Shown here piece by piece: positions 1 through 64,000 of a stretch of 64,000 nt of DNA. Under the pieces are notes generated by a model. That model made no database searches. It was given only the letters and a program-made list of their open reading frames with translations, and had not been told where the DNA came from. Made by a program: the position numbers and the translations under genes. Each line of letters starts with the position of its first letter. Position 1 is the stretch's first letter. Source of the stretch: Marmoricola sp. OAE513 (GTDB taxonomy: Bacteria > Actinomycetota > Actinomycetes > Propionibacteriales > Nocardioidaceae); contig NZ_JBEPOC010000001.1 of the NCBI RefSeq assembly GCF_040546585.1, forward strand, positions 1,860,001 to 1,924,000, written 5' to 3'.

Positions 1-685
1 CTGCGATGCCGAGCGTCGACCCGATGCCGAGGAGCGCCTCGGCCCTGCCGGAGAACGCACCGTCGAGCTCCTCCCCGCGCGCCGGCCCGATCACGACCAG
101 GTAGCTGACCAGCACGACCACCGAGATGATGTTGTTCGCGATGGGCGCCCACATCATCGGGCCGAAGCTGCGCCGCGCGTTGAGCACCTGTCCGACGAGG
201 ACGAACATCCCGTAGAAGAACACCTGCGGCATGCAGTAGCGCGCGAAGGTCACCAGGGAGTCGAGCTCGGCGGAGCTGGACTCCTCGAAGAAGGACGGGT
301 CCACCAGCACCCGCATCACCAGCGGCGCTGCGACCACGAGCAGGACCGAGACGGCACCGAGGAACAGCACCGCCAGGGTGATCACCCGGTTGGTGTACGC
401 CGCGCCGCCGTCGGGGTCGTTCTTGATGGCTCGCACCAGCTGGGGCACCAGCACGGCGTTGAACACGCCGCCGGCCAGCAGGATGTAGAGCATGTTCGGG
501 ATCGTGTTGGCGATGTTGAAGATGTCGGCGTGCAGCTGGGTCCCGATCGCCGCCGCCAGCAACGTCGCGCGGACGAAACCGCTCAGCCGGGACACGATGG
601 TCCCGGCCGCCATCACCGCGCTCGATCCGAGGACCGTCGGCTCGGGTCTGTCCTCCGGATCCGGGCCGGGCGCGACGTGGCTCAT
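1..685 (-). CDS. murJ: MurJ lipid II flippase, N-terminal part (runs off the window)
   Basis: About 228 N-terminal codons of a polytopic membrane protein; the 3' end lies left of position 1. The translation has the MurJ/MviN start: a short polar leader, then AAGTIVSRLSGFVRATLLAA, followed by hydrophobic helices containing IANTIPNMLYILLAGGVFNA and the helix with RSFGPMMWAPIANNIIS. MurJ flips lipid II across the membrane for peptidoglycan synthesis. The ATG at 685-683 overlaps the stop of the DUF6049 gene as ATGA, so translation is probably coupled. In actinobacteria murJ usually follows a DUF6049-type gene and leads toward sigM, trxB and oriC, which suggests the origin lies to the left. Confidence 0.93.
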   Translation of the reverse strand, partial: MSHVAPGPDPEDRPEPTVLGSSAVMAAGTIVSRLSGFVRATLLAAAIGTQLHADIFNIANTIPNMLYILLAGGVFNAVLVPQLVRAIKNDPDGGAAYTNRVITLAVLFLGAVSVLLVVAAPLVMRVLVDPSFFEESSSAELDSLVTFARYCMPQVFFYGMFVLVGQVLNARRSFGPMMWAPIANNIISVVVLVSYLVVIGPARGEELDGAFSGRAEALLGIGSTLGIA

Positions 686-2814
686 GCACGCCGCCAGCGG
701 TGCTCGCGCAGACCCTTGCGGATCCGGCGGGCGATCATCACGACGAGCAGCAGACCCCCGGCGCCGAGGACTCCCCAGATCAACATGCCCACCTGGCTGG
801 TGCGCAGCCGGAAGCTGAGCGGGGTACCGAGCTCGGTGCCGTCCTCGGTGACCGGACTGAGCACCACCTCGGTGACGCCGATGTTGGAGGACTTCGCGTC
901 CAGGCGGAGCACGGTCCGCTCACCGGGGGCCATCCGGACCGGCTTGGTCGAGTCGATCCTGACGTCCGGGTCCGAGGTCTGGGGTTCGACGCCGACCTCG
1001 ATCGGCTGGTCGAGCCCGTTGACCAGGGTCACGGCCAGCGTTCCCGACCCGCCCGACAGGGTGACGAACTCGGTCCCGATCACCTCGACCTTCGCGAGCC
1101 GGTTGCGCATCCGCGTGTTGGTGGCGAGCACCTGCTGGCGGGCGAGCAGCTCCTCCTTGCGTGCGTGGTTCGAGACCGCGCTGAGGGCAGCGCCGGCGAG
1201 GTCGTGGGCGATCGTGTTCTCCGACTGCAGCAGGCTGGAGAGGACGGTCGTGGTCTGGGTCAGCGTGCGCGCGACCGTGATGTTGTCCAGCGGGACCTCG
1301 GCGCGGCGTACCGATCGCGGGTAGCCGAGGGTGGCGGTGAAGGTCGGCGTGGTCGAGTCGGTGGTCGGCGCGAGCGGCACCAGGTTCAGCCACGGCTGGT
1401 CGAAGGAGTTGAAGAAGTCGGCCAGCTCCCAGCCGGTGCCCGGGTCCCAGTCGTTCGGCAGCTGGACCACGAGCGGCGAGGTGGACCGCTCCGGGAGGCG
1501 CAGTGCGGCGTCAGCCAGGATCCGCTGCCGGTAGGCGAGGGCGTCCGTCGGCGAGGTCGGCCCCGGTCCGCCGTCGGCCACCTGGCTGTCGCTGAAGACC
1601 AGGTCCTGCTGCTCGGTGGTGCGCCACCGGGTCCGGGTGCGCGGCGCCGCGTGGTCCTCGACGAGGATCATCGACTCCTTCGGGACGGCCGCGAGCAGGT
1701 CGTCGTCGAACCAGCCGCCCGGCGGGGCGAGGGCCGGGACGGCCGGGATGTCGAGCGCGGTGAACGTCTGGGCGGCGAGCTTGTCGGCCAGCTTGAGGAG
1801 CGTCGGGCGACGGCGGGCCAGCGAGTTCGCGTCCGGGTCGGCGTACCCGAGGCCGAGGGTGGTGTGCGTCTGCGCGGCCGTGACGATGCGGCTGAGCCAG
1901 GTCTCGGCGTTGGCCCGGTCGATCGGCTCGAGCCGGTTCGAGGAGCGAGAGGTGGTCCCGCTGGGGGTTGAGGTGGGCTCGTCGTCGGGATCCTCGTCCT
2001 CGGCCTTGCCGAACGACAGCGGCTTGTTGTCGTCCTTGAGGTCGCTGACGGCGTCGACGACGGCCGGGTCGATCAGCAGGGTGGCCGGGTGCGTTCCGGC
2101 AGAGGCGATGAAGGAGGCCAGCCGACCCAGGCGACCCGTCGGGGCGAGCGAGCTCGACCAGCTGGTCGTGCCGAAGACGCGGCCGTCGGCGTCGCGGCGT
2201 ACTCGTTCGCGCACCGGGACCACGACGGAGACCGAGGTCTGCTCGTTGCTGCGGACGAGCGGGATGAACGTGCGGGCCCGGCCGAGGGTCTCGCGCGCGC
2301 CGCCCTGGGCGTTCTGGCCGAGCGCGTGCACGCCGATCCAGTAGACGCCCTGCTCCCCGGTGATCGCGGTCCCGATCAGGCTCTTGACCTTGAGCGCGAT
2401 CCGGAAGCCGGCCGTCTGGCCGGGGACCAGGTTGCCGATCGCGACGAACTCGTTCTGCTCCACCAGCCTGGTGCCGACCTCGGTCTCCGGGTCGGAGGCC
2501 GCCGCGGCGGCGAGCTGGTCGCGGGTGGTCATCGGGGAACGGCTGAGGAACGGGTGCACGTTGACCGCGTTCCAGGTGTCCTCGGAGTCGTTGGTGACCG
2601 TGCCGGCCAGGACCAGGGTGCCCTTGGTCCCGATGGCTGCCGGGCTGAGCCGGGCGAGGTGCACCGACAGCGCCGTGCTCCCGGTCGCGACCGGGTCGGC
2701 GGCGCGCGCCGGGGAGTCGGTGAGCAACGGTCCGACCAGGGCGGACAGCAGGGCGAGCAGCACCACCGCGAGAAGCCCGGGACGGCGTCCGGGCTGGCGT
2801 CGGGGCTGCTTCAC
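682..2814 (-). CDS. DUF6049 family secreted/membrane-anchored protein
   Basis: A 710-residue protein with an N-terminal Arg/Pro-rich leader, a hydrophobic signal segment (about residues 14-32, ending near ARAADP), a long extracytoplasmic region, and one C-terminal transmembrane helix (VGMLIWGVLGAGGLLLVVMI) followed by a basic tail. This is the architecture of the actinobacterial DUF6049 family (Rv3909 type) found beside murJ; its role is unknown and an envelope function is inferred from context. I chose the GTG at 2814 because the signal peptide starts there. TAGCAT lies 7 nt before it, consistent with a leaderless transcript. A much longer upstream reading frame would run into the cca gene and is unlikely. 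It is divergent from cca across 88 bp. Confidence 0.85.
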   Translation of the reverse strand: MKQPRRQPGRRPGLLAVVLLALLSALVGPLLTDSPARAADPVATGSTALSVHLARLSPAAIGTKGTLVLAGTVTNDSEDTWNAVNVHPFLSRSPMTTRDQLAAAAASDPETEVGTRLVEQNEFVAIGNLVPGQTAGFRIALKVKSLIGTAITGEQGVYWIGVHALGQNAQGGARETLGRARTFIPLVRSNEQTSVSVVVPVRERVRRDADGRVFGTTSWSSSLAPTGRLGRLASFIASAGTHPATLLIDPAVVDAVSDLKDDNKPLSFGKAEDEDPDDEPTSTPSGTTSRSSNRLEPIDRANAETWLSRIVTAAQTHTTLGLGYADPDANSLARRRPTLLKLADKLAAQTFTALDIPAVPALAPPGGWFDDDLLAAVPKESMILVEDHAAPRTRTRWRTTEQQDLVFSDSQVADGGPGPTSPTDALAYRQRILADAALRLPERSTSPLVVQLPNDWDPGTGWELADFFNSFDQPWLNLVPLAPTTDSTTPTFTATLGYPRSVRRAEVPLDNITVARTLTQTTTVLSSLLQSENTIAHDLAGAALSAVSNHARKEELLARQQVLATNTRMRNRLAKVEVIGTEFVTLSGGSGTLAVTLVNGLDQPIEVGVEPQTSDPDVRIDSTKPVRMAPGERTVLRLDAKSSNIGVTEVVLSPVTEDGTELGTPLSFRLRTSQVGMLIWGVLGAGGLLLVVMIARRIRKGLREHRWRRA

Positions 2815-2902
2815 ACCCGCGATGCTAACGACTTCTGCCCCGTCCTTCGTCCGTCGCAACCGGTGCGGGCAACCGGGTCCGTCGCAGATAGAGTGACGTC
2901 CC

Positions 2903-4354
2903 ATGTCCGCTGTGCCTCCTGACGGCCCTCTGCTGATGACGCAGGTCCAGGACCGTGCCGTCGCCGAGCTCCTCCGGATCGCACCGGTGATCGAGGAGCT
3001 CGGGGCCCGGTTCACGGCCGCCGGCGAGGAGATCGCCCTGGTCGGTGGGCCGGTCCGCGACGCGATGCTCGGCCGGCTCCAGAACGACCTGGACTTCACC
3101 ACCTCGGCCCGCCCCGAGGTCACCGAGCGCCTGGTCCGCGGGTGGGCCGACGCCGTGTGGGACATCGGCCGCGACTTCGGCACGATCGGTTGCCGGTACG
3201 GCGACTGGCAGCTGGAGATCACCACCTACCGCTCCGAGGCCTACGACGCCTCGAGCCGCAAGCCGGAGGTGTCCTACGGCGACTCCCTGGCCGGGGACCT
3301 GGTGCGTCGCGACTTCACCGTGAACGCGATGGCGCTCCGCCTGCCCGGCCGCGAGCTCGAGGACCCGTACGGCGGCATCGTCGACCTCGCGCACCGGGTG
3401 CTGCGGACACCGGGTCGCCCTGAGGACTCCTTCAGCGACGACCCGTTGCGGATGATGCGTGCGGCCCGGTTCGCCTCCCAGCTCGGTTTCACGGTCGCGC
3501 CCGAGGTCAGGGCTGCGATGACGGACATGGCCGAGCGGATCACGATCATCTCCGCCGAGCGGGTGCGCGACGAGCTGGTGAAGCTGATCTGCTCGCCGAC
3601 CCCGCGCACCGGTCTGCTTCTCCTGGTGGAGACCGGACTGGCGCAGCACGTGCTGCCCGAGCTGCCGGCGCTGATGCTCGAGCGCGACGAGCACCACCGG
3701 CACAAGGACGTCTACGAGCACACGCTCACGGTGCTCGAGCAGTCGATCGACCTGGAACACCGACTGCCCGGCGAAGGTCCGGACTTCATCTCACGCTTCG
3801 CCGCGCTGATGCACGACGTCGGCAAGCCACGGACCCGCAAGCTCGTCGGCGACGGCACCGTCACGTTCCACCACCACGACGTGGTCGGCGCGAAGATCAC
3901 CCGGAAGCGGATGCAGGCGCTGAAGTTCTCGAACGACGAGATCAACGACGTCAGCACGCTGGTCGAGCTGCACCTGCGGTTCCACGGGTACGGCGACGGT
4001 CAGTGGACCGACTCCGCCGTACGCCGCTACGTCCGGGACGCCGGTCCGCTGCTGGACCGGCTGCACGTGCTGACCCGCGCCGACTGCACCACGCGCAACC
4101 AGCGCAAGGCCGAGCGGCTCAGCCGGACCTACGACGAGCTGGAGGAGCGGATCGCGCGGCTCTCGGAGGAGGAGGAGCTCGCCTCGATCCGACCCGACCT
4201 CGACGGCAACCAGATCATGGAGATCCTGGGCATCCCCGCCGGGCGCCAGGTCGGCGAGGCGTACAAGTTCCTGCTCGAGCTGCGGCTCGACAACGGACCG
4301 ATGAGCTACGACGACGCCAAGGCCGCTCTGCTGGAGTGGGCCGCCGCCACCTAG
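2903..4354 (+). CDS. cca: CCA tRNA nucleotidyltransferase (class II)
   Basis: A 483-residue enzyme that adds or repairs the 3' CCA of tRNA. Visible motifs are the nucleotidyltransferase loop LVGGPVRDAMLG followed by the carboxylate pair in NDLDF, the RRDFTVNAMA motif, the RMMRAARFASQLGF segment of the neck, and a C-terminal HD domain with ALMHDVGKP. The ATG at 2903 is preceded by TAGAGT 8 nt upstream, so the mRNA is probably leaderless. The neighbour to the left is DUF6049-murJ, as in other actinobacteria; the usual MutT4-type gene is absent. The stop codon shares the tetranucleotide CTAG with the stop of the convergent Ig-repeat gene. Confidence 0.96.
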   Translation: MSAVPPDGPLLMTQVQDRAVAELLRIAPVIEELGARFTAAGEEIALVGGPVRDAMLGRLQNDLDFTTSARPEVTERLVRGWADAVWDIGRDFGTIGCRYGDWQLEITTYRSEAYDASSRKPEVSYGDSLAGDLVRRDFTVNAMALRLPGRELEDPYGGIVDLAHRVLRTPGRPEDSFSDDPLRMMRAARFASQLGFTVAPEVRAAMTDMAERITIISAERVRDELVKLICSPTPRTGLLLLVETGLAQHVLPELPALMLERDEHHRHKDVYEHTLTVLEQSIDLEHRLPGEGPDFISRFAALMHDVGKPRTRKLVGDGTVTFHHHDVVGAKITRKRMQALKFSNDEINDVSTLVELHLRFHGYGDGQWTDSAVRRYVRDAGPLLDRLHVLTRADCTTRNQRKAERLSRTYDELEERIARLSEEEELASIRPDLDGNQIMEILGIPAGRQVGEAYKFLLELRLDNGPMSYDDAKAALLEWAAAT

Positions 4355-7300
4355 GCCGGGTCGATCGTCAGGCTGACGTTCTTCGGGGTCGCCGCCAGCC
4401 CCGTGCTGGTCTGGGTGAACCGGAGCGTCACGGTGGCGGTGCCCTGGGACGTCGGGGTCCCGGTGATCTCGCCGGTGTCCTCGTCGATGTCCAGCCCGGC
4501 GGGTAGGCCGCTGGTCGCGGTCCACTTCCCTACCGGGTCGCCCTGGGCGTGCACGGTCTGGTCGTAACCCACCCCGACCTGACCGTTCGGCAACGTCGAG
4601 GTGGTGATCACCGGCGCGTCGGCCTCGTCGACGACCAGCGCGATCGTCTTGCCGGCGGCGGTCTGGCCGTTGACCGTGTAGCCGATCACGACGTTGGTGC
4701 TGCCGACCGTGGTCGGTGTGCCGGTGATCGCGCCCGTGCTCGCGTTCAACGAGAGGCCGTCGGGCAGCGGGGACGCCGTCCAGGTTCCGTTCTGGGTGCC
4801 GTCGAGGGTGAACGAGTACGCCTCGGTGCGGGTCGCGTGCGGGAGCGAGGCCGTGGTGATGACCGGCTTGACGGCGAGCGTGAGGGTCTTGGTCGCCGAG
4901 GTCTGGCCGTTGACCGTGTAGGTGATGGCGACATTCGTCGACCCGGCCGCCGTCGGGGTGCCGGACAGCTCCCCGGTGCTGGCGTCGATGCTGATCCCGG
5001 CCGGGCGCGGGGTGGCGGTCCAGGTCCCCCCGGTGCCTCCGGCCGCGGCCAGCGTCACCGAGTACGCCGTCCCGGTGGCGGCCGGGGCCAGCGAGGCCGT
5101 GGTGACCGTGGGCTTCACCGCCAGCGCGATCGTCTTGCCCGCCGAGGTCTGGCCGTTGACGGTGTAGGCGACCACCACGTTCGTCGTTCCCGCTGCGGTG
5201 GGGGTGCCGGACAGCTCCCCGGTGCTCGCGTTGATCGCGATGCCGGCCGGGCGCGGGGTGGCGGTCCAGGTACCGCCGGTGCCGCCGTTGGCGGTGAGGC
5301 TGTCGGAGTAGGCCGATCCGACGGTGCCGGTGTCGAGCGAGGTGCTCGTCACGACCGGCTTCACCGCGAGCACGAGGGTCTTCTGGGTGGCGGACAGTCC
5401 GGTGCTGGTCTGGGTGAAGTTGATGACGACGTTGGTCGAGCCGGCCGTGGTCGGCGTCCCGGTGATCGCGCCGGTGGACGTGTTGAGGTTCAGGCCGTCC
5501 GGCAGCGGGGTGGCCGACCAGGTGCCCGCGGGGTTGCCGGTCGCGGTCAGGGTGAAGGAGTACGCGGTCCCGACGGTCCCGGGGTCGAGCGTGCTCGTGG
5601 TGATGACCGGGGCGGGCGCCTCGTTGACGGTGATCGACACCGTCCGGGTCACCTGCGGTGCACCACCGTTGGCGGTCTGGGTGAACTTGAGGACCACGTC
5701 GTTCGAGGTGCCCACGGCGCTCGGGGTCCCCGTGATCGCGCCGCCGTTGCTGATGCTCAGACCGGCGGGGAGGTTGTCGGCCGCCCAGGTGCCGGCAGGG
5801 GTGCCGACGGCTGCGGCCTGGGTGTTGTAGGAGAGCGTCCGGGTCGCGTCGGGGAGGGCGGCGGTGGAGATCGCTGCGTTGACGACGAGGTTGAGTGTCT
5901 TGGTGTCGGCGGACAGTCCGGTGCTGGTCTGGGTGAATCCGACGACCACCGCGGTCGTGCCGGATGCGGTCGGGGTCCCGGTGATCGCACCGGTGCTCTG
6001 GTTGAGCGACAGGCCGGCGGGCAGCGGGCTCGCTGTCCAGGTGCCCGCCGGGTTCCCGGTGGCCGTCAACGTGACCGAGTAGCCGGAGGTGTTGACCGTG
6101 CCTGCGGGAAGAGCGTTGGTGCTGATCACGGGCTCGGCCGCCTCGACGACCTGCAGGCTGACGTTGCGGGTCACCTGCGGCGCGCCGCCGTTGGCGGTCT
6201 GGGTGAACTTCAGCGTGACCGTCTTGGTCTGCACGGTCGTCGGGGTGCCGGAGATGACGCCGGCGTTGCTGATGCTCAGGCCGTCGGGGAGGTTGTCGGC
6301 CGCCCAGGTGCCGGCCGGCGTACCGACGGCGGCGACCTGGGTGCTCGGGTAGGCGATCGTCCGGGTGCCGCTGGGCAGCGTGCTCGTCGAGATCGCCGCG
6401 TTCACCACCAGGCTCAGGTTCTTGGTGTGCGAGAGACCGCTGCTGGTCTGGGTGAACTTGAGCGCGACGGTGTAGGTGCCCGACGCGGTCGGCGTGCCCG
6501 AGAGGACACCGGTGCTTCCCGCGACACTGACGCCGTTGGGCAGCCCCGTTGCCGACCAGGTGCCGGCCGCGGGGCCGGTGGTGGTGACCGCCGGGGTGTT
6601 GCTCGTGTAGCTCTGGCCCACGTCGGCGGCGGTCAGGCTGGTCGTGGTGATGCTCGGTCCGGCGACCTCGAGGACCGTGATCGCGACGGTGCGCGTCACC
6701 TGCGGCGCACCGCCGTTGCCGGACTGGGTGAATTTGAGGGCGACGTTGTTGGTCGTGCCGACCGTGGTCGGCGTCCCGGTGATGAGACCGCCGGCGCTGA
6801 TGCTCAAGCCGGCGGGGAGGTTGTCGGCCGCCCAGGTGCCCGCCGGCGTACCGACGGCTGCGGCCTGGGTGCTGTAGGAGAGCGTCCGGGTCGCGTCGGG
6901 CAGCGTGCTCGTCGTGATCGCCGCGTTGACGAGCAGGTTGAGGGTCTTGGGCGTCGCCGCGACTCCGGTGGACGTCTGGGTGAAGCCGATCTGCACCGCG
7001 GTGGTGCCGGACGCGGTCGGCGTGCCGGTGATGGCGCCGGTGCCGGCGTTCAGGGAGAGCCCGGCCGGGAGCGGTGACGCCGTCCAGGTGCCGGCGGGGT
7101 TCCCGGTGGCAGTCAGCGTGGTGGAGTAGCCGCTCACGTTGACCGAGCCCGAGGGCAGCGAGCCGGTGCTGATCACGGGGGCAGCTGCCTGGACGACCTG
7201 GAGGGTGAGGGTCTTGGAGGTCGCGGCCAGGCCGGTGCTGGTCTGGGTGAACCCGATGACGACGTCCACGCTCTGCACGGTGGTCGGGGTGCCGGAGATG

Positions 7301-10300
7301 ACGCCGGTGCTCTCGTCCAGGTTCAGTCCGTCCGGGAGCGGTGACGCGGTCCAGGTGCCGGCGGGGTTGCCGGTGACGAGGAGCTTGAACGAGTACGCCG
7401 AGACCCGGGTGCCGTTGGGCAGGGACGTCGTGCTGATCACCGGCTTGGCGGCCTCGTTGACGACCAGGGCCAGCGTCTTGCCGGCCGCAGCGACACCGTT
7501 GCGGGTGAATCCGATGACGACGTTGGTCGACCCGACGGTCGTCGGTGTCCCGGTGATCGCACCCGTCGACGGGTTCAGGGTGAGGCCGTCCGGGAGCGGC
7601 GACGCGGTCCAGGTCCCCGCGCCGCCGGCAGCGACACCGAGCGTGACCGAGTACGGCGAGACGCGGGTGCCGGCCGGGAGCGAGCTCGTGCTGATGACCG
7701 GCCTGACCACGAGTGCGAGGGTCTTGGTCGTCGCGGCGACGTTGTTGCGGGTGAACCCGATGACGACGTTGGTCGTCCCGGCGTCGGTCGGAGCGCCGGT
7801 GATGGCACCGGTGGTCTCGTTCAGGGTCAGGCCCGCCGGCAGCGGGCTCGCCGTCCAGGTCCCCGTCCCGGTGGCACCCAGCGTGACCGAGTACGACGCG
7901 CCCACGGCTCCCTCGGACAGCGAGGTCGTGGTGATGACCGGCTTCACGTCGAGCGGCAGGTTCTTGGTGCTGGCCGCGACGCCGTCGCTGGTGAACCCGA
8001 TGACGACGTTGTTCTTGCCGGCCTCGGTCGGCGTACCGGAGATGACGCCTGTGCTGGCGTCCAGGTTCAGCCCGTCGGGCAGGGGTGCTGCGGTCCAGGT
8101 GCCCGCCCCGCCGGTGGCGGCCAGCGTCACCGAGTACGCGACGCCGTCGGAGGCACCGGGCAGCGAGGTCGTGGTGATGATCGGCTTCACGGCCAGCGCG
8201 AGCGTCTTCGTCGCGGAGTCGACGCCGCCCCGGTTCAGGCCGATGACGACGTTGGTGGTGCCGGCCGCGGTCGGTGTACCGGAGATGACACCGGTGCCCG
8301 CGTTCAGGGACAGCCCGGCCGGGAGCGGCGCGGCAGTCCAGGTGCCGTTGCTGCCGCCGTTGGCGGCCAGGGTGACCGAGTACGCCGCCCCGACGGTGGC
8401 GTCGGGCAGGGTGCCGGTGCCGATCACGGCCCTGATCACCAGCGGCAGCGTCTTGGTCGCCGAGGTCAGACCGCTGCTCGTCTTCTTGAAGGCGATCGCG
8501 ACGTTGGTGGTGCCGGCGGTGGTCGGCGTACCGGAGATGACGCCGGTGTCCTTGTTGAGCGCGAGCCCGGCCGGGAGCGGCGCGGCGGTCCAGGTGCCGG
8601 TCTGGTTGTTGTCCAGCGCCTTGAGGTCGAGCGAGTAGTTGGCGCCCGCGCTCCCCGGCAGCAGGCTGGTCTGCTCGATGCCCGGCAGCACCGTCAGGGT
8701 GATCGTCTTGACCGCGGCGTCTACGTTCGTGCTCGATTGCTTGAAGCCGATCTGGACGCTGGTCGCTCCCGAGGTCGTCGGGGTGCCGGAGATGACGCCC
8801 GTGCTGGTGTTCAGGGACAGGCCGGCCGGCAGGGTGCTCGTCGACCACGTGCCCGCGGGGTTGCCGGTGGCGGTCAGCGTCGTCGTGTACGCCGACCCGA
8901 CGGTGGCGGTCGGCAGCGACGAGGTGGCGATGACCGGCGGGTCGGCCTGGAGGATCTTCAGCGCGAGGGCCTTGGTCCCGGTGACGCCCGTGCTCGCCTG
9001 GGTGAAGGTCAGCGTGACGGTGCCGTCGAAGAGGACGGTGGGCGTCCCGAGGATCTCACCGCTGCCTGCGTCGATCGAGAGCCCACTGGGGAGCCCGGTC
9101 GCGCCCCAGCTCCCGGCAGGGTTGCCCGTGACGCTCGGGGTGAACGAGTACTGCGTCAGCCGCTTGCCGCTGGGCAGCGACGTCGTGCTGATCACCGGGG
9201 GGTCGGCCTGGACGACCTGCAGGGGGACGGTCCTGCTGGCGGAGACGCCGGTGCTGGTCTGGGTGAAGGTGAGCACGACGTTGGTGGTGCCGACGGTCGT
9301 GGGGGTACCCGAGACGACGCCGGTGCCGGAGTCGACGGAGAGGCCGGGGGGCAGCGGGCTGGCCGCCCAGGTTCCTCCGGCGGTGCCGGTCACGGTTGCG
9401 GCCAGCGTCACCGAGTACGGCGAGAGACGCTTCGCGCTGGGCAGGGTGCTCGTGGTGACGACGGGCGCGGGCGCCTCGTCGACGTGCAGCTTCATGGTGT
9501 GCGGCACCGCGGCGACACCGGTGCTGGTCTGGGTGAAGTTGACGGTGACGTCGGTGTCGCCGATCGTCGTCGGCGAGCCGGTGATCTTGCCGGTCGAGGC
9601 CTCCAGCGAGAGCCCGTCGGGCAGCGGTGCCGCGGTCCAGGTGCCGGGCGGGTTGCCCTGCGCGGTGAGGGTCACGGAGTAGGGGCGGGTGCGGTTCCCG
9701 CTCGCGAGCGCGTTGGTGGTGATCACCGGCGCGGGCGCCTGGTTGACCGTGATGCCGACGGTCTTCGGGGGCGAGGTGTCCCCGTTGCTCGTGCGCGTGA
9801 ACTGCACCTCGGTCGCGGTGAACTGGACGGTCGTCGGGGTGCCGGAGATGACGCCGGTGCTCGGGTTCAGCGAGAGTCCGGCCGGGAGCGGGCTCGCGGT
9901 CCAGGTGCCGGTGTACCCGTCGATGGTGGTGAGCCTCGCCGAGTAGGGGACGGTCCGGGTGGCCGTGGGGAGGGTCTGCGTCGCGACCACCGGGGTCGTC
10001 GACACGGTGACCGTCGGCGACACCGCGGCGGCGTTGTTCCCGGCGTTCGGGACCGAGATCCGGATCGGGGTCGTGGGCCCGACCGCGACGACCTTGTTGA
10101 AGGTGCCGTCGGCAGCGAGCGCCGTGGTGGTGATGTTGGTCCAGGTGCCGTTGAAGTTCTTCTGCACCGCGACGAGGGTGTTCCGCACGAACGGCTTGAC
10201 CGTGCCGGTCAGGGTCGTGCTCGACCCGGCCGGGATCAGCGTCGGGTTCGCGACCAGGGTGACGGTGGTCCTGTTCAGCGCCCGGACGCTGACCGTGCGC

Positions 10301-10689
10301 GAGGCAGCGGCCCGGAGCTTCTTCTTCCTGGGGGCGTACGCGCGGTAGGCGTAGGTGCCGGCCGAGCCGGGCTGGGTGAGCGTGACCTTGTAGGCGCCAC
10401 CGCTGGTGGTCGTCCTCGTCGACTTGATGCCGACCCAGGTCGACCCGATCCGGCGCTGCAGCGTGATCGTGCTTCCCTTCGGAGACTTGCTGAGCCTGCC
10501 GGAGAACGTGACCGCGCCCTTGACCAGGGTCGTCGACGCGGACTGGCTGATGCTCACCGACCGCGAGATGGTCGCCTTCCTGGTCTTGGCGGACGCCGGG
10601 GCACCGAGGCCCGTCGCCAGGAAGCCGGTCGTCAGCAGCAGACCTGCGACGACCAGGGCGGTCAGGCGGAACGGGTGCGGGAGGTGCAT
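4351..10689 (-). CDS. Giant secreted protein with two N-terminal Ig-like domains and 22 putative-Ig (He_PIG-type) repeats
   Basis: A 2112-residue protein. Residues 1-34 form a signal peptide (ALVVAGLLLTTGFLATGLGA, cleavage near ASA). Residues about 40-190 are two Ig-like domains that recur in both downstream paralogues. The rest is about 22 tandem units of about 87 residues, each with a GTWTASPLPAGLSLN-type strand, STGVISGTPT, and a closing KTLTLVV strand. This resembles Pfam He_PIG. There is no LPXTG motif, no C-terminal helix and no catalytic domain; the protein ends in NVSLTIDPA. Function is unknown; a surface, matrix or adhesin role is inferred. The ATG at 10689 has GAGG 5 nt upstream and a TAGCCT -10-like box at 10730-10725. 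Confidence 0.9.
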   Translation of the reverse strand: MHLPHPFRLTALVVAGLLLTTGFLATGLGAPASAKTRKATISRSVSISQSASTTLVKGAVTFSGRLSKSPKGSTITLQRRIGSTWVGIKSTRTTTSGGAYKVTLTQPGSAGTYAYRAYAPRKKKLRAAASRTVSVRALNRTTVTLVANPTLIPAGSSTTLTGTVKPFVRNTLVAVQKNFNGTWTNITTTALAADGTFNKVVAVGPTTPIRISVPNAGNNAAAVSPTVTVSTTPVVATQTLPTATRTVPYSARLTTIDGYTGTWTASPLPAGLSLNPSTGVISGTPTTVQFTATEVQFTRTSNGDTSPPKTVGITVNQAPAPVITTNALASGNRTRPYSVTLTAQGNPPGTWTAAPLPDGLSLEASTGKITGSPTTIGDTDVTVNFTQTSTGVAAVPHTMKLHVDEAPAPVVTTSTLPSAKRLSPYSVTLAATVTGTAGGTWAASPLPPGLSVDSGTGVVSGTPTTVGTTNVVLTFTQTSTGVSASRTVPLQVVQADPPVISTTSLPSGKRLTQYSFTPSVTGNPAGSWGATGLPSGLSIDAGSGEILGTPTVLFDGTVTLTFTQASTGVTGTKALALKILQADPPVIATSSLPTATVGSAYTTTLTATGNPAGTWSTSTLPAGLSLNTSTGVISGTPTTSGATSVQIGFKQSSTNVDAAVKTITLTVLPGIEQTSLLPGSAGANYSLDLKALDNNQTGTWTAAPLPAGLALNKDTGVISGTPTTAGTTNVAIAFKKTSSGLTSATKTLPLVIRAVIGTGTLPDATVGAAYSVTLAANGGSNGTWTAAPLPAGLSLNAGTGVISGTPTAAGTTNVVIGLNRGGVDSATKTLALAVKPIITTTSLPGASDGVAYSVTLAATGGAGTWTAAPLPDGLNLDASTGVISGTPTEAGKNNVVIGFTSDGVAASTKNLPLDVKPVITTTSLSEGAVGASYSVTLGATGTGTWTASPLPAGLTLNETTGAITGAPTDAGTTNVVIGFTRNNVAATTKTLALVVRPVISTSSLPAGTRVSPYSVTLGVAAGGAGTWTASPLPDGLTLNPSTGAITGTPTTVGSTNVVIGFTRNGVAAAGKTLALVVNEAAKPVISTTSLPNGTRVSAYSFKLLVTGNPAGTWTASPLPDGLNLDESTGVISGTPTTVQSVDVVIGFTQTSTGLAATSKTLTLQVVQAAAPVISTGSLPSGSVNVSGYSTTLTATGNPAGTWTASPLPAGLSLNAGTGAITGTPTASGTTAVQIGFTQTSTGVAATPKTLNLLVNAAITTSTLPDATRTLSYSTQAAAVGTPAGTWAADNLPAGLSISAGGLITGTPTTVGTTNNVALKFTQSGNGGAPQVTRTVAITVLEVAGPSITTTSLTAADVGQSYTSNTPAVTTTGPAAGTWSATGLPNGVSVAGSTGVLSGTPTASGTYTVALKFTQTSSGLSHTKNLSLVVNAAISTSTLPSGTRTIAYPSTQVAAVGTPAGTWAADNLPDGLSISNAGVISGTPTTVQTKTVTLKFTQTANGGAPQVTRNVSLQVVEAAEPVISTNALPAGTVNTSGYSVTLTATGNPAGTWTASPLPAGLSLNQSTGAITGTPTASGTTAVVVGFTQTSTGLSADTKTLNLVVNAAISTAALPDATRTLSYNTQAAAVGTPAGTWAADNLPAGLSISNGGAITGTPSAVGTSNDVVLKFTQTANGGAPQVTRTVSITVNEAPAPVITTSTLDPGTVGTAYSFTLTATGNPAGTWSATPLPDGLNLNTSTGAITGTPTTAGSTNVVINFTQTSTGLSATQKTLVLAVKPVVTSTSLDTGTVGSAYSDSLTANGGTGGTWTATPRPAGIAINASTGELSGTPTAAGTTNVVVAYTVNGQTSAGKTIALAVKPTVTTASLAPAATGTAYSVTLAAAGGTGGTWTATPRPAGISIDASTGELSGTPTAAGSTNVAITYTVNGQTSATKTLTLAVKPVITTASLPHATRTEAYSFTLDGTQNGTWTASPLPDGLSLNASTGAITGTPTTVGSTNVVIGYTVNGQTAAGKTIALVVDEADAPVITTSTLPNGQVGVGYDQTVHAQGDPVGKWTATSGLPAGLDIDEDTGEITGTPTSQGTATVTLRFTQTSTGLAATPKNVSLTIDPA
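4360..9990 (-). repeat. Tandem array of 22 about 260-bp Ig-repeat units
   Basis: Coding DNA repeats inside the giant protein gene. I counted 22 GTW...LP.GL...G.(I/L)(S/T)GTPT cores in the translation. Units are not uniform. Three alternate units (centred near 6840, 6310 and 5770) share the variant AVGTPAGTWAADNLP, and each is preceded by a canonical unit. This suggests duplication of a two-unit block of about 520 bp. Confidence 0.85.
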
Positions 10690-10744
10690 CGGTGCCTCGA
10701 GAAGTGCGTGGGAGGAAGATCTTCAGGCTAGGTGAGAACGCCCG

Positions 10745-10773
10745 CACGGGGTAGGCGAGATCCCTACCCCGTG
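10745..10773 (-). terminator. Hairpin terminator downstream of the 8-repeat Ig gene
   Basis: Perfect 11-bp stem CACGGGGTAGG/CCTACCCCGTG with a 7-nt loop, 42 bp past the stop of the gene ending at 10815. It has no T-run, which is common for actinobacterial terminators. It separates that gene from the promoter of the giant gene. Confidence 0.7.
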
Positions 10774-10814
10774 GGCGTGGTGGAGCTGTTCAGTTGTGGG
10801 TGCGCGGCTGGTGC

Positions 10815-13634
10815 TCAGGAGACCTTGATGGAGAAGGTCTTCTCCGTGAACAGGTTGGTGCCCGTCTCGGTGAACCGCACGATGTAGGTGAAGTTGCCGG
10901 GCAGCGTGGTCGAGCCGCTGATCCGGCCGTCACTCTTCAGCGTCAGGCCCAGGGCGGGGTTGCTGCCCGGTCGCAGGGTCCAGGTGCCGGTCGGGGCCGG
11001 AGCAACCTCCAGCTGGTAGGAGTACCCCTGCAGCGGGGTCCCGTGCGGCAGGGTCGAGGGGCTGGTGATGATCGGCGCCGACTGGACGACGTGCAGCACC
11101 AGCGTCTTCGACGCCGCGGCCTGACCGGAGTTGGTCTGGACGAAGTCGAACTTGATGTTCGTGTCGCCCGCCAGACGCGGCGTTCCGGACAGCTCCCCGG
11201 TCGCGGTGTTGAAGGTCATCCCGGCCGGCAGCGGCGATGCCGTCCAGGTACCCGCCGGGTTCCCGGCGACCGTGAGGGTCGTCGAGTAGGCGTGGTACCG
11301 CAGCGCGTCCGGGAGGACGGTCGTGGTGATGACCGGTGCGACGGCCTGCTTCACCGTGAGGACCAGGACCTTCGGCGTTGCCGAGAGCCCGCTGCTGGTC
11401 TGGGTGAAGCCGAGGGTGACCTCGTGGTTGCCCACCTGGTCGGCAGCGGTCACCGTGCCGGTGATCTTGCCGGTGGCCGGGTTGAGCACCAGGCCGCCCG
11501 GGAGACCGGTGGCCGTCCACGTGCCCGCGACGTTCCCCTGCGAGGTGAGCGTGAACTCGTAGGGCAGGTACCGGGTCGCGTCGGGCAGCGCACCGGTCGC
11601 GATCACCGGGGCAGCCACCTGGTTGACGTGCAGCGTCAGCGTCTTGCTGATCGCGGCGACACCGGTGCTGGTCTGGGTGAACCCGATGACGACCTGCGTG
11701 TCCCCGGCGGCGGTCGGCGTACCGGAGATGACACCCGTGGTCGGGTTCAGCTCCAGGCCGGCCGGCAGCGGTGCTGCCGTCCAGGTACCGCCCGCCGCAG
11801 CGTTCGGGTTCTGGGTCGCCGTGAGCTGGAAGTTGTACGGCGAGAACCGGTCGGCGGGCGTCAGCACCGTGGTCGCGATGACCGGTGCCGCTGCCTGGTT
11901 GACCTTGAGGTTCAGCACCTTCGGCGTGGCCGCCAGACCGTTGCTGGTCTGGGTGAACCCGATGGTGACGGGGTTGTCACCCAGGTTGGCGGTCCCGGTG
12001 ATGGTCCCGGTGATCTTGCCGGTGGACGCCTCCAGCGACAGGCCGGCCGGGAGGCCGTCCGCCGTCCAGGTGCCCGCCGGGGCACCCTGGGCCGCCAGGG
12101 TGAAGTCGTAGGACACGAACCGGGTGGCCTCGGGCAGGGACGCCGTGCTGATCACCGGGTTCGCGCCCGGGTCGATCTGCAGCAGCAGCGTCTTGCTGGT
12201 CGCGGCCACACCCGTGCTGGTCTGGGTGAAGCCGATGACGACCTGCTTGTCGACCGCGGTCGGCTCCGGGGTGCCGGAGATGACGCCGGTCGCGGCGTTG
12301 AGTGTCAGGCCGTCAGGCAGCGGTGCTGCGGTCCAGGTGCCGACGGCCGGGGTGTTGCCACCGGCCTGGCTCGCGGTCAGCTGGAAGCTGTACGGCGCAC
12401 CCTTGGTACCCGGGTCGAGCGCCGTCGTGGTGATGGTCGGCTTCGCCGCCTCACCCACGGTCAGGGCGATCGTCTTCGGCGTCGCGGAGAGGCCGGTGTT
12501 GGTCTGGGTGAACCCGACCATGACCTGCTTGGTCTCGGCGACGGTCGGCGTACCGGAGATGGTGCCGGTGGCGGCGTCCAGAGCAAGGCCGGACGGGAGC
12601 GGCGAGGCCGTCCAGGTGCCGGTGGCGCCGTTGGCGGCCAGCGTGGTCGAGTACGGCGTCCCGACGGTGCCGTTGGGCAGCGTCGTCGTGCTGATCGTGG
12701 GCGCCACCGCCTGGTTGACGCGCAGGGTCAGCGTCTTGGTCGCGGCGTTCAGACCGGTGCTGGTCTGCTTGAACCCGATGACGACGTTGGTGTCACCGAT
12801 GGTCGTCGGCGAGCCGGAGATGACGCCGGTGGTCGCGTTGAGGGTGAGGCCGGCAGGGAGCGGCGCGGCCGTCCAGGTGCCGACCGAGCCGGCGTACGAG
12901 CTGAGCTTGAAGGAGTAGCTGCCCAGCCGGGTGGCGGCAGTGAGGCTCGAGGTCGTGATCAGCGGCTTCGCGGTGACCGAGCGCTCGTTGGACAGGACCG
13001 GGGCGTTGCTGCCGGCGCGCGGCACCGAGGCCCGGTAGATCGTGGAGGTCACCGGGACGATGCCCTTGCTGAACGTGCCGTTGGCCGTGACCGAGGTGGT
13101 GCCGACCGTCGTCCAGGAGGAGCCGACCTTCTTCTGCAGGGTGACGACGGTGCCCTTGGCGAACGGGAAGACCGTTCCGGCCAGGGTCGTCGTGCTCCCC
13201 GCGGTGGTCGAGGCAGGCGTGGCGGAGAGCGAGGCGTACGTGCGGCGCAGGGCCGCGACCGAGACGGACTTCGAGGTGGCGGCCTTCAGGCTGCCCTTCT
13301 TCTTCACCGAGGCGCGGTAGGAGTAGGTGGCGATCGACTTCGGGCGGGTGAGCCGGACGGCGTAGCTGCCGGCGGAGCTGACCGTCCTGGTCGAGCCGGC
13401 CGTGACCCACTTCTTCCCGGACTTGCGCTGGATCGTCACCTTGGTGCCCTTGGGGGACTTGGTGACCTTGCCCGAGAACGTCACCGACGTGCCGACCGGG
13501 GCGACGGCCGGCGAGGCCGCGATGCTCACGCTGCGCTTGGTCGCGGCGGACGCCGCTGACTGCAGCCCGGTGACGATCAGGAAGGCGGCGACGAGCGCAG
13601 CGACGATGCGGAAAGCGTTGATTCTCGAGAACAT
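10815..13634 (-). CDS. Secreted protein with two N-terminal Ig-like domains and 8 He_PIG-type repeats
   Basis: A 939-residue paralogue of the giant protein. The signal peptide is MFSRINAFRIVAALVAAFLI... with cleavage near ASAATK. It continues with the shared two-domain N-terminus (TKSPKGTKVTIQRKSGKKW and GTVFPFAKGTVVTLQKK), then eight putative-Ig units. The last unit is divergent (GTWTLRPGSNPALGLTLKS) and the protein ends FTEKTFSIKVS, with no sorting signal or membrane anchor. I chose the ATG at 13634 over one 25 codons upstream because the signal peptide begins there and GAGG lies 6 nt before it. It is on the same strand as its neighbours but bounded by hairpins on both sides, so it is probably its own transcript. 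Function is unknown. Confidence 0.88.
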   Translation of the reverse strand: MFSRINAFRIVAALVAAFLIVTGLQSAASAATKRSVSIAASPAVAPVGTSVTFSGKVTKSPKGTKVTIQRKSGKKWVTAGSTRTVSSAGSYAVRLTRPKSIATYSYRASVKKKGSLKAATSKSVSVAALRRTYASLSATPASTTAGSTTTLAGTVFPFAKGTVVTLQKKVGSSWTTVGTTSVTANGTFSKGIVPVTSTIYRASVPRAGSNAPVLSNERSVTAKPLITTSSLTAATRLGSYSFKLSSYAGSVGTWTAAPLPAGLTLNATTGVISGSPTTIGDTNVVIGFKQTSTGLNAATKTLTLRVNQAVAPTISTTTLPNGTVGTPYSTTLAANGATGTWTASPLPSGLALDAATGTISGTPTVAETKQVMVGFTQTNTGLSATPKTIALTVGEAAKPTITTTALDPGTKGAPYSFQLTASQAGGNTPAVGTWTAAPLPDGLTLNAATGVISGTPEPTAVDKQVVIGFTQTSTGVAATSKTLLLQIDPGANPVISTASLPEATRFVSYDFTLAAQGAPAGTWTADGLPAGLSLEASTGKITGTITGTANLGDNPVTIGFTQTSNGLAATPKVLNLKVNQAAAPVIATTVLTPADRFSPYNFQLTATQNPNAAAGGTWTAAPLPAGLELNPTTGVISGTPTAAGDTQVVIGFTQTSTGVAAISKTLTLHVNQVAAPVIATGALPDATRYLPYEFTLTSQGNVAGTWTATGLPGGLVLNPATGKITGTVTAADQVGNHEVTLGFTQTSSGLSATPKVLVLTVKQAVAPVITTTVLPDALRYHAYSTTLTVAGNPAGTWTASPLPAGMTFNTATGELSGTPRLAGDTNIKFDFVQTNSGQAAASKTLVLHVVQSAPIITSPSTLPHGTPLQGYSYQLEVAPAPTGTWTLRPGSNPALGLTLKSDGRISGSTTLPGNFTYIVRFTETGTNLFTEKTFSIKVS

Positions 13635-13746
13635 CAGTTGCCTCTGTACGCGGGAGGGGAAGACGATTTGCCACCCAGCGTAGGCGTTGGGAGGCCTGAA
13701 TGCGGACAAACTGCGTCATCCGCTGGGCAGAGCCGGGAACGCAGAG

Positions 13747-13776
13747 CGGCCCCTGACAGCAGAGCGTCAGGGGCCG
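13747..13776 (-). terminator. Hairpin terminator downstream of the Ig/RCC1 gene
   Basis: Perfect 11-bp stem CGGCCCCTGAC/GTCAGGGGCCG with an 8-nt loop, 20 bp beyond the stop codon at 13796 in the direction of leftward transcription. There is no U-tract. Confidence 0.75.
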
Positions 13777-13795
13777 CCGATGCGTTACGGGTGGA

Positions 13796-16366
13796 TCAGC
13801 CGACGACCTTCGTCGGCACCGCGACCCGGGCCGTGCCCGCGCCGGCGTTCGCCTTGGACTTGTAGTTGCTGCCCCAGACGTAGGTGTCGCCGTTCTCCTG
13901 GGCCGCAGCGGAGTGCGTGGCGCCCGCCGAGACCGAGATCCAGTCGGTGCCCGAGCCGATCTTGGTCGGAACCAGGCGGTTGGTGACGCTGTTGTCGCCG
14001 AGCTGGCTCTCGCCGTTGGCGCCCCAGCACCAGAGCTCACCGGCCGTGTTCGTCGCGCAGGTGTGGCCCTTCCCGGTGGCGAAGGAGACCCAGGTCGTCG
14101 CGGTGCCTACCTTGCGCGGGCTCCGCTCGTCCGTGCTGGTGTCGTTCAGGCTGACGTTGTTGCCGAGCTGCCCGTTGGCGGCCGTGCCCCAGCACCACAG
14201 GGTGCCGTCGACCTGGCGGCCGCAGGCGTGCCCCGGACCGACCTGGACGCCGGTCCAGGCTGCCGTGCCGACCTTGGCCGGAGTCGCCTGCGAGTCGGTG
14301 TTCCCGGTGCCGAGCTGGCCACGCGAGCCCATGCCCCAGCAGAACAGGCCGCCGGTGGCCTTCACCGCGCAGGTCGTGGTGTAGCCGGCCGACACCGACT
14401 CCCAGTCCGAGGCGCTGCCGACCCGGGTCGGCGAGCTGGCGTCGCCGCCGCCGGTGCCGAGCTGGCCGAACGTGTTCTCGCCCCAGCAGTAGAGCTCGCC
14501 GGCGGTGGTGACACCGCAGGTGTGCGTCCAACCGGCCGAGATGCTCTGCCAGTCGCGGCCGCCGGCGACGGCGACCGGCGCGGTCTCCGACCCGTTGGCG
14601 ACCCCGTTCCCGAGCATGCCCTTCTTGTTCGAGCCCCAGCAGTACGCGTCGTCACCCCGCAGCCCGCAGGCGTGGCCCTCGGTCGGCAGGTCGTCGTCGC
14701 TGACGCTGATCGCGGTCCAGTCGGTGGCGGTACCGACCTGCGTGGGCGCGGAGACGCCGGCGGGGTCGACGGTCAGGACGCCGCCGTCCCCGAGCTGGCC
14801 GGCGTCGTCGTACCCCCAGCAGTCGAGCGTGCGGTCCTGGTTGATCCGGCAGGTCGAGCTGCCTCCGGCTTCGACCGCCGCCCTGGTGGCGGGGAACCCG
14901 GTGGCGACCACCTTCCACACGTACGTCGCTGACGCGACCGGCTTGCTCGGCACCGCGTAGGTGATCACGGTGGTGTAGGTCCCAGCGATCGCGCTGGTGC
15001 CGCTGAGGACACCCGTGGCGGCGTCGATGTCGATGCCGACCGGCTTGCCGGACTGGACGTTCCAGACTCCGCCCGGCTCGGAGGCCTTGAGCGTGAACGA
15101 GTAGGCCGCGAACTGCGAGGCGTTGGGCAGGGTCACGGTGCGGATCGACGGCGCCGGCGGCGGGTTGATCGTGAGCGCCAACTGCTTGCCCGGTGCTGCG
15201 AGACCGGTGCTGGTCTGGGTGAAGCCGATGTTCACGTTGGTCGTGCCCGAGGCGGTCGGCGTACCGGAGATGACGCCGGTGCCCGCGTTCAGGGTGAGGC
15301 CCGCCGGCAGGGGCGCGGCCGTCCAGGTACCGCCCGGGTTGCCCTGGGCCGTGAGCGTCGTGGTGTAGCCGACTCCCTGGTCGCCCTCGGGCAGCGAGCT
15401 CGTCGCGATGGTCGGCGGGACGGGGGCGGTGATCGTCAGGTTGATCGCCTTCGAGGCGGTCACCCGGGCCGGCTGGGCGAAGCGGAAGGTGTACGCGGCC
15501 TGCGGGGTCGCGGCTGTCGGCGTACCGGTGATGGCACCGGAGGTGGTGTTCAGGGTGAGCCCGTTCGGCAGCGCCGGGGTCACGCTCCAGGTGCCGGCGG
15601 CCGTGCCGACCTGCTTCACGGTCGCGCTGTACGGCGCTCCCTGCGAGCCGTTGGGCAGCGAGGTCGTGGCGATGACCGGGTTGGCGATCACGGCGGTGCC
15701 GACCGAGACGGCCGACGACTTCAGTCCGACGCGCGGGACGAAGACGCGGTAGACCGAGGTGTCCTTGGTGACTACGGCCTTCGAGTAGGTCCCCTTGCTG
15801 CTCAGCTTGGCGGTGGCGCCGGTGCCCAGCCACTTCCCGTTGACGAACTTCTGGATCACCACGGTGGTGTTCTTGACGAACGGCTTCACGGCGCCGGAGA
15901 CCGTCGAGGTCGCCCCGGCGGTCACGGTGGTGGGGCTGGCCTTGATCGTCGCGGTGACGCCGGTCAGGGCGGCGACCTTGAGGGTCTTGGAGGTGGCGGC
16001 CGACAGGCTGCCCTTCTTCGCGGCCACGGCACGGAACGCGTAGGTGCCGGCCTTGCGCGGCAGGATCACCTTGCCGGCGTACCGGCCTGCGGAGGTGGAG
16101 GTCTTCGCGGTCTTCGCGGCGACCCACTTCGTGCCGACCTTGCGCTGGATCGTGACCTTGGTGCCCTTCGGCGACTTGGTCAACGTGCCGGAGAAGGTCA
16201 CGGTCTTGCCGACCACGGCAGCGCTCGGGCTGGCCTTGATGCTCAGCGAGCGCTTGGTGGCCGCGTCCGCGGGAGCGCTCAGCGCGCCGACCGCCAGCAC
16301 GGCTGCCAGCAGGGCGACCAGGAATCGGAGCGGGGGCTTGACCGGGTTCAGGACTCGGACCGACAC
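13796..16366 (-). CDS. Secreted Ig-repeat protein with a C-terminal seven-bladed RCC1-like propeller
   Basis: An 856-residue protein in three parts: signal peptide (RFLVALLAAVLAVGALSAPA), the same two N-terminal Ig-like domains as the two downstream genes, then three He_PIG-type units, and from about residue 500 seven RCC1-like repeats. Blades read CWGYDDAGQLGDGG, CWGSNKKGMLGNG, CWGENTFGQLGTGG, CWGMGSRGQLGTG, CWGTAANGQLGNN, CWGANGESQLGDN and a last degenerate VWGSNYKSKA. The first six each carry a second Cys 8-11 residues before CWG, suggesting one disulfide per blade outside the cell. Start is GTG 16366, with GAGG 6 nt upstream, matching the spacing in the paralogues; a longer reading frame exists. 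Partner and function are unknown. Confidence 0.88.
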   Translation of the reverse strand: MSVRVLNPVKPPLRFLVALLAAVLAVGALSAPADAATKRSLSIKASPSAAVVGKTVTFSGTLTKSPKGTKVTIQRKVGTKWVAAKTAKTSTSAGRYAGKVILPRKAGTYAFRAVAAKKGSLSAATSKTLKVAALTGVTATIKASPTTVTAGATSTVSGAVKPFVKNTTVVIQKFVNGKWLGTGATAKLSSKGTYSKAVVTKDTSVYRVFVPRVGLKSSAVSVGTAVIANPVIATTSLPNGSQGAPYSATVKQVGTAAGTWSVTPALPNGLTLNTTSGAITGTPTAATPQAAYTFRFAQPARVTASKAINLTITAPVPPTIATSSLPEGDQGVGYTTTLTAQGNPGGTWTAAPLPAGLTLNAGTGVISGTPTASGTTNVNIGFTQTSTGLAAPGKQLALTINPPPAPSIRTVTLPNASQFAAYSFTLKASEPGGVWNVQSGKPVGIDIDAATGVLSGTSAIAGTYTTVITYAVPSKPVASATYVWKVVATGFPATRAAVEAGGSSTCRINQDRTLDCWGYDDAGQLGDGGVLTVDPAGVSAPTQVGTATDWTAISVSDDDLPTEGHACGLRGDDAYCWGSNKKGMLGNGVANGSETAPVAVAGGRDWQSISAGWTHTCGVTTAGELYCWGENTFGQLGTGGGDASSPTRVGSASDWESVSAGYTTTCAVKATGGLFCWGMGSRGQLGTGNTDSQATPAKVGTAAWTGVQVGPGHACGRQVDGTLWCWGTAANGQLGNNVSLNDTSTDERSPRKVGTATTWVSFATGKGHTCATNTAGELWCWGANGESQLGDNSVTNRLVPTKIGSGTDWISVSAGATHSAAAQENGDTYVWGSNYKSKANAGAGTARVAVPTKVVG

Positions 16367-16524
16367 GATGTACCTCGGAGTTGCACTGGGAGGTGGCGTG
16401 GGTCCCCCCGAACCACGTTCCAGGGTAGGTGTGGCGGGAGAGGTTCGTGGGGAAAAGGTCAACTCGCCCTCCCGCTAGCATCGGGGCGTTCCCAGGACCG
16501 CGCACAGCCACCGAGGAGACCCCC
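16367..16524. promoter_or_regulatory. Divergent promoter region between the Ig/RCC1 gene and the SRPBCC gene
   Basis: A leftward -10-like TACCCT lies at 16427-16422, about 56 bp before the GTG of the Ig/RCC1 gene. A rightward TAGCAT lies at 16476-16481, about 44 bp before the SRPBCC ATG. No clear -35 boxes were seen. Confidence 0.35.
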
Positions 16525-17004
16525 ATGCCGCTCACCGACGTCGCGCCGATCTCGGCCAGCATCGACATCGCCGCCCCGCCGTCGCAGGTGTGGGCGCAGG
16601 TCTCGGACCTGCGCAACATGTCCCGGTGGAGCCCGCAGACCGCGAAGTCGATCCCGCGCGGCGGTGAGGGTCTCGGCGCCAGGTTCCTCAACATCAACCG
16701 CAAGGGCCTGCTGGTCTGGCCGACCCAGTCCAAGGTGGTTCGGTTCGACGCCCCGGACGCCGAGGGTCGCGGCGAGATCGCGTGGCGGGTCAAGGAGAAC
16801 TACACGGTCTGGAGCCTGCGTCTGACTCCGAACGCCGACGGGGGCACCACGCTGACCTCGACGCGGGAAGCACCTGAGGGGATCTCCGACGTGTCGGTCC
16901 GGCTCACCAAGGTCGCCTTCGGCGGTGTCCCGAAGTTCACCTCGACGCTCGAGCACGACATGGCCTCGACGCTCGCCCGGATCAAGGCCACGGTCGAGCG
17001 CTGA
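16525..17004 (+). CDS. SRPBCC (START-like) family protein
   Basis: A 159-residue protein of the SRPBCC/polyketide-cyclase-like fold. It has the opening strand SASIDIAAPPSQVWAQVSDL, the RWSPQ turn and a C-terminal long helix (FTSTLEHDMASTLARIKATV) that would close a hydrophobic ligand cavity. The family binds lipids or hydrophobic small molecules; the ligand here cannot be read. The ATG at 16525 has GAGGAG 8 nt upstream and is preferred over an in-frame ATG at 16429, which would add a non-homologous leader. The next gene starts 5 bp after the stop, so the two probably form an operon. Confidence 0.8.
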   Translation: MPLTDVAPISASIDIAAPPSQVWAQVSDLRNMSRWSPQTAKSIPRGGEGLGARFLNINRKGLLVWPTQSKVVRFDAPDAEGRGEIAWRVKENYTVWSLRLTPNADGGTTLTSTREAPEGISDVSVRLTKVAFGGVPKFTSTLEHDMASTLARIKATVER

Positions 17005-17008
17005 GCCG

Positions 17009-17980
17009 GTGACCCACCTCCACGACCGGTTCCCGGGCCTCGCGCTGGAGCACGTCCGGCTCGGCGCCAGCCCGACCCAGGTACGGCGGGTCGAGGGTCT
17101 GGTGCCCGGCGTGGACCTGCTGGTCAAGGACGAAGCCGCATTCGGCGACGGGGCCTGGGCGGGCAACAAGGTCCGCAAGCTGGAGTGGATCATCCCCGAG
17201 GCGCGGCGGCGACGTACGAACACGTTGTTCACGGTCGGCGGGATCGGCACCCACTGGGGACTGGCCTGCGCGCTCTACGGTCGGGAGCACGGGCTGCGCA
17301 CGGTGCTCGGGCTGGTCGACCAACCGGTCGACGACCACGTCCGCCAGCAGCTCGCGCGGCTCGAGGCGTCCGGCGCGCAGCTGCACCGGTTCCCGACGGT
17401 GCGCAAGCTGAAGATGGCCGCACCCTGGTTGATCGCCTCGAACATCCGTCGCGGCAAGGTGCCCTGGTACCTGCCGGCCGGCGGTTCGAACGCGGTCGGG
17501 AGCCTGGGCTACGTCGAGACCGCACTCGAGATCGCTGCCCAGGTCGAGTCCGGGGAGCTGCCGGAACCAGGCGTCGTGGTCACCGCGATCGGGTCGGGCG
17601 GTACGGCGGCGGGGTTGGCGCTGGGCTTCCGGATCGCCGGTCTGCGCACGAAGGTCTTCGGAGTCGTGGTCAACGACTCCTTCCCGCTCGACGCCCCGGT
17701 GATCGCGGCGCTGGCCAACAGGACCGCGGACCTGCTGTGCGACCGCGGCGCCGGCGAGCAGCCGCACCTCGCGGCCAGCGACCTCAGCACCCGCGACGAC
17801 TGGCTCGGCACGACGTACGGCGACCCGACACCCGCCTCGACGGCGATGGTCGAGCGTGCTGCGGGTCTCGGGCTCGAGCTGGAGCCGGTGTACACCGGCA
17901 AGGCGCTGGCGGCGATCGCCGACCTCGCCGGTCAGTGGGACGAGCCGGTGCTCTGGCTCAACACCCACGGCCCGCGCTGA
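17009..17980 (+). CDS. PLP-dependent D-cysteine desulfhydrase / ACC deaminase family enzyme
   Basis: A 323-residue fold-type II PLP enzyme. K54 in AGNKVRKLEW is the expected Schiff-base lysine, and the glycine loop AIGSGGTAAGLALG would hold the PLP phosphate. TVGGIGTHWGLACA and the PAGGSNAVGSLGYVE segment also match the DcyD/AcdS family. Members deaminate or desulfhydrate D-cysteine or related small amino acids; the substrate cannot be settled from sequence alone. The GTG start at 17009 follows the SRPBCC stop by 4 nt. It converges on the membrane gene ending at 17988. Confidence 0.85.
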   Translation: MTHLHDRFPGLALEHVRLGASPTQVRRVEGLVPGVDLLVKDEAAFGDGAWAGNKVRKLEWIIPEARRRRTNTLFTVGGIGTHWGLACALYGREHGLRTVLGLVDQPVDDHVRQQLARLEASGAQLHRFPTVRKLKMAAPWLIASNIRRGKVPWYLPAGGSNAVGSLGYVETALEIAAQVESGELPEPGVVVTAIGSGGTAAGLALGFRIAGLRTKVFGVVVNDSFPLDAPVIAALANRTADLLCDRGAGEQPHLAASDLSTRDDWLGTTYGDPTPASTAMVERAAGLGLELEPVYTGKALAAIADLAGQWDEPVLWLNTHGPR

Positions 17981-17987
17981 GGCCTGG

Positions 17988-18692
17988 TCAGTAGAGCCAG
18001 GAATCCGCGGTCGCCACGCGGAACCGCTGGACCTGCGCGAGCAGCACCACCGGGACGACGACGTACAGGCCGACACCGAGCAGCAGCGCGCCGAGGAGCA
18101 GGGCGGCTGCCGCGCGCAGGACGAACCCGAGCTCGCCGACCAAGTCAGCGGCGACCAGCTTGCAGCTGGAGGCGAGGGCCGCGAACGGCGACTGCCCCTG
18201 CTCGATCACGAACAGCAGTGCGTACCGGGCGAAGAAGCCGAGCACCAGCACCGGCAGCACCAGGAAGACGGTGCTCACGGTGAGCAGGGTCGCGAGCACG
18301 GCGGAGGCTCCGAGGACGCGGGGCCACGGCAGGCTTCGGTTGAACGCCGACCCCGGCTCGTTCCCGTCGACGACGTCGAGGCCGGCGCGGTAGATCCCCG
18401 CGACAACCAGGTGCCCGACCAGCACCAGCGCGAAGATCGCCACCACGAGCGCGAGCTGCGCGCGCTGGTCGCTGGGACCGCAGGGGATGCGCAAGGTCTC
18501 GCCGAGGTACTGGCGGCCGCAGTCACGGCTTCCGGCGACCGCGATCCCGATGAGGTGCTGCAGCACGACGTGCACGGCGATCCCGACGGTGCCCAGCACC
18601 AGGGTCGGGACCAGCACCCGGTCGGGCGAACCGACCAGGGCACGCCAGCCGGCGCGCAGGCTCCCGGCAGGAGGCGCCTCGGTCTGGGTCAC
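17988..18692 (-). CDS. Hypothetical polytopic membrane protein
   Basis: A 234-residue protein with about five hydrophobic segments: VLVPTLVLGTVGIAVHVVL, LALVVAIFALVLVGHLVVAG, VLATLLTVSTVFLVLPVLVLGF and a C-terminal pair including ALLLGALLLGVGLYVVVPVVLLA. Two cysteines lie in the first extracytoplasmic loop (RDCGRQYLG and RIPCGPSD). It resembles DUF4013-like or YciC-like proteins only in layout, and I do not assign a family. The GTG start lies 7 nt after TAGGAT, consistent with a leaderless transcript. It is separated from ino1 by a strong terminator. Confidence 0.7.
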   Translation of the reverse strand: MTQTEAPPAGSLRAGWRALVGSPDRVLVPTLVLGTVGIAVHVVLQHLIGIAVAGSRDCGRQYLGETLRIPCGPSDQRAQLALVVAIFALVLVGHLVVAGIYRAGLDVVDGNEPGSAFNRSLPWPRVLGASAVLATLLTVSTVFLVLPVLVLGFFARYALLFVIEQGQSPFAALASSCKLVAADLVGELGFVLRAAAALLLGALLLGVGLYVVVPVVLLAQVQRFRVATADSWLY

Positions 18693-18716
18693 GTTCGCGA
18701 TCCTAGAGAAGAATCA

Positions 18717-18750
18717 GTCGAGCCCCGGACCAGGTGGTCCGGGGCTCGAC
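18717..18750 (-). terminator. Strong hairpin terminator downstream of ino1
   Basis: Perfect 15-bp stem GTCGAGCCCCGGACC/GGTCCGGGGCTCGAC with a 4-nt AGGT loop, 27 bp beyond the ino1 stop. No T-run follows. It is among the strongest simple hairpins in the window. Confidence 0.85.
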
Positions 18751-18776
18751 CCGAAATCAGCACGGTTCAGCTGAGG

Positions 18777-19868
18777 TCAGCGCTCGACCTCGCCGCGGAT
18801 GAACGCCTCGACGGAGGCCTGGCCCTCGTCGTCCGGGCGCTGCACCGGCGGGGACTTCATCAGGTAGGAGCTCGCCGAGAGCAGCGGGCCACCGACGCCG
18901 CGGTCCTTGGCGATCTTCGCCGCACGGATCGCGTCGATGATGATGCCGGCCGAGTTCGGGGAGTCCCAGACCTCCAGCTTGTACTCGAGGTTGAGCGGAA
19001 CGTCACCGAAGGCGCGACCCTCGAGGCGGACGTAGGCCCACTTGCGGTCGTCGAGCCACGCGACGTAGTCGCTCGGGCCGATGTGCACGTTCTTGTCGTA
19101 GACCTTGCCGGCCAGCGGACCGTTCAGGTTGGACGTCACGGCCTGGGTCTTCGAGACCTTCTTGGACTCCAGGCGCTCGCGCTCGAGCATGTTCTTGAAG
19201 TCCATGTTGCCGCCGACGTTGAGCTGGTAGGTGCGGTCCAGCGCGACACCGCGGTCCTCGAACAGCTTCGCCATCACGCGGTGGGTGATGGTGGCGCCGA
19301 CCTGGCTCTTGATGTCGTCACCGATGATCGGGACGCCGGCGTCCTCGAACTTCTTGGCCCACTCGGGGTCGGAGGCGATGAAGACAGGCAGCGCGTTGAC
19401 GAAGGCCACGCCCGCGTCGATCGCGCACTGGGCGTAGTACTTGTCGGCGATCTCGGAACCGACCGGCAGGTAGGAGACGAGCACGTCGACCTGGGCGTCC
19501 TTGAGCGTCTGCACGACGTCGACGGCCGGAGCGTCGGACTCCTCGATGGTCTCGAGGTAGTACTTGCCGAGGCCGTCGTTGGTGACGCCGCGGGAGACGA
19601 TCACGCCGGTCGGCGGGACGTCGGCGATGCGGATGGTGTTGTTCTCCGAGTTGTTGATCGCGTCGGAGAGGTCGAAGCCGACCTTCTTGGCGTCGACGTC
19701 GAACGCGGCGACGAACTCGACGTCGCGGACGTGGTAGTCGCCGAACATGACGTGCATGAGACCCGGCACGGTGTCGCTCGGGTCGGCGTTCTTGTAGTAC
19801 TCGACGCCCTGGACCAGGGAGCTGGCGCAGTTGCCGACTCCCACGATGCCTACGCGAACCTTCGCCAT
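18777..19868 (-). CDS. ino1: myo-Inositol-1-phosphate synthase
   Basis: A 363-residue NAD-dependent isomerase converting glucose-6-phosphate to inositol-1-phosphate, the entry step to phosphatidylinositol, mycothiol and related lipids in actinobacteria. It has the Rossmann start [18 protein letters not shown], the [20 protein letters not shown] segment, [15 protein letters not shown], and the catalytic-domain [12 protein letters not shown] and SKTQAVTSN motifs. Length matches the short actinobacterial form. The ATG at 19868 has GAAGGAGAAG just upstream. padR ends 55 bp upstream on the same strand, so the two are probably cotranscribed from the iteron-containing region. Confidence 0.96.
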
Positions 19869-19923
19869 GGCTTCTCCTTCGATTTGCTGGTGCTGAAACT
19901 GATTTCGGTGTGGAGCTGAGGTG

Positions 19924-20520
19924 TTACGGGTTCTGCGGTGCGACGTTCTGAGGCGGCGCAGTCTGGGGGGCGCGGTCGTTCCCGCCGCGGTCGTGGTTGC
20001 CACGCTCGGCCTCGATCAGGTCGGTGAGCCAACGGACCTCGCGCTCCACCGACTCGGCGGCGTGCCGCCGCAGCTCGGTCTGGTAGCGGTCGGCGCCGCT
20101 GCTCAGCACCCGGGCGCGGTCGAGGCGCTCCTGGAGCCGTGAGCGGCGACCTTCGAGGATGCGGAGCCGGACGGCGGCGTCCGTGCGCGAGAAGAACGCG
20201 AACCGCATGTTGAAGTTCTCGTCCTCCCACGCGGCTGGGCCGGCGTCGGTGATCTCGGAGGCGAAGTACTCCGTACCCGCCGGCGTGATCTGGTAGACGA
20301 TCCGCGCGCGGCGCGAGACGGTCGGGCTGGTGGCGACGACCTCGGTGATCCAGCCGGCGCGCAGCATCCGCTTGAGAGCGGGGTAGAGCGAACCGTAGGA
20401 CAGCAGGCGGGTCCAACCGAGCAGCAGGTTCAGCCGCTTGCGCAGCTCGTAGCCGTGCAGCGGGGACTCCTGGAGGAGTCCGAGCACTGCAAGCTCGAGG
20501 GTGGCGCCCTTGCTCGGCAT
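19924..20520 (-). CDS. PadR-family transcriptional regulator
   Basis: A 198-residue regulator. An N-terminal PadR winged helix covers residues about 8-90 ([53 protein letters not shown]). It continues with a C-terminal helical dimerisation segment and a Pro/Gln/Asn-rich tail. It lies immediately upstream of ino1 and divergent from the class A PBP gene, the same context as PadR genes next to ino1 in mycobacteria and Streptomyces. The five TATCG iterons begin 26 bp upstream of its ATG, so autoregulation and control of ino1 and perhaps the PBP are plausible. No ligand-binding site is recognisable. Confidence 0.9.
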
Positions 20521-20545
20521 GGATCTCTGCTTCCATCAGGGGAGG

Positions 20546-20610
20546 TATCGACCGCATCTATCGACGCGGCCTATCGAAAGAACCTATCGGATCGATATAT
20601 CAGTCGTCCA
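20546..20610. promoter_or_regulatory. Five 13-bp TATCG iterons upstream of padR (probable PadR operator)
   Basis: TATCG or TATC starts recur at 20546, 20559, 20572, 20585 and 20598 with an exact 13-bp period. The first three read TATCGA plus seven variable bases. The fourth runs into CGATATATC, an A/T-rich near-palindrome. The block is markedly A/T-rich for this genome and lies between the divergent padR and PBP genes. Confidence 0.65.
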
Positions 20611-20777
20611 GTTCACGGCGTGTTCACGCGTGAGACGCTGCTCACGACGAGCCACGATCACGACGGCTGTGGCTCGACGCCGTACCCTCGATCTAGCACC
20701 GGGCCCTGTCTCACCGCGACGACCAGGGGTCCGGCCTACCGACCTGACCAGCACCCTTCCCCCTGGAGTACGACACA

Positions 20778-23048
20778 GTGAGTGCCAACACGCCCCGGCC
20801 GCCGCGCCCCGGGAGCCGGTCCGCCAGCAGCGCCGGGTCCCGCCGAGCCACCAGCGCCCGCGGTTCTGCCAAGGGCCCGGCGAAGGGCCCAGCGAAGGGC
20901 AGGGGTTCGGCGAAGGGCAAGGGTCCCGGGAAGCCGAAGAAGCCGCTCACGAAGAAGGAGTGGGCCCTCAAGGGACTCAAGTGGGCCACCATCGTCGGCG
21001 TCGTGATGGCCGTGCTGATGATGTCGATCTTCTACTTCGCCTACCGGTCGACGAAGATCCCCAACCCGAACTCCGACTTCCAGGCGCAGACCACCAAGGT
21101 CTTCTACGCCGGTGGCAAGAGCTCGCTCGGCTCGTTCGCCACCCAGAACCGGGAGTCGATCCCGCTCGCCGAGATCCCGAAGGTGATGCAGGACGCAGTC
21201 GTCGCCGCCGAAGACCGTTCCTTCTGGACCAACAACGGCATCGACCTCAAGGGCATCGTGCGGGCCGCGTTCTCCAACGCGCAGGGCAACTCGACCCAGG
21301 GTGCCTCGACGATCACCCAGCAGTACGTGAAGCTGCTCTACCTGACCCAGGAGCGCACCCTCAAGCGCAAGGCCAAGGAAGCGATCCTGTCGCTGAAGAT
21401 CCAGCAGCAGCAGTCCAAGTCGCAGATCCTCGAGGGCTACCTCAACACCGTCTACTTCGGTCGTGGCGCGTACGGCGTGCAGGCGGCCGCCGGCGCCTTC
21501 TTCGGCAAGAAGGCCAAGGACCTCGACCCCGACGAGGCAGCGATGCTCGCCGCGGTGCTGAACTCGCCGAACTACCTCAGCCCGGACCGCAGCGACGAGT
21601 CCCGCGCCGCCCTGCTCGCGCGCTACAAGTACGTCGTCAACGGCATGGAGACCACCGGCAAGCTCAGCGCCGACGTGGCCTCGAAGATCGTGGACCGGCT
21701 GCCCAAGATCAAGAAGCAGCGCACCAGCAACCTGTACGGCGGCCAGAAGGGCTTCATGCTTGACATGGTCAAGGACGAGCTGGCCAAGCTCGGCTTCGAC
21801 GAGTCCGCGATCCTCGGCGGCGGCCTCCGGGTCACCACGACCTTCACCAAGAAGGCGATGGACGCGGCGAAGCAGGCCGTGGCCGAGCAGCGCCCCGAAG
21901 GACTGAGCTCCAAGCAGCTGCACGTCGCCACCGCCTCGGTCAACGTCAAGACCGGTGGCCTGATGGGCTTCTACTCCGGACAGGACTACCTGCAGAGCCA
22001 GATCAACTGGGCGGCGTACGGCGGGCCGCCGGGCTCCACCTTCAAGGCCTTCGCCATCGCGGCCGGCCTCGAGGCGGGGTACAGCCTGAAGGACACCTTC
22101 GACGGCAACTCGCCGTACGAGATCGGCGGCATCGACTTCAACAACCAGGGTGAGGGTCGCGGCAAGAGCTACGGTTCGCGGATCAGCCTGCTCACCGCGG
22201 CGGAGAACTCGGTGAACACTGCGTTCGTCGACATGACCCAGGCGATCCCCAACGGCCCGCGCAAGATCGTCGACACCGCCGTCGCACTCGGCATCCCTGC
22301 CGACTCCCCGGGCCTCGAGCCGAACGTCGGTGTCGCGCTCGGCTCGGCGACGATCGGCCCCATCTCGATGGCGAACGCCTACGCGTCGATCGCGAACGGC
22401 GGGGTCGCCCACGAGATCCACGTCATCTCCAAGGTCACCCGGGCCAGCGACGGCGAGGTGCTCTACGCCGTGCCGAAGGACAGCAAGAAGGCGATCGACG
22501 AGGACGTCGCCGCTGACACCAGCTACGCGCTCCAGAAGGTCGTCAGCAACGGCACCGGCCGCAACGCCCGGCTCTCCGACCGACCCGTCGCGGGCAAGAC
22601 CGGTACGGCGACCAACGACGACGGCGACGTCGTCTCCTCCTGGTTCGTCGGGTTCACCCCGCAGGTCGCCACCGCGGTGATGTACGTGCGCGGCAAGGGA
22701 TCGGGTGCTCTGCAGGGTTACATGCCGACGTTCTACGGTGGCGAGTTCCCCGCGCGCACCTTCCAGGACCTGATGACCCGGGTGATGGAGGGCGTCGAGA
22801 AGGAGGACTTCCCGAAGCCGGCGAACCTGGACGGGAAGGCGCCGTCGAACGGCCACGCCCCGGCGAAGCCGACGCCGACGAAGAAGCCGACCAAGAAGCC
22901 GACCGGTCCGACGAACCTGCCGACGAACCCCGTGACGTTGCCGCCGACGCCGCCGGCCTCGACGCCTCCGCCGCCCACGCCGTCGAGCACCCCGACCGGC
23001 CAACCGTCGTCGACCTGCGGGGTGCTGAACCCGAACCCCTGCGGGTGA
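20778..23048 (+). CDS. ponA: Class A penicillin-binding protein (bifunctional transglycosylase/transpeptidase)
   Basis: A 756-residue peptidoglycan synthase. Residues 1-68 are a Lys/Gly/Ala/Pro-rich cytoplasmic tail and 70-89 a transmembrane helix. The GT51 domain follows, with catalytic Glu145 in VVAAEDRSFW and the GASTITQQYVK motif. The transpeptidase domain has S420-TFK (PPGSTFKAF), an SVN motif in AAENSVNTAF and K607TG in VAGKTGTATNDD. The C-terminus is a Pro/Thr/Lys-rich tail ending in CGVLNPNPCG. The GTG start has GGAG 9 nt upstream. Its stop overlaps the GT87 GTG as GTGA. This is the ponA1-type gene expected at this locus. Confidence 0.95.
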   Translation: MSANTPRPPRPGSRSASSAGSRRATSARGSAKGPAKGPAKGRGSAKGKGPGKPKKPLTKKEWALKGLKWATIVGVVMAVLMMSIFYFAYRSTKIPNPNSDFQAQTTKVFYAGGKSSLGSFATQNRESIPLAEIPKVMQDAVVAAEDRSFWTNNGIDLKGIVRAAFSNAQGNSTQGASTITQQYVKLLYLTQERTLKRKAKEAILSLKIQQQQSKSQILEGYLNTVYFGRGAYGVQAAAGAFFGKKAKDLDPDEAAMLAAVLNSPNYLSPDRSDESRAALLARYKYVVNGMETTGKLSADVASKIVDRLPKIKKQRTSNLYGGQKGFMLDMVKDELAKLGFDESAILGGGLRVTTTFTKKAMDAAKQAVAEQRPEGLSSKQLHVATASVNVKTGGLMGFYSGQDYLQSQINWAAYGGPPGSTFKAFAIAAGLEAGYSLKDTFDGNSPYEIGGIDFNNQGEGRGKSYGSRISLLTAAENSVNTAFVDMTQAIPNGPRKIVDTAVALGIPADSPGLEPNVGVALGSATIGPISMANAYASIANGGVAHEIHVISKVTRASDGEVLYAVPKDSKKAIDEDVAADTSYALQKVVSNGTGRNARLSDRPVAGKTGTATNDDGDVVSSWFVGFTPQVATAVMYVRGKGSGALQGYMPTFYGGEFPARTFQDLMTRVMEGVEKEDFPKPANLDGKAPSNGHAPAKPTPTKKPTKKPTGPTNLPTNPVTLPPTPPASTPPPPTPSSTPTGQPSSTCGVLNPNPCG

Positions 23049-24439
23049 ACGAGCCGACCCGGGACGATCCGGTCGCGACCGCGCTGAGCGAGGTCGTGGG
23101 CGGTCCCGTCGGCGCGCGCGGGCGACCGCACAGCTGGTGGACCCCGGTCCGGGTGCTGCTCGCGGTGTTCTCGGTGGTCTTCATGCTGAGCTTGGTCCAG
23201 AAGTACCCGTGCGGCCAGACCAACTGGTCGAACGAGAAGGTCCGCTACAGCAAGATGTGCTACTCCGACGTGCCCTACCTCTACACGGGCCGCGGGTTCG
23301 CCGAGCACCGCTGGCCCTACGCCGAGACCACCGATCGGTACCAGACGATGGAGTACCCGGTCCTGACGTCCTACTTCGCGTGGGGTGCCTCGATCGTGAC
23401 CTCGTGGATGCCGTCCGGTCCGCCGCAGGAGGTCCGCGCGCAGACGGAGTCCGGCGCGCTCTGGGGTCTGCCGGGGATGGCCAAGGAGGTCAACACCTAC
23501 TTCCTGGTCACCGCGATCATGCTGCTCGTGTGCGGTCTCGGCGCCACGTACTTCCTCGCCGGCGCCAGTCCCGGACGTCCGTGGGACGCGATGGCGTTCG
23601 CCGCCTCGCCGACCTTGCTGGTCACCGGGCTGGTCAACTGGGACCTGCTCGCGGTGCTCTTCACCGCTGGGGCGCTGTGGGCGTGGGCGCGCGGGAAGCC
23701 GGTGCTTGCAGGTGTCATGGTCGGGCTCGGCGTCGCCGCCAAGCTCTACCCGCTGTTCCTGCTCGGGGCCTTCCTCATCGACGCGATCCGGCGACGCAAG
23801 CCGTCGCTCTTCGGCGTCACCGCCGTGGCGGCGCTGGTGGCCTGGATCGCGGCGAACCTGCCGGCGATGGCGAGCAACGCCGAGGCCTGGAAGCTCTTCT
23901 GGTCGTTCAACTCCGACCGGGGGGCCGACCTCGGGTCCCTCTGGTTGGTCCTCCAGCAGCACGGCGCGACCGTCACCGCGCACACGATCAACGTCTGGTC
24001 CGGCGCCTTCTTCGTGGTCGCCTGCGGCGCGATCCTCGCCCTCGGGATGATGGCGAAGAAGCGGCCGCAGGTCGCTCAGATCGCCTTCCTCGTGGTCGCG
24101 GCATTCCTACTGGTGAACAAGGTCTACTCGCCACAGTACGTGCTGTGGCTGCTGCCGCTCGCCGTGCTCGCGCGTCCCCGCTGGCGGGACCTCCTCATCT
24201 GGCAGGCCACCGAGCTCGTCTACTTCGCCTCGGTCTGGTTCTACCTGGGCGGTTGGTTGGCGCCGTCCTCGGGCGAGAACCCGACGGTCTACCAGCTCGC
24301 GATCGTCGCGCGCCTGCTCGGCGAGCTGTACCTGGTGGCGCTGGTCGTCCGCGACATCTGGGTCGCCGAACCGGACGAGAGCGAGTGGAGCGACGAGGAG
24401 TGGTCCGAGGTGGAACGGGTCGAGGCCCGGCTCAGCTGA
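23045..24439 (+). CDS. GT87-type polyprenol-phosphate glycosyltransferase, membrane protein
   Basis: A 464-residue polytopic protein with about ten hydrophobic segments. Typical GT87/DUF2029 features are an early extracytoplasmic loop with YTGRGFAEHRWPYAE and MEYPVLTSYFAWG, LVTGLVNWDLLAVLFTAGAL, LAGVMVGLGVAAKLYPLFLL and a late VNKVYSPQYVLWLLPLAVL. In mycobacteria such proteins use polyprenyl-phosphate mannose for envelope glycans; the sugar and acceptor here are inferred only. The C-terminus is an acidic cytoplasmic tail (DESEWSDEEWSEVER). It is translationally coupled to the PBP gene through GTGA, as in the mycobacterial ponA1-Rv0051 pair. Confidence 0.85.
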   Translation: MNEPTRDDPVATALSEVVGGPVGARGRPHSWWTPVRVLLAVFSVVFMLSLVQKYPCGQTNWSNEKVRYSKMCYSDVPYLYTGRGFAEHRWPYAETTDRYQTMEYPVLTSYFAWGASIVTSWMPSGPPQEVRAQTESGALWGLPGMAKEVNTYFLVTAIMLLVCGLGATYFLAGASPGRPWDAMAFAASPTLLVTGLVNWDLLAVLFTAGALWAWARGKPVLAGVMVGLGVAAKLYPLFLLGAFLIDAIRRRKPSLFGVTAVAALVAWIAANLPAMASNAEAWKLFWSFNSDRGADLGSLWLVLQQHGATVTAHTINVWSGAFFVVACGAILALGMMAKKRPQVAQIAFLVVAAFLLVNKVYSPQYVLWLLPLAVLARPRWRDLLIWQATELVYFASVWFYLGGWLAPSSGENPTVYQLAIVARLLGELYLVALVVRDIWVAEPDESEWSDEEWSEVERVEARLS

Positions 24440-24446
24440 GCCTTGG

Positions 24447-24472
24447 TCCGGTGGATGAGCCTGTCGAAACCC
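24447..24472. repeat. Copy of the interspersed GAGCCTGTCGAAACC-type repeat at a convergent junction
   Basis: The junction between the GT87 and alr-like stops carries GGTGGATGAGCCTGTCGAAA followed by CC. It resembles the GTCGAGCCTGCCGAGACG elements at about 47.1 and 55.3 kb. CAGCTGA stretches on both sides could pair and help termination. Confidence 0.5.
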
Positions 24473-25519
24473 TCAGCTGATCTCGACTTCGTCGAAGTAC
24501 GTCGCGGTGTACCGCACCCGGACCTCGACAGTCTCGCCGATCTCGGGCACGTTGGTGCCCGCCGGCAGGAACAGCATCGAGGCCTGCATGTGCGGGGGCT
24601 CGGCGAAGTAGCGCGCCTTGCCACCGAGGGTGAACGGCGACTTCGCGAGCCCGACCGCGTCGAGGCCGCCGCGGGCGAGTGCCGAAACCCGGGCCTTCGC
24701 GCCGGAGTCCCCGGTCGGGGCTTCCAGGCCGATGCCGTGCGCGGTGCCCCCGGAGACGATGACGATCGTGCCGGTCCGGGGCAGCGTCCGCCCGCGGTAG
24801 CCGAAGACCTCGCCGCGCTCGACCGGGTGACTGTCCAGCACGTGTGCCCGGACGGCGAGCGCGCCGCGGTCGCCGAGCCACAGCTCGGTGCCGACTCGCT
24901 GGCGGAAGGTGACCTCGGGGTAGTGCTGCTCCAACCTCGCCACCTCCTCGACACCCAGGTGCGAGACCCACACCGTGGTGGCCAGGCCGGCAGCGACCAG
25001 CTCGGTCATCAGGGTCTCGGCCTCGGCGAGGTTCCCTCCGGCGCGTCCCAGTGGGAGGTGCACCGAGGAGCCCTCGAGGCGTACGCCGCCCGCACGTGCG
25101 ACCGCTGCCGCCTCGCGCAGACCGCGCGGGGTGAACCCGTGCCGCTTCATCGAGGTCATCAGCTCGAGGACGACCCGCGGACGGTCGCCGGAAGCGGCGA
25201 GGTCCCGCAGGTCCTCGATCCGGTCGACGGTGTGGATCAGCCGAGCGGCAGGGACCGACTCCGGGGGCAGGTCGAAGGAGCGCCATGGGGTCAGCACCAG
25301 CAGGTCGCCGTCGTACCGGTTCGCGACCTCGCTGAGCTCGGACGGCGTCCCGACGGCCACGACGTCGACGCCGAGCCAGCCGGCCTTGCGCGCCAACCGG
25401 CCGAGGCCGAAGCCGTAGCCGTTGCCCTTGATCACCGGGACCAGCCCGGACCGCTTCTCCGCGATCGCGCGCAGATGCGCGCGCCAGCGGTCGCCGTCGA
25501 CGTTCAGGACGAGGCTCAT
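24473..25519 (-). CDS. Alanine-racemase-fold PLP protein (possibly not a classical racemase)
   Basis: A 348-residue protein with an alanine racemase N-terminal barrel. K31 in PVIKGNGYGFG aligns with the PLP lysine of the usual KANAYGHG motif, but the A, A and H positions are G, G and F. SSVHLPLGR and WVSHLGVEEV follow. The C-terminal domain has FGYRGRTLPRTGTIV rather than the expected SMD-type motif. So the fold is clear but racemase activity is uncertain. It lies 4 bp after the FemX-like gene on the same strand, pointing to peptidoglycan stem or bridge metabolism. The ATG at 25519 is used. Confidence 0.75.
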   Translation of the reverse strand: MSLVLNVDGDRWRAHLRAIAEKRSGLVPVIKGNGYGFGLGRLARKAGWLGVDVVAVGTPSELSEVANRYDGDLLVLTPWRSFDLPPESVPAARLIHTVDRIEDLRDLAASGDRPRVVLELMTSMKRHGFTPRGLREAAAVARAGGVRLEGSSVHLPLGRAGGNLAEAETLMTELVAAGLATTVWVSHLGVEEVARLEQHYPEVTFRQRVGTELWLGDRGALAVRAHVLDSHPVERGEVFGYRGRTLPRTGTIVIVSGGTAHGIGLEAPTGDSGAKARVSALARGGLDAVGLAKSPFTLGGKARYFAEPPHMQASMLFLPAGTNVPEIGETVEVRVRYTATYFDEVEIS

Positions 25520-25523
25520 CCGG

Positions 25524-26657
25524 TCACCCCCGTCGCTTCAGGTAGAGCTGGAAGGCAGCGTAGATCGCCTTGTTCAGCGGCAGGTCCCACTCGCCGGCGT
25601 ACTCGACGGCCTCGCCACCGGTGCCGACCTTGAACTGGATCAGGCCCAGGTGCGGATCGTCGGAGGCGAGCGTCTCGGTGATGCCACGCAGGTCGTAGAC
25701 GGTCGCGCCGGCCTCGAGGGCATCGCTGATCATCTGCCACTGGATCGCGTTCGAGCCGCGGACATCGCGCTTCTCGGTCGAGCTCGCGCCGTAGGAGTAC
25801 CAGGCGTGCGTGCCCACCCGGATCCAGATCGTGGAGGCGACCAGGTCGCCCTCGTGCTCGGCCAGGTAGAGGCGGATCCGGTCGGGGTCCTCGGCGCTGA
25901 GCGCGTCGTACATGACCTCGAAGTAGCTCAGCGGGCGCGGGGTGAAGTGGTCCCGCTCCGCCGTCAGCCGGTAGAGGTCGTGGAACGCCGGCAGGTCCGC
26001 AGCGGTCCCGACGCGCACCTCGACACCTGCCTTCGCGGCCTTCTTGATGTTGCGACGCCACAGCTGGTTCATGCCGGACAGCACCTGGTCCGGCGTCAGC
26101 GGACCGTCGTCGTCGGCGAGGGGGACCTGGAAGTTGTACTGCGGCTGACCCGCCGCGAACCCGCCCGCGACCGACTGGCAGACCCAGCCGAGCTCGCGGA
26201 GCTGGGAGACGACAGCGGCGCCGGACTGGCTGCGCTCGGTCGGCGCGAGCGCGGTCAGGGTCGTGGTCGCGTCGTCGGCGATGCCTTCCTTGATCGCAGC
26301 GGCGTCCCAGCGTCGGGTCACCACAGGAGGTCCGATGCGGATGCCGAACGCGCCCTGCTTCTTCAGGTGCGCGGCCATCGGGTTCAACCAGGCGGCCAGG
26401 TCTCCGTCGGCCCAGTCGATGACCGGGCCCTCGGGGAGGTAGGCGAGGTAGCGCTTGACCTTGGGCAGCTGGCGGTAGAGCACCAGCGCTGCGCCGACCA
26501 GGTCCGCGCCGCGGAACCAGCCGACGGACTCGGCCTTCCACTCCTTCTTGACCTGCGCCCACGCCGGCGTCTGCAGGAAGCTCGCCGAGTCCTGGGTGCG
26601 GAGGAAGGCGAGGTGGTCGGCGCCGGAGATCGTCCGGACCTCGAGGGGGGAAGTCAC
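25524..26657 (-). CDS. FemAB/FemX-family peptidoglycan bridge aminoacyltransferase
   Basis: A 377-residue protein with two GNAT-like halves typical of FemABX. Visible features are FLQTPAWAQVKKEW near the N-terminus, the LWRRNIKKAAKAGVEVRVG linker that follows the first half, WYSYGASSTEKRD, and the C-terminal motif AIQWQMISDALEAGATVYDLRG with LGLIQFKVGTGGEAVEYAGEWDLP. Family members add the first amino acid of the interpeptide bridge to lipid II from aminoacyl-tRNA. The GTG at 26657 lies 6 nt after TAGGCT, consistent with a leaderless mRNA. It is probably cotranscribed with the alr-like gene. Confidence 0.9.
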   Translation of the reverse strand: MTSPLEVRTISGADHLAFLRTQDSASFLQTPAWAQVKKEWKAESVGWFRGADLVGAALVLYRQLPKVKRYLAYLPEGPVIDWADGDLAAWLNPMAAHLKKQGAFGIRIGPPVVTRRWDAAAIKEGIADDATTTLTALAPTERSQSGAAVVSQLRELGWVCQSVAGGFAAGQPQYNFQVPLADDDGPLTPDQVLSGMNQLWRRNIKKAAKAGVEVRVGTAADLPAFHDLYRLTAERDHFTPRPLSYFEVMYDALSAEDPDRIRLYLAEHEGDLVASTIWIRVGTHAWYSYGASSTEKRDVRGSNAIQWQMISDALEAGATVYDLRGITETLASDDPHLGLIQFKVGTGGEAVEYAGEWDLPLNKAIYAAFQLYLKRRG

Positions 26658-26716
26658 GCCACGAGCCTAGGGGCTGGGGAGAACTCCTCGGTGCACCCGT
26701 CGCTAGGGTCGTGATC

Positions 26717-27016
26717 ATGAGCACCTTCGCCCCCGAGGTCGTCACGGCCGTCTGCGCCCACATGAACGACGACCACACCGAGGACAGCCTGCGGATCGTG
26801 AAGGCGTTCGCCCGGCCCGAGGCCACCGCTGCGGTCATGTCGGGTCTCGACGAGACCGCCGGCGTCTGGACCGCCACCGTCGACGGTGCCACCGAAGAGG
26901 TCCGTGTCGCCTGGCCCTCCGGGCCGATCAGCGAGCGTGCCGAGATCCGCCGCGAGGTCGTCGTGCTCTACGAGTCCGCGTGCGCGAAGCTCGGTCTCGA
27001 GCCGTCAGCGCACTAG
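26717..27016 (+). CDS. DUF2470 domain protein
   Basis: A 99-residue protein made entirely of a DUF2470 domain (VVTAVCAHMNDDHTEDSLRI, then SGLDETAGVW and VRVAWPSGPISERAEIRREV). This domain is often found at the C-terminus of pyridoxamine-phosphate-oxidase-like or haem-utilisation proteins; the HMNDDH motif is the conserved hallmark. Function as a stand-alone protein is unknown. I prefer the ATG at 26717 over the GTG 6 nt upstream: TAGGGT lies 7 nt before the ATG, fitting a leaderless transcript. Its TAG stop overlaps the TAG of the convergent hydrolase in one CTAG. Confidence 0.85.
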   Translation: MSTFAPEVVTAVCAHMNDDHTEDSLRIVKAFARPEATAAVMSGLDETAGVWTATVDGATEEVRVAWPSGPISERAEIRREVVVLYESACAKLGLEPSAH

Positions 27017-27867
27017 CCGGGGAACAGCTGCGCGATCTGCGCCCACGCGTCGCTGCTCGGGTCGATCAGGTCGAAGTGCCCGCCCGGCACGCTGACCAGC
27101 GCCCCGTCGCCACCGGCACCTGAGTCGAGCTTGACGTAGGTGCTGCTCTGGTCGGGCGGCACGATGTCGTCGTCCTTCGCGGCCACCGCGACGATGCGTC
27201 CCTTCGCCGGCACCAGCGCTGCCGGGTCGCCGAGCGCGTACGCCGCAGCCTCCTGGTCGGGATCGCCGTTCATCAGGCCCTGGGGAGCTCCGTTGCCGAT
27301 CCCTTGGTGGCCGGCCGAGGTGAGGTCGAGGACGCCGGACAGCGAGATGGTCGTCGTTGGGGTGACGCTGGGTGCTCCGCCCGGCGTGCTGTCCGTGCGC
27401 GACGCGGCCCAGACAGCCAGGTGCCCACCGGCGGAGTGACCGATCGAGAACACGTCGAGCCCCTCCGGCAGGTCCAGCTCGGCCACCTTGTCGAACGCCG
27501 CCGCGATGTCGTCGAAGGTGGCCGGGAAGCCGCCTCCGGTGCCGACCCGGCGGTACTCCACGTTCCAGGTCGCGTACCCGAGGTCGTGCAGCGCGTCGGC
27601 CATCGGATCCATCAGCCCGGCCTTGTACTGGTCGAGCCAGAACCCTCCGTGCACCAGGACGGCCAGGCCGAGCGGCTTCCTGTCCGGGACTCGGAGGACG
27701 CCGTACTGGTCGGGGTGGTCGCTCCCGTAGACGATCTTGGTGCGACCGCGACCCTTCGTGGTCGGAGGTCCGGTCTTCTCCGGTCCTGAGCCGCAGGCCG
27801 ACAGCACCGCCGCCAGCCCGGACAGGCCGAGCAGCCCGCGCCGGGTCAGAGGCGGGAGCTGAGCCAC
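27013..27867 (-). CDS. Alpha/beta hydrolase lipoprotein
   Basis: A 284-residue hydrolase. It starts with a twin-arginine-like TRRGLLGLSGLAAVLSAC, where LSAC is a lipobox, so it is probably a Tat- or Sec-exported lipoprotein. Catalytic features are the HGG oxyanion motif in VLVHGGFWLDQYK, nucleophile elbow IGHSAGGH, acid in KDDDIVPP and histidine in PGGHFDLI. This is the carboxylesterase/BD-FAE-like group. The GTG at 27867 overlaps the last 22 nt of the nfo-like gene; no better start retains the signal peptide. Substrate is unknown. Confidence 0.82.
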   Translation of the reverse strand: MAQLPPLTRRGLLGLSGLAAVLSACGSGPEKTGPPTTKGRGRTKIVYGSDHPDQYGVLRVPDRKPLGLAVLVHGGFWLDQYKAGLMDPMADALHDLGYATWNVEYRRVGTGGGFPATFDDIAAAFDKVAELDLPEGLDVFSIGHSAGGHLAVWAASRTDSTPGGAPSVTPTTTISLSGVLDLTSAGHQGIGNGAPQGLMNGDPDQEAAAYALGDPAALVPAKGRIVAVAAKDDDIVPPDQSSTYVKLDSGAGGDGALVSVPGGHFDLIDPSSDAWAQIAQLFPG

Positions 27868-28643
27868 GCGAAGTCCTCCTTGTGCTCCTCGGCCCCGCCC
27901 GGGGTCTCGCAGATCACCGGAGCCGCAGCGTCCCGGACAACGCCCGCGAACTCGTCCGGGTCCAGCTGACCCGCTCCGAAGTTCGCGTGCCGGTCGGCGC
28001 CGGAGTCGAACGAGTCCCGGCTGTCGTTGGCGTGGACCAGGTCGATGCGACCGGTGATCGCGTGGATCTGCTCGACCGCGTCGGTGAGGCTGATGCCTCC
28101 CGCCCAGGCGTGGCAGGTGTCCAGGCAGAAGCCGACGTTCTCGGCGCCCTCGGCCTCCTGGATCGCCTTCCACACCGAGCCGATCCGGTCGAGGTGTCGC
28201 GCCATCGCGTTGTCGCCGCCGGCGGTGTTCTCCAGCAGCAGCGGGATCTTCAGGTCGGTGGCTTCGACGGCTTTGCGCCAGTTGTCGAACCCCTTGGCCG
28301 GGTCGTCGTCCTTGTTCACGTGCCCGCCGTGGACGATCAGCCCCTTCGCCCCGATCTCCGCCGCCGCGTCGATGTGCTGCTGGAGCAGCTTGCGGCTCGG
28401 GATCCGGATCCGGTTGTTCGTCGTCGCCACGTTGACGATGTACGGCGCGTGCACGTACAGGTCGATGCCCGCGGCCTCGGCGTCTGCCTTGAGCGCAGCG
28501 GCCCCGCCGGCGTACGCGATCTCGGGGCCCTTGTAGCCCTGCGGGTCGCCCAGGAAGAACTGCACCAGCGTGGTGCCGCGCGCCTTCGCCTCGGCGATCG
28601 GATCGGTCTGGTCGACGTGGGCGCCGATGGAGATGCGGGTCAT
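27846..28643 (-). CDS. nfo: Endonuclease IV-type AP endonuclease
   Basis: A 265-residue TIM-barrel DNA repair enzyme that cleaves 5' of abasic sites using a trinuclear zinc centre. Metal-ligand motifs are visible in order: VHAPYIVNVAT, HGGHVN, LLLENTAGG, CLDTCHAWAGG, DLVHANDSRD, DRHANFGAGQL and ICETPGG. Length is close to the family norm. The ATG at 28643 lies 6 nt after TAGGCT, suggesting a leaderless mRNA. The lipoprotein hydrolase gene overlaps its 3' end, so they are probably one transcription unit. Confidence 0.93.
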   Translation of the reverse strand: MTRISIGAHVDQTDPIAEAKARGTTLVQFFLGDPQGYKGPEIAYAGGAAALKADAEAAGIDLYVHAPYIVNVATTNNRIRIPSRKLLQQHIDAAAEIGAKGLIVHGGHVNKDDDPAKGFDNWRKAVEATDLKIPLLLENTAGGDNAMARHLDRIGSVWKAIQEAEGAENVGFCLDTCHAWAGGISLTDAVEQIHAITGRIDLVHANDSRDSFDSGADRHANFGAGQLDPDEFAGVVRDAAAPVICETPGGAEEHKEDFAWLSSRL

Positions 28644-28662
28644 GGCACCAGCCTAGGAGGGC

Positions 28663-29013
28663 CTACCGACGGCGCGCCGCCAGCAGTGCCGCCGTACCCA
28701 GCCCGAGCTCGGCCGCGAGGTAGGCCCAGTACGCGCTGTCCGTGCGCGGCTTGTCGATCGCGAGCCCCGCCAGCCGTACGACGCCCGCTCCGAGCCAGGT
28801 GTAGCCGACCGCGCGCTGGGCTCCGGCCGATCCGCTGAGCAGGCCGTACCCACCGAGCGCGGCGTACGTCCCGCCGAGCCCGGCGCGTGCCTCGGTCAGG
28901 CCGCGCTGGCTGGTCGGCGGCAGGTCGAGGGCGGCCGTGACCCGCTCCGGGATCGCGATGCCGGCTGCTCCCGAGAGCATCAGTGCCGCGCTGCTCAGGT
29001 GTCCGAGGTCCAT
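28663..29013 (-). CDS. Small membrane protein, DUF4267-like
   Basis: A 116-residue protein with three to four hydrophobic segments (ALMLSGAAGIAIP, GLGGTYAALGGYGLLSGSAG, WLGAGVVRLAGLAID, WAYLAAELGLGTAALLAA) and the conserved-looking LTEARAGLGGTYAALG followed by RLAGLAIDKP. It resembles DUF4267/DUF4345 small membrane proteins. Function is unknown. TAGGTT lies 6 nt before the ATG. It is on the same strand as nfo with a 19-bp gap. Confidence 0.65.
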   Translation of the reverse strand: MDLGHLSSAALMLSGAAGIAIPERVTAALDLPPTSQRGLTEARAGLGGTYAALGGYGLLSGSAGAQRAVGYTWLGAGVVRLAGLAIDKPRTDSAYWAYLAAELGLGTAALLAARRR

Positions 29014-29123
29014 GGCCTCAACCTATGCGCTCGTTCTGCAGGGCTGAGCATCCACAAGCTCCCCCAAGCCGCCGTCGTCCCCCTTGCAAACCTCCGTCGG
29101 CGTCCCTGTCCTGCGGCTGGTGA

Positions 29124-29154
29124 TTGGCTCCAGACCCGTGGTTCCGGTTACTCT
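29124..29154 (+). promoter_or_regulatory. Candidate promoter of the rpsF operon
   Basis: TTGGCT at 29124-29129 and TACTCT at 29149-29154 with a 19-bp spacer would give a start near 29161 and a leader of about 90 nt before rpsF. The spacing is longer than ideal. Confidence 0.35.
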
Positions 29155-29159
29155 TGCGC

Positions 29160-29240
29160 GTCCTCTCTCCCGATGGGAGCGGACAACCGCACAGCCCTCC
29201 TGCCACGGAAACGCCGTGGCCGCCAAGTCCGAAGGAGGTG
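29160..29240 (+). promoter_or_regulatory. rpsF leader with two small hairpins (candidate S6:S18 autoregulatory leader)
   Basis: The leader holds CTCCC-GAT-GGGAG (29167-29179) and GCCACGG/CCGTGGC with a 5-nt loop (29202-29220), then the strong Shine-Dalgarno AAGGAGGT (29232-29239). An S6:S18 complex is known to bind a leader hairpin in many bacteria. Position fits, but the consensus bulge could not be confirmed by eye. Confidence 0.35.
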
Positions 29241-29249
29241 GACAACGCT

Positions 29250-29540
29250 ATGCGTAACTACGAACTCATGATCATCCTTGATCCTGAACTCGAGGAGCGG
29301 ACGGTTGCACCGTCGCTCGACACGTACCTCAACGTCGTTCGCAACGACGGGGGAACCGTGGAGAACGTTGACGTCTGGGGACGTCGTCGTCTCGCCTACG
29401 AGATCAACAAGAACGCCGAAGGCATCTACGCCGTCGTGACGCTCGCGGCCGAACCGGCCACCGTCAAGGAGCTCGACCGTCAGCTCACGCTGAACGAGTC
29501 GGTGCTTCGCACTAAGGTCCTTCGTCCCGACGCTCACTGA
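29250..29540 (+). CDS. rpsF: 30S ribosomal protein S6
   Basis: A 96-residue protein that pairs with S18 on the 30S platform. The sequence [16 protein letters not shown], the [19 protein letters not shown] core and ALDRQL-like helix ([20 protein letters not shown]) are diagnostic. I chose the ATG at 29250, which follows a near-consensus AAGGAGGT by 10 nt, over a longer in-frame reading from 29124. It is first in the rpsF-ssb-rpsR-rplI operon; the gap to ssb is 44 bp. Confidence 0.97.
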
Positions 29541-29584
29541 GCCCAGCTCAGTAGCCCGAAGCACGAATTCCTAGGGAGAAACCC

Positions 29585-30151
29585 ATGGCAGGCGAGACCC
29601 TCATCACCGTAGTCGGCAACCTCACCGGCGACCCGGAGTTGCGCTTCACCCCCTCGGGTGCGGCCGTCGCGAACTTCACGATCGCGTCGACCCCGCGCAA
29701 CTTCGACCGTCAGACCAACGAGTGGAAGGACGGCGACACGCTGTTCCTCAACTGCTCCGTCTGGCGTCAGGCCGCCGAGAACGTCGCCGAGTCCCTGCAG
29801 CGCGGCATGCGTGTCGTCGCCCAGGGGCGGCTCAAGGCCCGCAGCTACGAGACCCGCGAGGGCGAGAAGCGCACGGTCATGGAGCTCGACGTCGAAGAGG
29901 TCGGGCCCAGCCTGAAGTACGCGACTGCCAAGGTCACCCGAGCCACCCGCAGCGGCGGCGACGGCGGCGGTTTCTCCGGCGGCGGCAACGACCCGTGGGC
30001 CTCGCAGCCCGCGCAGTCGGCGCCAGCCGCTCCCCAGTCCGCCCCCCAGCAGGGTGGCGGCAGCTGGGGCGGTCAGCAGGGTGGCGCTCCGGCAGCACCC
30101 TCGCAGGACCCCTGGGCCGTGCCCGGGGCGTCCGAAGAGCCGCCGTTCTGA
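29585..30151 (+). CDS. ssb: Single-stranded DNA-binding protein
   Basis: A 188-residue SSB. The OB fold covers residues about 3-115 ([73 protein letters not shown]). A Gly/Gln/Pro/Ala-rich linker ends in EEPPF, the acidic tip that recruits partner proteins, here with E in place of the common D. The Shine-Dalgarno region contains AGGGAG. It sits between rpsF and rpsR as in most actinobacteria, which places it under ribosomal protein operon control. Confidence 0.97.
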
Positions 30152-30216
30152 CGAACAACTCATCCATCCGCCCACCATTCCGGCACTGAGCCGGGCTCAC
30201 GAAAGGGAGCACCACA

Positions 30217-30453
30217 ATGGCGAAGGCAGTCATCCGCAAGCCGAAGAAGAAGGTTTGCCAGTTCTGCAAGGAGAAGGAGTCCGCGATCGATTACAAGGAC
30301 ACCAACCTCCTGCGCAAGTTCATCTCCGACCGCGGCAAGATCCGCGCGCGTCGGGTCACCGGCAACTGTGTCCAGCACCAGCGCGACGTCGCCACGGCCG
30401 TGAAGAACGCCCGTGAGGTCGCCCTGCTGCCGTACACGTCCACCGGACGCTGA
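30217..30453 (+). CDS. rpsR: 30S ribosomal protein S18, cysteine-containing (C+) form
   Basis: A 78-residue S18. CQFC at residues 14-17 and GNCVQHQRD near residue 50 give the zinc-ribbon C+ type, as opposed to the zinc-free Zur-regulated paralogue that many actinobacteria also encode. [21 protein letters not shown] is the S18 core. GGGAG lies 8 nt before the ATG. The rplI gene starts 17 bp downstream. Confidence 0.97.
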
Positions 30454-30470
30454 GAAGGGGGAGTCACGAC

Positions 30471-30914
30471 ATGAAGCTCATCCTCACTCAGGAAGTCACC
30501 GGCCTCGGTGCCGCTGGCGACGTCGTCGAGGTCAAGGACGGCTACGGCCGCAACTTCCTCATCCCGCGTGGTTTCGGCATCCGCTGGACCAAGGGTGGCG
30601 AGAAGACCATCGAGTCGATCAAGAAGGCGCGTGCCGCTCGCAGCGTGCGCGACGCCGACCACGCCGCCGAGGTCAAGGCCACCCTGGAGGGCTCGACCTT
30701 CCAGGTGAAGGTCCGCGCCGGCGAGGGTGGTCGCCTGTTCGGCGCCGTCACGACCGCTGACATCGCCTCGGCGATCGTCGCCGGCGGTGGCGAGGTCGAC
30801 AAGCGCACGATCGTGGTCGGGAACCCGATCAAGTCGCTCGGCACCCACACCGTGACGGTGAAGGTGCACGACGAGGTCGAGGCGAAGGTCAACCTGAACG
30901 TCGTCTCCGCCTGA
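30471..30914 (+). CDS. rplI: 50S ribosomal protein L9
   Basis: A 147-residue two-domain protein. The N-terminal rRNA-binding domain ([35 protein letters not shown]) is joined by a long helix ([17 protein letters not shown]) to the C-terminal domain ([33 protein letters not shown]). Shine-Dalgarno GGGGGAG precedes the ATG. It is the last gene of the operon and is followed by a strong hairpin. Confidence 0.97.
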
Positions 30915-30937
30915 TCGGCGCACAGCTCGATCAACGA

Positions 30938-30968
30938 GGAAGCCGTCCCGCTAGTCGGGGCGGCTTCC
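30938..30968. terminator. Bidirectional hairpin terminator after rplI, inside the 3' end of the opposing gene
   Basis: A 13-bp stem GGAAGCCGTCCCG/CGGGGCGGCTTCC (one G-T pair) with loop CTAGT. The loop contains the stop codon of the convergent membrane-protein gene, so the right arm encodes that protein's last residues. Confidence 0.8.
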
Positions 30969-31553
30969 GTCGTTCCCGGGCGCTCTCGGGTGGATCTCCA
31001 GGGGGCCCGGCCCACCGAGCCAGGTCCGGCGGTGCACCCGGAAGAGGTAGAAGATGAACGCCACGTTGGTCAGCACCGCGAACCCGAGGGCTGCGGTGTC
31101 GAAGTCGTGCAGCTCGGCCCCGATGACGATCGCGGGAAGCACCGCCACCAAAGCGTAGGCCCACAGGAGCAGACCGAACCGGCGAGCGATGTAGGCATCC
31201 GGGTGGTTCGTCGCCGCTTGCTCGGCGACCTCCTTGGCCAGAAGCAGGCAGAAGATGATCTGGGGAAGGCTCAGGGCCCACTCGCCGGAGTCGTTCAGCT
31301 CGTGGCGGACCTGCGGCAGGAACATCGGGATGCTGACCGCGGTCGCCACGTACGCCGCCCAGCGGGCGCCGTCCAAGGCAAGTCCAGTGCGCGCGAGCGG
31401 CACCAGCCCGGCGAGGACCAGCAGCCAGCCCAGCGGGTCCGCGAGGCCGTCGTAGGTCTTCCACGAGGGGTGGGGGTTCGCCGGGAAGTAGGCGTTGCCG
31501 ACGACGATGACGAGGCCCATCGCGATGCGCTGGAGGGGTGACACGCCAGTCAC
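30951..31553 (-). CDS. Small polytopic membrane protein
   Basis: A 200-residue protein with about six hydrophobic segments, for example MGLVIVVGNAYFP, WLLVLAGLVPLART, LSLPQIIFCLLLAKEVAEQA, LWAYALVAVLPAIVIGAEL and FAVLTNVAFIFYLFRVHRR. No domain is recognised. The GTG at 31553 overlaps the MATE stop as GTGA, which is why I chose it over the GTG 9 nt downstream; translation is probably coupled to the transporter. Its final codons double as one arm of the rplI terminator. Confidence 0.75.
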   Translation of the reverse strand: MTGVSPLQRIAMGLVIVVGNAYFPANPHPSWKTYDGLADPLGWLLVLAGLVPLARTGLALDGARWAAYVATAVSIPMFLPQVRHELNDSGEWALSLPQIIFCLLLAKEVAEQAATNHPDAYIARRFGLLLWAYALVAVLPAIVIGAELHDFDTAALGFAVLTNVAFIFYLFRVHRRTWLGGPGPLEIHPRAPGNDGSRPD

Positions 31554-32857
31554 CCTACGGTCATCCACGCCGGGGTTCGCTCGCGTGCCAGCAGGACGAC
31601 GCAACGGCCACCCATGAACGCGGTGGCGAACGCGATCCAGAGCCAGACCAGCGTCCCGCCCCAGGCGAGTGCGACCCAGGCCGCGGGCGCGAAGACGACC
31701 AGCACGGCCAGTCCCGCCCAGGCCAGGTAGCGACCGTCGCCCGCTCCGATCAGGACGCCGTCGAGGACGAAGACGATGCCGGCCACGGGTTGGGCAGCGG
31801 CGGCCACCAGGAAGACCCCGACCAGGAGGCGCCGGACCTCGTCGTCGCCGGTGAACAGGTGCCCGAGGACCGGGGACCCTGCGGCGAGCAGGATCCCGGT
31901 GGCGATGCCGGTGACCAGGCCCCAGCGCAGCATCCGCCTGGTGACCGTCCTCGTCGCGTCCAGGTCTCCGGCCCCCAGGTGGCGCCCGGTGAGGGCCTGG
32001 GCGGCGATGGCGATCGCATCGAGCGTGAAGGCCAGGAACGTCCAGACGGTCAGCGCGATCTGCATCGCGGCGAGGTCGGCTTCGCCGAGGGTGGTGGCGC
32101 CGTACGTCATCACCAGCAGGCTGGCCCGCAGCGTGACCGTCCGCAGCAGCAGCGGTACGCCGGCGCGACCGGCGGCGCGGATCCCGCGTCCGGTCGGGCG
32201 CCGGTCGGCCTCGTGCCGACGGGCCGCCCGGTCGACGACGAGCAGCAGCACCGCCGCCGACCCGATCTGCGCCAGAACCGTGCCGAGCGCCGAACCGGTG
32301 ATGCCGAGGTCGAGGCCGTAGACGAACAGCAGGTTCAGGCCGACGTTGACCAGGTTCCCGCCGACGGCGACGACCAGGGGCGTTCGGGTGTCCTGGAGGC
32401 CGCGCAGGATGCCGGTGGCGGCCAGCATCACCAGCAGCGGCGCAGCGCCGACCACGGCGATCCGGAGGTACAGCTCGGCCTGGTGGGAGACCTCGTCGCC
32501 GGCACCGAAGAGCCCGACCAGTCCCGGGGTGGCGACCAGGCCGACGACGGTGATCGGGACACCGATGACGACCGCCAGCCAGATCCCGTCGATCCCCGAC
32601 GAGATCGCCCCGCGCAGGTCGCCCGCGCCGATGCGCCGCGCGACCGACGCGGTCGTGCCGTAGGCCAGGAAGATGCACAGGCTGATCAGGGTCGTCAGCA
32701 CCGCCCCCGCGATGCCCAGACCGGCCAGCTCCGGGGTGCCGAGATGACCCACGATGGCCGAGTCGGCGAGCAGGAAGGCGGGCTCGGCGACCAGGGCCAG
32801 GAAGGCCGGGACCGCCAGCCGCAGGATCTCGCGGTCGACGGAGGCGGCGGGGGACAT
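31550..32857 (-). CDS. MATE family efflux transporter (DinF-like)
   Basis: A 435-residue twelve-helix exporter. LAVPAFLALVAEPAFLLADSAIVGHLG is the MATE opening helix, cut here only for the motif around PAFLALVAEP and VGHLG. The second half starts near LLRTVTLRASLLVMTYGAT with LAAMQIALTVWTFLAFTLD. The family exports cationic drugs or lipid-linked compounds using Na+ or H+; the substrate is unknown. A MATE gene between rplI and dnaB is also found in Streptomyces, so this is a core position. TAGCCT lies 7 nt before the ATG, suggesting a leaderless mRNA. Confidence 0.9.
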   Translation of the reverse strand: MSPAASVDREILRLAVPAFLALVAEPAFLLADSAIVGHLGTPELAGLGIAGAVLTTLISLCIFLAYGTTASVARRIGAGDLRGAISSGIDGIWLAVVIGVPITVVGLVATPGLVGLFGAGDEVSHQAELYLRIAVVGAAPLLVMLAATGILRGLQDTRTPLVVAVGGNLVNVGLNLLFVYGLDLGITGSALGTVLAQIGSAAVLLLVVDRAARRHEADRRPTGRGIRAAGRAGVPLLLRTVTLRASLLVMTYGATTLGEADLAAMQIALTVWTFLAFTLDAIAIAAQALTGRHLGAGDLDATRTVTRRMLRWGLVTGIATGILLAAGSPVLGHLFTGDDEVRRLLVGVFLVAAAAQPVAGIVFVLDGVLIGAGDGRYLAWAGLAVLVVFAPAAWVALAWGGTLVWLWIAFATAFMGGRCVVLLARERTPAWMTVG

Positions 32858-33292
32858 GGAGGCGAGGCTAAGGCCTGTCCGAGGCCTGTTGATAACCGTC
32901 TCTGCCTGTGGGTATTTGAATCACTCAGCCGTTTTGTCGACATAGAAACTGCCGTGTCCCAGATGACGAAACAGTGAACAGATTCGAGATGGAAATCTTT
33001 TCTCCACAGCCCGTGGAAAGGCATTACTGCAGGTCAGCGGCCTGCCAGGCATCATTCGGTGGGCGCGGTCCACAGTGAAACCACCACCCTGTGCACAGGA
33101 AATGCGGCGTGCTCCACACCGTGCACAGGGTTTTCCACAGGGTGCTGTGGATACCGGGCTTGGTGCCTCTCCACGCAAGGACTTAGTGTCACGCGATCCG
33201 GGTCTGTCGGGGGTCCGAGTCATCCTCGGATGACAGGCGCGGAGCAGGGCCGGGACCGGCTCTGGAGGACCAGGGAACGGGGAGATCGACAC
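32858..33292. promoter_or_regulatory. 435-bp intergenic region upstream of dnaB with a DnaA-box-like cluster
   Basis: Matches to TTRTCCACA lie at 33000 (TTCTCCACA), 33131 (TTTTCCACA) and 33154-33146 (GTATCCACA), all 8/9. Weaker 7/9 matches lie at 33066, 33089 and 33110. A palindrome CCTGTGCACAGG spans 33088-33099. The flank 32910-32960 is A/T-rich for this genome. No gene is seen in the interval. The dnaB promoter must also lie here. Confidence 0.6.
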
Positions 33293-34738
33293 GTGAGCAT
33301 CACTGAGTCAGGTGACTTCGGTGGAGCACCCGCTCCGGCCTACCCCGACGTCCCCAGCCAGCCCTCCTTCGGCGGCGACCCGGGCGGTGCTTACGGCGAC
33401 GGTCCGACCAACCAGGAGACCTGGACCGGGCGGATGCCCCCGCAGGACAACGAGGCCGAGCAGAGCGTCCTCGGCTCGATGCTCATCTCCAAGGACGCCA
33501 TCGCCGACGTGCTCGAGTCGGTCAAGGCGCACGACTTCTACAAGCCGGCGCACGAGACCATCTTCCTGGCGATCACCGACCTCTACAGCCGCGGTGAGCC
33601 GGCCGACCCGGTCACCGTCTCCGCGGAGCTCGCGCGCCGCGGCGAGATGGTCCGCGTCGGGGGCGCGCCGTACCTGCACACGCTGTCGGCCAGCGTCCCG
33701 ATCGCGGCCAACGCCGGCTACTACGCCGAGATCGTCCGGGAGAAGGCGATCCTGCGCCGCCTGGTCGAGGCCGGCACCAAGATCGCCCAGCTCGGGTACG
33801 CCGGCGAGGGCCAGGTCGACGCCACCGTCGACGCCGCCCAGGCGGAGATCTACTCGGTCACCGAGAACCGCTCCTCGGAGGACTACGTCCCGCTGAGCGA
33901 CATCATGGAGGCGACCCTCGACGAGATCGAGGCGATCTCCAGCCGCGAGGGCGGGCTGTCCGGCGTACCGACCGGGTTCGCGGAGCTCGACGACCTGACC
34001 AACGGCCTGCACCCCGGCCAGATGATCATCGTGGCGGCGCGCCCCGCTATGGGCAAATCGACTCTAGGTTTGGACCTGTGCCGTGCTGCGTCGGTGCACA
34101 ACAACATGACCAGCTGCTTCTTCAGCCTCGAGATGACGAAGTCCGAGATCACCATGCGTCTGCTCTCGGCCGAGGCCCGGATCCCGCTGAACCACCTGCG
34201 CAACGGCCCGATGACCGACGACGACTGGGCCAAGCTCGCGCCGAAGATGAGCGAGGTCTCCGGGGCGCCGATGTTCATCGACGACTCGCCGAACCTCACG
34301 ATGATGGAGATCCGCGCCAAGGCGCGCCGTCTCAAGCAGCGCCACGACCTCAAGCTGATCGTCATCGACTACCTCCAGCTGATGAGCTCGGGCAAGAAGG
34401 TCGAGTCCCGTCAGCTCGAGGTCTCCGAGTTCTCCCGGCAGATCAAGCTGCTCGCCAAGGAGCTCGAGCTCCCGATCATCGCGCTCTCCCAGCTCAACCG
34501 TGGTCCCGAGCAGCGCGCCGACAAGCGCCCCGCCATGAGCGACCTGCGTGAGTCCGGCTCGATCGAGCAGGACGCGGACATCGTGATGCTGCTGCACCGC
34601 GACGACGCCTACGAGAAGGAGTCGACCCGCCCGGGCGAGGCCGACATCATCGTGGCCAAGCACCGCAACGGCCCGACCCGCGACGTCACGGTGCTCTTCC
34701 AGGGCCACTACAGCCGCTTCGTCGACATGGCGCGCTGA
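33293..34738 (+). CDS. dnaB: Replicative DNA helicase DnaB
   Basis: A 481-residue hexameric helicase. A Gly/Pro-rich N-terminal extension precedes the DnaB-N domain from about residue 48 (MPPQDNEAEQSVLGSMLIS). The RecA-like core has Walker A ARPAMGKST with K255, Walker B LIVIDYLQLM, and ALSQLNRGPEQRADKRP followed by SGSIEQDADIVM. There is no intein. The GTG at 33293 has GGGGAG 7 nt upstream and is preferred over longer readings that would cover the DnaA-box region. Codons 252-265 around Walker A are unusually A/T-ending. It lies downstream of rplI/MATE as in Streptomyces. Confidence 0.96.
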   Translation: MSITESGDFGGAPAPAYPDVPSQPSFGGDPGGAYGDGPTNQETWTGRMPPQDNEAEQSVLGSMLISKDAIADVLESVKAHDFYKPAHETIFLAITDLYSRGEPADPVTVSAELARRGEMVRVGGAPYLHTLSASVPIAANAGYYAEIVREKAILRRLVEAGTKIAQLGYAGEGQVDATVDAAQAEIYSVTENRSSEDYVPLSDIMEATLDEIEAISSREGGLSGVPTGFAELDDLTNGLHPGQMIIVAARPAMGKSTLGLDLCRAASVHNNMTSCFFSLEMTKSEITMRLLSAEARIPLNHLRNGPMTDDDWAKLAPKMSEVSGAPMFIDDSPNLTMMEIRAKARRLKQRHDLKLIVIDYLQLMSSGKKVESRQLEVSEFSRQIKLLAKELELPIIALSQLNRGPEQRADKRPAMSDLRESGSIEQDADIVMLLHRDDAYEKESTRPGEADIIVAKHRNGPTRDVTVLFQGHYSRFVDMAR

Positions 34739-34751
34739 CCGGCTTGCAAGT

Positions 34752-36203
34752 TCAGCGTGCGGCGGGGGTCGTCGCGAAGTCCTCGTCCTCGATCTCGCTC
34801 ATCAGCGCCCGGAACCGCTTCGGCGCCCACGGGAAGACCTCGAGGTTGCCGGCCTCGCCGAGGTACCAGCTGGTGCAGCCGGTCGCCCAGACGGTGTCGG
34901 GCGTCGCCGCGGCGATCTCGTCGTAGAACGCGTCGGTCGCCTGAGTCGTCGGTGCCATCGAGTCGATCTCCGCGCGCTGCCACCGCCGGATCCAGTCGAG
35001 CATGTAGCCCGCCTGTGCCTCCGCGATCGCCACCAGGGAGTAGTTGCCGACCGGAGAGTTCGGACCCATGAACATGAAGAAGTTCGGAAAGCCGGGCACG
35101 GCGACGGTCCGGTACGCGTGCGGGTACGACGCCCAGGCGTCTTCCAGGGTGGTCCCGTCAGGACCGGTCATCGCGATCGGCCGCAGGTAGGCGTGCGCGT
35201 CGAAGCCGGTGGCGAGCACCAGGACGTCGCACGGGTGCAGGACACCGTCGCTGGTGCGGACTCCCTCGGGCTCGATCCGCTCGATGCTCGCAGTGACGAC
35301 CTCGACGGTCGGCTTCTGGATCGCGTCGTAGAAGTTCGACGAGATCACCAGCCGTCGGCACATCGGCTCAGTGGGCGGCGTCAGCGCCTCGCGAAGAACA
35401 GGGTCCTTCACCTTCCTCAGCTGCCGTCGGATCTGCCAGCTCCCGAACCGACGGATCGGACCGGGATGGAGCAGGGCGGGGGAGAACGACTCGATGAAGA
35501 GTCTCCAGCCGTGGTATGTCAGGCGGTCGTACGCCGGGACGGTGCGGTGCAACCAGGCGTTGAACCGCGAGGTCTCCGGGTTCTTCATCTGCATGACCCA
35601 GTGGGGCGTGCGCTGGAGCACGGTGAGCTTCTCGACGCGGTCGGCGAGGTTGCCGATGATCTGAGCACCTGTCGAGCCGGTGCCGATGAGCGCGACCCGC
35701 GCCCCGTCCAGGGGCACGCTGTGGTCCCAGCGCGCCGAGTGGAACGCCGAACCGGCGAAGTCCTCGAGTCCGGGGATCTCGGGGTAGCGCGGGTGGTGCA
35801 GGATCCCGGTCGCCGAGACCACGAAGTCGTACTCCTCCGCGGCGCCGTCGCTCGAGGTCACGAGCCATCGTTCACCCGTCCAGGCGACCATCGCGACCTC
35901 GGTCCCGAACCGGATGTGGCTGCGGACGCCCAGCTCCCGGGAGACCCGGTCGAAGTACGCGTGGATCTCCGCACCGGGCGCCATCACCCGGCTCCAGTCG
36001 GGGTTCCGCGCGAAGGTGTACTGGTAGAACCGGGAGGGCACGTCGCAGGCGATGCCGGGATAGGTGTTGTCGCGCCAGGTCCCGCCCGCGTCGTCGGTCT
36101 TCTCGTAGATCGTGAAGTCGTCGATGCCGTCGCGGAGGAGCAGTGCTCCCAGGCAGATCCCGGACATTCCCGCGCCGACGACGGCGACCTTGGGGCTGCG
36201 CAT
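34752..36203 (-). CDS. Flavin-containing monooxygenase / Baeyer-Villiger-type
   Basis: A 483-residue FAD/NADPH enzyme. GAGMSGICLGALLL is the FAD Rossmann motif near the N-terminus and ALIGTGSTGAQII the NADPH motif near residue 170. Between them FAGSAFHSARWDH is a good match to the BVMO fingerprint FxGxxxHxxxW(P/D). GGTWRDNTYPGIACDVPS is the family's next conserved stretch. The class oxidises ketones to esters or heteroatoms; the substrate is unknown. The ATG at 36203 gives the standard start. It is convergent with dnaB (13 bp gap) and divergent from the esterase gene. Confidence 0.88.
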   Translation of the reverse strand: MRSPKVAVVGAGMSGICLGALLLRDGIDDFTIYEKTDDAGGTWRDNTYPGIACDVPSRFYQYTFARNPDWSRVMAPGAEIHAYFDRVSRELGVRSHIRFGTEVAMVAWTGERWLVTSSDGAAEEYDFVVSATGILHHPRYPEIPGLEDFAGSAFHSARWDHSVPLDGARVALIGTGSTGAQIIGNLADRVEKLTVLQRTPHWVMQMKNPETSRFNAWLHRTVPAYDRLTYHGWRLFIESFSPALLHPGPIRRFGSWQIRRQLRKVKDPVLREALTPPTEPMCRRLVISSNFYDAIQKPTVEVVTASIERIEPEGVRTSDGVLHPCDVLVLATGFDAHAYLRPIAMTGPDGTTLEDAWASYPHAYRTVAVPGFPNFFMFMGPNSPVGNYSLVAIAEAQAGYMLDWIRRWQRAEIDSMAPTTQATDAFYDEIAAATPDTVWATGCTSWYLGEAGNLEVFPWAPKRFRALMSEIEDEDFATTPAAR

Positions 36204-36316
36204 GCTCACAGCCTCGCGGCACTGCAGGGCCGTCGCTGACAATCTGGCCGGACAGGCGTGTCGAAGCCGGGCTAGGCTCACCCGGGCGGGGGACTCCGAA
36301 CGACAGTGGGTGTCCG

Positions 36317-37357
36317 ATGAAGCGTGCGTTCCTCGCGGTCCTGGTGCTCGGCCTTCTCGCCGTCCCGTCGCTGGTCTCGGCCCAGCCCGCGGCCACTGGT
36401 CCAGCCGGGACAGCGAGCGCGATCCGGGTCGTGAGCGAGCAACGGGAGTCGGCACGGGTGACCAAGTTCAAGGTCACGACGCCCTCGCTCGCGATGTCCG
36501 CGAAGGTCCCGCTCCGGATCAACGTCGTCCTGCCGACGGACTACGCCGCGCACCCGAAGCGCCGCTACCCGGTTCTCTACGCCCTCCCGGGAACCAGCAA
36601 CCTCGCTGACGTCTGGCTCACCAACCTCGACACGGTGAACCTGACCAAGGCGCTCCCGGTCATCGTCGTCGTCCCGGACGGCACCTACGACGCGGACGGT
36701 GGTGGTTTCTACACGAACTGGGCGGACCGGCGCACGAGCAGGGGCGTCGCCGACTGGGAGACGTTCCACACCGCGGAGCTCGTCAGGTGGGTCGACCAGC
36801 GCTACCGCACCATCCCCAACCGGACCGGCCGCGCGATCCTCGGCATCTCCCAGGGCGGCTTCGGCTCGATGTCGTACGCGGCGCGTCACCCCGATCTCTA
36901 CGGCGCTGCAGCGTCGTTCTCGGGCGCGACGGCGATCTACGACAACCCCGTCTGCCGCCTGGGCGCCTCGGTGCTGATCGCCGGGATCATGGTCGGCCTC
37001 AACGGCGTGCAGCCGTTCGCGCCGTTCGGCGACCCGCTCGGCAATGCCGCGAACTGGAAGGCGCGCGACCCCGCCTCGAACGTGGCGAAGCTGTCCGGGA
37101 CGTACGTCGAGATCTACACCAGCAGCGGCCTGCCCGGGAAGGACGACCTCACCGATCCGGCGGTGGTCGGCACGGTCGCCCTGGAGACGGTGCTGCACGC
37201 GTCCAACCTGTGCTTCAAGCAGGCGGCCGACCGCGCCGGCGTGAAGATCGGCTGGCACGACTACCCGTACGGGACCCACGCCTGGATGTACGGCGACCGG
37301 TCGTTGAAGGACTACCTGCCGAGACTGATGGCGTTCTTTCGGGACGCCAGGTCCTGA
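36317..37357 (+). CDS. Secreted esterase of the esterase D/Ag85 family
   Basis: A 346-residue secreted alpha/beta hydrolase. Residues 1-22 are a signal peptide (FLAVLVLGLLAVPSLVSA). Family motifs are INVVLPTDY, RYPVLYALPGT, the nucleophile S178 in AILGISQGGFGS followed by YAARHPDLYGAAASFSG, and a late HDYPYGTHAWMYG with the catalytic His. This family includes mycolyltransferases, but nothing here shows a mycolate substrate, and a generic carboxylesterase is safer. The ATG at 36317 begins the signal peptide. A divergent monooxygenase lies 113 bp upstream. Confidence 0.85.
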   Translation: MKRAFLAVLVLGLLAVPSLVSAQPAATGPAGTASAIRVVSEQRESARVTKFKVTTPSLAMSAKVPLRINVVLPTDYAAHPKRRYPVLYALPGTSNLADVWLTNLDTVNLTKALPVIVVVPDGTYDADGGGFYTNWADRRTSRGVADWETFHTAELVRWVDQRYRTIPNRTGRAILGISQGGFGSMSYAARHPDLYGAAASFSGATAIYDNPVCRLGASVLIAGIMVGLNGVQPFAPFGDPLGNAANWKARDPASNVAKLSGTYVEIYTSSGLPGKDDLTDPAVVGTVALETVLHASNLCFKQAADRAGVKIGWHDYPYGTHAWMYGDRSLKDYLPRLMAFFRDARS

Positions 37358-37426
37358 CGTCATGTCGAAATCTCTCGACCCCGCTCGACGTCCGGGTGAA
37401 GGGTCCCGACCCACCTAGGAGCAACC

Positions 37427-38059
37427 GTGTCACTCGTACGGATTCACAACTTCTCGATCTCCCTCGACGGTTTCGGCAGCGGTGAGCCGCAGTCGCTCGA
37501 GACACCGTTCGGCCACGCCGGACAGCGGCTGCACCGGTGGATGATGGCTACCAAATTCTGGGACGCCGAGAACGGCAGCGCCGGTCTCGACAACGACTTC
37601 GCCGAGCGGCACAGCATCGGCTTCGGTGCCGAGATCATGGGGTCGAACAAGTTCGGACCTCCGGGCTGGCAGGACGACCCGGACTGGCAGGGCTGGTGGG
37701 GGCCGAACCCGCCGTTCCACACGCCGGTCTACGTCCTGACCCACCGCCCGCGGGAGTCCTTCGAGCTCGAGGGTGGGAACGTCTTCCACTTCCTCGACGC
37801 GTCCCCGGCGGAGGCGTTGGCGGTCGCGCGCGAGGCGGCCGGCGAGCTCGACGTACGGATCGGCGGAGGCGCGAGCGTGGTCCGGGACTTCCTCGCCGCC
37901 GGGCTCGTCGACCAGATGCACGTGGTCCAGGTGCCGATCCTGCTGGGCCGTGGTGCTCGCCTCTGGGACGGGCTCGAAGGCCTCGAGGAGACCTTCACCA
38001 TCGAAGCCGTCCCTTCGCCGAGCGGGGTCACCCACCTGAGCTTCACCCGCAAGGTGTGA
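37427..38059 (+). CDS. RibD C-terminal / dihydrofolate reductase-like protein
   Basis: A 210-residue protein of the RibD-C reductase family. It has RIHNFSISLDGFGSG at the N-terminus, ERHSIGFGAEIMGSNKFG, FHTPVYVLTHRPRESF, the NADPH-binding glycine stretch DVRIGGGASVVRDFLAAGL and VDQMHVVQVPILLGRGARLW. Stand-alone members reduce unknown substrates. The GTG at 37427 has TAGGAG 6 nt upstream. A terminator with a short T-run follows 77 bp after the stop. Confidence 0.88.
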   Translation: MSLVRIHNFSISLDGFGSGEPQSLETPFGHAGQRLHRWMMATKFWDAENGSAGLDNDFAERHSIGFGAEIMGSNKFGPPGWQDDPDWQGWWGPNPPFHTPVYVLTHRPRESFELEGGNVFHFLDASPAEALAVAREAAGELDVRIGGGASVVRDFLAAGLVDQMHVVQVPILLGRGARLWDGLEGLEETFTIEAVPSPSGVTHLSFTRKV

Positions 38060-38136
38060 CGCGGACCACCGGGTTCCCGCAGGTTCTGCCGTTCTGCTTG
38101 CCCGAGGTCGTTGAACGTGCAACCATTCAGGTGCCG

Positions 38137-38172
38137 CCCGCTGACGACCCGAGACGTCAGCGGGTGCGCCTT
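38137..38172 (+). terminator. Rho-independent terminator after the RibD-like gene
   Basis: Perfect 10-bp stem CCCGCTGACG/CGTCAGCGGG with an 8-nt loop, followed a few bases later by TTTT. This is one of the few hairpins here with a U-tract. Confidence 0.75.
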
Positions 38173-38234
38173 TTCCCGGCGAGGGATGCGCGAGGTCAAC
38201 CGGACATTCCGGACGCGCGCGGTAGCCTCGGCCC

Positions 38235-39572
38235 ATGCGCCGCTCCCGCAAGATCCTGCTCTCGGTCGTCGCCGCCGTGCTGGTTCTCCTGGTCGGCGGT
38301 TACTGGTACGAGCGGCCGATGCTGCTGACCGGCACCGGGTACGCCGCGCACAACGCCTGCGCACTGAAGTCGGTCGCCGACCGCGCCGACGCCGAGGACG
38401 ACCTCCCGCCCAACCCGCTCGTCCCCGTCCTCAAGGCGCAGGCCGACGGGGACGGCGCCAAGGCCAGCATCCTGGGTCTGCTCGCGAAGAAGCGCGCCTG
38501 GTCGACGCCGGGCTTCGGTTGCACGATCTCCGACGAACCGCCCAGCCTTCCGAAGGCGACAGCGGTGAGCTCGACGGGCAACCCGTTCACCGACGCGGTC
38601 GTGACTGCTCCGTCGGCTGCCGTCACTGCTGCTCTGGCGGACGGCTTTGGCGACGACCTGTCGAAGGGCAAGCGCGAGGATCTCGGCACTCGCGCGATCC
38701 TGGTGGCGAAGGACGGCAAGCTCGTCGCCGAGCGTTACGCGAAGGGATTCGACGCGACGACGCCGCAGCTGGGGTGGTCGATCACCAAGAGCATCACCAG
38801 CCTGATGGTCGGCAGGCTGGTGATCGAGGGGAAGGTCCGGCTCGACGACGACCACCTTCGTCCGGAGTGGAAGGACGACCGCGCGAACATCACCGTGCGG
38901 CAGCTGCTGCAGATGACCAGCGGTCTGGACTGGGACGAGACCTACTCGCTCGGCACGCCGATCACCAAGATGCTCTACGCCGAGCCCGACATGGGCAAGT
39001 ACGTCGCGTCCCAAGAGCTCGACCACGACCCTGGTACCCACCTGCAGTACTCCAGCGGGAGCACCACCCTGCTCTGCTCGATCCTCGCCCAGGACAACGG
39101 CGGCGCGAACTTCCCGCGGCAGACCTTGTTCTCACCGCTCGGCCTGTCCAGCGCGGTCATGGAGGTTGACGGCTCCGGCACCCCGGTCTGCAGCTCCTAC
39201 ATGTGGGCCAGCCCTCGCGACTGGGCGGCGGTCGGCCAGTTCGCGCTGCAGGACGGCGTCTGGAACGGGACCCGGCTGCTGCCCAAGGGCTGGATGGACG
39301 CCTCCACCATCGCGGTGGACGTGAAGGAGAACGAGGACCCCGGCTACGCCACGGGATGGTGGGCGAACGAGCGCGCCGACGGCACCTTGTTCGCCAAGGA
39401 GCTGCCGGCCGACACCTACTTCGGCGAGGGTCATGACGGGCAGTGGCTGGTCGTCGTACCGTCGCAGAAGCTGGTCGTCGTGCGGCTCGGCTTCACGCCG
39501 ACCGAGCTCGACGAGCGGGTGACGTCGATGACGGCGGACCTGATCACGGCGCTGGCGACACCGACGGCTTAA
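38235..39572 (+). CDS. Membrane-anchored serine hydrolase, beta-lactamase/class C PBP family
   Basis: A 445-residue protein with an N-terminal signal anchor (residues 7-24, ILLSVVAAVLVLLVGGYW). A family-specific leader is followed by the beta-lactamase fold: S182-ITK in LGWSITKSITSLM, the YSSGS motif (Tyr of the YxN position) and GEGHDGQWLVV replacing the KTG-like box with HDG. The sequence resembles 6-aminohexanoate-dimer hydrolase and esterase-type members more than true beta-lactamases. TAGCCT lies 6 nt before the ATG, so the mRNA is probably leaderless. Confidence 0.85.
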   Translation: MRRSRKILLSVVAAVLVLLVGGYWYERPMLLTGTGYAAHNACALKSVADRADAEDDLPPNPLVPVLKAQADGDGAKASILGLLAKKRAWSTPGFGCTISDEPPSLPKATAVSSTGNPFTDAVVTAPSAAVTAALADGFGDDLSKGKREDLGTRAILVAKDGKLVAERYAKGFDATTPQLGWSITKSITSLMVGRLVIEGKVRLDDDHLRPEWKDDRANITVRQLLQMTSGLDWDETYSLGTPITKMLYAEPDMGKYVASQELDHDPGTHLQYSSGSTTLLCSILAQDNGGANFPRQTLFSPLGLSSAVMEVDGSGTPVCSSYMWASPRDWAAVGQFALQDGVWNGTRLLPKGWMDASTIAVDVKENEDPGYATGWWANERADGTLFAKELPADTYFGEGHDGQWLVVVPSQKLVVVRLGFTPTELDERVTSMTADLITALATPTA

Positions 39573-39622
39573 GGAACGCGCGGTCCCGGTGAGGTCGGGG
39601 CCACCCAGGGAGAGGGCGTGGC

Positions 39623-40033
39623 GTGTCGCTGCTGACGGAGGTACTGGTCGTGAGCGGTGTCGCGCTCGACCTCGTCGGGGCCGGGGTCCTTGCCCACGCG
39701 CACAACGCCGAGTCCGTCGCCGAGCTGCGCGAGAACATCGGCGAGGAGGGCTCCGCTCTCGGTGAGGACGACGCATTGTCGACCCACTCCCTGCTGCTCG
39801 CCGAGAAGCGGATCGGATTCTTCCTGCTCGCCGGCGGGCTGCTGCTCTACCTGACCGGCCTGGTGGTGAAGAGCTCCGCGGACCTGGCCGTGATCGCACC
39901 GGTCGCGGCGGGGACGGTGATCGTCGGCCTCGCGGTCAGCGTGCTGTTCACCAAGGTCGTCGGCAAGCGCGTCCGGGACCAGGTGCGCCAGGCCGAAGCC
40001 AGGAACGACCCGGACGCACTGCCGGAGCAGTAG
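39623..40033 (+). CDS. Small membrane protein of unknown function
   Basis: A 136-residue protein with three hydrophobic segments: VLVVSGVALDLVGAGVLAH at the N-terminus, IGFFLLAGGLLLYLTGLVV in the middle, and VIAPVAAGTVIVGLAVSVLF near the end. A charged loop (ELRENIGEEGSALGEDD) and a basic/acidic C-terminal tail flank them. No family was recognised. The GTG at 39623 has GGGAGAGGG 5-13 nt upstream. The gap after the beta-lactamase-like gene is 50 bp, so cotranscription is possible. Confidence 0.65.
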   Translation: MSLLTEVLVVSGVALDLVGAGVLAHAHNAESVAELRENIGEEGSALGEDDALSTHSLLLAEKRIGFFLLAGGLLLYLTGLVVKSSADLAVIAPVAAGTVIVGLAVSVLFTKVVGKRVRDQVRQAEARNDPDALPEQ

Positions 40034-40042
40034 CGCGGCGCC

Positions 40043-40597
40043 CTACGAAGTCTGCTGCGCCTCGGTCAGGCCCTGCAGCAGGAGCAGCTCGTCGAGCAGC
40101 ACCTGCAGGGTCGGCGCCTCCGGAACGTCGTGGCGCTGCTGGTAGCCGATCAGCACGGCCAGGGCGAGCGAGGCCCGGGTACGCCGCAGCGCAGGATCCG
40201 GCACGGCCTCGACCATCGCCTCGAAGATCGCCGTCTCGCGCGCCGTGTCGACCCGGCGCTGGACCGCAGCCACGTCGGCATCGAGGTGCGCCCACGAGCG
40301 GATCGCCGCCTCGGCGTCGTGCGGGAAGCTCAGCGCGAAGCGCCGCAGCGTGTCGATCTGCTCGGTCGCACTCGACTGCTGGGCGGCGATCTCTGCCAGC
40401 CGGAGGGTCTCCTCCTGCTCCCAGCGCTCGAGCAGGTACTCGACGAAACCGGGCCACCCGGCGAACCAGTGGTGGAAGGAACCCGTGGTGACCCCGAGCT
40501 CGGCGCAGAGCGCGTTGATCTTCAGCCCCTCGCGACCGTCGCGGGCCAGCACGCGCATCGCGGCACGGTAGAACCCGTCGCGATCGGTGACGGTCAT
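40043..40597 (-). CDS. TetR-family transcriptional regulator
   Basis: A 184-residue regulator. The N-terminal helix-turn-helix covers residues about 8-55 (FYRAAMRVLARDGREGLKIN, ALCAELGVTTGSFHHWFAGW, which is the recognition helix region). The C-terminal domain is all-helical and has no recognisable ligand motif. The ATG at 40597 has GGGAGGG 4 nt upstream. It is divergent from the DUF2236 oxygenase gene, and the 24-bp palindrome between them is the likely operator. Confidence 0.9.
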   Translation of the reverse strand: MTVTDRDGFYRAAMRVLARDGREGLKINALCAELGVTTGSFHHWFAGWPGFVEYLLERWEQEETLRLAEIAAQQSSATEQIDTLRRFALSFPHDAEAAIRSWAHLDADVAAVQRRVDTARETAIFEAMVEAVPDPALRRTRASLALAVLIGYQQRHDVPEAPTLQVLLDELLLLQGLTEAQQTS

Positions 40598-40658
40598 CAG
40601 GCCCTCCCGCGGTGCATCTCGCTGTTGACTCCAGAACGTATCCGAGCGTATCTTCCTC

Positions 40659-40682
40659 AAAACATATTCGTAAATATCTTTT
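40659..40682. promoter_or_regulatory. Palindromic TetR operator between the tetR and DUF2236 genes
   Basis: AAAA-C-ATATT-CGTA-AATAT-C-TTTT: arms AAAA and ATATT pair with AATAT and TTTT around a 4-nt centre; the only unpaired positions outside the centre are the two C residues. It lies 20 bp before the oxygenase ATG. Upstream is a direct repeat CGTATCcgagCGTATC at 40637-40652. Confidence 0.75.
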
Positions 40683-40702
40683 GGACGAGGCCTGGAGGGG
40701 CG

Positions 40703-41602
40703 ATGCTGAACCGCTACGCGAACCGCGACCGGATCGCAGCGATGGACCCCGCGACCCACGCCCGCGAGATCTACACCGTGACGGCGTACCGGGAGTTCCC
40801 CTGGGACGTGCCGCAGGCGCTCGGGCTCGCGCTCTTCCGCACGTACGCCGTGCCGAGCATCGGCGAGGTCCTCTACGGCACGGGTGAGTTCACCGAGAAG
40901 ACCCAGAAGCGGTACGACGACACCGTCATGCTCATCGACGCCGCCATCGAGCACGGCATGGAGCACCCGCGGGGCCGCGCCGCAGTCCGACGGATGAACC
41001 AGATGCACCGCGCGTACGACATCAGCAACGACGACATGCTGTACGTCCTGTGCACGTTCGTCGTCGAACCGATCCGGTGGATCGACCGGTGGGGCTGGCG
41101 CGCGACGACCGCCGCCGAGCGGGAGGCGAGCGCGGCGGTCTACCGGAACCTCGGCGGGCACATGGGCATCAGTGACATGCCGACGACGTACGACGAGTTC
41201 GCCGCCTTCCAGGACGCCTACGAGGCCGAGCACTTCCGCTGGTCCCGCGGCGGGCACCACGTCGCGGTCGCGACGCTGGAGCTGCTCACGACCTTCCGGC
41301 CGTTCAGCTTCTTCCCCACCCCGGTGGTGAAGCGGCTCGCCTACGGTCTGCTCGACGACCCGTTGCTGCGCGCGCTCGGCCTGCCTCGACCGACGCGGGT
41401 CGAGCGGCTCATCACCCGGGCGATCTTCCGCGGACGCGCACGGATCGAGCGCTTCCTGCCGCCGCGCCGGAAGGACAAGCTGGCCCGCGACCTGACCAGC
41501 GTCCGGACCTACCCCAAGTCGGTCCGCGGTACGTTCCCGCTCGACGAGGTCGGCACGTTCCCCGGCTGCCCGGTCAACCACGACGTCTCTGCTACCGGCT
41601 GA
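40703..41602 (+). CDS. DUF2236 (MpaB/latex-clearing-type) oxygenase family protein
   Basis: A 299-residue protein of the oxygenase MpaB/DUF2236 family, whose known members use a b-type haem (for example the rubber oxygenase Lcp). Characteristic stretches are TAYREFPWDVPQALGLALFR near the N-terminus, RRMNQMHRAYDISNDDMLYV with the conserved His, and CTFVVEPIRWIDRWGWR. It lacks a signal peptide, so it is cytoplasmic. GGAGG lies 5 nt before the ATG. The TetR palindrome sits at its promoter and an F420-type oxidoreductase starts 28 bp downstream. Confidence 0.82.
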   Translation: MLNRYANRDRIAAMDPATHAREIYTVTAYREFPWDVPQALGLALFRTYAVPSIGEVLYGTGEFTEKTQKRYDDTVMLIDAAIEHGMEHPRGRAAVRRMNQMHRAYDISNDDMLYVLCTFVVEPIRWIDRWGWRATTAAEREASAAVYRNLGGHMGISDMPTTYDEFAAFQDAYEAEHFRWSRGGHHVAVATLELLTTFRPFSFFPTPVVKRLAYGLLDDPLLRALGLPRPTRVERLITRAIFRGRARIERFLPPRRKDKLARDLTSVRTYPKSVRGTFPLDEVGTFPGCPVNHDVSATG

Positions 41603-41630
41603 ACCTCACCCCCGAACGAAGGAGAACCCG

Positions 41631-42671
41631 ATGCGCCTGGGCATGATCGTCGACTACGCCGGCGGCTTCGAGGAGACCGCGGACCTACTGGTGGACTACG
41701 AGAACGCCGGCCTGGAGCTCGCTGCCGTCGCGGAGGCGTACTCCTTCGACGCGGTCAGCCAGCTCGGCTACTTCGCCGCGCGGACCAAGAAGCTCGAGCT
41801 CGCCTCCGCGATCCTGCAGGTGTACTCGCGCACCCCCGCGCTGCTCGCCATGACGGCGGCCGGCCTCGACTTCGTCTCCGGCGGACGGTTCACCCTCGGC
41901 CTCGGCGCGTCCGGACCGCAGGTGGTCGAGGGCTTCCACGGCCTCCCGTACGACGCTCCGCTCGGCCGGACCCGCGAGACCATCGAGATCTGCCGCAAGG
42001 TGTGGCGCCGCGAACCCCTGACCTACGACGGCAAGCACTACACGGTGCCGCTGCCGGCCGACCAGGGGACGGGACTGGGCAAGCCGCTCAAGCTGATCAA
42101 CCACCCGCTGCGTGAGCGGATCCCGATCTCGGTCGCCGCTCTCGGGCCGGCCAACGTCGCCCTCGTCGCCGAGCTGGCCGAGTCCTGGCAGCCGTTGTTC
42201 TTCCACCCCGGTCACTACCGCGAGGCCTGGGGCGAGGCCCTCGACAAGGGCTACGCCAAGCGCGACCCCGAGCTCGGCCCGCTCGACGTGATGCTGCAGG
42301 TGTCCTTCGCCGTCGGCGACCCGACCCCCACCGTGCTCGGCAAGATCCGCGACCAGCTCGCGCTCTACATCGGGGGCATGGGTGCTGCGGACAAGAACTT
42401 CTACAACCAGCTCGCCCAGCGCTACGGCTACGTCGAGGAGGCGGCCGAGATCCAGCGGCTCTACCTCTCGGGCCAGAAGGCCGAGGCCGCACTCGCGGTC
42501 CCCGAGGAGCTGGTCCGGGCGGTCTCCCTGCTCGGGACCGAGAACGAGATCGCCGAGCAGCTCAAGGAGTTTGCGGCTGCCGGCGTGACCACGCTCCTGC
42601 TGAACCCGATGGCACCCGAGGCCGCTGACCGGGTGCGCGACGTGGCGACGTTGGCCGGAATCAACGGCTGA
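41631..42671 (+). CDS. LLM-class (F420-dependent) oxidoreductase
   Basis: A 346-residue luciferase-like TIM barrel. It shows the LLM pattern: EAYSFDAVSQLGYFAARTKK, LELASAILQVYSRTPALLAM, GRFTLGLGASGPQVVEGFHG, the TRETIEICRKVWRRE segment and PISVAALGPANVALVAELAE. Mycobacterial and nocardioform members mostly use F420. The coenzyme is inferred from family and lineage. Shine-Dalgarno AAGGAGAA precedes the ATG. It is probably cotranscribed with the DUF2236 gene and under the same TetR regulator. Confidence 0.88.
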   Translation: MRLGMIVDYAGGFEETADLLVDYENAGLELAAVAEAYSFDAVSQLGYFAARTKKLELASAILQVYSRTPALLAMTAAGLDFVSGGRFTLGLGASGPQVVEGFHGLPYDAPLGRTRETIEICRKVWRREPLTYDGKHYTVPLPADQGTGLGKPLKLINHPLRERIPISVAALGPANVALVAELAESWQPLFFHPGHYREAWGEALDKGYAKRDPELGPLDVMLQVSFAVGDPTPTVLGKIRDQLALYIGGMGAADKNFYNQLAQRYGYVEEAAEIQRLYLSGQKAEAALAVPEELVRAVSLLGTENEIAEQLKEFAAAGVTTLLLNPMAPEAADRVRDVATLAGING

Positions 42672-42688
42672 GTCCTACGCTGCGGTCC

Positions 42689-43147
42689 ATGACCTCCGAC
42701 CGCGGATCCGTCACCTGGCTCGCGACCGACGAGCCGCACCCCGCGCGCGACGCCCAGCGCAACGCTCTGCGCTGCGCCATCGCCGGCGACAAGCAGGCGT
42801 GGCTCGACCTCTGGGCCGACGAGTGCGAGATCTTCGACCCGGTCGGTCCGTCGATCTTCGATCCCGAGGGCCTCGGTCACCACGGCCCGACCGGCATCGC
42901 GCACTTCTGGGACGTCGCGATCGCCCCGGTCTCGCGCTTCGACGTGGAGGTCCGGACGTCGTACGCCTCCGGTGACTCCTCGGCGCAGGAAGCCACCTTC
43001 ACGACCACCTTCGCCGACGGATGGAGCGCCGCAGTCGACCTCGTCACCGTCTACCGGACCGACGCCGCCGGCCTGATCACCTCGATGCGCGCCTACTGGG
43101 AGCTGGACAAGGTCCGGGTCACTTCCGCGCCAGCGACGCCGCGGTGA
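42689..43147 (+). CDS. SnoaL-like / NTF2-fold protein
   Basis: A 152-residue cone-fold protein of the SnoaL/ketosteroid-isomerase-like superfamily. Features are the N-terminal helix AQRNALRCAIAGDKQAWLDL, DECEIFDPVGPSIFDPEG with acid positions at the pocket mouth, GIAHFWDVAIAP, and the final strands TTTFADGWSAAVDLVTVYR and ITSMRAYWELDKV. The substrate may be the product of the adjacent oxidoreductases; this is inference. TACGCT lies 7 nt before the ATG, consistent with a leaderless mRNA. Its last 29 bp overlap the convergent M15-like gene. Confidence 0.8.
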   Translation: MTSDRGSVTWLATDEPHPARDAQRNALRCAIAGDKQAWLDLWADECEIFDPVGPSIFDPEGLGHHGPTGIAHFWDVAIAPVSRFDVEVRTSYASGDSSAQEATFTTTFADGWSAAVDLVTVYRTDAAGLITSMRAYWELDKVRVTSAPATPR

Positions 43148-44318
43148 TGTCGTCGCGGGCGACGTACAGGGACAGGTTCCCGGTGTTGTCGCCGGCCGGC
43201 AGGTCGACGTACTTCACCGTGAGCTTTTGCCTGGTTGGCGGGGTGTACCAAGCCTCGTAGGTGTGGTCGGCCCGGCACTCGGTCCCCCACATCAGCCCGC
43301 CCGCGACCACCAGCCCGTGGCTGGTCGGCAGGGGCAGCGCGTAGGGGCTGTCGTCGTGGTCGCTGCCCGAGCTGCTGTTCCCACCGCCGGGGTGCCAGCC
43401 GAGCTGCTTGCCCGTGCTGAGCCAGCGTGCGCTCACCGAGGAGACCGGCAGCCGGTCGGTCGCCGTCCAGTCCGGCGTACCGGCGGTGCAGTTGGCATCA
43501 CCCACCAGGCCCGCGCCGTACTTCACCGTGCCGGTGGCGACGAAGCGGTACGTCACGCCCTTGCGCAGGTAGTAGGTCGAAGCGACGGTTGCGCCGGTCG
43601 CGGGTGCTGTCAGCCCGGTCACCGCCGTGCTGTCGGGGTCGAGCTCGCTGGTGCCCGCAAAGTGCACGGGCACCGACTTCACGCCGCGTGCCCGGTACCA
43701 GGACGTCTGCGCGGCAGCGCCGGCGAACCCGAGCGAGATGTGCACGTGGTTCTTGTGACGCAGGTTCCGGTCGCACTTCTTCTTGGTCTTACAGCCCGAG
43801 TTGAGGTAGGGCCGTGGGGTGAAGCCCCGGTAGGACGACCAGATGGTGTCGTTGTAGATGAAGTACATGATCCCCATCCGGCGGGCCAGCGCGTGCTGGT
43901 TGCCGGCGGCGTCGGTGGCCAGTGCTTTGCGGATGAAGTCGTACGCCGCCTTCTTCGCCTTCGGCTTCTTCACGTCGGCCGCCCAGTCGAAGGCGCGACC
44001 GTCCTTGTGCTCGCTGGTGCCTCCGGTCCCGCAGGCCCGGATCATGCCGAGCGAACCCGTCGCGGGATAGGTCTTCTGCAGCCAGGCCGCCAGGGCGACC
44101 GTTCCGGGCCGTGGCGTCTTGCGGCACGTGGTCTGCGCGTCGTACGACGAAGGTCGGTCGACCACGGTCGTCGACCCGAGTGCGGGCACACCCGGGGTGA
44201 GTGCTGCAACCGGCGCCGCTCCGCCTGGCACCACCAGAGCCAGGAGCAGGAGACCAGCAGCGCCGGCTGCAGACGTTCGGGGCCGGCGGCGCCGGGACGT
44301 CTCGTTGATGTTGACCAC
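43119..44318 (-). CDS. Secreted M15/DD-carboxypeptidase-like protein
   Basis: A 399-residue exported protein. Residues 17-38 form a signal peptide (AAGLLLLALVVPGGAAPVAA). The N-terminal domain contains SEHKDGRAFDWAAD and KNHVHISLGF, matching the HxxGxxxD...HxH metal-binding arrangement of M15-type peptidases, close to actinobacterial ARB_07466-like domains. The C-terminal half (about residues 220-399) is a beta-rich domain containing VASTYYLRKGVTYRFVATG and is of unknown function. It probably cleaves or binds peptidoglycan. Its stop lies inside the SnoaL-like gene. Confidence 0.75.
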   Translation of the reverse strand: MVNINETSRRRRPRTSAAGAAGLLLLALVVPGGAAPVAALTPGVPALGSTTVVDRPSSYDAQTTCRKTPRPGTVALAAWLQKTYPATGSLGMIRACGTGGTSEHKDGRAFDWAADVKKPKAKKAAYDFIRKALATDAAGNQHALARRMGIMYFIYNDTIWSSYRGFTPRPYLNSGCKTKKKCDRNLRHKNHVHISLGFAGAAAQTSWYRARGVKSVPVHFAGTSELDPDSTAVTGLTAPATGATVASTYYLRKGVTYRFVATGTVKYGAGLVGDANCTAGTPDWTATDRLPVSSVSARWLSTGKQLGWHPGGGNSSSGSDHDDSPYALPLPTSHGLVVAGGLMWGTECRADHTYEAWYTPPTRQKLTVKYVDLPAGDNTGNLSLYVARDDITAASLARK

Positions 44319-44369
44319 GGTCGGACTTCCAGACGACTAGACACAGCGCACGGCTCGGCAGGGATGTCA

Positions 44370-44401
44370 GGCGGCGCGGCGTCCTCCCCCGCTGCGCCGC
44401 C
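44370..44401. terminator. GC-rich hairpin between the SGNH and M15-like genes
   Basis: GGCGGCGCGGC and GCTGCGCCGCC form an 11-bp stem with one mismatch and a 10-nt loop. It lies 114 bp past the SGNH stop and before the M15-like start in leftward transcription. Termination or leader structure are both possible. Confidence 0.4.
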
Positions 44402-44514
44402 TGGACCTTCCTTTCGGCAACGTCCAGGACCGGTTGAGGAAATGAGGACCATTCACAGGAAAGTCGGGACCCTACGATGGGCGGGTGCGCTTGACCCGCC
44501 GTGCGGCAGCACGG

Positions 44515-45141
44515 TCAGCGGCAGGTGTTCTGGGCGTTCTTGATGATCTGCGCCCAGACCTTCTGACCCTTGGCGTCGGGGTGGACGCCACCTCCGTGCC
44601 TGCCCTTCAGACGCTTCGGGTGAGCCTTCGCGTAGGCCGCCCACGGAGCCACGCAGGTGTGCGGACGCTTCGCGGCGACGGTGGCGAACATCGCGGCGTA
44701 CCGGTTGATGTACATCGGGTTCTGGTACGCCGGCGCCTTCGGGTCGTAGTACGACGGCAGCTTGTACGGCGACACCAGGATCACGATCGTGCTCGACGGG
44801 ACGAGCGCGAGGTCGGAGAGCAGGTCGTCGGCGTCGTAGTCCGGGGACGCGTTCGAGCCGTAGGCGACGATCAGCATCCGGAGGTTCGCCCCTTGGGCCA
44901 GGCGCGCCTTGATCCGGTAAGGGAGCGCGTCGATCGGACGACCCGGGGCGTCCTCGATGCGCCAGTCGGCACCGAGCCGGACGAGGTCGTCGCGGCCGCG
45001 GGTGGTCAACGAGTCGCCGAGCAGGGTGATGGTCTGGTCGACCCTCCACCGTCCGGTCGCGGAAGCGCCCGACGGCACGGTGGTCACCGGGAGCAGCACG
45101 GCGAGCAGTGCCAGGACGAGGGGGAGGGGGCGCAACTTCAT
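44515..45141 (-). CDS. Secreted SGNH/GDSL-type hydrolase
   Basis: A 208-residue secreted hydrolase. The signal peptide is LPLVLALLAVLLPVTTV with cleavage near ASA. Block I is TITLLGDSLTTRG with the nucleophile Ser, block III is IVAYGSNASPD with the Asn, and block V is GGGVHPDAKGQKVW with the Asp-x-x-His-like HPD. It probably deacetylates or de-esterifies an extracytoplasmic glycan or lipid; the substrate is unknown. Two cysteines (HTCVAPW and the C-terminal NTCR) could form a disulfide. TAGGAT lies 9 nt before the ATG. Confidence 0.85.
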   Translation of the reverse strand: MKLRPLPLVLALLAVLLPVTTVPSGASATGRWRVDQTITLLGDSLTTRGRDDLVRLGADWRIEDAPGRPIDALPYRIKARLAQGANLRMLIVAYGSNASPDYDADDLLSDLALVPSSTIVILVSPYKLPSYYDPKAPAYQNPMYINRYAAMFATVAAKRPHTCVAPWAAYAKAHPKRLKGRHGGGVHPDAKGQKVWAQIIKNAQNTCR

Positions 45142-45203
45142 CGAACCGAGATCCTAGGCAGATCCCGGGTTCCGGTACTGCTGGAATCAGAAATTGTCCG
45201 GAA

Positions 45204-46166
45204 TCATCCGGCGCGGTAGCTGCTCGGTGTCGCCCCGACAGCCTTCTTCATCGCCCGCCGCAGCGCGGTGGGGTCGGCGTACCCGACGGCCAGCGCCACC
45301 TGCTCCACGCTGAGCCGGCTCGTCTCCAACAGGGCTCGAGCGCGGCGGACCTTGACGGCCTGGATGAGCGCCAGCGTGCTCCGCCCGGTGGCGCGGGTGA
45401 CGTGCCGGGCCAGGGTGCGCTCGGACATCGACAACCCGGAGGCGAGGGCGGCGACCCCGGGCGGGTCCGGCAGCCCGGCTTCCACCGCGGCGATCACGCG
45501 GGCGACGACCTCGTCCCCGTTCGCGAGCAGCTCCGGCACGACGTACGGCGACTGCGCCTGGCGTGCGTCGACGAGCAGTGCGCGCGCGACCGCATCCGTG
45601 AGCTCGGTGCCGTAGCGGCGTCGGAGCACGGTGAGCATGAGGTCGGTCTGTGCGAGCGCCGCGCCGCCGGTGATCAGGTTGCCGTCGGTGCAGACCATCC
45701 GGTCGGCGTCGACGGTGCAGGTCGGGACGTCGGTCGCGAGGAACGGTGCCAACCACCACGTCGTCGTCACGCGTCGGCCCTCGAGCAACCCGGCCTGCCC
45801 CAGGAGGAAGACCGCTGAGCAGGACGCGGCGACCGTGCCGCCTGCGCGAGCGTGCCGCGCCAGCCCGGCAGCGGCCGCGCGCGCGTCCGGTCGGGCGAGG
45901 CGTTCGCGGACGGCGGGCAGGGTGTCGGTCCCCAGGCCCGGGACCACCCAGGCCGAGCTCTCGCTCCGTCGCGGCAAGCGGGTCGTCGCCACGCTGGTCC
46001 CGCCGGTGAGCTCGACCTGGCCGCCGTCGACGGAACAGACCCGCCAGGTCGGCGTGGCGACCCCGAGCCGCGGGGCGAGATGGGCGGCGGCTCCGAGCAG
46101 GTCGAGCGTGATCGCCACGCTGCTCGGGTAGGCGCCCTCCAGGACGACGACGGTGAGATCAACCAT
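45204..46166 (-). CDS. GlxA-type transcriptional regulator (DJ-1/PfpI plus AraC HTH)
   Basis: A 320-residue regulator. Residues 1-190 form a DJ-1/PfpI-like domain (VVVLEGAYPSSVAITLDLLG, VVPGLGTDTLP, GGTVAASCSAVFLLGQAGLL where Cys sits at the usual nucleophile elbow). Residues about 215-320 are an AraC-type double HTH (VAALASGLSMSERTLARHV, RRARALLETSRLSVEQVA, VGYADPTALRRAMKKAVG). It is divergent from the dienelactone hydrolase gene with an 88-bp shared region, so local control is likely. The signal molecule is unknown. Confidence 0.9.
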   Translation of the reverse strand: MVDLTVVVLEGAYPSSVAITLDLLGAAAHLAPRLGVATPTWRVCSVDGGQVELTGGTSVATTRLPRRSESSAWVVPGLGTDTLPAVRERLARPDARAAAAGLARHARAGGTVAASCSAVFLLGQAGLLEGRRVTTTWWLAPFLATDVPTCTVDADRMVCTDGNLITGGAALAQTDLMLTVLRRRYGTELTDAVARALLVDARQAQSPYVVPELLANGDEVVARVIAAVEAGLPDPPGVAALASGLSMSERTLARHVTRATGRSTLALIQAVKVRRARALLETSRLSVEQVALAVGYADPTALRRAMKKAVGATPSSYRAG

Positions 46167-46172
46167 GACGGA

Positions 46173-46183
46173 TTAGGCCCTAA
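46173..46183. promoter_or_regulatory. Small palindrome in the araC/DLH divergent promoter
   Basis: TTAGG-C-CCTAA, an 11-bp inverted repeat 7 bp upstream of the AraC-type ATG. It may be an operator or overlap the promoter; it is too short to be sure. Confidence 0.35.
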
Positions 46184-46254
46184 CAATGTCGAATCAGACA
46201 CTCCCATCGTGAGCGCCGCGCAGGTGAAATGCAAGACCCGACCTTGGAGGACCG

Positions 46255-47064
46255 ATGGCTGTGCTCGACGACGCGTTGGAGGACTTCGCGCGCCGCGAGG
46301 TGACCCTCGAGGGCATCTCCAAGACCGTGCTCGTCGCGGGCACCGGACCCGCCGTCGTGGTGCTCACCGAGATGCCCGGCATCAGCCCGCACGTCGCCCG
46401 GTTCGCGCGCTGGGTGCGGGAGGCGGGGTTCACCGTCTACCTGCCCTCGCTCTTCGGGCGTGACGGTGCGTACCCGGAAGCGGCCGCCGGAATGGAGGTG
46501 CTGCAGCGCGCGTGCATGAGCGCCGAGTTCCGGGCGTTCGCCTCCGCCGACTCCAGCCCGGTCACGTCCTGGCTCCGCGGGTTGGCACGGCTGGCGCACG
46601 GGGAGTGCGGTGGTCCCGGGGTGGGCGCGATCGGGATGTGCTTCACCGGCAACTTCGCGCTGACCATGACGCTGGAACCCGCCGTGCTGGCCCCGGTGCT
46701 GTGCCAGCCGTCGCTGCCGTTCGACGACCCCGCGGGGATCAACATGGCGCCCGAGGAGCTGGTCGAGGTCGCTGCCCGGATCGAGCGGGACGATCTCGCC
46801 GTCCTCGCGTACCGGTTCGAGGGCGACCGGCACTGCCGGGCCGAGCGGTTCGCGGCGTACCAGGCGGCGCTGGGCGATCGCTTCACCGGCATGGTCCTCC
46901 CCGACACCGCTGCCTCCCCGGCGCCACCGCCGTTCTTCGCCGAGATCGTGCAGACCCCGCACAGCGTCGTCACCGCCCACCTGATCGACGAGGAGGGTCA
47001 GCCGACGGTGCAGGCGCGCGACGAGATCCTGGCGTTCTTCGCTGCGCGCTTGAGACCGGCCTGA
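46255..47064 (+). CDS. Dienelactone hydrolase family protein
   Basis: A 269-residue alpha/beta hydrolase with a cysteine nucleophile. C129 in AIGMCFTGNFALTM is the GxCxG motif of dienelactone hydrolases. VVVLTEMPGISPHVARFARW carries the family's conserved Glu, and GDRHCRAERFAAYQ holds a likely Asp/His region. The C-terminus includes QTPHSVVTAHLIDEEG. TGGAGG lies 8 nt before the ATG. Role in ring-cleavage pathways is possible, but no chlorocatechol genes lie nearby. It is divergent from the GlxA-type regulator. Confidence 0.85.
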   Translation: MAVLDDALEDFARREVTLEGISKTVLVAGTGPAVVVLTEMPGISPHVARFARWVREAGFTVYLPSLFGRDGAYPEAAAGMEVLQRACMSAEFRAFASADSSPVTSWLRGLARLAHGECGGPGVGAIGMCFTGNFALTMTLEPAVLAPVLCQPSLPFDDPAGINMAPEELVEVAARIERDDLAVLAYRFEGDRHCRAERFAAYQAALGDRFTGMVLPDTAASPAPPPFFAEIVQTPHSVVTAHLIDEEGQPTVQARDEILAFFAARLRPA

Positions 47065-47080
47065 GCCCTGGTCGAGGTGC

Positions 47081-47154
47081 CCGGTCATCGAGCCTGCCGA
47101 GATGGGGTGAGGTCTGAGCCCGGGCCCCCACGTCTCGGCAAGCTCGACGACCGG
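47081..47154. repeat. Inverted pair of the interspersed repeat, forming a long hairpin
   Basis: CCGGTCATCGAGCCTGCCGA and onward (47081-47107) pairs with 47126-47154, which contains CGTCTCGGCAAGCTCGACGA. The arms are about 27 bp with two mismatches and a 2-nt bulge. It starts 17 bp after the dienelactone hydrolase stop and could terminate both convergent transcripts. Confidence 0.7.
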
Positions 47155-47240
47155 TCAGCAGGCTCGACGACCGGTCAGCAGGCTCGACGACCGGTCAGCA
47201 GGCTCGACGACCAGTTAGCAGGCTCGACGAGCGCTCAGCG
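47141..47240. repeat. Five tandem 20-bp repeats
   Basis: The unit GGCTCGACGACCGGTCAGCA recurs at 47141, 47161, 47181, 47201 and 47221 with an exact 20-bp period. The first copy differs in one base, the fourth in two, and the fifth is diverged after CTCGACGA. The last copy runs into the stop of the small membrane protein gene. It is derived from the arm of the adjacent hairpin. Confidence 0.9.
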
Positions 47241-47615
47241 GAAGGTGAGGAACAACCCCACGGCCGGCATGACCAGGCCGAGGGCGAGCCAGAGGCTGAC
47301 CGGCTTCTTGCCGTGGATCGCCCGAGCGCCGGCGATGCCGGCGACGAGCAGGATCGCGGCGATGACGTTCAGACCGATGCGGGCATCGGTGCGGTCCTCG
47401 TCGATGAAGATCGCGGCGATGATCAGGCCGACCGACAGGTGGAACATCGTCGTGACGACCAGCGCCGAGGTGACCCACTGCTTGACCCTGGCGAGCTTCT
47501 CGAGGTCCTGCGCGCGGTCCTGCTGGCGCTGCTTCGACAGTGCGCGGTGGTCCGCCAGGGTGGCAGGGTCGATCAGGTGCTTGGGCACCTTGCGAGCCGG
47601 CTCCTGGAGGGACAT
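47235..47615 (-). CDS. Small membrane protein with a coiled N-terminus
   Basis: A 126-residue protein. Residues 1-45 are charged (DHRALSKQRQQDRAQDLEKL) and could form a coiled coil. Three hydrophobic segments follow: VTSALVVTTMFHLSVGLIIA, IGLNVIAAILLVAGIAGARA and LWLALGLVMPAVGLFLTF. No domain was recognised. TACCGT and GGAGGT lie just before the ATG, where -10 box and Shine-Dalgarno are almost merged. The stop is within the 20-bp repeat tract. Confidence 0.65.
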   Translation of the reverse strand: MSLQEPARKVPKHLIDPATLADHRALSKQRQQDRAQDLEKLARVKQWVTSALVVTTMFHLSVGLIIAAIFIDEDRTDARIGLNVIAAILLVAGIAGARAIHGKKPVSLWLALGLVMPAVGLFLTFR

Positions 47616-47667
47616 ACCTCCACGGTACGCCGCGGACGGGGACGAGAAAAATCAGCCGAGTCCCTTA

Positions 47668-47683
47668 CCAAGCAACTGCTTGG
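47668..47683. promoter_or_regulatory. Inverted repeat CCAAGCA-AC-TGCTTGG upstream of the CMD gene
   Basis: Perfect 7-bp arms around 2 nt, 61 bp before the CMD-family ATG and between two divergent genes. It resembles TetR-type operators upstream of lipid catabolism genes in actinobacteria, but the regulator is not encoded next to it. Confidence 0.5.
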
Positions 47684-47744
47684 GAGGCACACTGGGGGAA
47701 CTGCGCAGAACCGGAACTCGCAGGGGACCCCAGAGAGGCACCGC

Positions 47745-48248
47745 ATGCTGGTCGACGTACCCGAGGGCAAGGACCCGATCTCCTACGTCTGGGGCGAGAT
47801 GGTGCCCAAGATCGGCATGGCGGCGGTGAAGTTCTCCGGCGCCGTGTACGCCGACAGCACCCTGTCGCTGCACGAGTTCGAGGCCGCGCGGCTGATGATC
47901 GCCGAGGTCAACGGCTGCATCTTCTGCCAGGACTGGCGCACCGACCGCGACGGCGTGACCGTCGAGGCCGGTTTCGACGACGAGGTGCGCAACTACGCGA
48001 CCTCCACCGTGCTGAGCGAGCGCAGCCGGCTCGCGGCCGAGTACGCCTTCCGCTTCGCCACCGACCACCACAACCTCGATGACGAGTTCTGGCAGCGGAT
48101 GTTCGCGCACTACTCGCAGAACGAGGTCGTCGAGCTGAGCATGTGCCTCGGGTCGTGGATCGCCTTCGGTCGGCTGAACCGCGTGCTCGGACTCGACGCC
48201 GCGTGCGTCCTGCCCGCCCACACCCAGGAAGCCGTGACCACGGCGTAG
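47745..48248 (+). CDS. Carboxymuconolactone decarboxylase (AhpD-like) family protein
   Basis: A 167-residue helical protein. The AhpD-like active-site pair is C58 and C61 in EVNGCIFCQDWR, and the helix LSLHEFEAARLMIA precedes it. The rest matches CMD family packing (FWQRMFAHYSQNEVVELSMC). The CxxC suggests a peroxidase or thiol redox role more than decarboxylation. GAGAGG lies 8 nt before the ATG. The M23-like gene starts 4 bp after the stop, so they form an operon. Confidence 0.85.
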   Translation: MLVDVPEGKDPISYVWGEMVPKIGMAAVKFSGAVYADSTLSLHEFEAARLMIAEVNGCIFCQDWRTDRDGVTVEAGFDDEVRNYATSTVLSERSRLAAEYAFRFATDHHNLDDEFWQRMFAHYSQNEVVELSMCLGSWIAFGRLNRVLGLDAACVLPAHTQEAVTTA

Positions 48249-48252
48249 GACC

Positions 48253-49152
48253 GTGACCATCCGGCTCGGGAGGCTCCCGCACCACACGGTCGTGCGCACG
48301 GTCGTGGCCACGGCCCTGGCGCTGGCCGCGGTGTTTCTCGTGGTCCCCGGTGCCCGCTCGGCCACCTCGCTGTCCGTCGGGGCCCCGGGTTCGGGCACCT
48401 GGCAGGTCGGGCAGATGTGGCACGGCGGCGCGCTGGGAGGCGGGATCGTCCCGGCCGGTACGTCGATCGACCTCTCCCCGATCTACGGCTCACCGCTGGA
48501 CGTGTACGCCGTCGCGGCCGGTCGGATCGTGAAGACCTGCGTGTCCCCGACCCAGACCTCGGTGTTCGTCGACTCACCCGGCCTGGGGGTCGTCGGGTAC
48601 TCCCACCTCGCGACCGGCAGCACCCTGGTCAAGGGGACGGTCGCGAAAGGGCAGCGGCTGGGCAGGCTCGCGACGTCGTACGTGAAGTCGACCTGCGCGA
48701 CGTCGTGGACCGGCCCGCACCTGCACCTCTCCCTCCCCGCCCGGTACGACGTGCTGAAGCTGGGCGGGCACGAGGTCGAGCGCTACGCGGTGCTGCCGTT
48801 CGGCTCCCGGGAGGCCAAGACCTTCGTGGGCCGTCCGAGCTCGTCGCTGACCGTGACCAGGAAAGCAGTCAACCTCGTGGTCTGCGCCGACAACCTCGTC
48901 GGCAACGTCGTGCACGTGCGACTCAGCCATCCCCGCAAGGGAAAGCACGTGGCCTACGCGTGGCGGACCTCGAAGCGGGCGACCTCGCGCTGCGTGACGT
49001 TCAAGAACATCGACGGCAAGGGCAGGACGCTCGCCCGGACGACGTACAGCCAGCGCTCCGCGGTCAACCAGCCACCGCCTACCTGGGACGTGCCGGGCTG
49101 CTACGCGGCGACCAACGGACAGGGCCTCTGCAATCGCGCACGACGTCGCTGA
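48253..49152 (+). CDS. Secreted M23-like (LytM) peptidoglycan hydrolase-like protein
   Basis: A 299-residue exported protein with signal peptide VATALALAAVFLVVPGARSA. The LytM fold is shown by IYGSPLDVYAVAAGRIVKTC, GVVGYSHLATGSTLVKGTVA and TGPHLHLSLPARY, the HxH motif. The first zinc ligands, normally HxGxD, would have to come from QMWHGGALGGGIVPAGTSID, where a nine-residue-or-longer insertion separates H and D. Activity is therefore uncertain. The C-terminal domain carries four cysteines (NLVVCADN, SRCVTF, VPGCY, GLCNRARRR). The GTG start lies 4 bp after the CMD stop. Confidence 0.75.
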   Translation: MTIRLGRLPHHTVVRTVVATALALAAVFLVVPGARSATSLSVGAPGSGTWQVGQMWHGGALGGGIVPAGTSIDLSPIYGSPLDVYAVAAGRIVKTCVSPTQTSVFVDSPGLGVVGYSHLATGSTLVKGTVAKGQRLGRLATSYVKSTCATSWTGPHLHLSLPARYDVLKLGGHEVERYAVLPFGSREAKTFVGRPSSSLTVTRKAVNLVVCADNLVGNVVHVRLSHPRKGKHVAYAWRTSKRATSRCVTFKNIDGKGRTLARTTYSQRSAVNQPPPTWDVPGCYAATNGQGLCNRARRR

Positions 49153-49153
49153 G

Positions 49154-49218
49154 TCTTACTGAACTTTCGTCAATAAGACGTAACTCACAGTTACGAACCG
49201 GGGTCCCGACGGCTAGTC
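49154..49218. promoter_or_regulatory. Promoter and two inverted repeats upstream of the EthA-like operon
   Basis: GTCTTA-C-TGA ... TCA-A-TAAGAC (49154-49180) is a 10-position arm pair with one mismatch. CGTAAC ... GTTACG (49180-49196) is a 6-bp pair with a 5-nt spacer. TAGTCT at 49213-49218 is a -10-like box. The first could end the M23 operon; the second sits where a repressor would act. Confidence 0.55.
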
Positions 49219-49257
49219 TCGATGGCGGAACCCAGTCGCCGCGGAAGAGAGCAACGC

Positions 49258-50751
49258 ATGAGCACCCCTGACTACGACGTCCTCGTCGTCGGCGCCGGCC
49301 TGTCCGGTATCGGCGCGGGCTACCGGCTCCAGACCGAGTGCCCCGACAAGACCTACGCGATCCTCGAGGCCCGCGACTCGATCGGCGGCACCTGGGACCT
49401 GTTCCGCTACCCCGGCATCCGGTCGGACTCCGACATGTTCACGCTGAGCTTCCCGTTCAAGCCGTGGAGCGACGAAAACGCGATCGCCGACGGTCCGTCG
49501 ATCCTCAGCTACATCAAGGCGACGGCCGCCGAGTTCGGCATTGACGAGAAGATCAAGTTCCGCACCCGGGTGGTCAGCGCGAACTGGTCCTCGGCGGACG
49601 CATTGTGGACGGTCCACGTCGAGGACAGCAGCAGCGCCAAGAAGGTCAAGCGCACGCTGACCGCCTCGTTCCTCTACGCCTGCTCCGGCTACTACGACTA
49701 CGAGCAGGGTCACGAGCCGGTCTTCCCGGGCATCGAGGACTTCAACGGCCTCGTGGTCAAGCCGCAGTTCTGGCCCGAGCAGCTCGACTACACCGGCAAG
49801 AAGGTCGTCATCATCGGATCCGGCGCGACCGCGGTGACGCTGGTCCCGTCGATGTCCGAGGACGCCGGCCACGTCACGATGCTGCAGCGCAGCCCCACCT
49901 GGATCGGCGTGGTCCCGCAGAAGGACAAGATCGCCGACACCCTGCGCGCGACGCTCCCGGCGCCGGTGGCCCACAAGATCGTGCGCACGAAGAACATCGC
50001 CTACCAGATGGGCGTCTACCAGTTCTGCCAGCGCGCACCGAAGCTCGCGAGCAAGGTCCTGCTCGGCATGACGACCAAGGTGCTCCAGGACGAGGCCATG
50101 GTGAAGGAGCACTTCACGCCGACGTACAACCCGTGGGACCAGCGCGTCTGCGCCGTCCCGAACGCCGACCTGTTCAAGGCGATCCGCCGCGGCAAGGTCG
50201 ACGTCGTGACCGACCACATCGACACCTTCGTCCCCGAGGGGATCAGGCTGAAGAGCGGCAAGGTGCTCGAGGCCGACATCGTCGTCCCGGCGACCGGCCT
50301 GAAGATCCAGCTCTTCGGCGGCATCGTGCCGACCGTCGACGGCGAGAAGGTGGACCTGCACGAGAACTTCGTCTGGCAGGGCTGCATGCTCACCGGCCTG
50401 CCGAACTTCGCGCTCTGCGTCGGCTACACGAACGCGTCCTGGACGTTGCGCGGTGACCTCACCTCGCGGCTGGTCTGCAAGGTCATCAACGAGATGGACA
50501 AGGTCGGCGCCGAGTCGGTCATCCCGGTGCCGGAGATCGAGCTCCAGGGTCGCCCGCTGCTGGACATCGCGTCGGGCTACGTGCAGCGCGCTCTCGGGGA
50601 CCTGCCGCAGCAGGGTCACACGGGAGCGTGGCGGGTGCGCCAGAACTACCTGCTCGACTCGGCCACCACGATGCGCCGCGACCTGCACAAGACGCTGAAG
50701 TTCACCCCGGCCCGTCGGGGCGCGGACACCGAGGTGAAGGCGTCGGCGTGA
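49258..50751 (+). CDS. EthA-like Baeyer-Villiger monooxygenase
   Basis: A 497-residue FAD/NADPH enzyme that matches mycobacterial EthA closely from memory: VVGAGLSGIGAGYRLQ, SIGGTWDLFRYPGIRSDSDM, IKATAAEFGIDEKIKFRTRV, VVIIGSGATAVTLVPSM and MLQRSPTWIG, and VGYTNASWTLRGDLTS near the C-terminus. EthA-type enzymes oxidise ketones to esters and activate thioamides. The fingerprint region is less canonical here (FNGLVVKPQFWPEQLDY). The ATG at 49258 is preceded by GGAAGAGAG. It heads a BVMO, hydrolase, DUF1905, enoyl-CoA hydratase gene series, which points to ketone degradation. Confidence 0.92.
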   Translation: MSTPDYDVLVVGAGLSGIGAGYRLQTECPDKTYAILEARDSIGGTWDLFRYPGIRSDSDMFTLSFPFKPWSDENAIADGPSILSYIKATAAEFGIDEKIKFRTRVVSANWSSADALWTVHVEDSSSAKKVKRTLTASFLYACSGYYDYEQGHEPVFPGIEDFNGLVVKPQFWPEQLDYTGKKVVIIGSGATAVTLVPSMSEDAGHVTMLQRSPTWIGVVPQKDKIADTLRATLPAPVAHKIVRTKNIAYQMGVYQFCQRAPKLASKVLLGMTTKVLQDEAMVKEHFTPTYNPWDQRVCAVPNADLFKAIRRGKVDVVTDHIDTFVPEGIRLKSGKVLEADIVVPATGLKIQLFGGIVPTVDGEKVDLHENFVWQGCMLTGLPNFALCVGYTNASWTLRGDLTSRLVCKVINEMDKVGAESVIPVPEIELQGRPLLDIASGYVQRALGDLPQQGHTGAWRVRQNYLLDSATTMRRDLHKTLKFTPARRGADTEVKASA

Positions 50752-50791
50752 TCCTCGCTTCGCTCGTCGGCAGCGCTCGGAGGCTCGCGCT

Positions 50792-51691
50792 GTGAGCGGT
50801 CCTTTCCCGCACCCCGATGCGACGACGGTCGACGTCGGGGGCGTGCCGCTGCGGGTCCGGGTCAGCGGACCGGAGGACGGTGTCCCGATCCTCCTGATCC
50901 ACGGGATCGCCCGCAGCCTGGAGGACTGGAACGAGGCTCAGGACCTGCTTGCGGTTGATCGCCGCGTGATCAGCACGGACCTGCCCGGCTTCGGCTACAG
51001 CCGCAGGGGGCGCGAGCGCCCAGGGCTGCCCGCCTTCGGCAGGGCGATGGTCGGGCTGCTGGACGCTCTCGGCATCGAGGCTCCGGTGCACGTGATGGGC
51101 AACTCGCTGGGCGGGGGCGTCGCGATGACGCTGGCCGTCGACCACCCCGGCCGGGTCGCGAGCGTGACCCTGGTGAACAGCGTCGGGTTCGGCAGCGAGG
51201 TCAACATCTCGCCCCTGCCCATGACGTACGGCGCCCTTGCCGCCCTGCCCGGGCTCGCCGGACGGTTCGGGGCGAAAGCCCGCGAAGCCGGGGCCGAGAC
51301 GATCCGTGACCTCTTCTACGACCGAACCCTCGCCACGACCGAGCAGTTCCGGCACGCCGGGAAGCTGGCCAAGCAGGCCGACTTCCGCGGCACGTTCCTC
51401 GGCACGGCCGCCACGCTCGGCGCCCCGGTCGTCGGGGTGCGCAACGGGTGGCGCCGGGAGCTGCTTCGTCGGTTCGCCGCCACCGGCATCCCTGTCTTCG
51501 TCGTCTGGGGTGACGACGACCGGATCCTGCCGCCGAAGCACTTCGAGGCCGCGGCCGCCGCGCTGCCGAAGGCGCGCACGCACCTGTTCGTCGACGCCGG
51601 GCACATGCCGCAGGTGGAGAAGGCCGAGGAGTTCGCCGCGCTGGTCGGTGCGTTCGTCGATCAGGTCGACGAGGACTCCTCCGTTGACTGA
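50792..51691 (+). CDS. Alpha/beta hydrolase
   Basis: A 299-residue cytoplasmic alpha/beta hydrolase. Motifs are [17 protein letters not shown] with the oxyanion [13 protein letters not shown], nucleophile elbow [14 protein letters not shown], acid in [10 protein letters not shown] and catalytic His in [14 protein letters not shown]. After a BVMO, hydrolysis of the ester or lactone product is a reasonable role. The 40-bp gap from the BVMO contains a short GC-rich repeat-like sequence. The DUF1905 gene overlaps the 3' end by 8 bp. Confidence 0.9.
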
Positions 51692-51965
51692 GCCGCTGGT
51701 CGAGTTCGACGCCGAGGTCGTGAAGAGCGACAAGCCCGGCGGGTGGTCGTACGTCGTCTGGCCGGAGTCGGCGGAGTTCTTCGGGACGCGCGGCCTGGTC
51801 AAGGTCCGCGGGACCGTCGACGGCGAGCCGTTCGAGAGCTCCTTCATGGCCCTGGGGGACGGCAACCACAAGCTCCCCGTGAAGTCGGCGATCCGGGTCA
51901 AGATCGGCAAGGAGGTGGGCGATACCGTGCACGTCGTCGTCCTGGAGAGAATCGAGAAGTCATGA
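51684..51965 (+). CDS. DUF1905 domain protein
   Basis: A 93-residue protein composed of DUF1905: [39 protein letters not shown] and [20 protein letters not shown]. The start is TTG 51684: the domain's first strand would be lost with any later start, and GAGGA lies upstream. It overlaps the hydrolase by 8 bp and its stop overlaps the enoyl-CoA hydratase ATG as ATGA. Function is unknown; the family is often fused to or near YdeI-like proteins. Confidence 0.8.
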
Positions 51966-52744
51966 GTGCTGTCCTCACCGAGCGCGACGGGCACGTCCTC
52001 GTCATCACCCTGAACCGCCCCGAGGCCCGCAACGCGGTCAACGGCGAGCTGACCCAGGGCCTGGGCGACGCCCTCGAGCTGGCGCACACCGACATCGAGA
52101 TCCGTGCGGTGGTCCTCACCGGTGCCGGCGACCAGTCCTTCTGCGCGGGCGCCGACCTCAAGGCGATCTCGCGCGGCGAGAGCCTGAACCCGGTCGGCAC
52201 CGAGGCGTGGGGGTTTGCCGGCATGGTGCAGCACCCGATCGCCAAGCCGGTGATCGCTGCCGTGAACGGCACCGCACTGGGCGGGGGGACCGAGCTCGTC
52301 CTGGCCAGCGACCTCGCCGTCGCTGCCGACACGGCGAGGTTCGGGCTGCCCGAGGTGAAGCGCGGGCTGATCGCCGCCGCCGGCGGTGTCATCCGGCTCC
52401 CCGCCCAGATCCCGCAGAAGGTCGCCATGCACCTGCTGCTCACCGGCGACCCGATCGATGCAGCGACGGCGCTCCGGTGGGGTCTGGTCAACGAGGTCGT
52501 CCCGGCCGGCCAGGTGCTCTCCGCTGCCGTGGCGCTGGCGCAGAAGATCGCCGCCAACGCACCGTTGTCGGTGCAGGGCAGCAAGCAGGTCGCGCTCGGC
52601 CTGCGCGACGGTGCCATCGCCTCGGAGAAGGACGCCTGGGCCGACAGCGACGCAGCGATGATGCGGGTCTTCTCCAGCGAGGACGCCATGGAGGGTCCGA
52701 TCGCCTTCGCCGAGAAGCGCGAGCCGCAGTGGAAGGGCCGCTGA
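51962..52744 (+). CDS. Enoyl-CoA hydratase/isomerase family protein
   Basis: A 260-residue crotonase. [13 protein letters not shown] supplies the first oxyanion-hole region and [20 protein letters not shown] the second. In [20 protein letters not shown] the usual second catalytic Glu position is occupied by the EVKRG motif region; one of the two typical glutamates is uncertain. The family catalyses hydration in beta-oxidation. ATGA overlap with DUF1905 shows translational coupling. It is the last gene of the BVMO operon, and its presence supports channeling of the cleavage product into beta-oxidation. Confidence 0.92.
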
Positions 52745-52764
52745 GGCTCACGTAGCCGCAACCT

Positions 52765-52808
52765 GGTTACCGACCCGTAACCGGAACCCCTCAGTTTCAG
52801 TTGAGGGG
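52765..52808 (+). promoter_or_regulatory. Inverted repeat and RBS-overlapping hairpin before the acylase gene
   Basis: GGTTAC-N6-GTAACC at 52765-52782 is a perfect 6-bp inverted repeat. CCCCTCA at 52787-52793 pairs with TGAGGGG at 52802-52808 with an 8-nt loop; the right arm holds the GAGGGG Shine-Dalgarno 2 nt before the ATG. It could hide the ribosome site or terminate the upstream operon. Confidence 0.55.
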
Positions 52809-52810
52809 AC

Positions 52811-55228
52811 ATGGTGACCTCACACACCCGTCGGCTGGCCTGTGCCGCCGCAGCCGCACTGACCGTCTCGTTGATCGCGATCAACGGTTCCGCGACCTCG
52901 ACGGCGACGGCGGCCCCGCCGACGTACTCCGCGACGGTCACCCGCACCGAGCACGGCATCCCGCACATCACCGCGAACGACTGGGGCTCCCTGGGCTACG
53001 GCTCCGGGTACGCCGCGGCCGAGACCTCGATCTGTGCTCTCGCCGACGTCGTGCTGACCGGGCGCGGAGAGCGCTCGAAGTACCTCGGTCCGGACGCCAA
53101 GTTCGACGACGGGGTCGCCATCAACGGCACCAACTTCCAGATCGATGCGCTCGTCGCCGATCTCCACAACCGGAAGGTCGTCGAGGGCATCCTGGCTGAC
53201 CCGAAAGCCGGTCCGAGTGCGAAGGCCAAGCAGATGGTCGCCGGCTACGCCGCCGGGGTGAACAAGTACCTGCGCGACAGTGGCGGTGCCTCGAGCATCA
53301 CCGACCCGGCGTGCAAGAACGCGGCCTGGATCCAACCGAACGCCACCGCCCTGGACGTCTGGTACGGCGTCTACCTGGCCAACATCATCGCCTCGACCGG
53401 CAACTTCCTGAAGGAGATCGTCGGCGCGACGCCGCCCTCGCTGGGTGACCCTGGCCTGCCCGGTCTGGCGACGTTCGGCATCGTGCCGCCCGAGCTCCCC
53501 GACGCCGACGAGCTCACCGAGTCGCTCAAGACCGACGAGAACTTCGGATCGAACGCGACCGCCATCGGCGCGGAGGCCAGCACCACCGGGTCCGGCATGC
53601 TGCTGGGCAACCCGCACTTCCCGTGGAACGGGAGGTTCCGGTTCAGCCAGCAGCAGCTCACCATCCCCGGCCAGTACGACGTCGCCGGCGGAAGCCTGAT
53701 CGGTTCGCCGGTGGTCAACATCGGGTGGAACAACAACGTCGCGTGGAGCCACACGGTCTCGACGGCGTACCGGTTCGCGCCGTACGAGTACCGCACGGTC
53801 CTCTCGCCGTTCACCTACCTCTCGGCGAACGGGCTCCTGAAGCAGGTCGAGAAGCGCAACGTCACGGTGACGATCAAGAAGAGCGATGGCACCCTCGGCA
53901 GCCGGAGCACGACGTTCTACCGAACCCCGCAGGGCTACGTCATCGACTCACCGAGCCAGCTCATGGGCTGGACGCCGCTCAGCTTCTTCGCGATCCGCGA
54001 CGCCAACGGCGAGCAGCTGCGCACCATCGACACTTTCTTGGAGATGGGCGGTGCGAGTGACGTCCGAGACCTGCTCGAGCGTCAGGACGCTGCCGGCGGC
54101 ATGCCGTGGGTGAACACGACCGCGGCCGACCGCAACGGTGACGTGCTGTACGCCGACCACTCGGTCGTCCCGAACGTGTCGAACAACCTGGCCAACAAGT
54201 GCATGACCCCGATCGGGAGGGTGCTCCAGCAGCTGGCCGGTCTGCCGGCTCTGGACGGCACGTTCGCCGACAGCTTGTGCAAGTGGGGCGCGGACGCCGA
54301 CGCCGAGCGCCCGGGCATCTTCGGGTCGAAGAACCTGCCGTCCACGGTCCGCCGCGACTGGGTGATGAACGCCAACGACTCCTATTGGCTGCCGAACCCG
54401 GACGAGAAGCTCGAGGGCTTCGCCCGGATCATCGGGTGCGAGCAGTGCGTCCGGACGATGCGGACCCGGATGGTCGACCACTACGTGATCGACGCCCTCA
54501 AGGTCGGCAAGATCAGCCCGACCCAGCTGCGAGGTTTCGAGCACGAGAACCGGGTGATGGCGGCCGAGGTGTTCGGCACCGACAACCTCGTCAAGGTCTG
54601 CCTCGCCGCGAACGGCGGTGACGCCTGCCCGGTGCTCGCTGCCTGGGACAAGACGTCGAACAAGGAGAGTCGCGGGTACGCGATCTTCGAGCAGTTCGTG
54701 ACCCGGCTGCCGAAGAACGGTCTGCTCTCGAGCGGCCCGTGGAGCGTCGGGTTCTCGCGAGCCAACCCGGTCGACACCCCGAACACTCCCAAGACAGCTG
54801 ACCCGAAGGTCATCCGCGCCATGGCTCAGGCGATCGCCTACCTGCGCACCAACAACATCCCGGTCGACGCGACCTGGGGCGAGGTCCAGGTCGCCGGCGA
54901 CCGAGGTGCTCCGGCGATCCCGCTCGGCGGTGGTAACGGCGATCAGGCCGGCAACGCCAACGCGCTCGCGTCGCGGGGGGTGCTCGCCAACACCGGGTAC
55001 CTCAAGCCGATCACCTACGGGTCCTCGCACATCCAGGCGATCTCGTTCCTCCCGGGTGGCGGGGTCGATGCGAAGACGATCCTGACCTACGGCCAGTCGG
55101 ACAACCCGAACTCGCCGTGGTCGAGCGACCAGACGCAGATGTTCAGCGACCAGCAGTGGGTGAGCTTCGCCTTCACCCCGGCCCAGATCGCAGCGGACAA
55201 GATCAGCAGCGTCACCGTCAGCGAGTAG
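52811..55228 (+). CDS. Secreted penicillin-acylase family (Ntn hydrolase) protein
   Basis: An 805-residue precursor exported by a signal peptide (residues 8-35). Ntn-type self-processing at G246|S247 in ENFGSNATAIG would give an alpha chain of about 210 residues and a beta chain of about 559 starting with nucleophile Ser. Conserved beta-chain stretches are GNPHFPWNGRFRFSQQQL, INIGWNNNVAWSHTVST (seen as VNIGWNNNVAWSHT) and MNANDSYWLPNPDEKLEG. The family includes aculeacin, acyl-homoserine-lactone and penicillin acylases; substrate cannot be assigned. A hairpin covers the Shine-Dalgarno sequence. Confidence 0.9.
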   Translation: MVTSHTRRLACAAAAALTVSLIAINGSATSTATAAPPTYSATVTRTEHGIPHITANDWGSLGYGSGYAAAETSICALADVVLTGRGERSKYLGPDAKFDDGVAINGTNFQIDALVADLHNRKVVEGILADPKAGPSAKAKQMVAGYAAGVNKYLRDSGGASSITDPACKNAAWIQPNATALDVWYGVYLANIIASTGNFLKEIVGATPPSLGDPGLPGLATFGIVPPELPDADELTESLKTDENFGSNATAIGAEASTTGSGMLLGNPHFPWNGRFRFSQQQLTIPGQYDVAGGSLIGSPVVNIGWNNNVAWSHTVSTAYRFAPYEYRTVLSPFTYLSANGLLKQVEKRNVTVTIKKSDGTLGSRSTTFYRTPQGYVIDSPSQLMGWTPLSFFAIRDANGEQLRTIDTFLEMGGASDVRDLLERQDAAGGMPWVNTTAADRNGDVLYADHSVVPNVSNNLANKCMTPIGRVLQQLAGLPALDGTFADSLCKWGADADAERPGIFGSKNLPSTVRRDWVMNANDSYWLPNPDEKLEGFARIIGCEQCVRTMRTRMVDHYVIDALKVGKISPTQLRGFEHENRVMAAEVFGTDNLVKVCLAANGGDACPVLAAWDKTSNKESRGYAIFEQFVTRLPKNGLLSSGPWSVGFSRANPVDTPNTPKTADPKVIRAMAQAIAYLRTNNIPVDATWGEVQVAGDRGAPAIPLGGGNGDQAGNANALASRGVLANTGYLKPITYGSSHIQAISFLPGGGVDAKTILTYGQSDNPNSPWSSDQTQMFSDQQWVSFAFTPAQIAADKISSVTVSE

Positions 55229-55246
55229 ACGCTCGCCGAGCCTGCC

Positions 55247-55378
55247 CCGTCGTCGAGCTTGCCCCCGGTCGTCGAGCCTGCCGAGACGCGGTGGCCGGGG
55301 TCGTTCGGTCGTCGAGCTTGCCGAGACGTGGTGACCGGGGGTTCGCTCGGTCGTCGAGCCTGCCGAGACGCGGTGACC
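55247..55378. repeat. Three direct copies plus a partial copy of the interspersed repeat at a convergent junction
   Basis: CGGTCGTCGAGCCTGCCGAG continuing ACGCGGTGRCC occurs at 55266-55296, 55306-55336 and 55348-55378; copy two has T for C in two places. A partial degenerate copy lies at 55247-55268. It fills the 175-bp gap between the acylase and nuclease-like stops. Confidence 0.85.
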
Positions 55379-55403
55379 CAGCGCAGGGACTGCTGCGGCT
55401 CCG

Positions 55404-56984
55404 TCAGGGAGTCGACAGGAACGGCACGTACACGCTCGCCGTGATCAGGTTGTGGTCCGACTGGTACGCGCTGGTGGCCTTGCCGTAGACCCGGTTCACG
55501 TTCTCGTAGCGCCGGATCCCGGTGAAGCCCTTGAACAGGAGATAGTCGGCACGACCACCGACGCCCACCTTCGAGACCGCCGGCTTGGTGGCGTGCTTGT
55601 TGACCGTCGAGTACTTCAGACCGACCTTGGTCACCGCGCTCTGCGCGTCCCAGTAGCCCGCACGGACGAAGGTCGGCTGACCCTCGCCGACGCAGGCCGG
55701 CTCGCTGTTCTCGTCGCAGTACGCGCCGAAGCTGCCGAGCAGGTCGCCGCCGACGATCGTCGGGATGCCCGTGGGCGCCTTCGCGGCGAGCTCGCGCAGC
55801 AGTGCCGCCGACTGGTCGTGGGCGGACTTCTTCTTGGTCGGGATGCTCGTGCTCGAGGACGACTCGAGATGTGCCGAGACGACCAGGACGTCCTGCGAAC
55901 CAGTGGCAGGAGCCACCGGGGTGAGGCGGGCCCACGGGGTCAGCAGCGGCGTGGTGAGGCTGGAGTCCTTCCGCTGCCCGACCAGACCGCTGCCGGCCAC
56001 CGTGAACTTGCTGGACCGGTACAGGATCTGCTGCCCGACGTACCCGTCGTCACCCGCGGTCACGACCTTCCAGCCGCTCTGACCCTCACCCGAGGCGAGT
56101 CGGCTCGCGATGTTGGACGCGGTCGTGAAGGTGGCCTCCTGCAGGAGCACCGCGTCGAGGTTGCGGGCCGCGATGTTGTCGGCCAGGTTGTTGATCTTGG
56201 TGGCGTTCTTCGCCGACGTCGGGAACAGCTCGACGTTGTACGAGCCGATCGCGAAGCCGTACCCGGTCGCCGAGGTGCCCGGGTCCCGCGGCTTGGAGAA
56301 GACCGGGAAGAACGGGGTCTGGCGCGTGGTCCGGGTGCAGCCGTTGTTGGTCTGCAGCTGTCCGAAGATCGGGTTGCCGTACGCCGGGCTCAGGAACCGG
56401 TCCTTGGCGGCTGGGGTCTTCGGCAGGTTGATCGAGACGCTGCGCGCGGTCTTGCCGAACCAGGACGTGTACTTGTCGTACCCCTTCCACAGCCCGTACG
56501 GCGCCGCCGACCAGCGCAGCCGGTACTTGGCGGCGTACGACGTGTAGCTCCAGCTCACCTTGGCGGCGGTCGTGCTCGTCTGACCGCCGGTGCTCGTCTT
56601 CGCGACGGCCGGGGCCTTGTTCTTGAACTTCAGCTTCTTCGCCTTCGACCAGGCGCCGACCTTGCCGGCCTTGAGCGCGCGCACCTGCACGTACCAGGCC
56701 ACGCAGCGGTTGCTCAGCGTCGAGGTGCTCGTCGAGGAGGACGTTGCCGTGATCGGGGTCGCGCGCCCGAGGCCGGACTTCGAGGCTGCCCAGCGGACCT
56801 GGTACGTCGCGCCGGACACGGCCTTCCAGCGGATCTTGAGCTTCGCGTTGTACCAGTCCTGCCCGGCGCTGGAGACCTTCGAGACCTTGGGGATGCCAGC
56901 GGCTTGGGCCGAGGTGACCGTGAGGCCGAGGGCGACGGTGGTCGCGAGGAGGATGGCCAGGAGCAGCCGGAGGTGGGAGCGCAC
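55404..56984 (-). CDS. Secreted protein with Ig/FN3-like domains and an EEP nuclease/phosphatase domain
   Basis: A 526-residue secreted protein. Signal peptide: LLLAILLATTVALGLTVTSA. Residues about 30-210 contain two FN3-like domains (ATYQVRWAASKSGLG and AAKYRLRWSAAPYGLWKG). The C-terminal 300 residues are an endonuclease/exonuclease/phosphatase fold with GSYNVELFP, AVLLQEATF (Glu), VVSAHLESSS (His), TIVGGDLLGSFGAY (Asp, with LLG in place of FN) and YQSDHNLITASV (Asp-His). The GDFN Asn is therefore replaced. Function could be nuclease or phosphodiesterase. I chose GTG 56984, which begins the signal peptide. Confidence 0.85.
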   Translation of the reverse strand: MRSHLRLLLAILLATTVALGLTVTSAQAAGIPKVSKVSSAGQDWYNAKLKIRWKAVSGATYQVRWAASKSGLGRATPITATSSSTSTSTLSNRCVAWYVQVRALKAGKVGAWSKAKKLKFKNKAPAVAKTSTGGQTSTTAAKVSWSYTSYAAKYRLRWSAAPYGLWKGYDKYTSWFGKTARSVSINLPKTPAAKDRFLSPAYGNPIFGQLQTNNGCTRTTRQTPFFPVFSKPRDPGTSATGYGFAIGSYNVELFPTSAKNATKINNLADNIAARNLDAVLLQEATFTTASNIASRLASGEGQSGWKVVTAGDDGYVGQQILYRSSKFTVAGSGLVGQRKDSSLTTPLLTPWARLTPVAPATGSQDVLVVSAHLESSSSTSIPTKKKSAHDQSAALLRELAAKAPTGIPTIVGGDLLGSFGAYCDENSEPACVGEGQPTFVRAGYWDAQSAVTKVGLKYSTVNKHATKPAVSKVGVGGRADYLLFKGFTGIRRYENVNRVYGKATSAYQSDHNLITASVYVPFLSTP

Positions 56985-57054
56985 GGGAGGTCCTTCAGGT
57001 TCAGAAACGGGAAGACCCCACCGTAATCCGTTCCGGTACTTCTCGGTGCACGAA

Positions 57055-58338
57055 CTAGACCGGTTGATCCGGCGACGGCGCCAATCGGTACCGGATGAAC
57101 GTCGGCACCGCGAACGCCGCGACGACCACGAGCACCACGACCAGCAGTCCACCGCCGGCAGCGGCGGTCGCCGTCCCGACCACGGCCGCAGCTCCGCCGT
57201 GCGCGACGTCGGCGATCCGCGGACCGCCGGCAACCACCACGATGAACACCCCCTGCAACCGGCCGCGCACGGCGTCGGACGCCGAGGCCTGCAGCATGCT
57301 CATCCGGAACGCAGCCGAAGCCATGTCGGCAGCGCCGGCGACAACCAGCATCAGCACGGCGAGCGCGAGCATGACGTTGCGTGCCCCGGTGTCGGCCAGG
57401 GCGACGGCACCACCGAAGCCGGCGATCGCCAGACCCCAGACGACGATCGAGGCGACCACCGCGAAGCCCTGCCGCTCGACGCGGGAGACCCACCCGGAGA
57501 ACACGCCACCGAGGACGGCTCCGAGCGGGATCGCCGCGAACAGCAGCGCGAAGGCGAGACCACCTTCGGACGGTCCGCCGAAGTCGAGGTGCGCGATCTC
57601 CGGGAACAACGCCCGGGGCATGCCGAAGATCATCGCGATCAGGTCGACCACGAAGGACATCAGCAGCACCGGGTGTCCCCGGAGGTAGCCGAGGCCGTCG
57701 AGGACCGACCGGAGGCCGGCTGTTCCGACCGCACCCTCGACGGGGAGCGCCGGCAGGCTGACCACGGCGCTCAACGTGGCGAACAAGGTGAAGGTGTCGA
57801 TCAGGTACAGCCAGGAGAAACCGACGACCGGGATCAGCACGCCGCCCACCAGCGGACCGGCGATGGCGCCGGCCTGGAGCACCGTCATGTTGAGGGAGTT
57901 CGCTGCAGGAAGCTCAGCCGGGGTGAGCAGCTTGGGTAGGATCGCGCTGCGGGTTGGCTGATTGACCGCGAAGAACGCCTGCTGCACCGCGAACAGCCCG
58001 AGCAGCAGCCAGACGTTGCCGGCTCCCGCCGCGGCCTGGGCCCAGAACGCAGCGCTGGTCGCGATCAGGCCGCCAGTGGTGATGATCAGCAGGGTGCGGC
58101 GGTCCATCACGTCGGCGAGCGCTCCGCCCCAGAGGCCGAAGACGATCAACGGGACCAGGCCGAAGAGACCCGTCAGCCCGACGTACGCCGAGGACCCCGT
58201 CTCCGCGTAGATCTGCGCAGGCACCGCGACGACGGTCAGCTGCGCGCCGACGACGGTGATGATGTTCGCGGTCCAGAGGCGTCGGAAGTGCGCATTCCTC
58301 AGCGGAGTGGTGTCCGCGAAGAGCCCCCTGATCTGCAT
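57055..58338 (-). CDS. MFS transporter (EntS/MFS_3-like)
   Basis: A 427-residue twelve-helix transporter. RNAHFRRLWTANIITVVGAQ and AQIYAETGSSAYVGLTGLFG start it, and GGALADVMDRRTLLIITTGG carries the MFS motif-A loop between helices 2 and 3. VGGVLIPVVGFSWLYLIDTF and FRMSMLQASASDAVRGRLQG are typical of the enterobactin-exporter (EntS) group. No siderophore genes are nearby, so the substrate is unknown. It is divergent from the PBP lipoprotein gene (66 bp) and upstream of the nuclease-like gene on the same strand (70-bp gap). Confidence 0.88.
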   Translation of the reverse strand: MQIRGLFADTTPLRNAHFRRLWTANIITVVGAQLTVVAVPAQIYAETGSSAYVGLTGLFGLVPLIVFGLWGGALADVMDRRTLLIITTGGLIATSAAFWAQAAAGAGNVWLLLGLFAVQQAFFAVNQPTRSAILPKLLTPAELPAANSLNMTVLQAGAIAGPLVGGVLIPVVGFSWLYLIDTFTLFATLSAVVSLPALPVEGAVGTAGLRSVLDGLGYLRGHPVLLMSFVVDLIAMIFGMPRALFPEIAHLDFGGPSEGGLAFALLFAAIPLGAVLGGVFSGWVSRVERQGFAVVASIVVWGLAIAGFGGAVALADTGARNVMLALAVLMLVVAGAADMASAAFRMSMLQASASDAVRGRLQGVFIVVVAGGPRIADVAHGGAAAVVGTATAAAGGGLLVVVLVVVAAFAVPTFIRYRLAPSPDQPV

Positions 58339-58404
58339 TGAAGGAGGCTATGCCTGCGGGGGATCCACCTTGAACGCGGCCCGACCGTCTGGTCGTATCG
58401 GGGC

Positions 58405-60309
58405 ATGACTTCTCGGCTCCGGCGTACGTCCCTGTTCTCCGTCCCCGTGGCGCTGGTGCTGCTCGTCGCCGGGTGCGGCGGGCCGAGCGAGGACGAGAAG
58501 GGCGCCCAGAAGGCGGCCGACGCGTTCGCCGTCGCGCTGACGAAGGGCGACGTCAAGGAGACGGCGTTCACGACGACCACCGCCGCTGCGGCGTACACCT
58601 CCCTGGCGAAGCCGCTGCAACGGCTCGGGCCGAAGGTCGAGGCGGGCGAGGTCGAGGTGGACGGGAGCAAGGCGACGACCGAGCTCTCCTGGGACCTGTC
58701 GGGCTGGAAGCACAGCACGACCGTGGCGCTGACCAAGAAGGGCTCGACCTGGCAGGTCGTCTGGAAGCCGACGGTCCTCGAGGCCTCCCTCAAGGACGGC
58801 GAGACCATCGCCGTGACCGGCCTGAAGGCGACTCGCGGCAACATCGTCGGCGCCAACGGCGAGCCGATCGTCGAGCCCCGCGACGTCATACGGTTTGGTA
58901 TCGACAAGGCGCAGGCGGCTGAGAAGAACCCGGGCGCCGATCTGCCTGCTGCCGCCCGACGTCTGGCCGCGCTGCTCGACGTCACCCCGGAGCCCTTCGT
59001 GAAGCAGGTGTCGAAGGCCGGGCCCAAGGCGTTCGTCCAGGCGATCGTGCAGCGCGAGAACGACGTCAAGCAGTCGACGCTGGCCGCCCTGGACGACATC
59101 CCCGGGGCGCGCTCGATCGCCGACAAGCTGCCGCTGGCGCCGTCCAAGGAGTTCGCCGCGGCGCTGCTCGGCACCGTCGGACCCGCGACCGCGGACCTGA
59201 TCAAGAAGAGCGACGGCCGTCTCGCGATCGGCGACGACACCGGGCTCTCGGGCCTCCAGCTCCGTTACGACCGTGAGCTCGCCGGCACCCGAGGCTTCAA
59301 GGTCACCGCTCAGGAACCCGCGCAGAAGAACGGCAACACCGGAGTCGTGAGTCCCCGGGTGCTGTTCACCCAGGAGCCGGTGGACGGCACGAACCTCCAG
59401 CTGTCGCTGGACCGCAAGCTCCAGTCGAAGGCGCAGGACCTGCTCGACAGGTACGGGCCGGCCAGCGCGCTGGTAGCGATCAAGCCCTCGACGGGCGAGG
59501 TGCTGGTGGCGGCCAGCGGCCCCGGGTCGAAGGGCTACAACACCGCCACCTTCGGGCAGTACGCCCCGGGCTCGACCTTCAAGATCATCAGCTCGTTGGC
59601 ACTGCTGCGCTTCGGCATGAAGCCGACGACGTCGGTGAGCTGCCCGGCGCGGGAGACCGTGAACGGCAAGCAGTTCAAGAACTACTCCGACTACCCCTCC
59701 AACCGGATCGGGAAGATCACCCTGCGTGACGCGGTCGCCAACTCCTGCAACACCGCGTTCATCTCCTCGCGCGGCAAGATCAAGGGGACGGCGCTGGCCG
59801 ACGCTGCCGCGTCGCTCGGGTTCGGCGAGGATCACGACATCGGGTTCCCGGCTTACTTCGGGCAGGTGCCGGCTCCCGCCAGCGAGACCGAGGCTGCCGC
59901 CGACCTGATCGGTCAGGGCAAGGTGCTGGCGTCACCGATGGCGATGGCGACCGTGGTGGCGAGCGTGGTGCACGGCTCGACGGTCGTGCCGAACCTCGTT
60001 GCTGGTGTCGACAAAGCGACAGCTTCTCCGGCCAAACCGCTGACGTCGGAGGAGGCCACGAGCCTGCGGGCGCTCATGCACGCGGTGGTCACCGACGGCT
60101 CGGGTCGGTTCCTCTCGGCACTGCAGCCGCCCGACATCATCGCGAAGACGGGCACCGCCGAGTTCGGTAGCAAGACTCCGCTGCAGACCCACACCTGGAT
60201 GGTCGGCGCCCAGGGTGACCTGGCGGTCGCGGTATTCGTCGACATCGGGGAGTCGGGTTCGCAGACGGCGGGCCCGGTGCTCGCGGACTTCCTGCGGGCT
60301 GCTCGCTAG
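58405..60309 (+). CDS. Lipoprotein penicillin-binding transpeptidase with a MecA-type N-terminal domain
   Basis: A 634-residue class B-like PBP. The N-terminus VPVALVLLVAGCGGPSEDE contains lipobox VAGC, so it is a lipoprotein. Residues about 30-140 match the NTF2-like MecA N-terminal domain (KGAQKAADAFAVALTKGD...WQVVWKPTVLEASLKDG), and about 140-300 a dimerisation region with GLKATRGNIVGANGEPIVEP. The transpeptidase has S390-TFK (APGSTFKII), ANSCNTAF (the SxN equivalent) and K581TG (IAKTGTAEFGS). It cross-links stem peptides. Family relatives include MecA/PBP2a and the actinobacterial PBP lipoproteins. It converges on the response regulator (3-bp gap). Confidence 0.92.
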   Translation: MTSRLRRTSLFSVPVALVLLVAGCGGPSEDEKGAQKAADAFAVALTKGDVKETAFTTTTAAAAYTSLAKPLQRLGPKVEAGEVEVDGSKATTELSWDLSGWKHSTTVALTKKGSTWQVVWKPTVLEASLKDGETIAVTGLKATRGNIVGANGEPIVEPRDVIRFGIDKAQAAEKNPGADLPAAARRLAALLDVTPEPFVKQVSKAGPKAFVQAIVQRENDVKQSTLAALDDIPGARSIADKLPLAPSKEFAAALLGTVGPATADLIKKSDGRLAIGDDTGLSGLQLRYDRELAGTRGFKVTAQEPAQKNGNTGVVSPRVLFTQEPVDGTNLQLSLDRKLQSKAQDLLDRYGPASALVAIKPSTGEVLVAASGPGSKGYNTATFGQYAPGSTFKIISSLALLRFGMKPTTSVSCPARETVNGKQFKNYSDYPSNRIGKITLRDAVANSCNTAFISSRGKIKGTALADAAASLGFGEDHDIGFPAYFGQVPAPASETEAAADLIGQGKVLASPMAMATVVASVVHGSTVVPNLVAGVDKATASPAKPLTSEEATSLRALMHAVVTDGSGRFLSALQPPDIIAKTGTAEFGSKTPLQTHTWMVGAQGDLAVAVFVDIGESGSQTAGPVLADFLRAAR

Positions 60310-60312
60310 CGG

Positions 60313-60975
60313 TCAGTCCTCGTCCAGCCCGCGCTCGATCGCGTACCGCGTCAGCTCGACCCGGTTGTGCATCTGCAGCTTCCGCAGCGTGCTCTGCACG
60401 TGGTTCTGGACGGTGCGGTGCGAGATCACGAGGCGCTCGGCGATCTGCCGGTAGGAAAGTCCCTTCGCGACCATCTTGAGCACCTCGGTCTCACGGTCGG
60501 TCAGCCGTTCACCGGTCTCGGCGGCCGGCTCGTCGGAGATCCTCTGGAACTCGCCGAGCACCAGGCCGGCCAGGCCCGGGGTGAAGACCGGGTCGCCGTG
60601 GGCGACGGTCCGTACGGCGGCGAGCAGCTCCTCGCGCGACGCGGACTTCACCAGGTAGCCGGTCGCTCCCGCCTTGACCGCCGCCAGCACGTCGGCCTGC
60701 TCGCCGGAGGCCGACAGGACGAGCACCTTCGTGTCCGGGCACTGGCGCGCGACCTCGGCAGTGACCTCGATGCCGTTGGGCGCCGGGATTTGGAGGTCGA
60801 GCACCATCACGTCCGGACGGACCGCGGGGAACCGAGCGACCGCCTCGCGGCCGTTGCTCGCGACGGCGACGACCTCGAGGCCGGCCTGGACGAGGTCACG
60901 CTCGACCGCGTCGCGCCACATCGGGTGGTCGTCGACCACCATCACCCGGATCGGCGTCTCCTCGGACTCGCTCAT
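60313..60975 (-). CDS. NarL/LuxR-family response regulator
   Basis: A 220-residue regulator. Receiver domain residues 9-125 have the acid pair in VMVVDDHPMWRD, phosphoacceptor D60 in DVMVLDLQIP, and K-containing GYLVKSASREELL. The LuxR-type HTH from about 155 reads RLTDRETEVLKMVAKGLSYR, QIAERLVISHRTVQNHVQST, LRKLQMHNRVELTRYAI. The ATG overlaps the kinase stop as ATGA. It matches the MacR type and is likely to act on nearby or distant promoters not identified here. Confidence 0.94.
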   Translation of the reverse strand: MSESEETPIRVMVVDDHPMWRDAVERDLVQAGLEVVAVASNGREAVARFPAVRPDVMVLDLQIPAPNGIEVTAEVARQCPDTKVLVLSASGEQADVLAAVKAGATGYLVKSASREELLAAVRTVAHGDPVFTPGLAGLVLGEFQRISDEPAAETGERLTDRETEVLKMVAKGLSYRQIAERLVISHRTVQNHVQSTLRKLQMHNRVELTRYAIERGLDED

Positions 60976-62108
60976 GTCGCCGACCCTAAGGTCCGCGGGA
61001 CGGTGAACTCCCACTCCGTGCCGAACGACCCGGTGCTCAGCTCTGCTGTCCCGCCCAGAGCGGCGATCCGCCCCTGAATCGATTCGGCGACCCCGAGTCG
61101 CCCGTCCTCGGCCGCTGCTGCCAACCGTCCGGCGGGGATGCCGGGTCCGTCGTCGCGCACCGAGACCTCCACGCTGGTCGGGGATGCCTGCAGCAGCACC
61201 CACGCCGGTGCACCCTCGCCGACGTGCCGTTGGACGTTGTCGAGGCAGGCGCGCACCGCCGCGACGAGCTCGCTCGCGACGGCCCCCCGGAGCAGGACCG
61301 GAACGCCGGGTGTCGACACGGTCACCCCCGGCAAAGCCTCGAGCTTGGCGAGCTCGGAGGTCAGGTCGACGGTGCTGGCGGTCCCCGTCGTCGAGTCCTG
61401 GACCCGGATCAACCGTCGCAGCTCGCGCTCCTGCTCGCCGGCGAGCTCGCCGAGCTCCGCGGCGGCACCCCCGAGCTCGCGCCCGCGACGCTGGACCAGG
61501 GCGAGCACCTGCAGCACCCCGTCGTGCACCACGCGCGCCAGCCGGGCACGCTCCTCCGCCGCGGCGGCGGCCCGCTCGGCGACCTCGCGCTCGACCGCCA
61601 TCTGCTGGAGCGACGCACACAGGTAGCCGACGATCGTGCCGGAGAGGATGAGCAGGAAGGCGTTGCCGTAGTCGGAGTTGCGCAGGTCCGCGCGCAGCGA
61701 GAGGTCGGCAGCCGCGAGCACGACACCCGCGACGAGTCCGCCGCGCAGCCGGTAGTGGATCGCCCACGCGAGCAGCGCCGCCACGATCCACGAGCTCGGC
61801 ATCGTCGTGCGGAACTCAGGCCCCTTGATCCAGTAGGTGGCCAGGAGGAGCCCGACCGCGAGCGCCAGGTCGACCACCAGCAGGGGAGCCGTGCGGCGCC
61901 GCGGCGAGCGGTAGGCCCAGGTCGCGATGCCGCTCCACACGATCATCACCGCGACGCACACGGCCGCGTCGAGGTGCCCCTCGAACGTCTCGTACCGGTA
62001 GATGTTCAGGCCGACCGCGTTGGCGAGCACGATCACCCGCAGCACCGCGAGGGCTGCGAACAGGCGGTCCTCCACTGCGGCGGCGGCGGGGGACTGAGGG
62101 GTGCTCAC
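60972..62108 (-). CDS. MacS-like sensor histidine kinase
   Basis: A 378-residue membrane kinase. About five helices lie in the first 165 residues (LFAALAVLRVIVLANAVGL, VCVAVMIVWSGIATWAYR, LLVVDLALAVGLLLATYW and two more), resembling the DUF5931 N-terminal domain. The dimerisation/H-box has H195 in RLARVVHDGVLQVLALV and the C-terminal HATPase has VRACLDNVQRHVGEG and VRDDGPGIPAGR. The GTG at 62108 starts it. It is coupled to the response regulator by ATGA and the likely phosphotransfer partner is D60 there. In Streptomyces, MacRS is linked to antibiotic or envelope responses. Confidence 0.9.
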   Translation of the reverse strand: MSTPQSPAAAAVEDRLFAALAVLRVIVLANAVGLNIYRYETFEGHLDAAVCVAVMIVWSGIATWAYRSPRRRTAPLLVVDLALAVGLLLATYWIKGPEFRTTMPSSWIVAALLAWAIHYRLRGGLVAGVVLAAADLSLRADLRNSDYGNAFLLILSGTIVGYLCASLQQMAVEREVAERAAAAAEERARLARVVHDGVLQVLALVQRRGRELGGAAAELGELAGEQERELRRLIRVQDSTTGTASTVDLTSELAKLEALPGVTVSTPGVPVLLRGAVASELVAAVRACLDNVQRHVGEGAPAWVLLQASPTSVEVSVRDDGPGIPAGRLAAAAEDGRLGVAESIQGRIAALGGTAELSTGSFGTEWEFTVPRTLGSAT

Positions 62109-62190
62109 GCGAGGAGTCTTGCACCCTGTTTCTCGGAAAGCTGAGTATCCGTACCGTCGCGCGGCACCGGCAGGTGTGCCTGCTCGCGTC

Positions 62191-62694
62191 TCAGGACTCC
62201 CGGCGGCGTCGCGGCGTCGCGGAGCGCGGTGGTGCTGCGCGCATGTGATCGCGAACGGGGACCAGCAGGTCGGCGAGCGCGTCGGTGTCCTTCGCTGACA
62301 GCGGTTCGAAGAGCTGACGACGGATGACCTCGACGTGGCCAGGCATCACGGTGGCCAGACGGTCCCGGCCCGCGCCGGTGATGCTGACCGTCACTCCGCG
62401 GTCGTCGTCGGCCGAGGGCGCCCGGGTGACCAGGCCGGCCTTCTCGAGCAGACCCGCCTGGTAGGTCAGGCCGCTGCGGCTGTAGACGACACCGTCAGCC
62501 AGGTCGGTCATCCGCTCGCTGCCCGTCGCCGAGTCGAGGCCGAGCCGGGCCAGCAGCTGGAACTGGACCCAGCTGAGGTCCCCGACATCGCGCAGCTGCT
62601 GCTCGACCGCGTGCTTCAGGAGTCCGGCCACCTCGGTGAGGGCGAAGTACGCACGGAGCTGGACGGCGGACAGGGAGGACGGGGTGGAGGCCAT
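62191..62694 (-). CDS. MarR-family transcriptional regulator
   Basis: A 167-residue regulator with a MarR winged helix (LSWVQFQLLARLGLDSATGS, RMTDLADGVVYSRSGLTYQA, LEKAGLVTRAPSADDDRGVT with the wing at RGV). The ATG at 62694 lies 6 nt after TACGAT, consistent with leaderless transcription. It is divergent from an NADP quinone oxidoreductase gene and two large palindromes lie between them. A basic tail (APPRSATPRRRRES) ends the protein. Confidence 0.93.
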   Translation of the reverse strand: MASTPSSLSAVQLRAYFALTEVAGLLKHAVEQQLRDVGDLSWVQFQLLARLGLDSATGSERMTDLADGVVYSRSGLTYQAGLLEKAGLVTRAPSADDDRGVTVSITGAGRDRLATVMPGHVEVIRRQLFEPLSAKDTDALADLLVPVRDHMRAAPPRSATPRRRRES

Positions 62695-62712
62695 GAAGGC
62701 ATCGTATCGGGT

Positions 62713-62794
62713 GCTTCACATTCGAAACAGTTGCTTCGAATGTGAAGCAGTGCTAGCGTCGTCAATGTGCTTCAAGTTCGAAGCACATTGACGA
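62713..62794. promoter_or_regulatory. Two long inverted-repeat operators between marR and the oxidoreductase gene
   Basis: O1: GCTTCACATTCGAA at 62713-62726 and its perfect complement TTCGAATGTGAAGC at 62735-62748. O2: TCGTCAATGTGCTTC at 62759-62773 and GAAGCACATTGACGA at 62780-62794, 15-bp perfect arms around AAGTTC. Both share GCTTCNNNTTCGAA-type cores. O1 starts 19 bp before the marR ATG and TAGCGT at 62754-62759 is a candidate -10 for the oxidoreductase. Confidence 0.85.
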
Positions 62795-62809
62795 TGAAAG
62801 AGGTTCACC

Positions 62810-63754
62810 ATGAAAGCCATCCGATTCCACGAGTACGGCGGACCCGACGTCCTGGGCTACGAGGACGTTCCGGTCCCCACGCCGGGCGACGGCCAGGTGC
62901 TGGTCCGAGTCGCAGGGACGACGTTCAACAACGTCGAGGGCAACATCCGCGCGGGACTGATGCAGGGCCCGATGCCGCTGACGCTGCCGCACATCCCCGG
63001 ACTGGACGTCGCCGGGACCGTCGCCGCACTCGGTGACGGTGTCACCGCGCTGAGCGAGGGCGACCGGGTCGTCGGCTTCCTGCCCTTCGTGGACGACGGC
63101 GCTGCCGCCGAGTACGTCGTCGCAGACGCCACTGCGTTGGCCCTCGCTCCGAGGAGCATCCCGCTCGCCGACGCCGCGGCCCTGCCGCTGGTCGGTCTGA
63201 CCGCTCTGCAGGCGCTGTTCGAGCACGCCCGGCTCGAGTCGGGTCAGCGGATCCTGGTCAACGGCGCGAGCGGTCCGGTCGGGGGCTACGCCGTCCAGCT
63301 GGCCAAGGCTGCCGGCGCTCACGTCATCGCCACGGCGAGTCCCGGCACTCGCGCCCTGGTGACGAAGCAGGGAGCCGACGAGATCATCGACTACACCGCT
63401 GCTGAGGTCGCCGCGTCTCTGACCGAGCCGGTCGACGTGCTGCTGAACCTGGCTCCCATCGACCCCGACGGATTCGCGGCCTTGGCGGACCGGGTCCGCG
63501 ACGGCGGTGTGGTGGTCAGCACGACGGTGTGGATGCCCGCCCCGAGCGACGCCGATCGCGGAGTGCGCGGGATCGACCTGTACGTGAGGAGTGACCACGA
63601 CCAGCTCGCGGACCTGGTGGCGCGCGTGGATGCCGGTGAGCTCACCGTCGACATCGCACGGCGGGTCCCGTTGAGCGACCTGGCGAGCGTGCACGCCGAC
63701 GCAGCAGCGGGCGCCCTCCAGGGAAAGGTGGTCGTGGTCCCGGCGGCTGACTGA
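62810..63754 (+). CDS. Zinc-free NADP-dependent quinone oxidoreductase (MDR family)
   Basis: A 314-residue medium-chain reductase without zinc-binding cysteines. Motifs are AIRFHEYGGPDVLGYEDVPV at the start, HIPGLDVAGTVAALGDGVTA, the nucleotide-binding RILVNGASGPVGGYAVQLAK, and a C-terminal FAALADRVRDGGVVVSTTVW. The family reduces quinones or double bonds with NADPH. AGAGG lies 7 nt before the ATG. It is divergent from marR, whose operators cover its promoter, so induction by a MarR ligand such as a quinone or phenolic is the likely mode of control. Confidence 0.92.
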   Translation: MKAIRFHEYGGPDVLGYEDVPVPTPGDGQVLVRVAGTTFNNVEGNIRAGLMQGPMPLTLPHIPGLDVAGTVAALGDGVTALSEGDRVVGFLPFVDDGAAAEYVVADATALALAPRSIPLADAAALPLVGLTALQALFEHARLESGQRILVNGASGPVGGYAVQLAKAAGAHVIATASPGTRALVTKQGADEIIDYTAAEVAASLTEPVDVLLNLAPIDPDGFAALADRVRDGGVVVSTTVWMPAPSDADRGVRGIDLYVRSDHDQLADLVARVDAGELTVDIARRVPLSDLASVHADAAAGALQGKVVVVPAAD

Positions 63755-63835
63755 GCGTGCACGGGCTCGTGCTGGTGGTCCGTCCTGACCGGGCGGTCTC
63801 GGACCATCCGCCCGACGGCCGCGCGGTTGAACGAC

Positions 63836-64000
63836 CTATCGGGACGCCGGGGTGGCGGTGACCACCGTGTTGCTGAGGTAGCGCACCCCGTCCCAGTCGG
63901 TGCAGGTGGTCAGCACCAGGCGGCCCCGGCTGGTCTGGCTGAACAGCTGTTGGGCCCGCTGGGCGGTGATGCCCTTGCTGAAGATCTCGACACCGCGGAC
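63836..64000 (-). CDS. Class E/F-type sortase, C-terminal 54 codons (5' end outside the window)
   Basis: The visible tail reads VRGVEIFSKGITAQRAQQLF, then GRLVLTTCTDWDGVRYLSNT and the stop at 63836. The LVLTTC stretch carries the expected catalytic Cys of a sortase and the residues before it are consistent with the helix of class E or F enzymes. The His and Arg of the active site must lie upstream or in the missing part. Substrates with an LPXTG-like signal were not found among the window's secreted proteins. Confidence 0.75.
   Translation of the reverse strand, partial: VRGVEIFSKGITAQRAQQLFSQTSRGRLVLTTCTDWDGVRYLSNTVVTATPASR

Follow-up and report, generated by a model that had tools for sequence, protein, structure and literature searches.

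The three genes between cca and ino1 in the window (the whole stretch of 64,000 nucleotides analysed here) encode secreted, probably rod-like proteins and most likely belong to a young, fast-evolving cell-surface stalk family of one actinobacterial group. The preferred reading, which is held at about even confidence, is that they encode secreted, fibrillar-adhesin-like stalk proteins, each tethered by a basic N-terminal pair of Ig-like domains, with a propeller at the tip of the gene 3 product. The genes lie in a row on the minus strand, with cca on one side and a polyketide-cyclase-like gene on the other, beyond which are found a gene for a PLP enzyme and then ino1. Gene 1 and cca are convergent and their stop codons overlap by 4 nt; the array gene thus abuts cca, as had been described. 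The features are as follows.

2903..4354, plus strand: cca (tRNA nucleotidyltransferase), conserved left flank, from Pfam and comparison within the genus
4351..10689, minus strand: gene 1, secreted protein of 2112 aa; signal peptide, basic Ig-like pair and 22 He_PIG repeats
9991..10575, minus strand: gene 1 N-terminal Ig-like pair, net charge +23
4354..9990, minus strand: gene 1 array of 22 He_PIG units of 80-89 aa each
10815..13634, minus strand: gene 2, secreted protein of 939 aa, ATG start; signal peptide, basic Ig-like pair and 8 He_PIG repeats
12963..13547, minus strand: gene 2 N-terminal Ig-like pair, net charge +29
10821..12959, minus strand: gene 2 array of 8 He_PIG repeats
13796..16366, minus strand: gene 3, secreted protein of 856 aa, GTG start; signal peptide, basic Ig-like pair, 3 He_PIG repeats and RCC1-like domain
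15677..16264, minus strand: gene 3 N-terminal Ig-like pair, net charge +32
14924..15676, minus strand: gene 3 array of 3 He_PIG repeats
13799..14902, minus strand: gene 3 RCC1-like propeller, six Cys pairs (seven in relatives)
18777..19862, minus strand: ino1 (myo-inositol-1-phosphate synthase), conserved right flank

A preliminary description, made from the sequence, had recognized three consecutive same-strand genes with 22, 8 and 3 He_PIG repeats and an RCC1-like domain in the third only, and these counts proved exact: He_PIG (PF05345) scores above the Pfam gathering score 22, 8 and 3 times in genes 1, 2 and 3, and RCC1-like (PF25390) is found in gene 3 alone, at 209.7 bits against a cut-off of 150. 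The common 5' layout it described is likewise present. GAGG precedes the start codon by 5 nt in gene 1 and by 6 nt in genes 2 and 3, all three proteins have signal peptides with AxA sites (by home-made rules, as used also for membrane helices), and about 195 N-terminal residues are shared, with 47-50% identity when aligned to gene 2. Each protein would be exported by means of its cleaved signal peptide. Two candidate assignments for the locus were discarded: a defence system, as PADLOC gave no match, and phage cargo, as the PHROG tail matches coincide with the He_PIG repeats. A search of positions 1-24000 of the window against Rfam gave no RNA family match.

The N-terminal pair has no Pfam model above cut-off, yet the two Ig-like domains proposed earlier are supported by structure prediction. 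AlphaFold2, given five natural sequences, predicts a pair of Ig-like sandwiches and, after them, two He_PIG domains, with a mean pLDDT of 93.9, although the relative positions of the domains are uncertain because pTM is 0.68. Compared with PDB structures, the N-terminal pair gives Z scores of about 10-11, and these matches indicate only that the fold is Ig-like. For the modeled He_PIG pair, the cadherin-like modules of SraP are the best PDB match (159 residues, Z 13.3, rmsd 7.7), and the first two He_PIG repeats are also similar to SraP in sequence (E 8.6e-6). The models thus indicate Ig and cadherin-like folds for the first four domains.

The Ig-like pair is set apart from the rest of the protein by its charge. 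Net charge of the pair is positive in all 29 genes surveyed (+6 to +33, pI 9.8-12), with the Ig segment matched only in part in three of them. The remainder of the protein is less charged than the pair in 29 of 29 and is near neutral or acidic, except in one record that a contig end truncates (+5). Over its first 195 mature residues the family has a mean charge of +20, compared to at most +14 in other secreted-like proteins at the same loci, a rough control of about 24 proteins from which second-genus relatives of the family were set aside. Lying at the new N-terminus, the strongly basic pair of Ig-like domains could hold non-covalently to anionic wall or matrix polymers. The neutral or acidic He_PIG repeats could then build an extended stalk with a fixed length for each gene: short for gene 3, medium and constant for gene 2, and very long (22 units) for gene 1, whose array is estimated at roughly 80-100 nm when fully extended. 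It may tentatively be proposed, as a possibility held below even confidence, that the basic Ig pair is a new portable N-terminal non-covalent tether to wall or matrix that carries exchangeable stalks and heads. The exchangeable parts would be He_PIG arrays and RCC1, to which the pair's weaker relatives add a GDPD enzyme and PD40 propellers; other weaker relatives are stand-alone.

The same charge could serve a different end. The proteins may be released into the matrix, with the basic pair cross-linking acidic exopolysaccharide or extracellular DNA; the arrays would then be spacers of a biofilm or colony matrix and not cell-bound stalks. This alternative is rather doubtful, but it agrees with the basic pair, with the lack of an anchor motif and with the occurrence of a stand-alone pair in the same genome, and sequence alone does not separate it from wall binding. 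The fixed eight repeats of gene 2 speak against it, as they suggest a required length. For the preferred tether reading, on the other hand, the stand-alone pair (226 aa) is a difficulty: it implies either that the pair does more than anchor a stalk or that its gene is a remnant.

The usual anchors are lacking. Lipoprotein and sortase anchoring were rejected for the proteins of the window, which contain no lipobox, no sortase motif and no convincing membrane helix. Gene 2 (1.73) and a gene of G005 (1.68) score slightly above the helix threshold, in single weak scan segments that are not read as helices. An NPTTG string near the C-terminus of two proteins at the nitronate-monooxygenase site reads as chance. 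The C-terminus has neither a sortase motif nor a membrane helix nor any known anchor domain, which weighs against the improbable arrangement in which the N-terminal pair serves as adhesive head while a C-terminal mechanism holds the array in the envelope. That arrangement is the usual order in Gram-positive adhesins (PMC8286594), and the arrays of genes 1 and 2 do extend to the extreme C-terminus, but the C-terminus of gene 3 is the propeller.

The likely counterpart of gene 1 in G020 (L063_3, next to cca) has four He_PIG repeats versus 22 in the window, and its repeats 1-3 find their best or near-best match in repeats 1-3 of gene 1, in order. Within gene 1, a segmental duplication links units 12-13 with 16-17 (81% amino acid and 78% DNA identity). 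Adjacent units share 39-73% amino acid identity (mean 53%) and 50-76% DNA identity. Variation by repeat gain had been proposed for the locus as a whole, and comparison of the arrays demonstrates it for gene 1 alone. Gene 2 at the cca site has exactly eight repeats in each of the five species that have this gene there, counts between species resting on one genome per species. In six species pairs, matching the gene 2 repeats in order is better than matching them permuted (permutations as good, 0.0003 to 0.05), suggesting that repeat order has been kept in part between species. Gene 3 at the cca site has three repeats elsewhere too, except for four in G018 and a G020 copy cut by a contig end. 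The locus therefore offers a natural series of stalk lengths side by side (3, 8 and 22 repeats), in which one length is conserved and another expanded.

It is highly unlikely that these are functionless, degenerating repeat genes kept only through recent duplication. Evolution is fast, with dN/dS of 0.5-0.86 in more distant pairs, and the family is missing from the cca site in G006, as that explanation would have it. However, the frames are long and intact in the carriers, gene 2 repeat order is partly kept, the motif upstream of the genes is conserved, and gene 2 of G013 and G017 gives a dN/dS of about 0.27, indicative of purifying selection between close species (0.02 for cca).

Gene 3 is distinguished by its C-terminal domain. 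Its 12 cysteines are all in the propeller, where they form six pairs with partners 9-10 residues apart and near-constant spacing; the last blade lacks both partners, and genes 1 and 2 have no cysteine. This pattern is consistent with intrablade disulfides in an exported protein, and the short stalk would end in a propeller, probably disulfide-stabilized, that would bind a ligand. BLIP-II is an example of a secreted RCC1-like propeller in actinobacteria, and the gene 3 propeller might analogously be secreted to bind or inhibit wall enzymes, with genes 1 and 2 as duplicates that lost it. The RCC1 architecture is present in a second genus too, as would suit such a role, but gene 2 is itself conserved between species and this explanation is very improbable. 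BLIP-II entries are absent from the PDB sequence matches up to E 10, and an AlphaFold model of the propeller made without an alignment reached only pLDDT 45, too poor for a structural comparison. No viral contigs encoding the RCC1 domain of gene 3 were found.

In the preferred reading, the stalk proteins would be separately transcribed paralogues of a family with several chromosomal sites. The signals for expression are listed here.

10739..10777 (about), minus strand: hairpin after gene 2, terminator-like, no T-run
13746..13777 (about), minus strand: hairpin after gene 3, terminator-like, no T-run
10725..10730, minus strand: candidate -10 of gene 1, TAGCCT, inside the shared motif CYTASSCTG
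13677..13682, minus strand: candidate -10 of gene 2, TACGCT, inside CYTASSCTG
16422..16427, minus strand: candidate -10 of gene 3, TACCCT, inside CYTASSCTG

Strong hairpins do follow the two upstream genes, 3 and 2, as previously described. CYTASSCTG lies 43, 50 and 63 nt before the starts of genes 1, 2 and 3, respectively. It occurs ahead of 11 of 13 genes of the cca site, versus 0.07 expected from Markov sequences, a comparison that overstates the enrichment because the motif was defined post hoc on the same sequences and orthologues are not independent. Because hairpins lie 3' of genes 3 and 2 and the motif precedes each start, separate transcription of the three genes is suggested and an operon is not favored. 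At other sites of the family, the leaders contain instead a short hairpin whose GTGGG loop is conserved. Pairing holds in all 60 cells across ten sequences, with changes on both sides at three of the six pairs. The GTGGG hairpin was also considered as the mark of a wider regulon and this was rejected, since, across 24 genomes, a model of the hairpin gave no convincing hit beyond the family itself.

The family is not restricted to the cca site. The genome of the window (3.89 Mb, one contig) has two further loci: two genes near a nitronate-monooxygenase-like gene, with 9 and 5 He_PIG repeats (counts from a custom model, Pfam agreeing on the 9), and the stand-alone Ig pair, two genes downstream of groEL. 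Among sister genomes, family genes directly follow groEL in G005 and G006, and the nitronate-monooxygenase site is occupied by the family in G005, G006 and G020; names of flanking genes at these two sites were assigned by reading the proteins and not by family search. The idea of a unique three-gene island is therefore rejected. Of the lineage-specific secreted module that had been placed between cca and ino1, what stands is a lineage-specific, secreted, probably surface or matrix, family with genes inserted there, and what falls is the single module.

Of 24 genomes of the genus, 22 allowed cca and ino1 to be placed, and the intervals between them were read. From cca to the PLP gene there are three family genes in G000, two each in G018 and G017, one each in G005, G013 and G011, and at least three, across a contig break, in G020; G006 and the remaining genomes read lack the family in this interval. 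In a tree of cca plus ino1 from 21 genomes, the carriers and G006 form one group (support 0.715 with G011, 0.992 without) within which branch support is weak. Carriers make up seven of the eight genomes of this group and none of the 13 others on the tree. The simplest history would be one arrival at the cca site followed by loss in G006.

Full-length matches above 100 bits were found in only two genera among 197 genomes of the taxonomic family; beyond it, 296 genomes sampled from the phylum yielded weak Ig-like matches but no strong one. The same three genes were thus not encountered in many unrelated actinobacteria, a result that would have contradicted a lineage-specific origin. One further relative is a Propionibacteriales MAG record (JAPLCB010000002). 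Four genomes of the second genus encode the Ig pair with three He_PIG repeats and RCC1 (829-840 aa) at other loci, three of these genes being near an apparent Fe-S (suf) cluster. The domain layout of gene 3 therefore either predates the cca site or is independent of it, and the domain swapping that the preliminary description envisaged is not recent at this locus. The searched literature, which left most subscription journals outside its scope, contains no paper on these proteins, and as far as it goes the function of the family is undescribed, as had been surmised.

Several known systems resemble these proteins in part. RCC1-like propellers include those of UVR8, HERC and RCC1 and the secreted BLIP-II; gene 3 has RCC1 repeats far over the Pfam cut-off, but its propeller is secreted, borne on a stalk and carries paired cysteines within its blades. 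SraP is an adhesin that is anchored by sortase and has a head of lectin type. The CDHL modules of Staphylococcus aureus SraP (PDB 4m00, 4m03) are the best match to the first two He_PIG repeats, whereas the family proteins have neither a lectin module nor a sortase motif. Periscope Proteins have tandem repeats of over 50 residues with at least 80% identity (PMC8201768). Gene 1 is similar in that repeat number differs between relatives (4 versus 22), but adjacent repeats, with a mean of 53% and a highest value of 73%, fall under 80%, and gene 2 has a constant repeat number across the species seen.

The closest likeness is to fibrillar-adhesin-like proteins (PMC8286594, PMC9210967), which are also large and secreted with Ig-like stalk repeats. 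Signal peptide, large size and repeated stalk domains are all present here. Pfam reveals no known adhesive domain, the RCC1 domain of gene 3 not being established as adhesive, and no known surface anchor (sortase motif, SLH, LysM or membrane helix) was found. Because both a known adhesive domain and a known anchor are missing, the family is not filed as a proven fibrillar adhesin, yet it probably works like one. Genes 1 and 2 differ from the published proteins in lacking a known adhesive domain, and all three in the presumed basic N-terminal tether, with the propeller of gene 3 C-terminal. In Gram-positive fibrillar adhesins the adhesive part is usually N-terminal and the anchor C-terminal (PMC8286594); the order proposed here is reversed, with the tether N-terminal, which counts against the proposal, as does the lack of a recognized adhesive domain in genes 1 and 2. 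About half of the published fibrillar-adhesin-like proteins also have no recognized anchor (PMC8286594, PMC9210967), and the Ig pair, found at the N-terminus of stalk, propeller and stand-alone proteins, is a testable candidate for one such missing adhesin anchor.

Family members at other chromosomal sites share a 5' leader hairpin and a -10-like TANNNT. The hairpin has six pairs with compensatory changes and a GTGGG loop. Examples, in the coordinates of each extracted locus, are:

L041:10511-10600, leader hairpin upstream of the gene at L041:7457-10543
L065, L066, L067, L068, L070, L071, L089, L090 and L091, further leaders with the hairpin

Across 24 genomes, the GTGGG-loop hairpin had no convincing match beyond the family, and the window lacks it. 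At the window site, the gene 3 leaders of the window's own genome and of two others of the genus (G005 and G020) have a different stretch in common:

window 16390-16420, TYCGGGGGGAC-type stretch; also in the gene 3 leaders of L059 and L064

This stretch could form a small GGGG-loop hairpin directly 3' of the candidate -10 of gene 3. Elsewhere in the window, short tandem repeats occur in two places, with similar units that contain GTCGTCGAGCCTGC or its complement:

window 47138-47239, short tandem repeats
window 55233-55378, short tandem repeats

Related domains also occur in other arrangements:

L045:3261-7763 (-), secreted protein of 1500 aa with several He_PIG repeats
L042:7073-7753 (+), secreted stand-alone Ig pair without repeats, 226 aa, net charge +27

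The He_PIG repeats of the former lie in its C-terminal part, and its N-terminus differs, appearing beta-helix-like by eye. The window's own genome encodes a further RCC1-containing gene (G000:C1:198914-201454), whose match to the N-terminal pair is weak. The stand-alone Ig pair gene lies two genes past groEL, a site that in sister genomes carries full stalk genes.
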